From Alphaproteobacteria bacterium (lineage in GTDB: Bacteria; Pseudomonadota; Alphaproteobacteria; SMXS01), in NCBI GenBank assembly GCA_028284945.1, contig JANQQJ010000027.1, positions 1 to 33,040 on the forward strand: DNA of 33,040 bases. The letters run 5' to 3'. The notes under the pieces were generated by a model. It did not search any database. It saw nothing but the letters and a program-made list of their open reading frames with translations, and was not told where the DNA came from. The translations under genes and the position numbers were made by a program. Shown here piece by piece: positions 1-33,040 of the stretch; position 1 is the first letter of the stretch; every line of letters begins with the position of its first letter.

Positions 1-449
1 ACGAAGGGCAGGCCCTGCCGGTCCTCATCGGCACCGGGTGCTTCACCGACAATCATCAACCCGGCGTCCGGGTTGCCGTCGGCAAACACCAGATTGGTCG
101 CGGTGGATTTCAGCGGGCACTGATCAAAGTCTTCCAGGGCGCTGCGCAACTCATCCAAAGAGTTACACCCCATGGCGATCTGCCGGGCTGTTGATACCGA
201 CTGATCGGCGGGTTCCAAAGGCCGGGGCGCTTGGATGGTTTGTGGTGACGCAGCGGGGCGCGCCGGGACCGGCCGTTCGGGTGGCTGCGCCGGTGCCGGG
301 GCTTCTTTTCCAGCCTGCGGCGCTTCAGCCGTTGGCGTTGGCGCGGCTTCGAAACGGTTTACCGGTGTCTCGCCAATGGCCTCATCGGCCCCCATCTCCA
401 CCTGCCAGCGAAGCAGTGCTGCCGCGTCACTTTTGGAGACGGCACTCAT
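1..449 (-). CDS. Uracil-DNA glycosylase, family 4/5 type (3' truncated by window edge)
   Basis: Reading from an ATG at 449 the frame stays open to the window edge, giving the first 149 residues. Residues about 1-25 form a short helix-like start, about 25-75 are a Pro/Ala-rich linker, and from about 90 the glycosylase domain begins. A Cys-Pro (iron-sulfur cluster region) is followed by a T-N-L-V-F-A-D-G segment and the motif-1 sequence GEAPGADED, which is the water-activating loop of iron-sulfur uracil-DNA glycosylases (COG1573). The enzyme would excise uracil from DNA in the cytoplasm as the first step of base-excision repair. An N-terminal Pro/Ala-rich extension is common in alphaproteobacterial members. 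The catalytic C-terminal half lies outside the window. It is divergent from the DUF1244 gene, with 76 bases between the starts. Confidence 0.85.
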
Positions 450-525
450 TCGCTACCGGATGTCATGGTTTTGGCCTGCATGATGACGATATAGTAGGGC
501 AAACAGATCAACGGAGCACCCATCA

Positions 526-828
526 ATGGAGCATCCCATGGACGAAAAAACCCGAACTGAATTGGAGGCGGCGGCATTTCGCCGTCTGGTATCGCATCTT
601 CGTGACCGCACCGATGTGCAGAATATCGATCTGATGGACCTGGCGGGATTCTGCCGCAACTGCCTGTCGAACTGGTACAAGGATGCAGCCGAAGAAAAGG
701 GCCTGGAGCTCGACAAGATGGCCGCGCGTGAGATCGTCTATGGCATGCCCTATGACGAATGGAAGGCAAAGCACCAAACAGAGGCATCGCCGGAAAAACT
801 GGCCAGCTTCGAACAGCACAAGCACTAG
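526..828 (+). CDS. DUF1244 family protein
   Basis: This is a 100-residue protein with the hallmark DUF1244 core (about residues 16-60): R-R-L-V-S-H-L-R, then T-D-V-Q-N-I-D-L-M, then G-F-C-R-N-C-L with two conserved cysteines and W-Y. The family is a small cytoplasmic helical protein found in proteobacteria whose function is unknown. The ATG at 526 is chosen because CGGAG at 512-516 lies nine bases upstream; a second in-frame ATG at 538 is possible but has a worse spacing. It precedes the ETF-QO gene by 84 bases, and that gene appears to have its own promoter, so the two need not be one operon. Confidence 0.85.
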   Translation: MEHPMDEKTRTELEAAAFRRLVSHLRDRTDVQNIDLMDLAGFCRNCLSNWYKDAAEEKGLELDKMAAREIVYGMPYDEWKAKHQTEASPEKLASFEQHKH

Positions 829-848
829 TGGCGCACACCGCCCGTGCG

Positions 849-878
849 TTGACCCCCGCATGCTGCGGCGCATATAAG
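849..878 (+). promoter_or_regulatory. Putative sigma70-type promoter of the ETF-QO gene
   Basis: TTGACC at 849-854 and TATAAG at 873-878 are separated by 18 bases. The start would fall near 885, giving a leader of about 28 bases before the ATG at 913, with AGGAAG at 901-906 as ribosome binding site. Confidence 0.5.
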
Positions 879-912
879 GCATAAGGCCAAAAACAAGAAT
901 AGGAAGCGCGCA

Positions 913-2559
913 ATGGAACGCGAATCGATGGAGTTCGACGTGGTGATCGTAGGGGCCGGCCCGGCGGGCCTGGCGGCGGCGATCCGGCTGAAACAGCTTT
1001 GTGCGGAGAACGATGCCGATTTCAGTGTATGCGTGCTGGAAAAGGGCTCCGAAGTGGGCGCCCATATTCTGTCAGGCGCGGTATTTGAGCCCCGTGCGCT
1101 GGGCGAACTGATTCCCGATTGGAAGGAACAGGGCGCGCCGATCAACACGCCTTGTGAACATGACAAGTTCATGATGCTGACGGAGAAGGGCTCGATGGGC
1201 GTGCCCGGCTTCATCATGCCGCCGGTGCTGCACAATAAGGGCAACTATATTGTCAGCCTGGGCAATGTTTGCCGCTGGCTGGGTGAGCAGGCGGAAGCAG
1301 CAGGCGTTGAGGTCTATCCGGGATTTGCCGCCGCTGAAGTGCTCTATCATGACGATGGCAGCGTTAAAGGGGTTGCCACCGGCGATATGGGCATCGGCAA
1401 GGATGGCGAGCATAAGCCGATGTATGAGCCGGGCCTGGAACTGCATGCCAAATATACCTTTTTTGCCGAGGGCGCGCGGGGATCGCTGAGCCGCCAACTG
1501 ACAGACAAATTCGGACTGCGCGACGACAGTGGCCCGCAGAAATACGGCATCGGTATCAAGGAACTGTGGGAGATCGACCCGGCGAAGCACAGGCCTGGCT
1601 ATGTGCAGCACACCTTTGGCTGGCCGATGGACACCAAGACCTATGGCGGGTCGTTCCTCTATCACTTCGATGAGAACCTGGTGTCGGTCGGCTTCGTCAT
1701 GGGGCTGGATTACGCCAACCCCTATCTGTCGCCCTATGACGAATTCCAGCGTTACAAGACGCATCCGGCGATCCGACCGACGTTTGAGGGCGGTAAGCGC
1801 ATTTCTTATGGCGCCCGCGCAATCACGGCCGGCGGCTTCCAGTCCGTTCCGAAGCTGACATTTCCGGGCGGCGCGTTGATCGGTTGTTCGGCGGGCTTCG
1901 TTAACGTGCCGAAAATCAAGGGCTCCAACAATGCCATGAAGACCGGCATGATGGCTGCAGAAGCTGCCTTCGAGGCGCTCAAAGGGGGTGCCGAAGGGCA
2001 CGATGAGCTAACGGGCTATACCAAGGCCTATGAAAACTCTTGGGTTTATAAAGATCTGAAAGCAGTCCGGAATGCCAAGCCCGCTTTCGGCTTTGGTCTT
2101 TATGCCGGCGTTCTGATGTCGGGGATCGAAGGTTGGCTGTTTGGCAAACTGCCCTTCACGCTGAAGCACAAAAAGGCCGATCATGAAGGATTGCGGCCGG
2201 CGTCGGAGTTTGAACCGATTGACTATCCCAAGCCGGATGGCGAGGTCTCGTTTGACAAGCTGTCGTCAGTCTTTATCTCAAACACCAATCATGAAGAAGA
2301 TCAGCCGGCGCATCTGACGTTAAAGGATGCCTCCGTTCCGATTGAGACCAACCTGGCGCTCTATGATGCACCGGAGCAACGCTATTGCCCGGCGGGTGTT
2401 TACGAAATCGTGCGAGAGGACGACGGATCCAACCCGCAATTGCAGATCAATGCGCAGAACTGCGTGCATTGTAAGACTTGCGATATCAAGGATCCGACGC
2501 AAAATATTGTATGGGTCACGCCGGAAGGCAGCGGCGGGCCGAATTATCCGAACATGTAA
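913..2559 (+). CDS. Electron transfer flavoprotein-ubiquinone oxidoreductase
   Basis: This 548-residue enzyme passes electrons from reduced ETF (fatty-acid and amino-acid acyl-CoA dehydrogenation, dimethylglycine and similar oxidations) to the membrane ubiquinone pool. The N-terminal FAD-binding Rossmann motif G-A-G-P-A-G is at residues 14-19. The central part carries the family's E-K-G...G-A-H-I-L-S-G segment and the ubiquinone/membrane region. The C-terminal ferredoxin-like domain supplies the four cluster cysteines (C-P-A-G-V-Y-E, then [12 protein letters not shown]) and ends with the characteristic G-G-P-N-Y-P-N-M. Length matches bacterial and mitochondrial ETF-QO. The start at 913 is supported by AGGAAG upstream; an ATG at 928 is less well placed. 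The TPR gene follows after eight bases, so co-transcription is likely. Confidence 0.95.
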
Positions 2560-2567
2560 GGCAATCG

Positions 2568-4295
2568 ATGGGCACACAACGGATCGTAGACAGGTTACTC
2601 GGGCTTGCAGCCATCATCACCATTGGTGCGCTTTGGGTGGTGGCCGTACCGTCGACGGCCTCCGCGTCGCAGGAAGCCGGTGTTATTCAGTCCGATGAAT
2701 ATGGCGATTATCTCGCGGCGCGATTTGCCATCACCAACCGGGATACAACCTCGGCTGCTGACTTCTATATCCAGGCGGTTGCCAGCGACCCGTTTAATGT
2801 CCCGCTGATCCATCAGGCGTTTTCGCTGGCGGTGGCTAGCGGCCGTCATGACGATGCGGCCCGGCTGGCCCGCCGGTTGGCAACGCTGGATCAGAAGTCG
2901 ACCGGGTTGATGGAGCTGGTTTTGTTGGTCGACGATCTGCGTGCCGAGAAATTGGCCGACGCGCGGACGCGGATTACTGAAATGCCGCAAACAGGGATTG
3001 TCGCGCTGATGGCACCGTTGGTTTCGGCCTGGCTCCACGTGGCAGAAGGGAATACGGAAGCCGCGCTGGCCGATATTAATTCACTTGAGGGTAAGCAGGG
3101 GTTTGAAGTCTTCAGACGGACCCACAGGGCCTACATTCTCGACTATGCGGGGCAGGTGGATGAGGCAGAGAAAGCCTATGGAGACGCCATCGCCTTGCAG
3201 AAGGGCCGGGATCTTCGCCTGGTCATTGCATTCAGCCAGTTCCTTCACCGTCACGGCAACAGGGACGGTGCCGAACAGGTGCTGACAGGCTACCTGCAGA
3301 ACTATCCCAGCAATGTCCTGATCGAAGCCGCGCGCAAAGAGCTGGATGCCGCGGACACTTTGCCGCTGATGGTCGATACCGTCGCGCAGGGTACCGCTGA
3401 GGCGTTCTTTAGCACCGGGCAGGCGCTGGCCAACGAACGGTCGAGCACGTCGGCTGTGGTTTATCTGCGCATGGCGCTGGCTCTGGACCCGGACTTTTCA
3501 GTTGCCGCCCTATTGTTGGGTGATGTCCTGGAACGCGACGGACGGCTGGAAGCAGCGCTCGAAGCCTATGAGATGGTCGTCGACCACCCGATTCTAGGAT
3601 GGGATGCCCGGTTCGAGTCCGCCACGCTCACGGCGCAGATGGATCGCGCAGACGAGGCGATTGAGCTTCTGAAAAAGATGGCTATCGAGCGCCCGGCCAA
3701 TACCAATCTGCTGTCGTCGCTGGCGGACATCTTGCGTGCTGAGAACCGTTTTGAGGAGTCGACGGTCTATTATGACAAGGTCGTCGATGCCCTGAAGACA
3801 CCTTCGGAACGGCACTGGACGCTGTTCTATGCCCGGGGGATTGCGCTAGAGCGTCAGGGCCGTTGGGATGCCGCCGAGGCGGATTTTCTCAAGGCGCTGG
3901 TCCTAAAACCCGATCAGCCGCTGGTGCTGAATTACCTGGGCTATAGCTGGATCGAACAGGGTGTAAACCTCGACCGCGCACTTGAGATGATTGAGCGCGC
4001 CGTGGAGCAACGGCCGGAAGACGGCTATATCGTCGACAGTCTGGGCTGGGCGCTCTATCGCACCGGAAAATTCGAAGAGGCGACGGCCTGGCTGGAAAAG
4101 GCAGTCGTGCTGCGTCCGGAGGATCCGACCATCAACGATCATCTGGGTGACGCCTATTGGGCGGTGGGCCGTCAACTGGAAGCAACCTTTCAGTGGCGCC
4201 ACGCCCTGGCCATGGACCCGGAGGATAAGGACCGGGACCGGATCAAAAACAAGATCCGCTACGGGCTCGAAAGCGAGCAACGCACCGAGAACTAG
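2568..4295 (+). CDS. Exported tetratricopeptide-repeat protein
   Basis: The open frame reaches back to 2478, but the ATG at 2568 is preferred: it follows the ETF-QO stop by eight bases, has AAGG just upstream, and makes the protein begin with a clear signal peptide (basic start, hydrophobic stretch about residues 11-28, small-residue A-S-A cleavage region near 32-34). The 575-residue product is built almost wholly of helical TPR-type repeats. The clearest are in the last 200 residues (for example A-L-V-L-K-P-D-Q-P-L-V-L-N-Y-L-G-Y and the two similar units after it). Such alphaproteobacterial periplasmic TPR proteins next to ispE are scaffolds without a known reaction. It ends one base before the ispE GTG codon. 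Confidence 0.88.
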   Translation: MGTQRIVDRLLGLAAIITIGALWVVAVPSTASASQEAGVIQSDEYGDYLAARFAITNRDTTSAADFYIQAVASDPFNVPLIHQAFSLAVASGRHDDAARLARRLATLDQKSTGLMELVLLVDDLRAEKLADARTRITEMPQTGIVALMAPLVSAWLHVAEGNTEAALADINSLEGKQGFEVFRRTHRAYILDYAGQVDEAEKAYGDAIALQKGRDLRLVIAFSQFLHRHGNRDGAEQVLTGYLQNYPSNVLIEAARKELDAADTLPLMVDTVAQGTAEAFFSTGQALANERSSTSAVVYLRMALALDPDFSVAALLLGDVLERDGRLEAALEAYEMVVDHPILGWDARFESATLTAQMDRADEAIELLKKMAIERPANTNLLSSLADILRAENRFEESTVYYDKVVDALKTPSERHWTLFYARGIALERQGRWDAAEADFLKALVLKPDQPLVLNYLGYSWIEQGVNLDRALEMIERAVEQRPEDGYIVDSLGWALYRTGKFEEATAWLEKAVVLRPEDPTINDHLGDAYWAVGRQLEATFQWRHALAMDPEDKDRDRIKNKIRYGLESEQRTEN

Positions 4296-4296
4296 C

Positions 4297-5163
4297 GTGG
4301 CGGCCATTACTGAGACCGCCTACGCGAAGATCAACCTCTACCTGAGTGTCACCGCCATCCGCGAGGACGGCTATCACGAGCTGGATAGCCTATTCGCGTT
4401 CGCTGAATTCGGTGATGCGTTGAGCTTTTCACTGAGCGACGACCTCAGCTTGCGCGTTGATGGGCCGTTCGGCGCCGACATACCAGATACAAACGACAAT
4501 CTGGTGCTTCGGGCGGCGCATGCGCTTCGTGAGGCGACGGGGTGTCCTGCAGGGGCAGAAATCAGCCTGGTCAAAAATCTCCGGGTTGCATCCGGTATCG
4601 GCGGCGGATCAGCCGATGCAGCAGCGGCATTGCGCGGCCTCAATCGCTTGTGGGAATTGAATCTCAACGAGGTTGAACTCGCGCAACTTGGGGCGACATT
4701 GGGCGCTGATGTGCCCGCCTGCGTCGGCAGCCAGCCGGTTCATGTCACCGGGATAGGAGATGTCTTTGAACCGTGTGCCATGCCGGACGGACTTTGGCTG
4801 GTGCTGGTCAGTCCCGGCGAACCTGTTTCCACACCGGTTGTATTTGACCTTTACGATCAGTCAGCACAGCCGCAGTCTGTCAGCCTTCCTGCCCCTGCAA
4901 ACAACAGGCACCACTGGATTGAAGATATGAACGCGCGATCCAATGACCTTGAACCAGCTGCCCGCAGCCTTGTGCCCGCTATCAGCGATGTCATTTCGCG
5001 GATTTCTGAGGAACCGGGATGTTGGGTCGCGCGGATGTCGGGCAGCGGCGCGACCTGTTTCGGGCTGTTTGATGATGAAATCGCGGCAAACGCCGCAGCA
5101 GAAGCGATCACAGCGGATCACCCATGGTGGGCGGTTGCCACTCGGTTGAGGCAGGCTCAATGA
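4297..5163 (+). CDS. ispE: 4-diphosphocytidyl-2-C-methyl-D-erythritol kinase
   Basis: IspE is the GHMP-family kinase that phosphorylates the 2-hydroxyl of CDP-methylerythritol in the MEP route to isoprenoids. Evidence: the N-terminal A-K-I-N-L-Y-L with the following G-Y-H-E-L-D, the ATP-binding glycine/serine motif G-I-G-G-G-S-A-D-A-A-A near residue 95, G-A-D-V-P-A-C, and the C-terminal R-M-S-G-S-G-A-T-C motif. The frame is open from 3991, but homologues begin just before A-K-I-N-L, which here requires the GTG at 4297, one base after the TPR stop. This gives 288 residues, the normal length. The stop overlaps the next gene's start (ATGA). Confidence 0.95.
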   Translation: MAAITETAYAKINLYLSVTAIREDGYHELDSLFAFAEFGDALSFSLSDDLSLRVDGPFGADIPDTNDNLVLRAAHALREATGCPAGAEISLVKNLRVASGIGGGSADAAAALRGLNRLWELNLNEVELAQLGATLGADVPACVGSQPVHVTGIGDVFEPCAMPDGLWLVLVSPGEPVSTPVVFDLYDQSAQPQSVSLPAPANNRHHWIEDMNARSNDLEPAARSLVPAISDVISRISEEPGCWVARMSGSGATCFGLFDDEIAANAAAEAITADHPWWAVATRLRQAQ

Positions 5164-5957
5164 TCTATCTTCGGGGACTGGTCGCCAGCTTGGTCGTCTT
5201 GTTGGCCGCCTGCGCCAGCAGTCCGCCGACACCGGACAGCATGGGTGACTTGCAACTGACCTGGTACAACGCATCAGCCGCGTTTCCGCCTGACAGTGGC
5301 TTGGGGGCCGGGACCATGCGGCTAAGCGATGCCGGCCTGGCACAGCAGTTGGCCGAGGCCAGAAAGATGCCGGTCGTCATCTACCTCCATGGTTGTACAG
5401 GGCTGGAGGCCAATGATCTGAAACTGATGCGCAAGATCGCGCGTGCCGGGATTGCAGTGGTCGCACCGGACAGCATGGCGCGGCGCTATAGGCCCTTGCA
5501 GTGTAGCTCGCGGGACAAGAGCGGGGGCTATAACCTTTTTGTCTTCGATTTCCGCCAGGCCGAGATCAACTACGCAATTCAAAAGCTTTATGAAGATGGT
5601 TGGGCCGATACGGAAAACCTGTTTCTGGTTGGGGTCAGCGAAGGTGGCTTGGCGGTCGCGCATTACCGCGGCGATATGATCCGCGCCCGGGTGATCACCC
5701 AGTGGACTTGTCATGGATCGACCCTCGTGCGCGGTATCAATGCCCCTGAAGAGACACCGATTCTGTCCGTCGTCCGGGGGGATGACCCCTGGTACAATGG
5801 AAAAGGGTCTGAACAGGCAGGCGATTGCGGCCGGTTTTACGGAAACCGGCCAGGGTCGGAGTCGATCGTGTTGCGCAACGGGTCAAAACACATCGTGATC
5901 AAAGATGACGATGTGGTCGCCCGGATTGTCACCTTCCTGAAGCAGAATCTTCAGTAG
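5160..5957 (+). CDS. Lipoprotein with alpha/beta-hydrolase fold (dienelactone-hydrolase-like)
   Basis: The ATG at 5160 overlaps the ispE stop by four bases and yields a 265-residue protein with a short signal peptide and lipobox L-L-A-A-C (Cys18). The mature part has strand-turn V-V-I-Y-L-H-G-C-T-G (oxyanion region, about residues 72-81), the nucleophile elbow G-V-S-E-G-G near residue 160, a candidate acid in V-V-R-G-D-D, and a late histidine in G-S-K-H-I-V-I. This arrangement fits an alpha/beta hydrolase, probably acting at the outer or inner membrane face. The substrate is unknown. Its last 29 bases overlap the convergent YdcF-like gene. Confidence 0.8.
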   Translation: MIYLRGLVASLVVLLAACASSPPTPDSMGDLQLTWYNASAAFPPDSGLGAGTMRLSDAGLAQQLAEARKMPVVIYLHGCTGLEANDLKLMRKIARAGIAVVAPDSMARRYRPLQCSSRDKSGGYNLFVFDFRQAEINYAIQKLYEDGWADTENLFLVGVSEGGLAVAHYRGDMIRARVITQWTCHGSTLVRGINAPEETPILSVVRGDDPWYNGKGSEQAGDCGRFYGNRPGSESIVLRNGSKHIVIKDDDVVARIVTFLKQNLQ

Positions 5958-6744
5958 TCTGCGGTTTGGGGCCAGGGAACAGTGTGTCCGTGGCGCCAAG
6001 AACCCGGTAGGCAACAAGCGCACCCCAGGCTTTTGCCGCGAAGTCCAGCGCGCTTAGACGGTCGCCAACGCTCGATGCCAGCAACCAGCTGACTTTGCCG
6101 TTGGTCTCATAGTCGACAGGGTAGGCGATCACAGGCCATCCCAGCTTCTCGAACACACCTACCGAACGCGGCATGTGCGATGCCGATGTGACCAGTACCC
6201 AGACATCGTCCGGCTTCGGGTTCACTAACTGCATACTAAACTCTGCGTTTTGCTGGGTGTTTCGGGCCTTTTGTTCTTGGGTTATCCGCCAGCGGGGCAC
6301 GCCCAACTCAACAAGAAGCTCTGTTGCCAATTCGGCTTCGCTGGCAGGCGCAAGCCGCCACGCCCCGCCAGACACGACAATCCGCGCAGTCGGATAACGC
6401 TTTGCCAGCATCGCTGTTTCAAAGATGCGTTCGCCCCGTTCAGAAAGCTGCGGCCTGCCCCAATGCGCCGTATTCACCGCATGAAGCGAGCCGCCCAACA
6501 TGATGATGCCGTCGACCCGGTCGGGTAATGCCGGCTGCGGGAACCGTGTCTCCAGCGGCACCATCATGAAGCTCTGTATGGGCAAGATCAGGATGGCCAG
6601 CGTGAGCAGTGTCGCGGTAAGCAGCACCCGTTTTCCCGCTCTTCTGCGCTTCATCAACAGCAGTAGGGCGCCCAGTGCAAAAATCAGGAAGAGCAGGTTG
6701 CTGGGTTGAAGGAACGGCCAGATGGTGGTCAGAACGCTCCGCAT
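5929..6744 (-). CDS. YdcF-like (DUF218) membrane protein
   Basis: A 271-residue protein with two N-terminal membrane segments (about residues 12-30 and 38-58) followed by a DUF218/YdcF domain. The domain shows G-I-I-M-L-G-G, R-I-V-V-S-G-G, the E-x-x-x-T-x-x-N-A-like segment (Q-E-Q-K-A-R-N-T-Q-Q-N-A) and V-T-S-A-S-H-M-P-R-S. Relatives such as ElyC (YcbC) and SanA affect envelope carbon-lipid and peptidoglycan processes; the reaction is not established. The open frame runs from 6771, but the ATG at 6744 is favoured because it overlaps the epimerase stop as TGATG, a typical reinitiation junction. Co-transcription with the epimerase points to surface polysaccharide work. Confidence 0.82.
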   Translation of the reverse strand: MRSVLTTIWPFLQPSNLLFLIFALGALLLLMKRRRAGKRVLLTATLLTLAILILPIQSFMMVPLETRFPQPALPDRVDGIIMLGGSLHAVNTAHWGRPQLSERGERIFETAMLAKRYPTARIVVSGGAWRLAPASEAELATELLVELGVPRWRITQEQKARNTQQNAEFSMQLVNPKPDDVWVLVTSASHMPRSVGVFEKLGWPVIAYPVDYETNGKVSWLLASSVGDRLSALDFAAKAWGALVAYRVLGATDTLFPGPKPQTTEDSASGR

Positions 6745-7712
6745 CAGCGGGCCCGGTACCGCTGAAACCAATCGATAAAGCGCCGCATGCCGTCTTCAAG
6801 CGACGTGGTCGGCTGAAACCCGTGATCCCGGCTGATTGCGTCGATATCAGCATAGGTCTCTTCAACGTCACCGGGTTGCAGCGGTTCAGAGATAATCTGA
6901 GCCGATTTGCCTGTATGCGCCTCAATCACCTCGATCAGCTTCGTCACCTGCTCCGGCCGATTATTGCCGATATTGTAGAGGCTATGAGGTCTGGGCCCCT
7001 TAGGCGGCCCATCCAGCACGGCGAGCACACCGGAAACCACATCATCGATATAGGTGAAGTCGCGCTTCAGGTTCCCGTCGTTGAATAGCTTTATCGGTTT
7101 GCCATCCAGAATGGCCTCGGTAAACAGCCATGTCGCCATATCCGGCCGCCCCCACGGGCCGTAGACGGTGAAGAACCTCAACCCGGTCAGCGGGATGCTG
7201 TAGAGATGCGCATAGCTCTCGCTCATCAGCTCGTCGGCGCGTTTGGTGGCCGCATAAAGCGAGACTGGATGTTCAACCCGATCGGCTTCGGCAAAAGGCT
7301 GTTTGGTATTGCCGCCATAGACCGAACTGGAGCTGGCATAGACCATATGCTGAAGGTTTGGCGCGTTTCGGGCCAGTTCGAGCATATTGAGGTGCCCCAG
7401 CAGATTGGCCCGGCCATAGGCCAGCGGATTCTCTAGCGAATACCGAACGCCTGCCTGGGCGCCAAGATGAACAATTGCTTTAAGGTCAGCCGGTTCAACG
7501 CAAGCCATAAGCGCTTCATGGTCCGCGAAATCGATCTGATGAAAGGTGAACGCCGGCTGCTCGCCAATCTCCGCCAGGCGGGCTCGTTTTAGCGCAACGC
7601 TGTAATAGTCGCTTAGATTGTCGATGCCGATAACGCTCTCGCCGCGCGCCAGCAGCGCCCTGGCAACATGAAAACCGATAAAACCGGCGGCGCCGGTAAC
7701 AAGGATGGTCAT
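6744..7712 (-). CDS. NAD-dependent sugar epimerase, UDP-glucuronate 4-epimerase-like
   Basis: This 322-residue extended short-chain dehydrogenase has the NAD motif G-A-A-G-F-I-G (residues 7-13), the catalytic serine region A-S-S-S-S-V-Y-G, the Y-A-A-T-K dyad, and the substrate-site R-F-F-T-V-Y-G-P-W-G-R-P-D-M-A. These together with Q-P-G-D-V-E-E-T-Y-A-D-I are typical of UDP-glucuronate 4-epimerases (LpsL/CapI group), which make UDP-galacturonate for LPS or capsule. An upstream in-frame TTG at 7730 exists, but the ATG at 7712 places the Rossmann strand directly at the N-terminus, as in homologues. Its stop overlaps the YdcF-like start. Exact sugar specificity is an inference. Confidence 0.88.
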   Translation of the reverse strand: MTILVTGAAGFIGFHVARALLARGESVIGIDNLSDYYSVALKRARLAEIGEQPAFTFHQIDFADHEALMACVEPADLKAIVHLGAQAGVRYSLENPLAYGRANLLGHLNMLELARNAPNLQHMVYASSSSVYGGNTKQPFAEADRVEHPVSLYAATKRADELMSESYAHLYSIPLTGLRFFTVYGPWGRPDMATWLFTEAILDGKPIKLFNDGNLKRDFTYIDDVVSGVLAVLDGPPKGPRPHSLYNIGNNRPEQVTKLIEVIEAHTGKSAQIISEPLQPGDVEETYADIDAISRDHGFQPTTSLEDGMRRFIDWFQRYRAR

Positions 7713-7808
7713 GGCGTTGAAGCGCCCCAAGCGTGATCGGAGCCTTGATCCTACATCACCGATTGTTTCATTTCATATGCCGAGTTTGACCAGGCGCGAA
7801 ACACCCCG

Positions 7809-7837
7809 TTGAACCCGCGCCTCTGAAGGACTATCTT
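7809..7837 (+). promoter_or_regulatory. Putative promoter of tRNA-Gln
   Basis: TTGAAC at 7809-7814 and TATCTT at 7832-7837 with a 17-base spacer predict a start near 7843, just before the tRNA 5' end at 7849. The spacing and position fit a dedicated tRNA promoter. Confidence 0.5.
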
Positions 7838-7848
7838 CCCGCTCCGGA

Positions 7849-7923
7849 TGGGGCGTGGCCAAGTGGTAAGGCACCGGTTTTTGGTATCGGCATTCGCAGG
7901 TTCGAATCCTGCCGCCCCAGCCA
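7849..7923 (+). tRNA. tRNA-Gln (anticodon TTG)
   Basis: The acceptor arms TGGGGCG (7849-7855) and CGCCCCA (7913-7919) pair perfectly, followed by discriminator G and an encoded CCA (7921-7923). The D arm contains AGTGGTAAGGCA. The anticodon stem CCGGT/ATCGG encloses the seven-base loop TTTTGGT with anticodon TTG, reading CAA glutamine codons. The T arm GCAGG-TTCGAAT-CCTGC is canonical. It is 75 bases with CCA and has no intron. It lies alone between the epimerase (divergent) and a MaoC gene (convergent). Confidence 0.97.
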
Positions 7924-7957
7924 ACCTACCCGCTAGAACGGTATTGGTTCGAACGCT

Positions 7958-7983
7958 GCGGTCTCGTGACGGCGCGAGGCTGC
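7958..7983 (+). terminator. Possible hairpin terminator downstream of tRNA-Gln
   Basis: A nine-pair stem with two G-T wobbles (GCGGTCTCG with CGAGGCTGC, loop of eight) is followed by a weakly T-rich stretch. It could end the tRNA transcript, the convergent MaoC transcript, or neither. Confidence 0.3.
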
Positions 7984-8002
7984 TACTCTTGTTCGTCTGC
8001 CG

Positions 8003-8491
8003 TCAGTCCTTTGACAGCGTGTAACCCTCGCCGGGATAGATCAGTCCCAGCGTTTCCGCCACCAGTGCGGGCCTGTCCTGCCCGTCGATCTCGATCTCGA
8101 CTTCATAGGTCAGTTGCTTGCCGCCATCGGCGCGCGGCTTGACGGTTTTCAGGGTTTGGTGCGCCCGGACCCGGGATCCGGTCGGCACCTGATTGGTAAA
8201 CCGTACCTTGTTGCTGCCATAGTTGATGCCGTGCCCGACACCGTCGATCTTCAGGATCTGTTGCATCAGCATGGGGAGCAGCGACAGGGTCAGGTAGCCA
8301 TGGGCGATGGTGCTGCCACCGGCCATGTCGGTCGCGGCCTTTTCCGGATCGACATGGATCCACTGAAAATCCCCCGTCGCCTCAGCGAAGGTGTTGATTC
8401 TGTCCTGGTCGATTTCCTGCCAGTCGGATGTGCCGATCTTTTGCCCGGCAAGTTCATCTACATCATTGAAGTGGGTCGTCACTTTTGCCAC
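8003..8491 (-). CDS. MaoC family acyl-CoA hydratase
   Basis: A 162-residue single hot-dog domain protein. The hydratase-2 signature is intact: F-A-E-A-T-G-D-F-Q-W-I-H-V-D-P-E-K-A (about residues 35-52), with the catalytic Asp and His five residues apart, then a helix G-S-T-I-A-H-G-Y-L-T-L-S. It most resembles the short MaoC/NodN-type (R)-enoyl-CoA hydratases of proteobacteria, acting on acyl-CoA in beta-oxidation-like or PHA metabolism. The start codon is GTG at 8491, supported by GGGAG eight bases upstream. It is convergent with the tRNA and divergent from the DUF1570-like lipoprotein. The physiological substrate cannot be deduced. Confidence 0.85.
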   Translation of the reverse strand: MAKVTTHFNDVDELAGQKIGTSDWQEIDQDRINTFAEATGDFQWIHVDPEKAATDMAGGSTIAHGYLTLSLLPMLMQQILKIDGVGHGINYGSNKVRFTNQVPTGSRVRAHQTLKTVKPRADGGKQLTYEVEIEIDGQDRPALVAETLGLIYPGEGYTLSKD

Positions 8492-8572
8492 TGATCACTC
8501 TCCCTCACGGAAATATGTGTTGTCGTCAGAAGCCTACCGACCAAAATCTTAACGGCAAGGCAATTTAACCGT

Positions 8573-10234
8573 GTGAGGCAAATGCGACGTCGGCGAACAA
8601 CATGGGCAGTTCTGCTTCTGGTCCTGGTCCTGGGCGCCTGCAGTCAGGCCCAGCCGGTGACCGAGGTTGCGCAATCCCGGTGGATTGAAGCCCGTACCGA
8701 AAACTTCGTCGTCGTGACCAATGCCGGGGATGCGCGGGCCCGTAAGATGGTTAATGACCTGGAGGAATTTCGCCGATTCGCCATTACCGCGCTTAACATT
8801 GATGTCGCTGAGACACCGCTGCCGTTTACGATTTATGCGGTGACCAGCGATGCTGACCTTCAGTCTTTGGTAGAAACGGCGAGGGCTTTCGGCGTCTTCC
8901 AGAGCAGCTATCGTGGTGGTTTGGCTGTCGTCAACATCAATGCCCGAGGCGCCGATGGCACCGACAGGGTCCAGGTGATTCCCACATTGTCCGGCCCGCG
9001 TCTGCGCGTGACGGCCAATCAGCGCGGCATCGGCATGGACGGGGTGTTTCACGAATATGTCCACTATCTGCAGGCGCTGAACCCGGATCAGCGGTTCCCA
9101 CTATGGTTTTCTGAAGGCTTCGCTGACTATCTGTCGACCTTTCATGTCACGCCGGATGGCCGTTATAGAGTCGGTGACGCCCCCCGGCACCGGGTGTCGG
9201 AGCTGAAGGCTGGTATTTCCGATCCACGAGCGCGGAAGTCAGGTGATCCCAGGTTCCGCTGGATTCCCTTCGACGCGCTGATCAACGCGCGTGGCTATGA
9301 TACGGGGCATGGCCAGGGCCCGTTTTACGGACAGTCCTGGCTGCTGACACATCATCTTTTGTCTGATCCGGACCGGACGGCGTTGCTGGATCAATATTTG
9401 GAGGCATCTAATACGCCGAGCCTGGACTCAGTTCCCCTGTTTGAGGAAACGTTTGGCCTGAACATGAGTCAGTTGTATTCGCGGTTGCGCCAATACCTCC
9501 GATCAGACCGGTTTGCCTCACAGACATTCGATCGGCCGGACGCGCCATTGCCTGAACCGACCATTACCGAGGTCGCGCCTGATCAAATTCGGACTCAGCT
9601 TGGCTATGCGCTGCTGCACTTCACGCCATCATTTGAAAAGGCGGAGACCTTATTGAACGACGCGCTGGCGATCAATCCGGCCAATATAGAGGCCAAGGCG
9701 CTGTTGGCTGCTCTGGCATTTGCCGCTGAAGACGATGCCCGCGTTGAGGCGTTGATCCGAGACGCCGGGGATGCGGCTGATACAAATATCGAATTTCTGA
9801 CGCTCAAAGGCCATCACGGGGTCAGAAAGGCGGTTCAGCTCTATGAGGCCGGTGACGAAAGCTGGCGCACGGCTGTTGTCGAGGCTCGTCTTCACTTTAG
9901 AAACGCAATCAGCCTAGGTGTCCAATCGGCGGAGCCGTTCATTGCGCTTGGCCGGAGTTACCTGCTGTCCGACACCATGCCCCCGGAAGAAGCGCTTGAA
10001 TTGATTGGAACCGCGCGAACCCTGCTGCCGTCCAGCCTGGAAACCAGACTGATCCTTGGACATTTGCAGTTCAGGCGGGGCGAGGTTGGCGCCGCTCAGG
10101 CCAATTACGAACACGTGCTTGCATGGTCACGGAATCCTCAGTCACGCACGAGGGCCCGTGAAATGCTGGAGCGCATTCAGGCAATTTTGGCCGAGGTGGG
10201 TGAGTCACAGCAGGGCGTGAACCCGGTGCCGTAG
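8573..10234 (+). CDS. DUF1570-like metallopeptidase lipoprotein with C-terminal TPR repeats
   Basis: A 553-residue lipoprotein: basic N-terminus, hydrophobic stretch and lipobox L-G-A-C (Cys23). A gluzincin-type zinc site is visible, H-E-Y-V-H at residues 160-164, with the downstream W-F-S-E-G-F-A-D-Y supplying the third ligand Glu181. This is the arrangement of DUF1570 and peptidase MA-like proteins. From about residue 330 it consists of TPR-like helical repeats (A-L-A-I-N-P-A-N-I-E-A-K-A-L-L-A-A-L-A and similar). It would be an envelope-anchored peptidase or peptidase-fold scaffold; the target is unknown. GTG at 8573 or ATG at 8582 may be the start. AAGG at 8557-8560 fits the GTG slightly better. 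The end overlaps the convergent UDG-like gene by 30 bases. Confidence 0.8.
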   Translation: MRQMRRRRTTWAVLLLVLVLGACSQAQPVTEVAQSRWIEARTENFVVVTNAGDARARKMVNDLEEFRRFAITALNIDVAETPLPFTIYAVTSDADLQSLVETARAFGVFQSSYRGGLAVVNINARGADGTDRVQVIPTLSGPRLRVTANQRGIGMDGVFHEYVHYLQALNPDQRFPLWFSEGFADYLSTFHVTPDGRYRVGDAPRHRVSELKAGISDPRARKSGDPRFRWIPFDALINARGYDTGHGQGPFYGQSWLLTHHLLSDPDRTALLDQYLEASNTPSLDSVPLFEETFGLNMSQLYSRLRQYLRSDRFASQTFDRPDAPLPEPTITEVAPDQIRTQLGYALLHFTPSFEKAETLLNDALAINPANIEAKALLAALAFAAEDDARVEALIRDAGDAADTNIEFLTLKGHHGVRKAVQLYEAGDESWRTAVVEARLHFRNAISLGVQSAEPFIALGRSYLLSDTMPPEEALELIGTARTLLPSSLETRLILGHLQFRRGEVGAAQANYEHVLAWSRNPQSRTRAREMLERIQAILAEVGESQQGVNPVP

Positions 10235-10798
10235 CGCGGGTAAGGCTTCCGCCTCGAACCAAGGATTCTTTTTCAGCCAGGCCGTATTACGCCAGCTCGG
10301 GTGAGGGGTCGGGAAGTGGTCCGGCAGATAATCCTGCCATTGTTGGACGGTGGCGGTCATGGTTCTAGCGCGGGTCTTTTTCAGATAGTAAGCCTGCGCA
10401 TAACCGCCAACCAGCAGGGTCAGCTTGGCCTGGGGCAGATGAGCTTTGAGCGCGGCATGCCATTGCGGCGCGCACTCCGGTCTGGGCGGCGCATCACCTC
10501 CATTTTTGTCAACACCGGGATAGCAGAACCCCATCGGCATGATCGCAATTCGGGATTCGTCGTAAAATGTTTCCTTCTCAACCTGCAGCCAGTCCCGCAA
10601 ACGGTCGCCACTGCGGTCATCCCAAGGGGTGCCCGAGGCATGAACTTTTGTGCCGGGCGCTTGGCCGATGATGACAATTTTGGCGGTCGGCTTCGCACGA
10701 ACCACGGGGCGGGGCCCCAGCGGCAGATGTGCTTCGCAGAGCCGGCACGCCCGTATGTCGGTCAGCAGTGTTTCCAATGACTGGTCGGCGGTGGTCAT
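10205..10798 (-). CDS. Uracil-DNA glycosylase superfamily protein
   Basis: A 197-residue cytoplasmic protein of the single-domain UDG superfamily (COG1573-like). Visible: a C-R-L-C pair near residue 18 and C at P-R-P-E-C-A-P, possible iron-sulfur ligands; motif 1 as I-I-G-Q-A-P-G-T-K-V-H-A-S-G; the D-R-S-G-D-R-L-R-D-W-L helix; and H-P-S-W-R-N, equivalent to the motif-2 histidine region. Motif 1 has G-Q-A-P-G rather than the G-E-A-P-G of the first UDG in this window, so the base specificity may differ. Homologues are annotated only as uracil-DNA glycosylase family proteins. The start at 10798 has AGAGAG just upstream. Confidence 0.8.
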   Translation of the reverse strand: MTTADQSLETLLTDIRACRLCEAHLPLGPRPVVRAKPTAKIVIIGQAPGTKVHASGTPWDDRSGDRLRDWLQVEKETFYDESRIAIMPMGFCYPGVDKNGGDAPPRPECAPQWHAALKAHLPQAKLTLLVGGYAQAYYLKKTRARTMTATVQQWQDYLPDHFPTPHPSWRNTAWLKKNPWFEAEALPALRHRVHALL

Positions 10799-10847
10799 GC
10801 TCTCTTGGTGTCATGCCCGGGCACGCGGTTCAATAGACGCCTGGTCC

Positions 10848-10880
10848 AAAAAAGAGCCCTGGCTGGAAACCAGCCAGGGC
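10848..10880 (-). terminator. Rho-independent terminator of the choice-of-anchor-I gene
   Basis: Read on the minus strand, GCCCTGGCTGG (10880-10870) pairs perfectly with CCAGCCAGGGC (10866-10856) around a three-base loop, followed by TCTTTTTT. It lies 48 bases after the stop of the gene at 10928-12478. Confidence 0.9.
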
Positions 10881-10927
10881 GCGAGAGAGGTTGAGATGCT
10901 CCTGTTTGCGCAGGAGCGGGAGGAAAC

Positions 10928-12478
10928 TCAGTTCGAATGTATGGCGTAGACGGTCACCGTCCCGCTGACCTCCGAGGCGACGGCCAGCAATGGCACGCCA
11001 TAGGGGCTGTCCTCGGCGGTAATGAAGATAATGCCCTCGGGTCCCAGATCCCCCGCTTTTGAGAGATCGCCGGGAATTGAGAAGTCGAGAAGGTTGGAGA
11101 AATTCCGGTTGTTGTCATAACTGACAAAATTGGGTTTGGCCGGATCGCTCACGTCATAGGTCATGATTCCGCCAACACGTTCCAGGCCGATAAACGCGTA
11201 GGTTTTGCCGTCGATAACACCAGTGGTGACGGCCTCGGGTTCGGGGCCTTTGTCGTCGCTGCGGTTCTCGCCTTTGTTCTCGTCATTGGTCGAATTGAAG
11301 TTGGTGCCCAGATAGCGTGCGGTGATCTGCTCAAAATCATCGCCGGTATCGGAAATCAGCGTGCCGCTTGAGCCCCAGATCGAGACGGACCGGGCGCCAT
11401 AGCTGTGCAGTACGTCGATGTCGCCATCACCGTCGGCGTCGCCGTCAATGGTCGAGATTTTCAGCCGCTCCAGAAGTGTTTTCTCATCGTCGCTCAGAAG
11501 GTCAGGGTCGATATTGGCCTTCTTGACCCGTTCGTCTTCGTCCCGGGCATCGCCTTCATTGGCGCTGATCACATAGGTCTCGCCGGCGATATCGAATGCC
11601 GCAATCGCATCGGGCATATACATGCCGACGACGGGAACCGGCTTGATATTGACCTTGCCATCCTTGCTCTTGGCATCGATGCCATTACCGGCTTGGCTGT
11701 AATCCTTCGTTCCTAGGCCGATTACGTCTTTGAGCGTCGCGCCGGGGATGTCGACGATGGCCAGCGCATTGGCTTCCTGCAGGGCGACGAACGCTGTTTT
11801 TCCATCTGGCGCGACGGCGATGTATTCCGGCTCAAGGTCAACGTCGGGGGATTTTCCGGGGAACATCCGAACGCCCTTTTTCTTGAGTTCGTCGGCGGTC
11901 AGGCCGTCGAATGTGATGTTTTTGACGGTGGCTGCCTTCGGGCCGCCGGACATGTCGATAACCGATACCGATCCTGGTGGGTCCATCTCGTCTGTCGGTT
12001 CGCCTTCATTGGCGGTCAGGACATATTTGCCGTCCGGCGTGAAGGTGAGCATGTCGGGCAGGAATCCGGCTTTGACCTCGTTCAGCCGGTTGCCTTTGCT
12101 ATCGAAGAAAACGACTTTGCCCGGACGCCGGTCCTTTTTCGGACCGGCAACGGCGACGGCGATAACGCCGCCATGAACATCGACGCTGTTCGGCCCCTCG
12201 TCTTCCGTCAGGGCCAGTGTGCCGGTCATGGTCAATGTGGCGCTATCAGTGTTTTCGCCTGCCAGCTTCATCACGTCGATCGACGGTGTCGCGCCGTTTA
12301 CCACGTAGAGCGTGTCGGTGGAGGGATCGAACGCGACGATTTCTGCGGCGCTCTCATCAAAGATGCCGGACTGATGATGCAGGATTTGCTTTAGCGAGAT
12401 GCCTGCACTGGCCGCCGATGCGAGCCCTGGCGCAAAGATGATCGGAATGATCAGGGTCAGAGCGGATCTGACGTTCAT
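10928..12478 (-). CDS. Secreted choice-of-anchor I family beta-propeller protein
   Basis: The product is 516 residues with an N-terminal signal peptide (hydrophobic about residues 6-22, cleavage after A-S-A). The mature part is made of repeated strand motifs of the type V-D-V-H-G-G-V-I-A-V-A-V, L-T-F-T-P-D-G-K-Y-V-L-T-A-N-E-G-E-P and Y-I-A-V-A-P-D-G-K-T-A-F-V-A-L-Q-E-A-N-A. These are typical of the choice-of-anchor I family, often loosely annotated as alkaline phosphatase. An Asp-rich segment, D-G-D-A-D-G-D-G-D-I-D near residue 350, looks like a calcium-binding loop. No sorting anchor is seen at the C-terminus. GGGAGG lies just before the ATG, and a strong terminator follows. It appears monocistronic; activity is unknown. 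Confidence 0.85.
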   Translation of the reverse strand: MNVRSALTLIIPIIFAPGLASAASAGISLKQILHHQSGIFDESAAEIVAFDPSTDTLYVVNGATPSIDVMKLAGENTDSATLTMTGTLALTEDEGPNSVDVHGGVIAVAVAGPKKDRRPGKVVFFDSKGNRLNEVKAGFLPDMLTFTPDGKYVLTANEGEPTDEMDPPGSVSVIDMSGGPKAATVKNITFDGLTADELKKKGVRMFPGKSPDVDLEPEYIAVAPDGKTAFVALQEANALAIVDIPGATLKDVIGLGTKDYSQAGNGIDAKSKDGKVNIKPVPVVGMYMPDAIAAFDIAGETYVISANEGDARDEDERVKKANIDPDLLSDDEKTLLERLKISTIDGDADGDGDIDVLHSYGARSVSIWGSSGTLISDTGDDFEQITARYLGTNFNSTNDENKGENRSDDKGPEPEAVTTGVIDGKTYAFIGLERVGGIMTYDVSDPAKPNFVSYDNNRNFSNLLDFSIPGDLSKAGDLGPEGIIFITAEDSPYGVPLLAVASEVSGTVTVYAIHSN

Positions 12479-12781
12479 TGTAATCCCTCCCAGGAGATTG
12501 TTTCCCGATGCTTTAGGCGCTTGGCGCGACTCTTCGATGACGATTCTGTTACGGTTCGATGAAGCAAAGGATGTGGTTCACATCTTTGCCACTGGCCCTG
12601 ATCAAGCTTGTGCTTCCAAGTGCCACACCAAGCCTCGCGCTTGGTTGAATTCCATTAATCCGACCTATATGCTGTAGAATAACTTTAACAACATAAATCC
12701 AATGTAGAATTGGTGTCGGGCTCCGGACTGGTATCTCAGAGCCGCGCGGTCTATATCGGGTGCCTTCAAAGGGCGAGAGAC
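12479..12781. other. Divergent intergenic region between the choice-of-anchor-I and sulfite reductase genes
   Basis: These 303 bases hold no convincing gene. The part from about 12650 to 12715 is clearly AT-rich (ATAACTTTAACAACATAAAT and TAGAAT at 12706-12711) and probably contains the sulfite reductase promoter and possibly a regulator site. No -35/-10 pair with good spacing stands out. The sulfite reductase frame is open back to 12710, but the upstream part shows no family similarity. Confidence 0.45.
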
Positions 12782-14437
12782 ATGTATCAATACGACAAAT
12801 TCGATCACCAGCTGCTGACGGAACGGAACCGCCAGCTGCGGGACCAAGTGGAACGGCGGCTTCGCGGCGAGATCAGTGAGACTGAGTTCCGGCCGCTCCG
12901 GCTGATGAACGGTCTGTATCTCCAGCTTCATGCCTATATGCTTCGCGTGGCGATTCCCTATGGCATGCTGTCCTCTGCACAGATGCGGCAACTGGCCTAT
13001 ATCGCGCGGCGATATGACCGGGACTACGCCCATTTCACGACGCGTCAGAACATCCAGTACAACTGGCCCAAACTGGAAGAACTGCCCGACCTGCTTGATG
13101 ACCTTGCCAAAGTCGAAATGCATGCGATCCAGACATCGGGCAATTGCATCCGGAACATATCCACGGATCAGTTTGCAGGCGTCGCCGGCGACGAGATCGA
13201 AGACCCCCGGCCCTATGCCGAGATCATGCGCCAGTGGTCGACGTTCCATCCTGAATTTTCCTATCTGCCGCGCAAATTCAAGATCGCTTTCACCGGCGCA
13301 ACGGAAGACCGGGCCGCGGTCGCCTTCCACGATCTGGGCTTTAAACTCGTCAAGAACGATGCCGGTGAGATCGGCTTCCAAGTGTTGGCCGGCGGCGGTA
13401 TGGGCCGTACGCCCATGGTCGCCAAGGTGGTCCGGGAATGGATCCCGAAGAAGCATCTGCTGTCCTATGCCGAATCGATCATGCGGATCTATAACGCCTA
13501 TGGCCGCCGCGATAATATGTACAAGGCACGCATCAAGATCCTGGTGCATGAGTTGGGGATCGAAGAGTTCCGGCGTGAGGTCGATGAGGATTTCGAAAAT
13601 ACTCTCAGCCAGTCTTTAACGCTCGACGATGCGGAAATCGCCCGCATGCAGGCCTACTTCACCGCGCCTGATTATGAGGACCTGCCGGCGACCGACGACA
13701 GCGTTGATATGCTGCTGGAGTCTAACAAGCGGTTCCGTCAGTGGTATGAGCGCAATGTCACCCCGCATAAGGTGCCGGGATATTCCATCGTCACGATTTC
13801 GCTGAAAGTGGCGGGCGTTGCGCCGGGCGATACAACAGCCGATCAAATGGATGCGATCGCCGACCTGGCTGATGAATACAGTTTTGGCGAATTGCGCACG
13901 ACCCATAAACAGAACCTGGTGCTGTCAGATGTGCCGCTCGCCAAACTGCCAGAGCTTTGGAACAAGCTGAAGGCGTTGTCGCTGGGCGCAGCCAATGTCG
14001 AGGCGCTGACCGATATCATCTGCTGCCCGGGTCTGGACTATTGCCAGCTGGCCAATGCGCGGTCGATTCCGATCTCGCAACAGATCAGCGACAAGTTCGA
14101 CGATCTGGATTACGTGCATGATTTGGGCGATCTGCGGCTCAACATTTCCGGCTGCATCAACGCCTGCGGCCACCATCACGCTGGCCATATCGGCATTCTG
14201 GGCGTCGACAAGAAGGGTGAGGAATTCTACCAGATCACCCTTGGTGGGTCGCCGGGCAACGATGCGTCGATCGGCAAGATCATGGGGCGCGCCTTTTCCG
14301 GCGATGACATTGTGCCGGCGATAGAAAAGGTGATCGACGTGTACCTGGAAAACCGTCAGCCGGAAGAACCGTTCCTTGCTTGTTACCGGCGTATCGGCAT
14401 GGATCCTTTCAAGGAGCGCGTCTATGCAGATCATTAA
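12782..14437 (+). CDS. cysI: Sulfite/nitrite reductase hemoprotein (siroheme, 4Fe-4S)
   Basis: A 551-residue assimilatory reductase that reduces sulfite to sulfide (or nitrite to ammonia) with six electrons. It carries the ferredoxin-like half-domains and the siroheme-[4Fe-4S] ligands: C-x5-C at Cys415/Cys421 (C-P-G-L-D-Y-C) and C-x3-C at Cys458/Cys462 (S-G-C-I-N-A-C-G-H-H). The substrate-site T-T-R-Q-N-I-Q and G-N-C-I-R-N-I segments are also present. The ATG at 12782, after AAGGGCGAGAG, begins with M-Y-Q-Y-D-K-F-D, the usual start of alphaproteobacterial members; the longer frame to 12710 is ignored. It overlaps the DUF934 gene by 14 bases. That partner favours sulfite over nitrite as substrate. 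Confidence 0.9.
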   Translation: MYQYDKFDHQLLTERNRQLRDQVERRLRGEISETEFRPLRLMNGLYLQLHAYMLRVAIPYGMLSSAQMRQLAYIARRYDRDYAHFTTRQNIQYNWPKLEELPDLLDDLAKVEMHAIQTSGNCIRNISTDQFAGVAGDEIEDPRPYAEIMRQWSTFHPEFSYLPRKFKIAFTGATEDRAAVAFHDLGFKLVKNDAGEIGFQVLAGGGMGRTPMVAKVVREWIPKKHLLSYAESIMRIYNAYGRRDNMYKARIKILVHELGIEEFRREVDEDFENTLSQSLTLDDAEIARMQAYFTAPDYEDLPATDDSVDMLLESNKRFRQWYERNVTPHKVPGYSIVTISLKVAGVAPGDTTADQMDAIADLADEYSFGELRTTHKQNLVLSDVPLAKLPELWNKLKALSLGAANVEALTDIICCPGLDYCQLANARSIPISQQISDKFDDLDYVHDLGDLRLNISGCINACGHHHAGHIGILGVDKKGEEFYQITLGGSPGNDASIGKIMGRAFSGDDIVPAIEKVIDVYLENRQPEEPFLACYRRIGMDPFKERVYADH

Positions 14438-14909
14438 GGACCGCGCCATCGTCGAAGATGACTGGCACCATGTCGAAAATGGTGAGGCGCTGCCGGACGG
14501 CAAGATTATCGTCACTCTCGACCGCTGGCGTGAGGAACGGGATGCGCTGATCGGCCGCAAGAACAGCGGCCTTGGCATTCAGCTGTCCAGCGATCAGGAA
14601 GCCAAGGATATTGCCGACGATCTGGAGCATTTCGAGGTCGTTTCGCTGCACTTCCCGGTGTTCCGCGATGGCAGGCCGTTTACGACAGCGCGCCTGTTGC
14701 GTGAGCGGCACGGATTTGCCGGTGAACTGCGGGCCGTCGGTGATGTGCTTCGGGACCAGATCTTCTATATGCACCGCTGCGGCTTCAATTCGTTCGTGGT
14801 GCGCGAGGATCGCAGTGTCGAAGACGCGCTGAAGGCGTTTGACGACTTCACGATCACCTATCAGTCGGCTGCTGACGAAGAATTGCCGCTTTGGCGCCGC
14901 CGGGGCTGA
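14424..14909 (+). CDS. DUF934 family protein (sulfite-reductase-associated)
   Basis: A 161-residue protein of the DUF934 family, which is almost always encoded beside CysI-type sulfite reductase and cysH and is thought to assist sulfate assimilation; its reaction is not known. The recognisable core is I-I-V-T-L-D-R-W near residue 28 and the block F-P-V-F-R-D-G-R-P-F-T-T-A-R-L-L-R-E-R (about 78-95), followed by G-D-V-L-R-D-Q-I-F-Y-M-H-R-C-G-F. The ATG at 14424 has AAGGAG seven bases upstream inside the cysI end and overlaps cysI by 14 bases, indicating translational coupling. No cysH or siroheme synthase gene follows; the next gene is an RNA methyltransferase after 168 bases. Confidence 0.9.
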   Translation: MQIIKDRAIVEDDWHHVENGEALPDGKIIVTLDRWREERDALIGRKNSGLGIQLSSDQEAKDIADDLEHFEVVSLHFPVFRDGRPFTTARLLRERHGFAGELRAVGDVLRDQIFYMHRCGFNSFVVREDRSVEDALKAFDDFTITYQSAADEELPLWRRRG

Positions 14910-14957
14910 TCCGGTCCAGTTTCCTTCCGTCTCTCGATACAACCAGTGCATAGCGCT

Positions 14958-15018
14958 GGCCACTCGAGACGAACGGTGTTTGGACAGTCTCCTTATCCGC
15001 TCGTGTCGAGTGCTGGCC
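14958..15018. repeat. Imperfect inverted repeat between DUF934 and trmJ
   Basis: CACTCGAGACGAACGG (14961-14976) is complementary to CCGCTCGTGTCGAGTG (14997-15012) at 14 of 16 positions, with GGC/GCC able to extend the stem after a small bulge. The loop is 20 bases. There is no T-run after it. It may be a transcript-end stem for the sulfite reductase operon or a regulator site. Confidence 0.5.
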
Positions 15019-15077
15019 CAGAACGCAGTGAAGGGACAGTGTATCGAGACATGGGCGGATTGCTGTAAGAACGCGCC

Positions 15078-15812
15078 ATGTCAAACGCTCCTGCCATCAT
15101 TCTGGTCGTTCCCCAGTTGGGGGAGAATATCGGCGCCTGCGCGCGCGCCATGCGCAATTTCGGCCTCAGCGACCTGCGGCTGGTGCGACCGCGCGACGGC
15201 TGGCCCAATCCCGATGCGGTGCCCATGGCGGCAGGTGCGACAGACATTCTTGAAAATGCCAGGGTATTCCGTTCCACCGAAGAGGCGATTGCCGATCTGA
15301 CCTATGTCGCAGCGACCACGGCGCGCGGCCGGGGTATGATCAAGCCAGTGCTGACAGCACGGGAATGCGCTGAAACTCTGCGGGAACGCTCAGGGCAGCA
15401 GGAGCCCACTGGTATCCTGTTTGGAGGGGAGCGCAGCGGGCTGGCCAATGAGGACGTGGTATTGGCCGACACTATTGTGACCATTCCGACCGCGCCTGAT
15501 TTCGCCTCGATCAACATTGCCCAGGCGGTGTTGTTGCTGGGTTATGAGTGGCTGGCCGGGGACTTTGGCAACCATGACGATCCGCAGACCGAGCGCACCC
15601 GCCCGGCAACCAAGCAGGAACTGATCGGCATGATGGAGCATCTGGAGGGCGCTCTTGACGAGACCGGCTTCTTCCGACCCGCCGAACGCCGCCCCAGCAT
15701 GGTTCGCAGCCTGCGCAATCTTTGGCAGCGGGCAGACCTGCGCGAGCAGGATGTGAGGACGCTCCGGGGTATCATTGCCGCCCTGTCATCGGGTAAGAAA
15801 CAGGACCGATAA
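15078..15812 (+). CDS. trmJ: SPOUT-class RNA methyltransferase, TrmJ-type
   Basis: The 244-residue product shows the SpoU/TrmH fold of tRNA/rRNA 2'-O-ribose methyltransferases. Motif 1 is G-E-N-I-G-A-C-A-R-A-M-R-N-F-G (about residues 14-28), motif 2 is L-F-G-G-E-R-S-G-L-A-N-E-D-V, and motif 3 is P-D-F-A-S-I-N-I-A-Q-A-V, forming the knotted SAM site. The overall length and the helical C-terminal extension fit TrmJ, which makes Cm32/Um32 in tRNA. Homologues are also called CysE-linked or RNA methyltransferase group 1, so the target base is inferred from the family. The start is the ATG at 15078; no strong ribosome binding site is visible. Confidence 0.85.
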   Translation: MSNAPAIILVVPQLGENIGACARAMRNFGLSDLRLVRPRDGWPNPDAVPMAAGATDILENARVFRSTEEAIADLTYVAATTARGRGMIKPVLTARECAETLRERSGQQEPTGILFGGERSGLANEDVVLADTIVTIPTAPDFASINIAQAVLLLGYEWLAGDFGNHDDPQTERTRPATKQELIGMMEHLEGALDETGFFRPAERRPSMVRSLRNLWQRADLREQDVRTLRGIIAALSSGKKQDR

Positions 15813-15835
15813 TCAACCAATCAGGGGACACGACG

Positions 15836-16120
15836 ATGATTTCAGTAGTTGCAAGTTTGAAGATCAAGGACGGCCACCAGGCGGATTTCGAAGCCGCGGC
15901 AAAGAAGCTTATGGAAGCCGTCGCCGCAAATGAGCCGGATTGCCACTACTACCATTTCCACCGGTCTGACGACCCATGCGTCTATGTCGCCGTTGAGCGC
16001 TACGAAAACATGGCCGCCGTCGAAAACCATGGCAAGAGCGACCATTTCAAAGAGCTTGGCGCGGCGCTGGGCCCGCATATGGACGGCCGCCCGGATATTA
16101 TGCGTTTGGAAGAGATTTAG
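15836..16120 (+). CDS. ABM-domain putative quinol monooxygenase (YgiN-like)
   Basis: A 94-residue ferredoxin-like dimeric fold protein of the antibiotic biosynthesis monooxygenase (ABM) superfamily. The pattern is V-A-S-L-K-I-K-D-G-H-Q-A-D-F-E (strand 1 and helix 1), the central E-P-D-C-H-Y-Y-H-F-H-R strand, then V-E-R-Y-E-N and the final helix-strand with H-F-K-E-L-G. The C-terminal half carries the H-G-K-S-D-H-F motif usual in YgiN-type proteins. Members oxidise quinols or polyketide intermediates without metal cofactors; the substrate is unknown here. AGGGGACACGACG precedes the ATG, giving a good ribosome binding site. It follows trmJ by 23 bases and is probably co-transcribed. Confidence 0.85.
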   Translation: MISVVASLKIKDGHQADFEAAAKKLMEAVAANEPDCHYYHFHRSDDPCVYVAVERYENMAAVENHGKSDHFKELGAALGPHMDGRPDIMRLEEI

Positions 16121-16147
16121 GGCCCGGAATCATCCGTCCCTAAGCGT

Positions 16148-16175
16148 TTGACTTCGCAAAGCGCCTGAGTATAGT
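16148..16175 (+). promoter_or_regulatory. Putative strong promoter of rpsD
   Basis: TTGACT at 16148-16153 and TATAGT at 16170-16175 with a 16-base spacer. The start would be near 16182, just before the leader hairpin at 16186. Confidence 0.65.
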
Positions 16176-16185
16176 ACGCGCCCAC

Positions 16186-16208
16186 GCGGCGGGCCGTTGG
16201 CCCGCTGC
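16186..16208 (+). promoter_or_regulatory. Leader hairpin of rpsD
   Basis: GCGGCGGGCC and GGCCCGCTGC form a ten-pair stem (one G-T wobble) with a three-base loop. It sits at the very 5' end of the predicted rpsD transcript. It could stabilise the mRNA, act in S4 autoregulation, or be the terminator of the upstream ABM gene, although only a short T-rich tail follows. Confidence 0.45.
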
Positions 16209-16261
16209 TTTCGTTATGGCCAGACGCGCACCGAATTGCGCGCAGAAACGATAAGAGATTC

Positions 16262-16879
16262 ATGAGCAAACGCGTCCGCTCCAAGTACAAGATCGACCGC
16301 CGCATTGGTGAAAACCTGTGGGGCCGTCCCAAGAGCCCTGTCAACACGCGCTCCTACCCGCCGGGTGAGCACGGCCAGCGCCGTCGCCGCCGCCCGTCGG
16401 ACTTTGGCACGCAGCTGATGGCAAAGCAGAAGCTGAAGGGCTTTTACGGCAACATTACCGAAAAGCAGTTCCGCAACACCTATGAAGAGGCCGCCCGCAT
16501 GAAGGGTGATACGGGTGAAAACCTGATCGGTCTGCTGGAACGGCGCCTCGATGCGATTGTCTACCGTGCCAAGTTCGTGCCGACGGTGTTTGCGGCTCGT
16601 CAGTTCATCAATCACGGCCATGTCCGGGTCAATGGCAAGCGGGTCAACATTCCCAGCTACCGGGTCCGCGAAGGCGACGTGATCGACATCAAGGAAAAGT
16701 CACGCCAAATCATGATGGTGCTCGAATCCGTCGATTCGCCGGAGCGTGATACGCCGGAATATCTCGACGTTGACTACAAGGCCTATTCAGCCACCTTCGT
16801 CCGCACGCCGAAGCTGATGGATGTGCCTTACGCTGTTCAGATGGAACCCAATCTGGTGATTGAGTTCTATTCGCGCTAA
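16262..16879 (+). CDS. rpsD: 30S ribosomal protein S4
   Basis: S4 is the primary 16S rRNA-binding protein that nucleates the 30S body. The 205-residue length is normal for alphaproteobacteria. The N-terminal domain begins [22 protein letters not shown], with R-S-Y-P-P-G-E-H-G following, and the S4 RNA-binding domain covers about residues 95-155 ([25 protein letters not shown]). It is monocistronic here, with a promoter, leader hairpin and terminator of its own; in enterobacteria rpsD is instead in the alpha operon. AAGAG lies before the ATG. Confidence 0.98.
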
Positions 16880-16902
16880 TCCGCGATTCAGAACGATTCG
16901 AA

Positions 16903-16932
16903 AAGGGCTGCGGTTTCCGCGGCCCTTTTTTT
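16903..16932 (+). terminator. Rho-independent terminator of rpsD
   Basis: AAGGGCTGCGG and CCGCGGCCCTT pair over eleven positions (one G-T wobble) around a TTT loop, followed by TTTTT. It is 24 bases after the rpsD stop and ends just before the convergent phoX stop. Confidence 0.9.
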
Positions 16933-16934
16933 GT

Positions 16935-18989
16935 TCAGCTGCCTATCCGGCCGCCGCCTTTCTTGGTGACCACCACCACCGATGGCCGCGGTGGCATATC
17001 ATCCTCAAAATCGGGCCAGCGGGTGGCCGGGTCTTCGAAAGTCGAGGGGCGTCCATGTCCTACCCATTGTGCCGCGCTTCTGTCGCCTGGGTGCTGGATG
17101 GCCAGAAACAGGGTTTCACCGTCGGGCGTGAATTTCGGCCCGCAAACTTCCGCACCAACCGGCGCACGGAAGAACATTTTGCCCAGCCCCCTTTCGGCCG
17201 CCTCGGTACCGAGCCACCAGATGCCGTCGGCTGTAATCCCGTCCGGCACCGAACCTTTTGGCAGGTCTGGGTCCCGGACACCCGAATTGAGCGCCCACGC
17301 GCCCCCCTGATCGGTTGCGATCCATAGGCCGCCAACCGGATCTGTTGCAGCATTGTCTGGCGAGTTGAACCAGCCATCGGCGCTGATGCCCGGGTTCCAT
17401 AAGGCGTCGATCCCGTCACGAGAGGGATCGCCGCCTCTGACCAGAATGTTCCAATCCGCCGTTGCGGCGGAATGGTCTCCGTCCAGCGGTGTAATTTCGA
17501 CAATATGCCCGGACCGATTGTTGTCTCGCGGATTGGCAGCGTCCGCGCCGGGCTGGCCCTCCTTGCCGCGGCGGCTGTTGTTGGTCAGCATGACATAGAC
17601 CTTACCGGTCACCTTGTTCGGTTCCACGTCTTCGGGCCGGTCCATAGGCGTGGCGCCGAGCAAATCAGCGGCGCGGCGCGCTTCGATCAATACCTGGGCC
17701 TGGCTGTCAAAGTCATTGGTCTCGTCAAGCCCGCTCTGGCCATGGACGAGGGGTAGCCAGGTCAGTGTGCCATCGGGGTCGAAGCGGGCGACGGACAACA
17801 CGCCGCTGTCCAACAAGTCGGCATTGGCGGCACGGTGATCGGGATCGACCGGCTGATCTGATACGAACCGATACAGATATTCAAACCGGGCATCATCCCC
17901 CATATAGACGACCACCCGGCCGTCTTCGTTGATGATCGATTCGGCGCCTTCATGGAAGAAGCGGCCCAATGCGGTGCGTTTCACCGGGGTCGATTCGGGA
18001 TCCAGCGGATCAACCTCGACCACCCAGCCAAACCGGTTGGGCTCGTTGGGTTCAATCTCCGTGTTGAACCGGTCCTCTTCCAGCTTCCAGATGCGGCTGG
18101 TGGGCAGCCCGTAGCGCGCATAGCGCGAAGCCCTCGACTCACCCTCAGGCAGATTGGTACCGAAATAGAGATGAACGTTTTCTTCAGCCATCAGATAGGT
18201 GCCCCAGGGGGTTATGCCGCCTGCGCAGTTGTTCAGTGTGCCCAGCACATGGGTGCCGCCGGGGTCCGCATTGGTCTGCAGCCAGGGGTGACCTGCTGCC
18301 GGTCCCGCAATACGCATGGGCGTGGATGCTGTAATGCGTCGGGCATAGGGGCTGTTCTCAACAACAGACCATTTGCCGCCCTCTTTCTTGACCTCAATAA
18401 CCGATCCGCCATGCGCGGCAATGATTGTCTCTGACCGTTGGCGCAGCATTTGGGCAAGTTCGTCTTCATTCAAGCCTTCCGCCAGTTCCGTCGGTACAAG
18501 CTCGCGTTTGGCATTGAACGTGAAATAGGACGGAAACATCACCTCAAGCGAGACGAACTCATGATTGACGCAGAGCAGTCCATGGTCGCTGTTATTCGAG
18601 CCATAGGGCAGAGGGACAAAGCCGATATAGTCGTTGTTGTAGCCGAACTGCGTGGCCTGGCAGGTGCCGGTCTGGCCGGACGGATCGAAGGATGGTGCGC
18701 CCGGTAGCACGGCATCGCCCCAGCGAATCAAAACGTCGGCCTGATACCCTTCGGGAACATGAATGGTCGCGTCGACGCCGTGTTCGATTTCCTCGAAGGA
18801 GACGCTGGGGTTGTTTGCTGCATGAACTGTGGCACCCCCCAACAGCGCCAGGGGGCTAACGGTTGCTGCAACCGCGGTTGCCGTTGCCGCGCCTCGCATT
18901 AAGGCCCTGCGGCTGACGCGTGCGGTAATTACATCTTCCAGCGTCGGTTGGGTTAGCGATCTGATGGGCTGGTCGTCGTCTTGAAACAT
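16935..18989 (-). CDS. phoX: PhoX-family alkaline phosphatase (DUF839), Tat-exported
   Basis: This 684-residue protein has the size and architecture of PhoX. It starts with a twin-arginine signal (S-R-R-A-L-M-R-G at about residues 26-33, then an Ala/Val-rich hydrophobic stretch ending A-T-V-H-A). Next comes the PhoX core: V-N-H-E-F-V near residue 158, T-H-V-L-G-T-L-N-N-C-A-G-G-I-T-P-W-G-T-Y-L-M-A-E-E-N, F-G-W-V-V-E-V-D-P, A-E-S-I-I-N-E-D-G-R-V-V-V-Y-M-G-D-D, and the late T-N-N-S-R-R-G. PhoX enzymes are iron-calcium phosphomonoesterases that release phosphate from organic esters in the periplasm under phosphate limitation. AAGGA lies seven bases before the ATG. It is divergent from a small ABM protein. 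Confidence 0.9.
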   Translation of the reverse strand: MFQDDDQPIRSLTQPTLEDVITARVSRRALMRGAATATAVAATVSPLALLGGATVHAANNPSVSFEEIEHGVDATIHVPEGYQADVLIRWGDAVLPGAPSFDPSGQTGTCQATQFGYNNDYIGFVPLPYGSNNSDHGLLCVNHEFVSLEVMFPSYFTFNAKRELVPTELAEGLNEDELAQMLRQRSETIIAAHGGSVIEVKKEGGKWSVVENSPYARRITASTPMRIAGPAAGHPWLQTNADPGGTHVLGTLNNCAGGITPWGTYLMAEENVHLYFGTNLPEGESRASRYARYGLPTSRIWKLEEDRFNTEIEPNEPNRFGWVVEVDPLDPESTPVKRTALGRFFHEGAESIINEDGRVVVYMGDDARFEYLYRFVSDQPVDPDHRAANADLLDSGVLSVARFDPDGTLTWLPLVHGQSGLDETNDFDSQAQVLIEARRAADLLGATPMDRPEDVEPNKVTGKVYVMLTNNSRRGKEGQPGADAANPRDNNRSGHIVEITPLDGDHSAATADWNILVRGGDPSRDGIDALWNPGISADGWFNSPDNAATDPVGGLWIATDQGGAWALNSGVRDPDLPKGSVPDGITADGIWWLGTEAAERGLGKMFFRAPVGAEVCGPKFTPDGETLFLAIQHPGDRSAAQWVGHGRPSTFEDPATRWPDFEDDMPPRPSVVVVTKKGGGRIGS

Positions 18990-19015
18990 CGGCAGGTCCT
19001 TAGTTGGTCACCACC

Positions 19016-19052
19016 ATTATATGATGCATTTTCCAGCATAGGCTCATGGCAG
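19016..19052 (-). promoter_or_regulatory. Putative phoX promoter with a weak Pho-box-like element
   Basis: On the minus strand a perfect TATAAT lies at 19021-19016. Upstream, CTGCCAT (19052-19046) followed after four bases by CTATGCT vaguely matches the two CTGTCAT-type PhoB half-sites. No TTGACA-like -35 is present, as is usual for PhoB-activated promoters. The half-site match is poor in the second copy. Confidence 0.3.
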
Positions 19053-19071
19053 ATTTATGAAGGACTCGATC

Positions 19072-19386
19072 ATGAAAAAGGGCGCATATGCCGTCATTTT
19101 CTCCAACCGGTTGCGCGACCCGGCCCCGGGGTATGATGACACCAAGGACCGAATCCTCGCCCTAGCCGAAATCCAGCCAGGGTATTTGGGCCACATGGCC
19201 GTTCGGGACGCTGACCGTATGGGCGTCACTGTCAGCTATTGGGAATCAGAAGACGCCATCAAGGCCTGGAAAGCCCAAGCCGAGCACGCAACAGCTCGCC
19301 GCATGGGCCGCGAAAAATTCTATGAGTGGTTTCGCTTGGAAGTCTGCCGCATTGAGCGGTTCTATGACTTTGAGGCGGGGAGGTAG
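19072..19386 (+). CDS. ABM-fold antibiotic biosynthesis monooxygenase family protein
   Basis: A 104-residue protein with the short ABM ferredoxin-like fold: strand Y-A-V-I-F-S-N-R-L, a helix with T-K-D-R-I-L-A-L-A-E-I-Q-P-G-Y-L-G, then V-T-V-S-Y-W-E-S-E-D-A-I-K-A-W-K-A-Q-A-E-H, and a final E-V-C-R-I-E-R-F-Y. The W-x(5)-H helix is typical of the heme-degrading-monooxygenase-like COG2329 group. An upstream ATG at 19057 exists, but AAGGA (19060-19064) lies seven bases before the ATG at 19072, so that start is used. Function is unknown; it is divergent from phoX with 82 bases between the starts. A palindromic repeat follows. Confidence 0.85.
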   Translation: MKKGAYAVIFSNRLRDPAPGYDDTKDRILALAEIQPGYLGHMAVRDADRMGVTVSYWESEDAIKAWKAQAEHATARRMGREKFYEWFRLEVCRIERFYDFEAGR

Positions 19387-19403
19387 TTGGGGGTCTCCAG
19401 GCC

Positions 19404-19504
19404 GTCATTGCGAGGAGGCAGAGCCGACGAAGCAATCCACTTAATCATCAAGTGGAACCATGGAATGGATTGCCGCGCCGTCCGAAGGGACGGCTCGCAA
19501 TGAC
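19404..19504. repeat. Palindromic dispersed repeat, copy 1
   Basis: The 101-base element is bounded by an 11-base perfect inverted repeat (GTCATTGCGAG/CTCGCAATGAC). Inside lie GCAATCCA/TGGATTGC (19432-19439 and 19466-19473), an apical CCACTT/AAGTGG stem, and a side hairpin CCGTCC-GAAG-GGACGG. It fills the convergent gap between the ABM gene and grxD. The sequence type is common between genes in alphaproteobacteria. A second, inverted copy is at 24460-24560. Confidence 0.9.
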
Positions 19505-19519
19505 ATCCAACAAGATAAC

Positions 19520-19858
19520 TCAAACGTATTCCGGCTCGAATCCCTTGGACTTCATGTATTCGTGCAACTCGCCCGCCTCATACATCTCGCGCATGATGTC
19601 GCAGCCGCCAACGAATTCGCCCTTCACATAAAGCTGGGGAATTGTCGGCCAGTCACTGAATTCCTTGATGCCCTCGCGCAGATCATCGTTCTGAAGCACA
19701 TCGATGTCCTTAAACTGGATCGCCATGCGGCTGAGAATCTCAACCGAGGTCGCGGAAAAGCCGCATTGTGGGAACATGGCTGATCCCTTCATGAACAGGA
19801 CCACGTCATTGTTCGTGACCGTCTCTGAAATAAAGTCGTGAACCGGATTGTCGCTCAT
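19520..19858 (-). CDS. grxD: Monothiol glutaredoxin, Grx4 family
   Basis: The 112-residue protein has the monothiol active site C-G-F-S at residues 32-35 with the preceding F-M-K-G (glutathione-binding lysine). Further glutathione-contact segments are W-P-T-I-P-Q-L-Y-V-K-G-E-F-V-G-G-C-D-I and the late E-M-Y-E-A-G-E-L. Such proteins bind a glutathione-ligated [2Fe-2S] cluster as dimers, or as heterodimers with BolA, and transfer iron-sulfur clusters. The bolA gene is immediately upstream (12-base gap), which fits this partnership. It is the last gene of the purC-purS-purQ-purL-bolA-grxD run and is followed by the palindromic repeat that may act as its terminator. AAAGGG precedes the start. Confidence 0.95.
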   Translation of the reverse strand: MSDNPVHDFISETVTNNDVVLFMKGSAMFPQCGFSATSVEILSRMAIQFKDIDVLQNDDLREGIKEFSDWPTIPQLYVKGEFVGGCDIMREMYEAGELHEYMKSKGFEPEYV

Positions 19859-19870
19859 TTGGAGCCCTTT

Positions 19871-20104
19871 CTAGTCGGGTGCAGAGGTCTGCAATGCCAA
19901 GGCATGCAACGCCTCACCCATATTGCCTTTGAGCGCTTTATAGACGATCTGGTGCTGCTGGACCCGGCTTTTCCCCCGAAACGCCTCGGATACAACATGC
20001 GCCGCGTAATGATCGCCATCGCCGCGCAGATCGTCGATCTTGACCGTTGCGTCAGGCAGGGCCTCTTTGATCAGGCCTTCGATTTCAGCGGCGGTCATTG
20101 CCAT
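19871..20104 (-). CDS. BolA/IbaG family iron-sulfur regulator
   Basis: The 77-residue product is a short BolA-fold protein: helix I-E-G-L-I-K-E-A-L-P-D-A, strand V-K-I-D-D-L, loop R-G-D-G-D-H-Y-A-A-H-V-V-S, the helix after F-R-G-K-S-R-V-Q-Q-H-Q-I-V-Y-K-A-L, and the conserved late G-N-M-G-E-A-L-H-A-L-A-L. The H-Q motif histidine that serves as a cluster ligand in BolA-Grx complexes is present. It acts with the monothiol glutaredoxin encoded next. The ATG at 20104 or the one at 20098 could start it; no strong ribosome binding site distinguishes them. It follows purL after 17 bases. Confidence 0.9.
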   Translation of the reverse strand: MAMTAAEIEGLIKEALPDATVKIDDLRGDGDHYAAHVVSEAFRGKSRVQQHQIVYKALKGNMGEALHALALQTSAPD

Positions 20105-20121
20105 CAGGTAGGTCCAGAAGT

Positions 20122-22290
20122 TTAGGGCGTGGCCATATAGTCAGGCAGCCAGTGCTCGTTCGTCTCGCTCAGTGTGGCTACCGATATGGCATCGCTGCCG
20201 GAAATTTTCAATGTGTCACCGCCCGTCGTGCCCAGGATTGAAGCGGTTACACCAGCAGCCTCGGCTTTAGCCAACACCGCATCAGCATTGGTGGTTGCGA
20301 CCACATAGCGCGCCTGGTCTTCTCCAAAAAGGCTGCCCGCCGTGGTATCGATATCCAGTGATGCGCCGATGACTGCGGCCATGGCCATCTCGGCCACCGC
20401 GACAAGCAGCCCGCCACCGGAGACGTCGTGGCTTGCCGTCAGTAATGACTGAGTGATCAGGTCGCGCACAAATTCCCCGTGGCGGCGCTCGGCCTGAAGG
20501 TCGACACGCGGTGAGGGGCCGTCTTCGCTATCAAGAATTTCGCGCAAATAGAGTGATTGTCCCAGATGGCCTGCGCTCTCACCGACCATGATAAGCGTTT
20601 CGCCATCGCCATAAGCAACACCGACGCGTTGGTCGATATCGCCGATCAGCCCTACGCCACCGATTGCAGGGGTCGGTAGAATGGCCTGGCCATTGGTTTC
20701 GTTATAGAGCGACACATTGCCGGAAATGACCGGGTAGTCGAGTGCGGCACAGGCTTCCGCCATGCCCTCGATGCAGCCGACGAACTGGCCCATGATTTCC
20801 GGTTTTTCCGGATTGCCGAAGTTCAGGCAGTTGGTGATGGCCAGCGGGGTCGCGCCGGTGGCGCTGATATTCCGATAGGTTTCAGCGACGGCCTGTTTGC
20901 CGCCCTCAACCGGATCGGCCTTGCAGTAGCGCGGATTAACGTCGGTCGTCACGGCCAGGCCCTTATCTGTGCCATGCACACGGACCATCCCGGCATCGCC
21001 ACCCGGCCGGCCGACCGTATCGCCCATCACCATGTGGTCGTATTGCTCCCAGATCCAGCGCTTGGAGGCCAGGTCTGGACAGGCAAGAAGTGTCAGCAAC
21101 GCGTCTTCAACATTGTCTGGATCAGGGACTGACGCGATATCCGGGTTGGCCGGCGTTGGTACATGCGGCCGATCATAATTGGGCGCATCCTCAACCAGGG
21201 GCGGAACCGGAATATCGGCCACCACGTTGCCATGGTGGCGCAGGGTAAGGTGTTTCGTATCCGTCACTTTGCCGATAACGGCGAAGTCCAGATCCCATTT
21301 GCGGAACACGGCGTGAGCCTCTTCTTCCGCACCGGGGCGCAATACCATCAGCATGCGCTCCTGGCTTTCCGACAGCATCATTTCATAGGCGGTCATGCCG
21401 GTTTCGCGCTGGGGTACCTGATCGAGATCGAGCTCAAGACCGACTTCGCCCTTTGAGGCCATCTCAACCGACGAAGAGGTGAGACCGGCCGCACCCATAT
21501 CCTGAATCGCGACAATGGCGTCGGAGGCCATCAGTTCAAGACAGGCTTCGATCAGCAGCTTTTCCGTGAACGGATCACCTACTTGAACGGTGGGGCGCTT
21601 TTCTTCGGAATCTTCAGCAAACTCAGCCGACGCCATGGTGGCGCCATGAATGCCGTCGCGGCCCGTTTTCGAGCCGACATAGACCACCGGATTGCCGATG
21701 CCTGCGGCGGCTGAATAGAAAATCTTGTCCTGTTCGGCCACGCCGACCGTCATCGCGTTGACCAGAATATTGCCGTTATAGGCCGGGTGGAAATCGCACT
21801 CACCGCCAATGGTCGGCACGCCGACACAATTGCCATAGCCGCCAATGCCCGCCACGACGCCAGAAACCAGGTGCTTGGTCTTGGGGTGATCCGGGCTGCC
21901 AAAGCGCAGCGCGTTCATATTTGCAACCGGCCGCGCGCCCATGGTGAAGACGTCGCGCAAAATACCGCCGACGCCGGTCGCGGCGCCCTGATAGGGCTCG
22001 ATATAGCTAGGGTGGTTATGGCTTTCCATCTTGAAGATAGCGGCCTGACCGTCGCCGATATCGATGACGCCTGCGTTCTCACCAGGCCCACAGATCACCC
22101 AGGGGGCTTCCGTGGGCAGCTTAGCCAGGTGGCGGCGCGAGGATTTGTAGGAACAGTGTTCCGACCACATCACCGAGAAAATCCCAAGCTCTGTGATATT
22201 AGGCTCGCGGCCCATGGCGGTTTTCACCCGCTCATATTCTTCAGCGGAAAGGCCGTGTTCGGCGACGATGTCCGGTGTAATCGCGTTCAT
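20122..22290 (-). CDS. purL: Phosphoribosylformylglycinamidine synthase subunit PurL
   Basis: The 722-residue length is that of the small PurL, which works with separate PurS and PurQ subunits. It catalyses ATP-dependent amidation of FGAR to FGAM in purine synthesis, taking ammonia from PurQ. Visible motifs: [10 protein letters not shown] near residue 45, [22 protein letters not shown] with the ATP-site histidine, [19 protein letters not shown], and in the second half [15 protein letters not shown]. The ATG overlaps the purQ stop as ATGA, so translation is coupled. Confidence 0.97.
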
Positions 22291-22949
22291 AGGGCGGCCA
22301 CCAGACTTTCAAAGATTTTGACGCCATCTGTGCCGCCCAGCTCATCACCAATGACGCGTTCCGGGTGCGGCATCATGCCCAGCACGGTCTTTCGCCGATT
22401 GAAAATGCCGGCGATATCGCGTTGCGATCCGTTGGGGTTGTCATTGTGATAACGGAAGGCGACCTGGCCATTGTCTTCCAGCGCGTCAAGCGTGTCCTCA
22501 TCGGCGAAGTAATTGCCGTCGTGGTGGGCGACCGGGATGCTGATCTCCTCGTTCTGGCCAAACTTGTTGGTGAACGGCGAGTCCGTCTGTTCGGCCCGCA
22601 TCCGCACATCGCGGCAGACGAATTTCAGGCTGGCATTGCGCATCAAGGCACCTGGCAAAATCCCAGTCTCAGTCAATACCTGAAAGCCGTTACAGATGCC
22701 CAGCACACGCGTGCCCTGTTTGGCCCGCTCGATCACCTCGCGCATCACAGGCGATTTCCCCGCCATGGCGCCTGCGCGCAGGTAATCGCCATAGGAGAAC
22801 CCGCCGGGGATAACGATCAGATCAAGCTGCGGCAGGTCGCTGTCGCCGTGCCAGACCATTACCGGTTTGGTGCCGCACACCCTTTCGATCGCGACCGCGG
22901 CATCGCGGTCACAGTTCGATCCGGGGAATACGATGACGCCTGCTTTCAT
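22287..22949 (-). CDS. purQ: Phosphoribosylformylglycinamidine synthase subunit PurQ
   Basis: PurQ is the class I glutaminase that feeds ammonia to PurL. The ATG at 22949 (overlapping the purS stop as ATGA) gives 220 residues starting [16 protein letters not shown], the standard PurQ N-terminus. The longer frame to 23006 has no family support. The glutaminase triad is visible: nucleophile Cys in V-L-G-I-C-N-G-F-Q (about residues 84-92), and the late H-P-E in M-M-P-H-P-E-R-V. Also present is [12 protein letters not shown]. It is coupled to purS before and purL after by four-base overlaps. Confidence 0.97.
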
Positions 22950-23188
22950 TCCACCAGTTCGATGTCGTAGTTCTCGATAACTGTATTGGCGAGCAGCTTC
23001 TCGCACATGTCTTTGACGGCGGCTTCTGCGGCGACAGGGTCGGTTTCGGCGATTTCCAACTCAAGGAATTTGCCTTGCCGTACATCCTCGACGCCATCAA
23101 AACCAAGCGATTCAAGCGTATGCTGGATCGCTTTGCCTTGCGGGTCGAGAACGCCATTCTTCAAGGTGACGTGAACACGTGCCTTCAC
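22946..23188 (-). CDS. purS: Phosphoribosylformylglycinamidine synthase subunit PurS
   Basis: PurS is the small structural subunit that bridges PurL and PurQ. The start is GTG at 23188: it overlaps the purC stop (GTGA), has GGAGG seven bases upstream inside the end of purC, and yields an 80-residue protein starting with K-A-R-V-H-V-T-L-K, as usual. Further family features are [23 protein letters not shown], and the late [13 protein letters not shown]. The open frame continues upstream to 23338 but that part is antisense-like shadow within purC. Confidence 0.95.
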
Positions 23189-23952
23189 TGCATTACCTCC
23201 GGACCCTTCATGTCGTGCGGGCCGCTTTCCGGCAGAATGCCGAGCCGCCGTGCGACTTCCTGATAGGCTTCTGCTTCGCCACCCAGGTCGCGGCGGAAGC
23301 GGTCTTTGTCCATTTTTTCGTTGGTCTGCACGTCCCAAAGACGGCAGTTGTCAGGGCTGATCTCGTCAGCCAAGACAATGCGGACCTGATCCTGATCGTC
23401 GTAAAGCCGCCCGAACTCCAGCTTGAAATCGACCAGCTTGATGCCGATGCCGAGAAACAGACCCATCAGGAAATCATTGATGCGCAGTGACATCGACATG
23501 ATTTCGTCAAGCTCGGGCGGTGTGGCCCAGCCAAACGCCGTAACATGTTCTTCTGCGATCAACGGGTCGCCCAACTCGTCGTTCTTGTAGCAATATTCAA
23601 CAATCGACCGGGGCAGGGGCGTGCCTTCCGCGATACCCAGGCGCTTTGCCAGCGACCCGGCTGAAATATTGCGGATAATGACCTCCACCGGCACGATTTC
23701 GACCTCGCGGATCAGCTGCTCGCGCATATTGAGCCGGCGGACAAAGTGAGTCGGGATGCCGATCTCGGCCAGCCTCAGCATGATGAACTCGGAAATCCGG
23801 TTATTCAGCACACCCTTGCCGGTGATCGTACCCTTTTTCTGGTTGTTGAAAGCGGTTGCATCGTCCTTGAAATACTGGACGAGCGTGCCGGGCTCAGGTC
23901 CTTCGAAAAGCACCTTGGCCTTGCCTTCATATATCTGTCTGCGCCTGCTCAT
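23185..23952 (-). CDS. purC: Phosphoribosylaminoimidazole-succinocarboxamide synthase
   Basis: The 255-residue SAICAR synthetase joins aspartate to CAIR with ATP. It has the N-terminal Y-E-G-K-A-K-V-L-F, then D-D-A-T-A-F-N, the I-P-T-H-F-V-R segment, the family signature [17 protein letters not shown], and [10 protein letters not shown] with the [12 protein letters not shown] active-site block. It is the first gene of the minus-strand purine operon that continues with purS, purQ, purL, bolA and grxD. A putative -10 lies about 93 bases upstream. GAAGGAAC lies just before the ATG. Confidence 0.97.
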
Positions 23953-24044
23953 GGATGTTCCTTCGAAACCCCGCGTTGGCCGGGATCGCGGAGCGCGGGA
24001 CCATAGAGCAAAGCCCGTGTCCCGGCAACGGATTTGGGTGGTTG

Positions 24045-24050
24045 ATTATA
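24045..24050 (-). promoter_or_regulatory. Putative -10 element of the purC operon
   Basis: A perfect TATAAT is present on the minus strand at 24050-24045, predicting a leader of about 87 bases before purC. No clear TTGACA-like -35 lies 16-18 bases upstream. The leader contains a CCCGCG/CGCGGG stem between about 23970 and 24000. Confidence 0.4.
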
Positions 24051-24104
24051 GCCGCGCCGGTCGTTATCTGAGTAAAGTAATTCGTTACTCGCCGGAGATG
24101 CACA

Positions 24105-24431
24105 ATGAACCAGTTCAGCGACCGTGAAAAAGCCTTTGAAGCCAAATTCGTTCATGATGAAGAGCTTCAGTTCAAGGTCGGTGCCCGCCGCAATAAATTA
24201 TTGGGGCTCTGGGCCGCCGAGCTGATGGGGATCGAGGGTGACGATGCTGCTTCCTATGCTGTTGAAGTCGTAAAATCGGACTTTGAAGAGGCCGGTGACG
24301 AAGACGTTTACCGCAAGGTCAAGGGTGACCTGGATGCCAAACACCTGGACATTTCGGAACATCGTGTCCGCAAGGCGATGGAAGATCTGATGGGCGAAGC
24401 CCGCACGCAGATCATGAATGAGATTAGCTAG
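24105..24431 (+). CDS. DUF1476 protein, F1-ATPase inhibitor subunit zeta
   Basis: The 108-residue helical protein has all marks of DUF1476: F-S-D-R-E-K-A-F-E-A-K-F near the start, D-E-E-L-Q-F-K-V-G-A-R-R-N-K-L-L-G-L-W-A-A-E, then E-G-D-D-A-A-S-Y-A, and a C-terminal helix with R-V-R-K-A-M-E-D-L-M-G-E-A. In alphaproteobacteria this family is the zeta subunit that inhibits ATP hydrolysis by the F1 ATPase through its N-terminal inhibitory segment. It sits between purC (divergent) and purB (convergent), a conserved alphaproteobacterial position. GGAG precedes the ATG. Upstream is AGTAA-TTCG-TTACT, a short stem near 24076-24089. Confidence 0.92.
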   Translation: MNQFSDREKAFEAKFVHDEELQFKVGARRNKLLGLWAAELMGIEGDDAASYAVEVVKSDFEEAGDEDVYRKVKGDLDAKHLDISEHRVRKAMEDLMGEARTQIMNEIS

Positions 24432-24459
24432 GTCTTGCTGCTGACAACGTTCCTAACCC

Positions 24460-24560
24460 GTCATCGCGAGGCTGCGTAGCAGCCGCGGCGATCCATCTTT
24501 GTCTCAGATGTCTGCGGAATTCTGGATTGCTTCGTCGGCCACTGTCCTCCTCGCAATGAC
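24460..24560. repeat. Palindromic dispersed repeat, copy 2 (inverted relative to copy 1)
   Basis: The element is also 101 bases long. Its ends GTCATCGCGAG and CTCGCAATGAC pair with one wobble, and its right arm (TGGATTGCTTCGTCGGC...) matches the reverse complement of the left arm of copy 1. The side hairpin here is GGCTGC-GTA-GCAGCC where copy 1 has CCGTCC-GAAG-GGACGG. It fills the convergent gap between DUF1476 and purB and can serve as a bidirectional transcript end. Confidence 0.9.
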
Positions 24561-24575
24561 GCAAATTGCGGCGGT

Positions 24576-25883
24576 CTAAGCCTGACCGAACACCCGTTTG
24601 AATATCGTGTCGACATGCTTGGTGTGATAGCCAAGGTCGAACATTTCTTCGAGAACATCGTCACCCAGCGTGACGTCGTTATCGGCCTTCAGTAGTGACA
24701 GGAAGTCCGCGTCTTCGCCCTTCTGGGCCGCGTCCCAGACTTGCATGGCGTTGCGCTGCACCAGCCTATAGGCGTCTTCACGGGATGTCCCTGCCTGGGT
24801 CATGGCAAGCATTACCCGCTGCGAGAACACCAGCCCGCCCAGCTTGTTGAGGTTGCGTTCCATCCCTTCGGGATAGACCACCAGCTTGTCCATCACACCG
24901 GTCAGCCGGTTGAGGGCAAAGTCCAGGGTCACTGTTGCGTCGGGGCCGATGCCCCGTTCGACGGACGAGTGCGAGATATCCCGTTCGTGCCAGAGCGCGA
25001 CATTCTCCATCGCCGGGATTGTGGCCATGCGCACCAGCCGGGCCAGTCCGGTCAGGTTTTCGGTCAGCACCGGGTTGCGCTTATGCGGCATCGCTGACGA
25101 GCCTTTCTGGCCCGGTGAGAAATATTCTTCGGCTTCCAGCACCTCTGTGCGCTGCAGGTGGCGGATTTCCGTCGCCAGACGTTCGATACAGCTGGCGACC
25201 ACGCCCAGCGTCGCAAAGAACATGGCGTGCCGGTCACGCGGAATGACCTGAGTTGAGACCGGTTCGGCCTCCAGCCCCATGGCTTTGGCCACATGTTCCT
25301 CAACGCGCGGATCGATATTGGCAAAGGTGCCCACCGCGCCAGAGATCGCGCAGGTGGCGATTTCCTTGCGGGCCATGATCAGCCGCTCGCGGCAACGGTC
25401 AAACTCCGCATAGGCCTGCGCCAGCTTCAGTCCAAAGGTTGTCGGCTCGGCGTGAATGCCATGGCTGCGGCCAATGGTGACGCTGTCCTTGTGTTCATAG
25501 GCACGACGTTTGAGCACCTCAAGCAGCGCTTCCGTGTCGGCGATCAGCAGGTCGGCTGCGCGGGTCAGCTGGACGTTCAGGCAGGTGTCCAAAACGTCCG
25601 AAGAGGTCATGCCCTGATGCACAAAACGCGCTTCTTCACCGACATGCTCCGCCAGATTGGTCAGAAACGCGATCACGTCGTGTTTTACTTCGCGCTCGAT
25701 GGCGTCGATGCGGTCGACCTCAAATGCGCCGCGTTCCCAGACCGCCTTGGCGGCCTCCTTGGGAATAACGCCCAGTTCAGCCAGTGCATCGCAAGCGTGC
25801 GCCTCGATCTCCAGCCAGATCTGGAACTTGCTTTCGGGCTCCCAGATGGCAGCCATTTCAGGTCGTGTATATCGCGGAATCAT
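24576..25883 (-). CDS. purB: Adenylosuccinate lyase
   Basis: The 435-residue lyase cleaves SAICAR to AICAR and adenylosuccinate to AMP, both releasing fumarate. The fumarase/aspartase superfamily signature G-S-S-A-M-P-H-K-R-N-P is at about residue 260-270 (flexible catalytic loop with its serine). Other motifs are T-S-S-D-V-L-D-T near residue 90, G-R-S-H-G-I-H-A-E-P near 140 with the catalytic His, and E-R-D-I-S-H-S-S-V-E-R. Length fits the bacterial PurB of the Bacillus type. It is transcribed from the minus strand, convergent with DUF1476, 50 bases after a small secreted hypothetical protein. Confidence 0.97.
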   Translation of the reverse strand: MIPRYTRPEMAAIWEPESKFQIWLEIEAHACDALAELGVIPKEAAKAVWERGAFEVDRIDAIEREVKHDVIAFLTNLAEHVGEEARFVHQGMTSSDVLDTCLNVQLTRAADLLIADTEALLEVLKRRAYEHKDSVTIGRSHGIHAEPTTFGLKLAQAYAEFDRCRERLIMARKEIATCAISGAVGTFANIDPRVEEHVAKAMGLEAEPVSTQVIPRDRHAMFFATLGVVASCIERLATEIRHLQRTEVLEAEEYFSPGQKGSSAMPHKRNPVLTENLTGLARLVRMATIPAMENVALWHERDISHSSVERGIGPDATVTLDFALNRLTGVMDKLVVYPEGMERNLNKLGGLVFSQRVMLAMTQAGTSREDAYRLVQRNAMQVWDAAQKGEDADFLSLLKADNDVTLGDDVLEEMFDLGYHTKHVDTIFKRVFGQA

Positions 25884-25933
25884 GAGCGTGAGGTACCAGA
25901 CTGTGCGGTAGGCAGCAAGCTAAGCCTTCCGCC

Positions 25934-26317
25934 CTATTGCGTTGTGACCGTGAACGCTTCCTGGACTTGCAGGCGGCTCAGACTGTCGAGCGAGAAGTGC
26001 CCTTTGATGACATAGGTGTGCCCCGTATCCAGGCGGCCCGTGCCCCACAATTTGTTGATTGCGCGGGCGTCGTCGAAATAAACCTGACAATTGTCGGCAT
26101 GGGATCTGTACCAGCCGCCACGGCAATGAAACTGCTTTGTGGCGCCAACGGAGACGGTACCCTGATCTGCTGGCCCCAGCCGGACAAAATCGTTTTGTGA
26201 ATGCACGGTAACCCGCACTTCTATGTTGGTCTGGTTGTTGATGCTGAAGTAACTGTCTGAAAGCGCAGGAGATGTCGTCAACACCAGGCAGGCGGCGAGT
26301 GCGAAAATGCCTTTCAT
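25934..26317 (-). CDS. Small secreted protein of unknown function
   Basis: I do not recognise this 127-residue protein. It begins with a clear Sec signal peptide (M-K-G, then hydrophobic residues 4-16, cleavage after S-P-A-L-S). The mature part is mostly predicted strands: S-Y-F-S-I-N-N-Q-T-N-I-E-V-R-V-T-V-H, a central F-H-C-R-G-G-W-Y-R with a second cysteine at H-A-D-N-C (likely a disulfide), and a terminal T-Y-V-I-K-G-H-F-S-L segment. It would fold as a small periplasmic beta domain. It lies between the VOC gene and purB, same strand, 33 and 50 bases away, so it may be co-transcribed with either. Confidence 0.6.
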   Translation of the reverse strand: MKGIFALAACLVLTTSPALSDSYFSINNQTNIEVRVTVHSQNDFVRLGPADQGTVSVGATKQFHCRGGWYRSHADNCQVYFDDARAINKLWGTGRLDTGHTYVIKGHFSLDSLSRLQVQEAFTVTTQ

Positions 26318-26350
26318 GTGAACCTCGTCAAGAAACGGAAGAACGCGAAG

Positions 26351-26893
26351 TTAGAGACCGGCAACATCCCACGGGATGATCAGGTCCTTCCCGTCCCAGT
26401 TTGTCGCCGCGTCGCGCGTGACCTGATACATGGTGCGGACAATGTCGGCATCCGGGTACAGCTCGATCATGTGGCCGAGCGGGTCGCGCGCGTCGATGTA
26501 ACAGAATTTCTCACCCACAGCCTCGAACTCGCTGGCGACTTCATAGCCTTCGGCGACAAACGCGTCGCGCTCTTTTGCGTAATCGTTGCAGAAGATCGCG
26601 ATGTGGTGAAAGCCTTCCTGGCCATTGGGATACATATCGTGGAACGCGCTGGGCGTCGTCGAGACCGGCTGCACCAGTTCGATATTGAGATCGCCGGACT
26701 GCACGAACACGCCGCGAATTTCGATGGGCGCTTCCGGCTTGCCGCGATGGACATGATCGTTGAGCGAACTCACCGCGCCGCCCAGGAACGGGCCGATGCC
26801 GTAAAATTTGTGCATGCGTTCGCACGCGGCTTCCAGATCGCGCACCACATAGCAATTCTGGATGATCTCGGCATTTTTCATCAATGTCGTCAT
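26351..26893 (-). CDS. VOC (glyoxalase/dioxygenase fold) family protein
   Basis: The 180-residue protein has a vicinal-oxygen-chelate fold: the N-terminal Q-N-C-Y-V-V-R-D-L-E-A-A-C-E-R, a central E-L-V-Q-P strand, G-F-H-H-I-A-I-F with a metal-ligand histidine, and a late D-P-L-G-H-M-I-E-L with a metal-ligand glutamate. It would bind a divalent metal and may cleave, isomerise or epimerise a substrate derived from the Rieske oxygenase product. ATG at 26893 is used; an ATG at 26881 is a possible alternative. The frame continues to 27433 but as a shadow of the oxygenase gene. It follows that gene by 19 bases and is probably co-transcribed. Confidence 0.8.
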   Translation of the reverse strand: MTTLMKNAEIIQNCYVVRDLEAACERMHKFYGIGPFLGGAVSSLNDHVHRGKPEAPIEIRGVFVQSGDLNIELVQPVSTTPSAFHDMYPNGQEGFHHIAIFCNDYAKERDAFVAEGYEVASEFEAVGEKFCYIDARDPLGHMIELYPDADIVRTMYQVTRDAATNWDGKDLIIPWDVAGL

Positions 26894-26912
26894 GGCGTCC
26901 TGGTCTCCGCGC

Positions 26913-28283
26913 TTACTTGGCGATGTATTTGTCGATGATGCTGTGAATGAAACGCGGCCGCGATTCCATATAGCTGGAATAGGTCTGCGCGCCCTTGTCG
27001 CTGGTGTACATGCCTTCACGTTGCCAGCGCATGATATTCGTATCCTGATCGAACAGCAGGCCGAACCCCGGGTCCATGCCGGGCACGTCCTGATAGGACT
27101 CATCCTCGGCCACGAAGACCACGTCGGCCGGTTCCGGCATCGCGCCGTCTTTGGGGGCAGGCCGCATGAACATGATGTCGAACAGGCAGCGGTCGGGGTC
27201 GTTGCCCAAGGGCCGATACTGATAGAGCACCCGAAGTGAGATGCCCGCAAAAACGAACAGGTTTGGAAACACGGTATATTTGATCGAGTCGATGATCTCG
27301 CCGGTCGACAGGTGGGAGAGGTCAAGCCCGAAGTCTTCCATGAAACTTTCGCGCATCTGCTTGACCAGCACGGAGCGGGCGGTTTCGCCGTCAGGGACTT
27401 TGGGCCGCTCGTCCCCGACGGTCGTGCTGTCACCCATCAGCATGCCATCGAGAATTTCCTGCTCCGACAGAATGACGCTGCCACGATTGCTGGGTACACC
27501 AAGGCCGACAATGTCGCGGCTGACATGATCGCCGAAAATATCATGTTGGCCATAGGCCGCCGTGCCAGATACCTGCGGGTGCACCATCGGCCCGTGATAG
27601 CCTTCGATGAAGGCTTCCTGGGCGGCCTTCCAGTTGCAGGCCAGCTCCTTGCGGGCATGGACGCTGGTATACCAGCCGGAGAAATCCCAGTTTTTGAAGT
27701 GCTCGGGCATCACTTCCAGATAGTCCAGCAACGGCGGTGCTTCCCGATCCATATTGATGAAGACCAGCGTGTTCCAGGTCTCGACCCGAACTTCGCGCAG
27801 ACTGTTGGCCTCCCAGTCCAGATGATCGAACTCCCAGGAACACGGCACCTTTTGCAGGACGCCGGTCAGGTCCCACGTCCAGCCGTGATAGGGACATTGG
27901 ATATGGGGTGCGTTACCGCTCGTATCGGATGGTTTCAGCTTGGTGCCGCGATGCATGCAGGAATTGAAAAAGCCCTTGATTGACCCGCTTTCGGTGCGCA
28001 CCAACAGAATAGAATACTGGCCAATATCGTAGACGTAGTAGTCGCCAGGCTCTGATATGTGCTCCTCACGGCAGGCGAACTGCCAGACCTTACGCCAGAC
28101 CTTTTCCATCTCCAGCGCAAAAAAGTCGCGGGACATGTAGCGGTCCAGCGGCACGTCGTCCATCGGCTGGTCGATGTTGGACTGCAACCGCAGCACGTCT
28201 GCTGCATCGCCATCCCGGTCCAACACATCCTGATAAGACTGTCCCAAATCGTGGACGGCATTCTTCGGCACTTCGACGTTCAT
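26913..28283 (-). CDS. Rieske aromatic ring-hydroxylating dioxygenase, alpha subunit
   Basis: The 456-residue oxygenase component has a Rieske [2Fe-2S] domain (C109-M-H111 ... C130-P-Y-H133) and a catalytic SRPBCC domain with the mononuclear iron site E-A-F-I-E-G-Y-H230-G-P-M-V-H235. A third, acidic ligand is likely in the F-D-Q-D segment near residue 420. It should dihydroxylate or monooxygenate an aromatic or related substrate using electrons from a separate reductase, which is not encoded in this window. No beta subunit gene is adjacent. GGGGGAG precedes the ATG. The VOC gene follows. The substrate cannot be deduced. Confidence 0.9.
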   Translation of the reverse strand: MNVEVPKNAVHDLGQSYQDVLDRDGDAADVLRLQSNIDQPMDDVPLDRYMSRDFFALEMEKVWRKVWQFACREEHISEPGDYYVYDIGQYSILLVRTESGSIKGFFNSCMHRGTKLKPSDTSGNAPHIQCPYHGWTWDLTGVLQKVPCSWEFDHLDWEANSLREVRVETWNTLVFINMDREAPPLLDYLEVMPEHFKNWDFSGWYTSVHARKELACNWKAAQEAFIEGYHGPMVHPQVSGTAAYGQHDIFGDHVSRDIVGLGVPSNRGSVILSEQEILDGMLMGDSTTVGDERPKVPDGETARSVLVKQMRESFMEDFGLDLSHLSTGEIIDSIKYTVFPNLFVFAGISLRVLYQYRPLGNDPDRCLFDIMFMRPAPKDGAMPEPADVVFVAEDESYQDVPGMDPGFGLLFDQDTNIMRWQREGMYTSDKGAQTYSSYMESRPRFIHSIIDKYIAK

Positions 28284-28291
28284 CTTGCTCC

Positions 28292-28340
28292 CCCAATCTG
28301 AACTTCGGCGTGGATTGCAACAATCATACCGCAGATTGGG
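28292..28340. repeat. Nested inverted repeat upstream of the Rieske oxygenase gene
   Basis: CCCAATCTG (28292-28300) and CAGATTGGG (28332-28340) are a perfect nine-base inverted repeat. Inside is GATTG-CAA-CAATC (28313-28325). On the minus-strand mRNA the arm nearest the ATG runs into the ribosome binding site GGGGGAG, so the structure could be an operator or a translational hairpin. Confidence 0.6.
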
Positions 28341-28367
28341 AAGCCGTGCAGGGCCTCTGTTGTCCGA

Positions 28368-29177
28368 CTAACCTGTCGCGGAAATCGCGATGGCTTCCAG
28401 CGGCATGGTGCAGGGCTCGGGGCCAAATGCTTTCAATAACGCTTTAAAGACGGCCGCCTCGATCTCTGCCGGGTCGGCGCCTTCTCGTCTGACTTCATCG
28501 ATGGTCGGGTTACCGTTTACGATTCCGCGGGCGAAGCTGGCGACGGAGGGAATGGATCTTTGGGTCGGTAGCCGCTCGATTTCGACGCCGCTGAAGCCAG
28601 CTTCATTCAACGCGTTTTGGATGACATCTGTATCGGCATAGCTGAACGGGACCTTGTAGAAGCCTGGGGGATCGCCCTTGAAGAAACCGGCGATGGTCTC
28701 ATGGGCGACCTCGGCGAATGGGTTTTCGGCAAAGCTCCCCCACACGTTGAACACGTATCGGCCCCCGGGCCGCAGGACCCTATGCACCTCTGAGTATGAG
28801 CGCGCCTTGTCAGGGAAGAACATCACGCCGAATTGGCAGGCAACCAAATCAAACGCGCCGTCGCCAAAAGGCAGGTCCGTTGCATCGACGGCACGGAAGG
28901 AAACATTCTCGCCGGGCTCGAATTTCGCCTGGGCGACGGTCAGCATGGCATCATTCAGGTCTGTCGCCATGATGTGGCTGTCGGCAGGAATCGCGTCCCG
29001 CAGCTGTCGGGTCAGAATGCCGGTGCCCGCGGCGAGTTCCAGTACTGTGCCGGGCCGGCTTTCGGCGGCCCGTCTGGCCATGTCAGCGGCATAGTCGACA
29101 AACATAACCGGGCCAAGGTCTTCATCATAATGCTGCGGAATTGACCCAACGAATTGCGCGTGTTCTGTCACGTCCAT
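28368..29177 (-). CDS. Class I SAM-dependent methyltransferase
   Basis: The 269-residue protein has a typical class I methyltransferase domain: SAM motif I as V-L-E-L-A-A-G-T-G-I-L-T (about residues 46-57), post-I acidic residue in A-T-D-L-N-D-A-M, motif II as D-A-T-D-L-P-F-G-D-G-A-F-D-L-V, and V-L-R-P-G-G-R-Y-V-F-N-V-W-G. That combination matches the UbiE/Methyltransf_11 group. The substrate is unknown. The ATG at 29177 is chosen because AAGGAG lies immediately upstream; the frame continues to 29312 without family similarity. It lies upstream of the Rieske gene on the same strand, 84 bases away, and may belong to the same catabolic group. Confidence 0.85.
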   Translation of the reverse strand: MDVTEHAQFVGSIPQHYDEDLGPVMFVDYAADMARRAAESRPGTVLELAAGTGILTRQLRDAIPADSHIMATDLNDAMLTVAQAKFEPGENVSFRAVDATDLPFGDGAFDLVACQFGVMFFPDKARSYSEVHRVLRPGGRYVFNVWGSFAENPFAEVAHETIAGFFKGDPPGFYKVPFSYADTDVIQNALNEAGFSGVEIERLPTQRSIPSVASFARGIVNGNPTIDEVRREGADPAEIEAAVFKALLKAFGPEPCTMPLEAIAISATG

Positions 29178-29329
29178 ATCTCCTTGCGGTAGGTAATCTG
29201 TGGCGGTGTTTATGGCATGCTCAGCCGTTTCGTTTTGTGACGCACGGCACGGTCTGCGATGGCTTGCGCGGCCGTTGTTCAGATGGTCTATAACCCTCCC
29301 AACGCTAAGCAACGCATCAGGAGTGCATC

Positions 29330-29794
29330 ATGGAGACCATCGGTCTGGGACTTTACTTCGAGGACATGCCGGAAGGCCGGCAGTTCAAAACGCTGGGCCG
29401 CTCGGTCACAGAGGCTGACATCGTCAATTTCGTCGGCGCCACGGGCATGGGCGAGGTGCTGTTTATCAATCTCGACTATCTGGAGAATGAGACTCAGTTT
29501 GACGACCGGCTGGTGCCAGGGGCGCTGGTGCTGGCCAATGCCGAAGGTCAGGTGATGCAGTATTCGTTGCAGAAGACCGGCATCGCCTTTCTGGGCATGG
29601 AAATGAATATCGAGGGACCGGTCTTCGCTGGCGACACGCTCTATGTCGAGGTGGAGGTCGTCGAATCACGCCGCTCGAAAAGCCAACCGGAACGCGCGCT
29701 GGTCCGCACCCGCAACACGGTCAAGAATCAGGACGGCAAGACCGTGATGGTCTACACCCCGCTGCGTATGATGAAGTGCCGGGATGCTGGTTGA
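29330..29794 (+). CDS. MaoC-like hot-dog domain protein, probably without the usual catalytic dyad
   Basis: The 154-residue protein aligns by eye with MaoC hydratases: a strand G-R-S-V-T-E-A-D-I-V-N-F-V-G-A-T-G, a helix with L-V-P-G-A-L-V-L-A-N-A-E-G, and strands D-T-L-Y-V-E-V-E-V-V-E-S-R and V-R-T-R-N-T-V-K-N-Q-D-G. The region that normally reads G-D-x-N-P-x-H reads G-M-G-E-V-L-F-I-N here, so the catalytic Asp and His appear to be replaced. It may bind an acyl-CoA without hydrating it. AGGAG precedes the ATG. It is divergent from the methyltransferase. Confidence 0.78.
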   Translation: METIGLGLYFEDMPEGRQFKTLGRSVTEADIVNFVGATGMGEVLFINLDYLENETQFDDRLVPGALVLANAEGQVMQYSLQKTGIAFLGMEMNIEGPVFAGDTLYVEVEVVESRRSKSQPERALVRTRNTVKNQDGKTVMVYTPLRMMKCRDAG

Positions 29795-29813
29795 TCCTTA
29801 GTGCTGTGAGGGC

Positions 29814-30020
29814 CTAAAGGTCTTCCTCTAGAATCGACATATTGAGTGAAAACGAAATATCGCCGTCATCATCGTCGCGGAAGATGATGGCGAGGAACTC
29901 GCCGTTGATGCTCATTTCCGACGGGCCTTCGGGCCGCTCTGGCGGCGCAAGATCGATATTGTCGTTTCCAAAGGTCTTGCGCAGATAGGCCTGAACGCGC
30001 GCGATATCGTTGGGCTGCAT
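29814..30020 (-). CDS. DUF3126 family protein
   Basis: The 68-residue small protein matches DUF3126, an alphaproteobacterial family of unknown function: I-A-R-V-Q-A-Y-L-R-K-T-F-G-N near the start, G-E-F-L-A-I-I-F-R-D-D-D-D-G-D-I-S-F in the middle, and the conserved end M-S-I-L-E-E-D-L. The frame is open to 30230, but the ATG at 30020 is used because GGGAG lies six bases upstream, and the longer part is not family-like. It is convergent with the MaoC-like gene. It marks the conserved chromosome flank of the AT-richer segment that carries the reverse transcriptase. Confidence 0.85.
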   Translation of the reverse strand: MQPNDIARVQAYLRKTFGNDNIDLAPPERPEGPSEMSINGEFLAIIFRDDDDGDISFSLNMSILEEDL

Positions 30021-30210
30021 AGTCATCTCCCGTATTCTGTGGCCATGAGGTAGCAGAGCCGGGCCGCGGGGAAAAGGGAGGATATCAGGATGGAATTCTA
30101 TTGGTGTAGTTTCTGGGTGTGCCGTGTGGGTCCGACTGGCAAGTAAGGCGGAGAAACTTTGATATCCCAATTCGCAACAAACATTACTAGGCAATTTGTT
30201 GTCTAGGCTG
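30021..30210. other. Gap between the DUF3126 gene and the reverse transcriptase
   Basis: No gene is seen. The base composition becomes clearly more AT-rich after about 30090. A CAACAAA/TTTGTTG inverted repeat (30175-30181 and 30195-30201) lies 10 bases after the reverse transcriptase stop, with a CTAGGC direct repeat across its right side. Confidence 0.5.
30175..30201 (-). terminator. Possible transcript-end hairpin after the reverse transcriptase
   Basis: On the minus strand CAACAAA and TTTGTTG pair perfectly around 13 bases, starting 10 bases after the stop. There is no strong U-run, so termination is uncertain. Confidence 0.25.
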
Positions 30211-31692
30211 TCACTTTGTGTGTGCAACAATCCGTTTCTTACTGGGGCCCTTCTTTCGCCGTTCTAGTGCGCGCATAAGCTCCATTTTCGCGCGGTTTAG
30301 GATGATTTCTTTATGCCCCGATATCTGATGAGTAATGCCCTGGCCAAGTGGTTCCATCAATTTCGTAGCGCGGTTTGCGTAAGTCCAAAAAGTCCAATTT
30401 CTATAGTCTTGGTATTTTTCCTCAAATCGCTCTACCCGTCCGAATGCCTTAACCAACTCTTCCAAGTTCATTTTCGTCCAAAGGTCTGCCAGATCCTTAT
30501 CTGGATAACGGCGTGCGACTGACACAGCCTCTCTTCGAGCGCGTCTTGCTACCTTCCGATACAGGTTCGACATTGTACGGTCGCGTAGATAGACCTTTCG
30601 ACCGTCAAATCGAAACCCTAGGTACTCAAGGCCGTCTGGGCCGTTGTCACCAGAAGGTCGTGTACTACCTTGCTGGCCATGATTGACTTCAAAACTGAGA
30701 ATGTCGGTCTTTGAGCTGTTAATTCTGATTTCGTCACCGTACTCTTCGATTTCATCAGATACCTTAGACGCAAACGCTTCGGCGGACTTTGGCGATATTG
30801 GAAGGACGAAAAGCAAGTCGTCGGAGTAGCGCCAGTAATGGCCGCCTAACTCGGAAGCAGTCCTGTGAGCCCAAGTGTCGAAGTCGATTAGGTACAGGTT
30901 GGCCAGCAAGTCTGAAATTGGGGCGCCCTGAGGAATGCCGTAGGGCTTGTGGTTTTGCTGGATCAGTGACTTTTGACCGTCCCCACCCGCAACAATGTTG
31001 CGAAACTCCTTTCCCGTGCAAAGCAGTTTCGGAATCTGTCCGAGCGGCGTAACGAACCCCTCTACGGTTTTGCCTGATCTTGTGCGCCACTTTGGTGCAA
31101 TGTGCCCTAAGCGGCGATAAAGTTCGTCTTGCATGACGAAGGCGTAAGTAGTGACAGCCTTGAAGACTTGAAAATGGTCGGGGGGCAGTTTCGCTTCGCC
31201 CAACAACTTGCACCAGAGCGATTTGAGTCTCCGATGGTCGAGCTTCTCGAAGTACTTGCTAATGTCCAGCGATATTGTCGCGCAGTCCCCAAGCTCGCGT
31301 ATGCGTTCAAATGCATCATACGCGAAATGAATATTTGATTTTCCACCAGTGCAATCGGATAGCGGGATTGATCGGTACGCAAGGACACAGTCTTGTAGGC
31401 CTCTATCGCGAAGTTCGGCTTCGTAGAGATTCGATAAAGTGGAGCGATAGCGGGCAAAGATCGCAGCGTCCCGATGAGCCGCATAGCGGAGTTTCCTGCT
31501 CTTTGGTTTACCCTGTTCGCCTTTTTGTGCGAACTTGTTCCAGCTCTGGTCGAAGCGTATAAACGGAAAAAACGGATGCTTTGCGACCTGATCCGGGTCA
31601 TTTGCGAGTGCCGCGGCGGCATCGGCAGTGAGCACTGGGTCAAAGTGGGGATACTGCTTTAAATCGCGTTCCCTAGGTTGCCATTCCTCCAA
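30211..31692 (-). CDS. Reverse transcriptase, probable antiviral (DRT/UG-Abi type)
   Basis: The 493-residue protein has a full RT palm: motif A with L-D-I-S-K-Y-F-E-K-L-D-H (catalytic Asp143), motif B G-I-P-Q-G-A-P-I-S-D-L-L-A-N (252 on), motif C R-Y-S-D-D-L-L-F (YSDD 289-292), a K-T-D-I-L-S-F motif D region, and L-E-Y-L-G-F motif E (355 on), then a basic, Trp/Arg-rich helical C-terminus. The N-terminus (H-P-F-F-P-F-I-R, R-Y-A-A-H-R-D-A-A-I-F) has the pattern I associate with defence-associated DRT enzymes. No maturase domain, retron NAxxH motif or DGR S-Q motif is seen. Start: TTG at 31692 is preferred because AAGGAGGG lies nine bases upstream; GTG at 31758 is the alternative. No partner protein gene is adjacent. 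Codon use is visibly more AT-rich than in its neighbours, suggesting transfer. Type (DRT2-, DRT9-like or other) is inference. Confidence 0.88.
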   Translation of the reverse strand: MEEWQPRERDLKQYPHFDPVLTADAAAALANDPDQVAKHPFFPFIRFDQSWNKFAQKGEQGKPKSRKLRYAAHRDAAIFARYRSTLSNLYEAELRDRGLQDCVLAYRSIPLSDCTGGKSNIHFAYDAFERIRELGDCATISLDISKYFEKLDHRRLKSLWCKLLGEAKLPPDHFQVFKAVTTYAFVMQDELYRRLGHIAPKWRTRSGKTVEGFVTPLGQIPKLLCTGKEFRNIVAGGDGQKSLIQQNHKPYGIPQGAPISDLLANLYLIDFDTWAHRTASELGGHYWRYSDDLLFVLPISPKSAEAFASKVSDEIEEYGDEIRINSSKTDILSFEVNHGQQGSTRPSGDNGPDGLEYLGFRFDGRKVYLRDRTMSNLYRKVARRARREAVSVARRYPDKDLADLWTKMNLEELVKAFGRVERFEEKYQDYRNWTFWTYANRATKLMEPLGQGITHQISGHKEIILNRAKMELMRALERRKKGPSKKRIVAHTK

Positions 31693-32038
31693 TTCTTTTG
31701 GCCCTCCTTCGAGAGGGGGCGGCGAACACCGGTGCCTCCGGTTATGCCACCGCCCCACACTGCTATTACGAGGTTCTTGCGGACCTCTGGATCGGCATCT
31801 TCTATCGACCTAACGGTATATAATGTCTTGAGAGCGCTTGGCGCTCCTTACATCCGGCAGCAACGAGGAATTGCGGAGATCACTATGGACCTACTCATGC
31901 AACTCGCCGAAGTCATATTCGGAGTTGACAGTTACAACCGTGTCTCCGTGCCCCCAAAACGCGAGCGCCATCGTGCACGGATATCGTCCGATTAAATCCG
32001 ACGATCAACTCGAGGTGGTGATGCTTTCAAATACTTCA
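31693..32038 (-). ncRNA. Candidate structured non-coding RNA / leader upstream of the reverse transcriptase
   Basis: Between a putative promoter (about 32073-32045) and the reverse transcriptase there are some 346 bases without a convincing gene but with a series of hairpins on the minus-strand transcript. These are ATCGTC/GACGAT with inner GAT/ATC (32005-31983), CGGAG/CTCCG (31948-31920), GAGCGC-CAA-GCGCTC (31846-31832), GAGGT/ACCTC (31787-31770), GGGGCGG/CCGCCCC enclosing ACCGG/CCGGT (31756-31716), and CCCTCT-CGAA-GGAGGG (31717-31702), which hides the ribosome binding site. A template RNA directly upstream of the enzyme is the known layout of DRT2- and DRT9-like systems. Its ends and any cDNA product are unproven. 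Confidence 0.4.
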
Positions 32039-32044
32039 AGATCG

Positions 32045-32074
32045 AAATAATTATTTTTGTCTTTGACGGTCAAA
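32045..32074 (-). promoter_or_regulatory. Putative promoter of the reverse transcriptase leader
   Basis: On the minus strand TTGACC (32073-32068) is followed after 17 bases by TTATTT (32050-32045), inside AAAAATAATTATTT, a strongly AT-rich spot in a GC-rich genome. The -35 overlaps the palindrome TTTGAC-C-GTCAAA (32074-32062). Confidence 0.4.
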
Positions 32075-32091
32075 TGGCAGAAGCATAGCCA
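32063..32091 (+). promoter_or_regulatory. Putative divergent promoter toward the crotonase gene
   Basis: TTGACG (32063-32068) with a weak TAGCCA -10 (32086-32091) after 17 bases. It shares the palindromic -35 region with the reverse transcriptase promoter on the other strand. Confidence 0.25.
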
Positions 32092-32193
32092 GCAAAGAAT
32101 TAGCGTATCGAACCCTTCCGTCGCGTCACCCTTGCCCCGCACGTCAATCTCTTTAAACTGCGCGTCCTTACGTCAGGGGAGAGTGGGGCAGCT

Positions 32194-33036
32194 ATGTCCG
32201 GCTACGAATGGATATTGGTTGATGATCCTGCACCTTGTGTGCGGCGGATCACGCTTAACCGTCCTGAAAAACGCAATGCTATGACCAATGGCCTGCGCGG
32301 CGAGGTGTTCGATGCGCTCGCCCAGGCCGACCTTGATGACAGTGTGCGCGTCTCCATCATTCGCGGCGCGGGCAAATGCTTCTGCGCCGGGTACGACATC
32401 GGCGGCGAGCGGGGCGATCCCACCTATCAGACGGCGGGAGGCATGGCCTATTGGCCGCGCCACGTGGTCGAGGGCTGGTTCCGGGTCTGGGACCTGGCCA
32501 AGCCGGTGATTGCCCAGGTACACGGCTATTGTCTGGCGGGCGGTACGGAACTCGCGACTAGCTGTGATCTGGTCTATGTCGCTGAAGATGCCGAGATCGG
32601 CTATCCGGTTGTGCGCGAATTCGGCTCGCCCGATATGCAGTATCACCCGTGGTTGATGGGTATGCGCAACGCCATGGAGGCGATGCTGACCGGTGATGCC
32701 ATGAGCGGGACAGAAGCAGTCGAGAAGGGTTTTGCCAACAGGGCCTTCCCGTTGAAAGACCTTGACGAGCGCGTGCTTGAAATGGCCGAGCGCGTGGCCA
32801 AGGTGCCGACTGACCTGCAACAGATGAACAAACGCCTGGTCCACAACGCCATGGAAGTGATGGGAATGCGTGCGGCGATCCGCGCCGGTACTGATCTTCA
32901 GGCGCTTTCCATGATGACGGAAACCTCAAGGGGTTTTCAGGACAGGCTGAAAGAAAGCGTCACCGGCGCTTTACAGAAACGCGACGAGAAATTCGGCGAC
33001 TACCGAACCAAAGAGAAACGAGAAGCAGGGGAATAG
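32194..33036 (+). CDS. Enoyl-CoA hydratase/isomerase (crotonase) family protein
   Basis: The 280-residue crotonase-fold protein contains R-I-T-L-N-R-P-E-K-R-N-A-M near residue 18, the first oxyanion segment G-K-C-F-C-A-G-Y-D-I and the second H-G-Y-C-L-A-G-G-T-E-L-A-T-S-C-D-L-V-Y. The Glu of G-G-T-E-L matches the first catalytic glutamate (Glu144 of rat mitochondrial hydratase). The place of the second (Glu164) appears to be valine in I-G-Y-P-V-V-R-E, so simple hydration may not be its reaction; isomerase or C-C cleaving activity is possible. The start at 32194 is preceded by a purine-rich GGGGAGAGTGGGG. The gene ends four bases before the window edge. It flanks the reverse transcriptase segment on the right. 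Confidence 0.9.
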   Translation: MSGYEWILVDDPAPCVRRITLNRPEKRNAMTNGLRGEVFDALAQADLDDSVRVSIIRGAGKCFCAGYDIGGERGDPTYQTAGGMAYWPRHVVEGWFRVWDLAKPVIAQVHGYCLAGGTELATSCDLVYVAEDAEIGYPVVREFGSPDMQYHPWLMGMRNAMEAMLTGDAMSGTEAVEKGFANRAFPLKDLDERVLEMAERVAKVPTDLQQMNKRLVHNAMEVMGMRAAIRAGTDLQALSMMTETSRGFQDRLKESVTGALQKRDEKFGDYRTKEKREAGE

Positions 33037-33040
33037 ACCC

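What the first reader, a model, noticed from the sequence alone, without database searches (positions are those of the whole stretch)
30040..32160. Stand-alone reverse transcriptase module, probable antiviral DRT system
One 493-residue RT with YSDD lies in a visibly AT-richer segment between core genes (DUF3126 and a crotonase). It has no maturase domain, no retron NAxxH motif, no DGR motif and no partner gene, but it has a long structured upstream region. That is the layout of DRT2/DRT9-like phage-defence systems, in which an upstream RNA is the template. The exact type could be new.
Basis: partly seen in the sequence, partly recalled or inferred. Interest (0 to 1): 0.8.

Follow-up and report, generated by a model that had tools for sequence, protein, structure and literature searches.

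The report
Divergent DRT2 defence with hidden neo
This stretch encodes an anti-phage system of the DRT2 type, in which a reverse transcriptase is predicted to copy part of a neighbouring RNA over and over into a repetitive hidden gene; it belongs to a poorly described, mostly alphaproteobacterial branch in which the copying loop closes on a different short signal from the one in the studied Klebsiella system.

Summary
In detail: a 493-aa stand-alone reverse transcriptase (30211-31692, minus strand, YSDD) lies in a lower-GC segment between DUF3126 and a crotonase, with a conserved RNA upstream and no partner gene. It is DRT2, not a new type: PADLOC Drt2 445 bits; best PDB fold is the Klebsiella DRT2 RT (TM 0.87). 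It belongs to a divergent clade whose tested members fall below NCBIfam's Drt2 cut-off. I decoded the upstream RNA: it holds a 129-nt template unit (31938-31810). When the reverse-complement unit is joined head to tail, the junction rebuilds a perfect sigma-70 promoter (TTGACA-N17-TATAAT), and one frame, with Shine-Dalgarno and ATG, has no stop: a 43-aa hydrophobic Neo repeat. Without selecting on frame, 39 of 42 related loci with exact motifs show the same; 1.29 Mb of control sequence gave no exact hit. Tower, buttress and pseudoknot covary. Differences from Klebsiella DRT2: the jump repeat is GT (CT in one subclade) 8 nt before the -35 complement, not ACA at 6 nt, and the Neo start lies further downstream. 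The 2024 preprint found Neo hard to annotate in divergent DRT2 clades; here it is visible. All mechanistic steps are inferred from sequence.

The parts
30211..31692 (-). DRT2-family reverse transcriptase, 493 aa, TTG start, YSDD active site (30828-30817)
31693..31973 (-). Inferred ncRNA, about 280 nt: 5' handle, template, pseudoknotted 3' scaffold; ends are inferred, not mapped
   Evidence: promoter position and conserved blocks, covariation; the Klebsiella RNA is 280 nt
31980..32008 (-). Candidate promoter of ncRNA and RT: TTGATC, 17 nt, GATATC
   Evidence: read from sequence; homologues have CTTGAA/CTTGTG-like boxes at the same place; the strict consensus scan does not score it
31810..31938 (-). 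Template unit, 129 nt; its reverse complement, concatenated, is the neo gene repeat (43 codons, stop-free)
31937..31938 (-). Jump motif copy 1 (GT, within GGT 31939-31937)
31808..31809 (-). Jump motif copy 2 (GT, within GGT 31810-31808), exactly 129 nt downstream
31925..31930 (+). -35 element TTGACA of the neo promoter (out of order on the chromosome)
31819..31824 (+). -10 element TATAAT of the neo promoter; 17 nt from the -35 only across the repeat junction
31875..31887 (+). neo Shine-Dalgarno GGAG (31875-31878) and start codon ATG (31885-31887), in the stop-free frame
31885..31938 (+). First 18 codons of Neo (MDLLMQLAEVIFGVDSYN), then the junction to 31810 and endless 43-aa repeats
31794..31797 (-). 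Pseudoknot strand 1 (TGCC)
   Evidence: position comparable to the Klebsiella pseudoknot, which starts 7 nt after the template end
31733..31736 (-). Pseudoknot strand 2 (GGCA) in the tower loop
31770..31787 (-). Buttress-like hairpin GAGG..CCTC
31716..31756 (-). Tower-like hairpin GGGGCGGTGG..TCGCCGCCCC

Best explanation
A DRT2 anti-phage system of a divergent, mainly alphaproteobacterial clade. The RT binds an upstream ncRNA of about 280 nt. On phage infection it copies the 129-nt template (31938-31810), its nascent 3' end re-pairs from GT-1 to GT-2 (in Klebsiella from ACA-1 to ACA-2), and synthesis restarts, giving head-to-tail repeats. Made double-stranded, each junction rebuilds TTGACA-N17-TATAAT, which drives an mRNA whose ATG opens a never-ending ORF: MDLLMQLAEVIFGVDSYN followed by 43-aa hydrophobic Neo repeats that stop host growth (abortive infection). 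Shown here: RT family and fold; conserved RNA scaffold with covariation; unit length divisible by three, stop-free frame, promoter, Shine-Dalgarno/ATG, and conserved duplicated GT. Inferred by homology: RNA ends and priming, phage trigger, second-strand synthesis, Neo toxicity, defence.
For: RT: PADLOC Drt2 445 bits, next family 63; PDB profile match to 9c0i E 2.7e-87 against 8e-9 or weaker for other RTs; AlphaFold model pLDDT 91, best fold 9c0i TMt 0.87. Template: exactly one exact-motif hit on both strands of the 33-kb window, and it is this one. Without selecting on jump motif or frame, 42 homologous loci have exact TGTCAA/ANTATA at the expected place and 39 give a unit divisible by three and stop-free in the same promoter-linked frame; shuffled interiors are open in only 27% (window) or 33% (mean) even with the length fixed. 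In 1.29 Mb of control sequence the relaxed rule hits 46 times, 20% open, and the exact rule never. The bases at -8 and -7 are the same in both copies in 86% and 91% of cases against 5-59% at other offsets; in the Rhizobium/Devosia subclade both copies read CT. Neo GRAVY mean +0.64 against -0.58 for the other two frames, p 2e-26. Shine-Dalgarno plus in-frame ATG at a nearly fixed place in most loci. Pseudoknot pairing own 859.5 against permuted 684 +- 17, 0 of 5000; 14 of 16 tower/buttress pairs have compensatory changes. Positive control: Vibrio and other Klebsiella-like DRT2 give ACA at -6 and 120/111-nt open units with the same search.
Against: No experiment. Substitutions in neo between close relatives show no third-position excess (309/387/352), so the amino-acid sequence is not under detectable purifying selection; only hydrophobic character is. 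Three loci (L032, L070, L072) with exact motifs give unit lengths not divisible by three, and a good part of the clade's loci needed a relaxed -10 or -35 or were not resolved. The jump homology is only 2-3 nt. All clade members scored against NCBIfam Drt2 fall below its curated cut-off.
Confidence: 0.88

Rival explanations
1. A DRT2-related RT whose RNA is copied repetitively but whose cDNA acts as DNA, not as a gene (DRT9-like repeat or homopolymer DNA toxicity); the open frame is incidental.
For: Neo amino-acid sequence is not conserved; DRT9 is the next best fold.
Against: Unit length divisible by three with the same frame open in 39 of 42 loci, hydrophobic bias of that frame only, in-frame Shine-Dalgarno/ATG and rebuilt promoter; Drt9 profile only 41 bits.
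Confidence: 0.06
2. A retron or group II intron RT with a structured upstream RNA (msd or ribozyme).
For: RT core matches both profile sets weakly.
Against: Retron 42 of 235 bits, group II 62 of 300 bits; no Rfam ribozyme or retron hit; fold and tree place it with DRT2.
Confidence: 0.01
3. A decayed, non-functional DRT2 locus.
For: A homologue (L003) has a frameshifted RT.
Against: In the window the RT is intact with all catalytic residues, promoter hexamers are perfect consensus, the neo frame is open and scaffold pairs are kept.
Confidence: 0.04

Closest known systems
Klebsiella pneumoniae DRT2 (Wilkinson 2024 PMC12039810; Tang 2024 PMC11100668; PDB 9c0i)
   Same: Stand-alone RT with about 280-nt upstream RNA: 5' handle, template near 120 nt, tower, buttress, pseudoknot just after the template; rebuilt -35/-10 across the repeat junction with 17-bp spacing; stop-free hydrophobic Neo.
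   Different: RT 493 against 425 aa, 29% identical in the structural alignment; jump motif GT at -8 instead of ACA at -6; unit 129 nt (clade mostly 96-150) against 111-129; neo Shine-Dalgarno about 50 nt after the -10 instead of 13; below the NCBIfam Drt2 cut-off.
DRT2 of Azospirillum brasilense plasmids (L007, L008) and the rest of the clade (L002, L009, L011-L083)
   Same: Same clade (SH-aLRT 98), same GT or CT jump motif, same scaffold and Neo pattern.
   Different: Neo amino-acid sequences differ; unit length varies.
DRT9 (PDB 9vma, 9nlv)
   Same: Class 2 UG RT with structured template RNA; second-best fold.
   Different: DRT9 copies a poly-U tract into poly-dA and is protein-primed; no such tract was seen here, Drt9 profile 41 bits.

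Membership tests
DRT2 | RT of the Drt2 family by profile, fold and tree | tested here: met
   PADLOC PDLC03757 445 bits; 9c0i E 7e-36, TMt 0.87; tree: beside Klebsiella-like gammaproteobacterial DRT2
DRT2 | Score above the curated cut-off of NCBIfam Drt2 (a naming threshold, 390 bits) | tested here: not met
   367 bits; four other clade members 337-355; Vibrio DRT2 516. A naming threshold rather than a biological feature: claimed here as a divergent DRT2 clade, not as an NCBIfam equivalog
DRT2 | Intact YxDD catalytic motif | tested here: met
   YSDD; R288, Y289, D291, D292 invariant in 37 proteins
DRT2 | Upstream ncRNA with tower, buttress and pseudoknot | tested here: met
DRT2 | Template flanked by ACA-1/ACA-2 (described for close Klebsiella homologues) | tested here: not met
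   GT (or CT) at -8 instead; ACA at -6 found in the gammaproteobacterial controls
DRT2 | Repeat unit divisible by three with a stop-free frame across the junction | tested here: met
   129 nt, 43 codons
DRT2 | Sigma-70 promoter rebuilt across the junction | tested here: met
   TTGACA-N17-TATAAT
DRT2 | Concatemeric cDNA on phage infection, Neo toxicity, abortive infection | not testable with these tools
   needs experiments
DRT9 | Drt9 RT profile and poly-U template | tested here: not met
   41 bits; no poly-U tract seen in the template or scaffold sequence
Retron | Retron RT profile, msr/msd | tested here: not met
   42 of 235 bits; no Rfam hit
Group II intron | Maturase profile, ribozyme | tested here: not met
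   62 of 300 bits; no Rfam hit

The most novel reading that the evidence does not exclude
A large DRT2 clade, probably without annotated Neo so far, keeps the hidden-gene mechanism but closes its reverse-transcription loop on a 2-nt repeat (GT, switched to CT on both sides in one subclade) shifted by 2 nt relative to ACA, so RNA structure rather than extended sequence homology sets the jump; two loci of a still deeper clade (L005, L108) look the same, which would make GT the older state and ACA the derived one.
Probability: 0.5. Interest if true: 0.65.

Novelty: new variant of a known kind. Interest (0 to 1): 0.58.

Why it matters
[quoted passage not shown] This locus and its relatives indicate that for one large divergent clade the mechanism looks the same and that only the jump signal and the translation start differ. 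This makes the rule for template jumping, and what Neo needs to be toxic (hydrophobicity rather than a set sequence), directly testable with about 60 natural variants. It also gives a simple sequence rule for finding Neo genes that gene finders cannot see.

Tried and rejected
Rfam gathering scan: only a tRNA. MFE of the whole upstream RNA: z -1.2, not convincing. Scans of viral and genome contigs with the single protein found no relative; the four-protein alignment found 259 relatives, 80 kept. An automatic choice of jump motif by longest shared k-mer picked chance matches at -17 in the Rhodobacterales group; the fixed -8 position, set from the first five loci, replaced it and was then checked without that requirement. 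Codon-position test for selection on Neo: no third-position excess. Search for a partner gene: only recombinase-like ORFs recur, in 8 loci at varying positions. Direct repeats around the insertion: none. The consensus promoter scan does not pick the ncRNA promoter. Outgroup DRT2 loci L102-L107 gave no clean neo with the simple rule.

Full report
What is there. The minus-strand ORF 30211-31758 (515 aa) has its likely start at the TTG of 31692 (493 aa), behind AAGGAGG; the Azospirillum homologue starts with ATG at the matching residue. YSDD is present and the motif's R, Y and both D are invariant in 37 homologues. GC falls to 50-53% against about 58%. Neighbours are DUF3126 and an enoyl-CoA hydratase. 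The RT is missing from the nine family relatives searched, while the hydratase is present in eight of them. In one relative, the gene upstream of the hydratase is a TetR-like regulator instead (name from the sequence, not scanned), so the locus sits at a break in gene order.

Which RT. PADLOC Drt2 445 bits, next 63. NCBIfam Drt2 367 bits, below its cut-off of 390; four other members of the clade score 337-355, a Klebsiella-like Vibrio protein 516. PDB profile search: Klebsiella DRT2 E 2.7e-87, other RTs 8e-9 or weaker. The AlphaFold model (mean pLDDT 90.8) matches 9c0i at E 7e-36, TM 0.87 by target length; DRT9 follows at 1e-11. In a quick tree of 88 proteins the window lies in a clade of 73 rows (SH-aLRT 98), mainly Alphaproteobacteria, beside the Klebsiella-like gammaproteobacterial group; its nearest rows come from Telmatospirillum, Rhodospirillales and Azospirillum.

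The RNA. Upstream sequences of five loci share TGTCAA and, about 100 nt later, A(T/G)TATA. These are the reverse complements of -35 and -10 boxes in the wrong order, as in Klebsiella DRT2. Requiring the 17-bp spacing across a repeat junction gives unit lengths 129 (window), 132, 141, 120 and 123, all divisible by three, and in all five the same frame of the reverse complement is stop-free. A dinucleotide GT lies 8 nt before TGTCAA and again one unit later.

Statistics. With 80 further loci, exact motifs at the expected place occur in 42 clade loci; 39 give a unit divisible by three and open in the same frame, without selection on frame or jump motif. The relaxed rule, which requires the duplicated GT or CT, finds 63 loci, 60 of them conforming. 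Under shuffling of the interior, 27% (window) and 33% (mean) stay open even with the length fixed. In 1.29 Mb of flanking sequence, both strands, the relaxed rule hits 46 times with 9 open, and the exact rule never; in the window the only exact hit is this one. Loci are related, so these counts are not independent, but units differ in length and sequence. Identity between the two copies peaks at -8 and -7 (86% and 91%) and is 5-59% elsewhere. In the Devosia/Rhizobium/Agrobacterium subclade both copies are CT, most simply one joint change.

Neo. In the window the junction gives TTGACA-GTTACAACCTAACGGTA-TATAAT, a perfect consensus. GGAG with ATG lies in the open frame (31875-31887), at a nearly fixed distance before the -35 in most loci. 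The product would be MDLLMQLAEVIFGVDSYN, then repeats of LTVYNVLRALGAPYIRQQRGIAEITMDLLMQLAEVIFGVDSYN. Mean hydropathy of the Neo frame over 60 loci is +0.64, against -0.58 for the other two frames. Substitutions show no third-position excess: the frame stays open and hydrophobic but its sequence drifts. This matches the published remark on hydrophobic bias without a known domain.

Scaffold. Tower and buttress hairpins: 14 of 16 pairs have compensatory changes over 25 sequences. A pseudoknot between the linker after GT-2 and the tower loop: summed pairing score 859.5 against 684 +- 17 when partners are exchanged among loci, none of 5000 permutations reaching it. In the window itself this helix is short (4 bp TGCC/GGCA at the conserved place; the scoring script preferred another register). 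In Klebsiella the pseudoknot strand begins at base 155 and the template ends at 148, a similar spacing. Single-sequence folding is weak support. A candidate promoter at 32008-31980 would put the RNA start near 31973 and its length near 280 nt; neither end is mapped.

Controls. The same search on Vibrio, Marinomonas and a gammaproteobacterial genome finds ACA at -6 and open units of 120 or 111 nt, as published. So the method recovers the known case, and the difference in jump motif is not an artefact of it. Two loci of a deeper clade (L108, L005) also show GT at -8 with open, hydrophobic units of 129 and 120 nt; this was not pursued, and the third (L004) did not conform.

Limits. Nothing was tested in cells. 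The RNA ends, the primer, the phage trigger, second-strand synthesis and toxicity are taken over from the Klebsiella system. I could read the preprint but not the supplements or final version of Tang 2024, so prior annotation of this clade's Neo cannot be excluded; searches of the open literature found none.

Noticed in passing
L004 of the same clade did not conform.
   Followed up: partly
L003 1016-2337: A homologue in genome G361 has its RT split by a frameshift, yet its 123-nt neo unit is still open: recent decay or a sequencing error.
   Followed up: no
L027, L034, L035, L069, L071: Subclade in which both copies of the jump dinucleotide read CT instead of GT.
   Followed up: partly
L070, L072, L032: Exact promoter motifs but unit lengths of 130, 142 and 127 nt, not divisible by three; a different junction, decay or a wrong -10 choice.
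   Followed up: no
L022, L050, L065: Contigs labelled Solirubrobacterales or Acidobacteria carry this mainly alphaproteobacterial RT clade; horizontal transfer or binning error.
   Followed up: no
L020, L027, L036, L038, L044, L083, L102, L106: Recombinase-like ORFs near DRT2 in eight loci, at varying positions.
   Followed up: no
31678-31995 (+): The antisense of the ncRNA is open on the chromosome for 105 aa because of the neo frame; similar antisense ORFs in 14 homologous loci cluster as a spurious 'conserved gene'.
   Followed up: yes

What the first reader, a model, noticed from the sequence alone, without database searches (positions are those of the whole stretch)
31693..32038. About 350 bases of nested hairpins upstream of the RT, candidate template RNA
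At least six inverted repeats follow one another between the putative promoter and the RT start, on the same strand, with no convincing gene. In DRT2 a template RNA in this position is copied into repeated cDNA; in DRT9 it supports poly-A cDNA synthesis. Arm positions are given in the ncRNA feature.
Basis: partly seen in the sequence, partly recalled or inferred. Interest (0 to 1): 0.68.

Follow-up and report, generated by a model that had tools for sequence, protein, structure and literature searches.

The report
Hidden repeat-gene template beside DRT2 RT
The hairpin-rich DNA in front of this reverse transcriptase most likely encodes an RNA from which the enzyme builds a hidden, endlessly repeated gene during virus attack, as in the known DRT2 defence system, but in a divergent branch that lacks the known 'ACA' jump signal.

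Summary
The RT (30211-31692, minus strand, TTG start) is a divergent DRT2/UG2 enzyme; the roughly 280 nt before it encode its template RNA. The hairpins alone are barely above chance. Homologues supply the evidence: a 3' scaffold (buttress, tower, pseudoknot) with strong covariation, a 5' handle hairpin, and between them a 129-nt template (31810-31938). Read on the opposite strand, the template has TATAAT near one end and TTGACA near the other. Joined head to tail with 17-bp spacing they form a promoter and a stop-free 43-codon repeat with ribosome-binding site and ATG: a neo gene. The same design holds in 70 of 72 scored loci (13 repeat lengths, all multiples of three); two are off by one base. 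The KpnDRT2 ACA jump motif is absent; instead both template ends share a dinucleotide in 45 of 50 non-redundant loci, AC in 43. A preprint found Neo hard to annotate in divergent DRT2 clades; this mostly alphaproteobacterial clade looks like such a case. Against: no codon-level selection on Neo is detectable, and nothing was shown experimentally. A new variant of a known kind.

The parts
30211..31692 (-). DRT2-family reverse transcriptase, TTG start at 31690-31692, 493 aa, YSDD active site
   Evidence: PADLOC Drt2 6.4e-134; NCBIfam Drt2 367 bits, below its cut-off of 390; PDB 9c0i 4e-61; alignment with homologues supports the start
31708..31986 (-). predicted ncRNA core, about 280 nt; both ends inferred by homology, the 5' end is unsettled
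   Evidence: 5' handle, template, 3' scaffold CM hit 31711-31826 at 4.1e-17; the KpnDRT2 ncRNA is 280 nt (PMC12039810, section read)
31945..31981 (-). 5' handle hairpin, arms TCCGTGC/GCACGGA
   Evidence: a hairpin at this place in 36 of 50 representatives against 9.0 expected
31810..31938 (-). template region, 129 nt, read antisense as the neo repeat unit (43 codons); exact junction inferred
31819..31824 (+). -10 element TATAAT of the reconstituted neo promoter
   Evidence: conserved in homologues
31925..31930 (+). -35 element TTGACA of the reconstituted neo promoter
   Evidence: conserved in homologues
31875..31878 (+). Shine-Dalgarno GGAG of neo, 6 nt before the ATG
   Evidence: 33 of 50 representatives have such a pair in frame, 2.0 expected
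31885..31887 (+). ATG, putative neo start codon
31937..31938 (+). AC dinucleotide at the end of the repeat (5' side of the template RNA), inferred jump seed
   Evidence: same dinucleotide on both sides in 45 of 50 representatives
31808..31809 (+). AC dinucleotide just beyond the template's 3' end, inferred re-annealing site
   Evidence: sequence
31794..31797 (-). pseudoknot 5' arm TGCC
   Evidence: all 5 pseudoknot column pairs show changes on both sides in A2
31733..31736 (-). pseudoknot 3' arm GGCA, in the loop of the inner tower hairpin
31770..31787 (-). buttress-like hairpin GAGGT/ACCTC
31716..31756 (-). tower-like hairpin GGGGCGG/CCGCCCC with inner hairpin ACCGG/CCGGT (31728-31742)

Best explanation
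This is a DRT2-type defence locus. Shown here by comparison: an ncRNA precedes the RT; it has a conserved 5' handle, a covarying pseudoknotted 3' scaffold and a fast-changing middle; the middle, read antisense and joined to itself, gives a 17-bp-spaced promoter and a closed stop-free frame. Inferred from KpnDRT2: the RT binds the scaffold, copies the 129-nt template from its 3' side, reaches its 5' end (cDNA ...AAC), jumps back to a matching AC just 3' of the template, and repeats, making concatemeric cDNA. After second-strand synthesis each junction rebuilds TTGACA-N17-TATAAT, and host RNA polymerase makes an mRNA whose 43-codon repeat (LTVYNVLRALGAPYIRQQRGIAEITMDLLMQLAEVIFGVDSYN, repeated) is translated into a hydrophobic Neo protein that arrests the infected cell. 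The clade differs from KpnDRT2 in the jump seed (AC, not ACA), in the range of repeat lengths and, in the window, in the distance from the -10 to the start codon.
For: RT family. Covariation: 23 pairs, 21 with changes on both sides, 92.6% of cells paired, 0 of 500 shuffles reach any of the five measures. CM R1 finds the scaffold before the RT in 43 of 55 held-out sources at E<0.01, and nowhere else in the window. Neo: 70 of 72 scored loci, or 50 of 52 clusters, have a repeat length divisible by three, and the same frame is open in all of these; shuffles expect 7.6 of 50 open. 0 stops in 2182 codons inside templates against 0.026 and 0.060 per codon just outside in the same frame (openness inside is also what one search reported, so the contrast with the outside is the new information). 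In-frame SD+ATG 33 of 50, 2.0 expected. The neo frame is the most hydrophobic in 48 of 50. The only TATAAT...TTGACA pair with both hexamers perfect at this range (unit 83-192 nt) on either strand of the window is this one. A further locus, G366, whose template was not used to set up the signature, fits: 123 nt, open, with a CM hit.
Against: No third-codon-position bias and pN/pS 0.82 in the neo frame, not lower than in the other frames, in 9 independent pairs. Two loci (L069, L071) have lengths one base off. Four loci of the clade (L035, L048, L052, L066) gave no convincing pair of promoter elements under a relaxed search, although weak in-frame candidates exist in L052 and L066. The KpnDRT2 ACA motifs are absent. 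A stem between the two template ends (SL2 analogue) was sought and not established. The NCBIfam Drt2 cut-off is missed. The 17-bp spacing is assumed, not measured. No RNA, cDNA or protein was observed.
Confidence: 0.87

Rival explanations
1. The hairpins are a 5' leader or attenuator that regulates RT translation, not a template.
For: The RT ribosome-binding site GGAGGG (31702-31707) can pair with CCCTC at the RNA's 3' end (sequence).
Against: A leader does not explain a stop-free frame with lengths in multiples of three and promoter elements in inverted order in 70 of 72 loci, nor the pseudoknotted scaffold placed as in KpnDRT2.
Confidence: 0.05
2. An ordinary protein gene on the + strand (105-aa ORF 31678-31995) overlaps the RT leader antisense.
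For: The frame is open for 105 codons in the window.
Against: In the 50 representatives the same frame has 0 stops in 2182 codons inside the template but 0.026 and 0.060 per codon just outside; 40 of 50 meet a stop within 60 nt beyond the -35 end. No Pfam, NCBIfam or PADLOC match.
Confidence: 0.03
3. A template RNA of another kind: DRT9-like homopolymer, DRT10-like short repeat, or a retron msr-msd.
For: Other class 2 DRTs also carry an upstream ncRNA (papers read in part).
Against: RT scores: Drt2 446 bits, UG17 (DRT10) 61, Drt9 41, retron models listed 36-41. The closed 93-150 nt frame and the split promoter are features reported for DRT2.
Confidence: 0.03
4. Chance hairpins in a GC-rich spacer.
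For: Folding energy and number of inverted repeats are near chance.
Against: Covariation: 128 cells with changes on both sides against 35 in shuffles, 0 of 500 as high.
Confidence: 0.01

Closest known systems
Klebsiella pneumoniae DRT2 (KpnDRT2), PMC12039810 and PMC11100668; PDB 9c0i and others
   Same: Single RT gene with an upstream ncRNA of about 280 nt; 5' handle, central template, 3' scaffold with buttress, tower and a pseudoknot whose first arm follows the template; antisense TATAAT and TTGACA brought to 17-bp spacing at the repeat junction; repeat divisible by three with one stop-free frame; hydrophobic Neo.
   Different: Distant RT (phmmer 4e-61; identity not computed). No ACA-1/ACA-2; a shared AC instead, with the inferred junction 8 nt after TTGACA (6 in the Kpn-like loci). 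In the window the neo ATG lies 60 nt after the -10 instead of 13. 5' handle loop of 23 nt in the window. Repeats of 93-150 nt in the clade against 111-129 nt named for 42 Kpn relatives (PMC12039810, section 8 read).
DRT10 / UG17 (PMC12632851)
   Same: Repeat addition directed by short matching sequences at the two template ends, only 2 nt long in some systems (passages read).
   Different: Much shorter repeats (9 nt in Eco3), RT-primed, with a SLATT partner gene; the RT profile match here is weak (61 bits).
Rhizobium beringeri Drt2, CP140798 (L096)
   Same: Annotated drt2; antisense TTGACA and TATTGT with an open 129-nt unit and an AAC match at the junction.
   Different: RT only 30% identical and outside the window's clade in the quick tree, on a long branch.

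Membership tests
DRT2 (UG2), broad sense | RT of the Drt2 family | tested here: met
   PADLOC Drt2 6.4e-134 and 3.9e-99 for its two models, next best family 8.5e-18; PDB KpnDRT2 4e-61
DRT2 (UG2), broad sense | NCBIfam NF041746 equivalog cut-off (an annotation threshold rather than a biological feature) | tested here: not met
   367 bits against a cut-off of 390: a divergent member by that model
DRT2 (UG2), broad sense | structured ncRNA with a 3' pseudoknot directly upstream of the RT | tested here: met
   (sequence evidence; expression not tested)
DRT2 (UG2), broad sense | template antisense carries -10 and -35 elements that reach 17-bp spacing when concatenated, with unit length divisible by 3 | tested here: met
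   window 129 nt; 70 of 72 scored loci
[quoted passage not shown]
DRT2 (UG2), broad sense | phage-triggered concatemeric cDNA, Neo toxicity, anti-phage defence | not testable with these tools
   needs experiment
KpnDRT2-like subgroup | ACA-1 and ACA-2 (TGT in cDNA) at the template ends | tested here: not met
   position 6 after TTGACA is A in 49 of 50 representatives where TGT would need T; the window reads TTGACAGTTACAAC. All seven Kpn-like loci examined have TGT at that place
KpnDRT2-like subgroup | RT inside the subgroup's clade | tested here: not met
   the window falls in a separate 77-row clade, SH-aLRT 97; the Kpn-like rows lie across branches with support 99 (quick tree)
KpnDRT2-like subgroup | DNA primer attached to the ncRNA 3' end | not testable with these tools
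   needs sequencing of RT-bound nucleic acids
DRT9 | RT of the Drt9 family | tested here: not met
   41 bits against 446 for Drt2

The most novel reading that the evidence does not exclude
A large, mostly alphaproteobacterial DRT2 clade makes Neo genes by a template jump that does not use the ACA motif: a two-base AC match (AAC against GAC or AAC, with a linked change to AG on both sides in a Rhizobiales subclade) resets the RT. The rule common to DRT2 would then be closure of promoter spacing and reading frame at the junction, not a fixed jump sequence.
Probability: 0.7. Interest if true: 0.62.

Novelty: new variant of a known kind. Interest (0 to 1): 0.52.

Why it matters
[quoted passage not shown] Here, for one divergent clade, a neo gene can be read out in 70 of 72 scored loci once the ACA rule is dropped. 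If true, this makes the question of how a minimal match resets an RT over about 130 nt directly testable, supplies dozens of new Neo sequences, and shows that hidden genes can be found by promoter spacing and frame closure alone.

Tried and rejected
Single-sequence folding and counting of inverted repeats: uninformative. Rfam at gathering thresholds: only a tRNA in the window. A single-protein scan of genome contigs and of viral contigs found no relatives; the four-row alignment did. Codon-position test for selection on Neo: negative. Search for a conserved stem between the two template ends (SL2 analogue): one column pair stood out at z 5.2, no continuous helix, so it is not claimed. Search for the RNA's own promoter: none by consensus; homologue flanks suggest TTGAA-type promoters at varying distances, unsettled. 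Neighbouring genes in relatives: the enoyl-CoA hydratase gene is present in 10 of 13 and the DUF3126 gene in 5 of 13 genomes searched (own genome included), on different contigs where both were found in a relative (G009, G013), so no empty site was established.

Rows dropped before counts: of 85 loci (window included) 13 had no scored motif pair: L024 (contig ends 91 nt before the RT match), L032, L035, L048, L052, L054, L066 and the six Kpn-like L083-L088. L032 and L054 fit under a relaxed search. For one search, 72 loci were collapsed to 52; two of these (L069, L071) are not divisible by three and were left out of the frame counts (50). Some of the 72 have weak motif scores (L080 for instance). 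The covariation set A2 was 30 loci that I chose for alignable scaffolds, out of 72. The tree used 91 of 93 proteins, those of at least 300 aa; L030 and L046 were left out as short. The four loci in which I first saw the pattern (window, L002, L007, L008) are among the 72; without them it is 66 of 68.

Full report
What was claimed.

The RT. The gene lies on the minus strand; the best start is TTG at 31690-31692 behind GGAGGG, and homologues align from there. It matches Drt2 of PADLOC at 6.4e-134, far above any other RT family, and solved KpnDRT2 chains at 4e-61. It scores 367 bits against NCBI's Drt2 cut-off of 390, so annotation by that model would miss it. The nearest relatives are about 50% identical (best segment 53%), in alphaproteobacteria such as Azospirillum, Telmatospirillum and Rhizobiales. 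In a quick tree of 91 RTs the window sits in a 77-row clade (SH-aLRT 97) separate from the Kpn-like gammaproteobacterial loci. Occurrence is patchy: 1 of 10 genomes of the window's family (the window's own) and 5 of 385 of its class (any relative at 1e-20, own genome included), as expected of defence genes.

The hairpins by themselves. Thirteen inverted repeats exist, but shuffled sequence gives nearly as many and folds nearly as well. The observation alone would not carry the interpretation.

The structure by comparison. An alignment of 30 of them (window included) over the stretch between template and RT (A2) was tested with a named structure: buttress, tower, inner hairpin and pseudoknot. 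Of 23 pairs 21 show changes on both sides, 92.6% of cells pair, and none of 500 shuffles reaches any of the five measures; sliding the partners by 1-3 columns drops pairing to 41-51%. All five pseudoknot pairs covary. The structure was drawn from one of these sequences (L025), which favours it in the sliding control, and related sequences can exceed the shuffles to some degree without structure; the size of the excess (128 against 35 cells with double changes) is hard to explain that way. RNAalifold on its own predicted the same nested helices. A covariance model from A2 finds the element just before the RT in 73 of 85 sources at E<0.01, 43 of them among the 55 not used to build it, and at no other place in the window. 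The Kpn pseudoknot (G155-C159 with G250-C254; PMC12596737, passages read) has the same placement: first arm just behind the template. On the 5' side a hairpin ending some 6-11 nt before the template is present in 36 of 50 representatives (9.0 expected), with different letters in different loci.

The template. In KpnDRT2 the neo gene is antisense to the ncRNA; TATAAT lies near one end and TTGACA near the other, and concatenation brings them to 17 bp (PMC12039810, sections 7, 8 and 9 read). In the window the + strand has TATAAT at 31819-31824 and TTGACA at 31925-31930, the only pair with both hexamers perfect at such a distance on either strand of 33 kb. With 17-bp spacing the unit is 129 nt, and one frame is open through the junction whichever split is chosen; 16 or 18 bp would not be divisible by three. 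Azospirillum, Paracoccus and G131 homologues give 132, 141 and 120 nt, each with an open frame (for Paracoccus in 14 of the 18 possible splits). A position-weight scan that knew nothing of reading frames scored 72 of 85 loci; 70 have a unit divisible by three with the neo frame open, in 13 different lengths from 93 to 150 nt, and the two others are one base off. After collapsing similar units, 50 of 52 are divisible by three and the same frame, the one that reads the -10 as TAT-ACT, is open in 50 of 50, against 2 and 1 for the other frames and 7.6 expected from shuffles. Inside the templates there are 0 stops in 2182 codons; just outside, in the same frame, 0.026 and 0.060 per codon. That speaks against a plain linear antisense gene. 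An in-frame ATG with a GGAG-type ribosome-binding site occurs in 33 of 50 (2.0 expected); in the window GGAG is at 31875-31878 and ATG at 31885. The frame is the most hydrophobic one in 48 of 50, in line with the hydrophobic bias reported for KpnDRT2. A further locus, G366, fits without adjustment (123 nt, open).

What differs. The ACA motifs that bracket the Kpn template are missing: the base that should be T in TGT is A in 49 of 50. Instead the dinucleotide seven and eight bases after TTGACA recurs at the matching place before the -10 in 45 of 50, as AC in 43 and AG in 2 (high side AAC in 44 of 50; low side mostly GAC or AAC). The AG pairs belong to a Rhizobiales subclade in which both sides changed (L026, L028, L029, L033, L034, L068, L070). 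Identity at that base within loci exceeds permutation (p 0.006), though shared ancestry could produce this. I infer that the jump uses this two-base match; DRT10 systems with 2-nt matches are on record (PMC12632851, passages read). In the window the neo ATG lies 60 nt behind the -10 rather than 13, and the handle has a 23-nt loop.

Against. Neo shows no codon-level selection: mismatches by codon position 41/34/35 and pN/pS 0.82, not lower than in the other frames. Published work also notes that the template is the least conserved part and that most conserved Neo residues reflect nucleotide-level signals (PMC12039810, sections 7 and 8). Four clade members could not be read convincingly and two are off by one. 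No stem between the template ends was established.

Literature. I searched the held library with DRT2+reverse transcriptase+neo, DRT2+ncRNA+template jumping, UG2+reverse transcriptase+alphaproteobacteria, DRT2+never-ending ORF, DRT2+Rhizobium and UG2+ncRNA+defense-associated reverse transcriptase, and saw no description of Neo in this clade in the listings or passages read. Read: PMC12039810, outline and sections 4 (part 1), 7, 8, 9 (part 1), 10, 23 and 41; passages of PMC11100668, PMC12596737 and PMC12632851; the others only in listings. Supplements and any later journal version of PMC11100668 were not seen, so the clade may be listed there. That preprint says that covariance models reached more divergent clades but that Neo annotation was more challenging.

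Verdict. The finding is a divergent DRT2 ncRNA with a hidden neo gene: a new variant of a known kind. The comparative evidence for ncRNA, template and frame is strong; the mechanism is by analogy; the jump seed is a prediction.

Noticed in passing
window 31702-31717: The RNA's 3' end CCCTC can pair with GAGGG of the RT's own ribosome-binding site (CCCTCTCGAAGGAGGG), and the Azospirillum and Telmatospirillum homologues look similar; possible control of RT translation by ncRNA processing.
   Followed up: no
L006 / L003 (genome G366): The RT gene is split between two frames (ORFs 2193-3044 and 1723-2196 on the minus strand of L006) while the ncRNA scaffold and the neo frame are intact.
   Followed up: partly
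L089 (viral contigs IMGVR_UViG_2576861823_000003): A viral contig carries this system, nearly identical to the Sulfitobacter locus L038.
   Followed up: no
L026 and L029: RT and neo unit are nearly identical in Agrobacterium larrymoorei and Allorhizobium taibaishanense while the far upstream flanks differ, which suggests horizontal transfer.
   Followed up: no
L069 and L071: Conserved promoter elements but a unit length one base off a multiple of three: a shifted junction or spacing, or broken systems.
   Followed up: partly
L096 (Rhizobium beringeri plasmid CP140798): A distant Drt2 (30% identical) also gives an open 129-nt unit with an AAC match at the junction, so the AAC type may extend beyond this clade.
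   Followed up: partly
window 31983-32005: Strong inverted repeat ATCGTCCGATT/AATCCGACGAT just upstream of the handle, not seen in the homologue flanks; role unknown.
   Followed up: no
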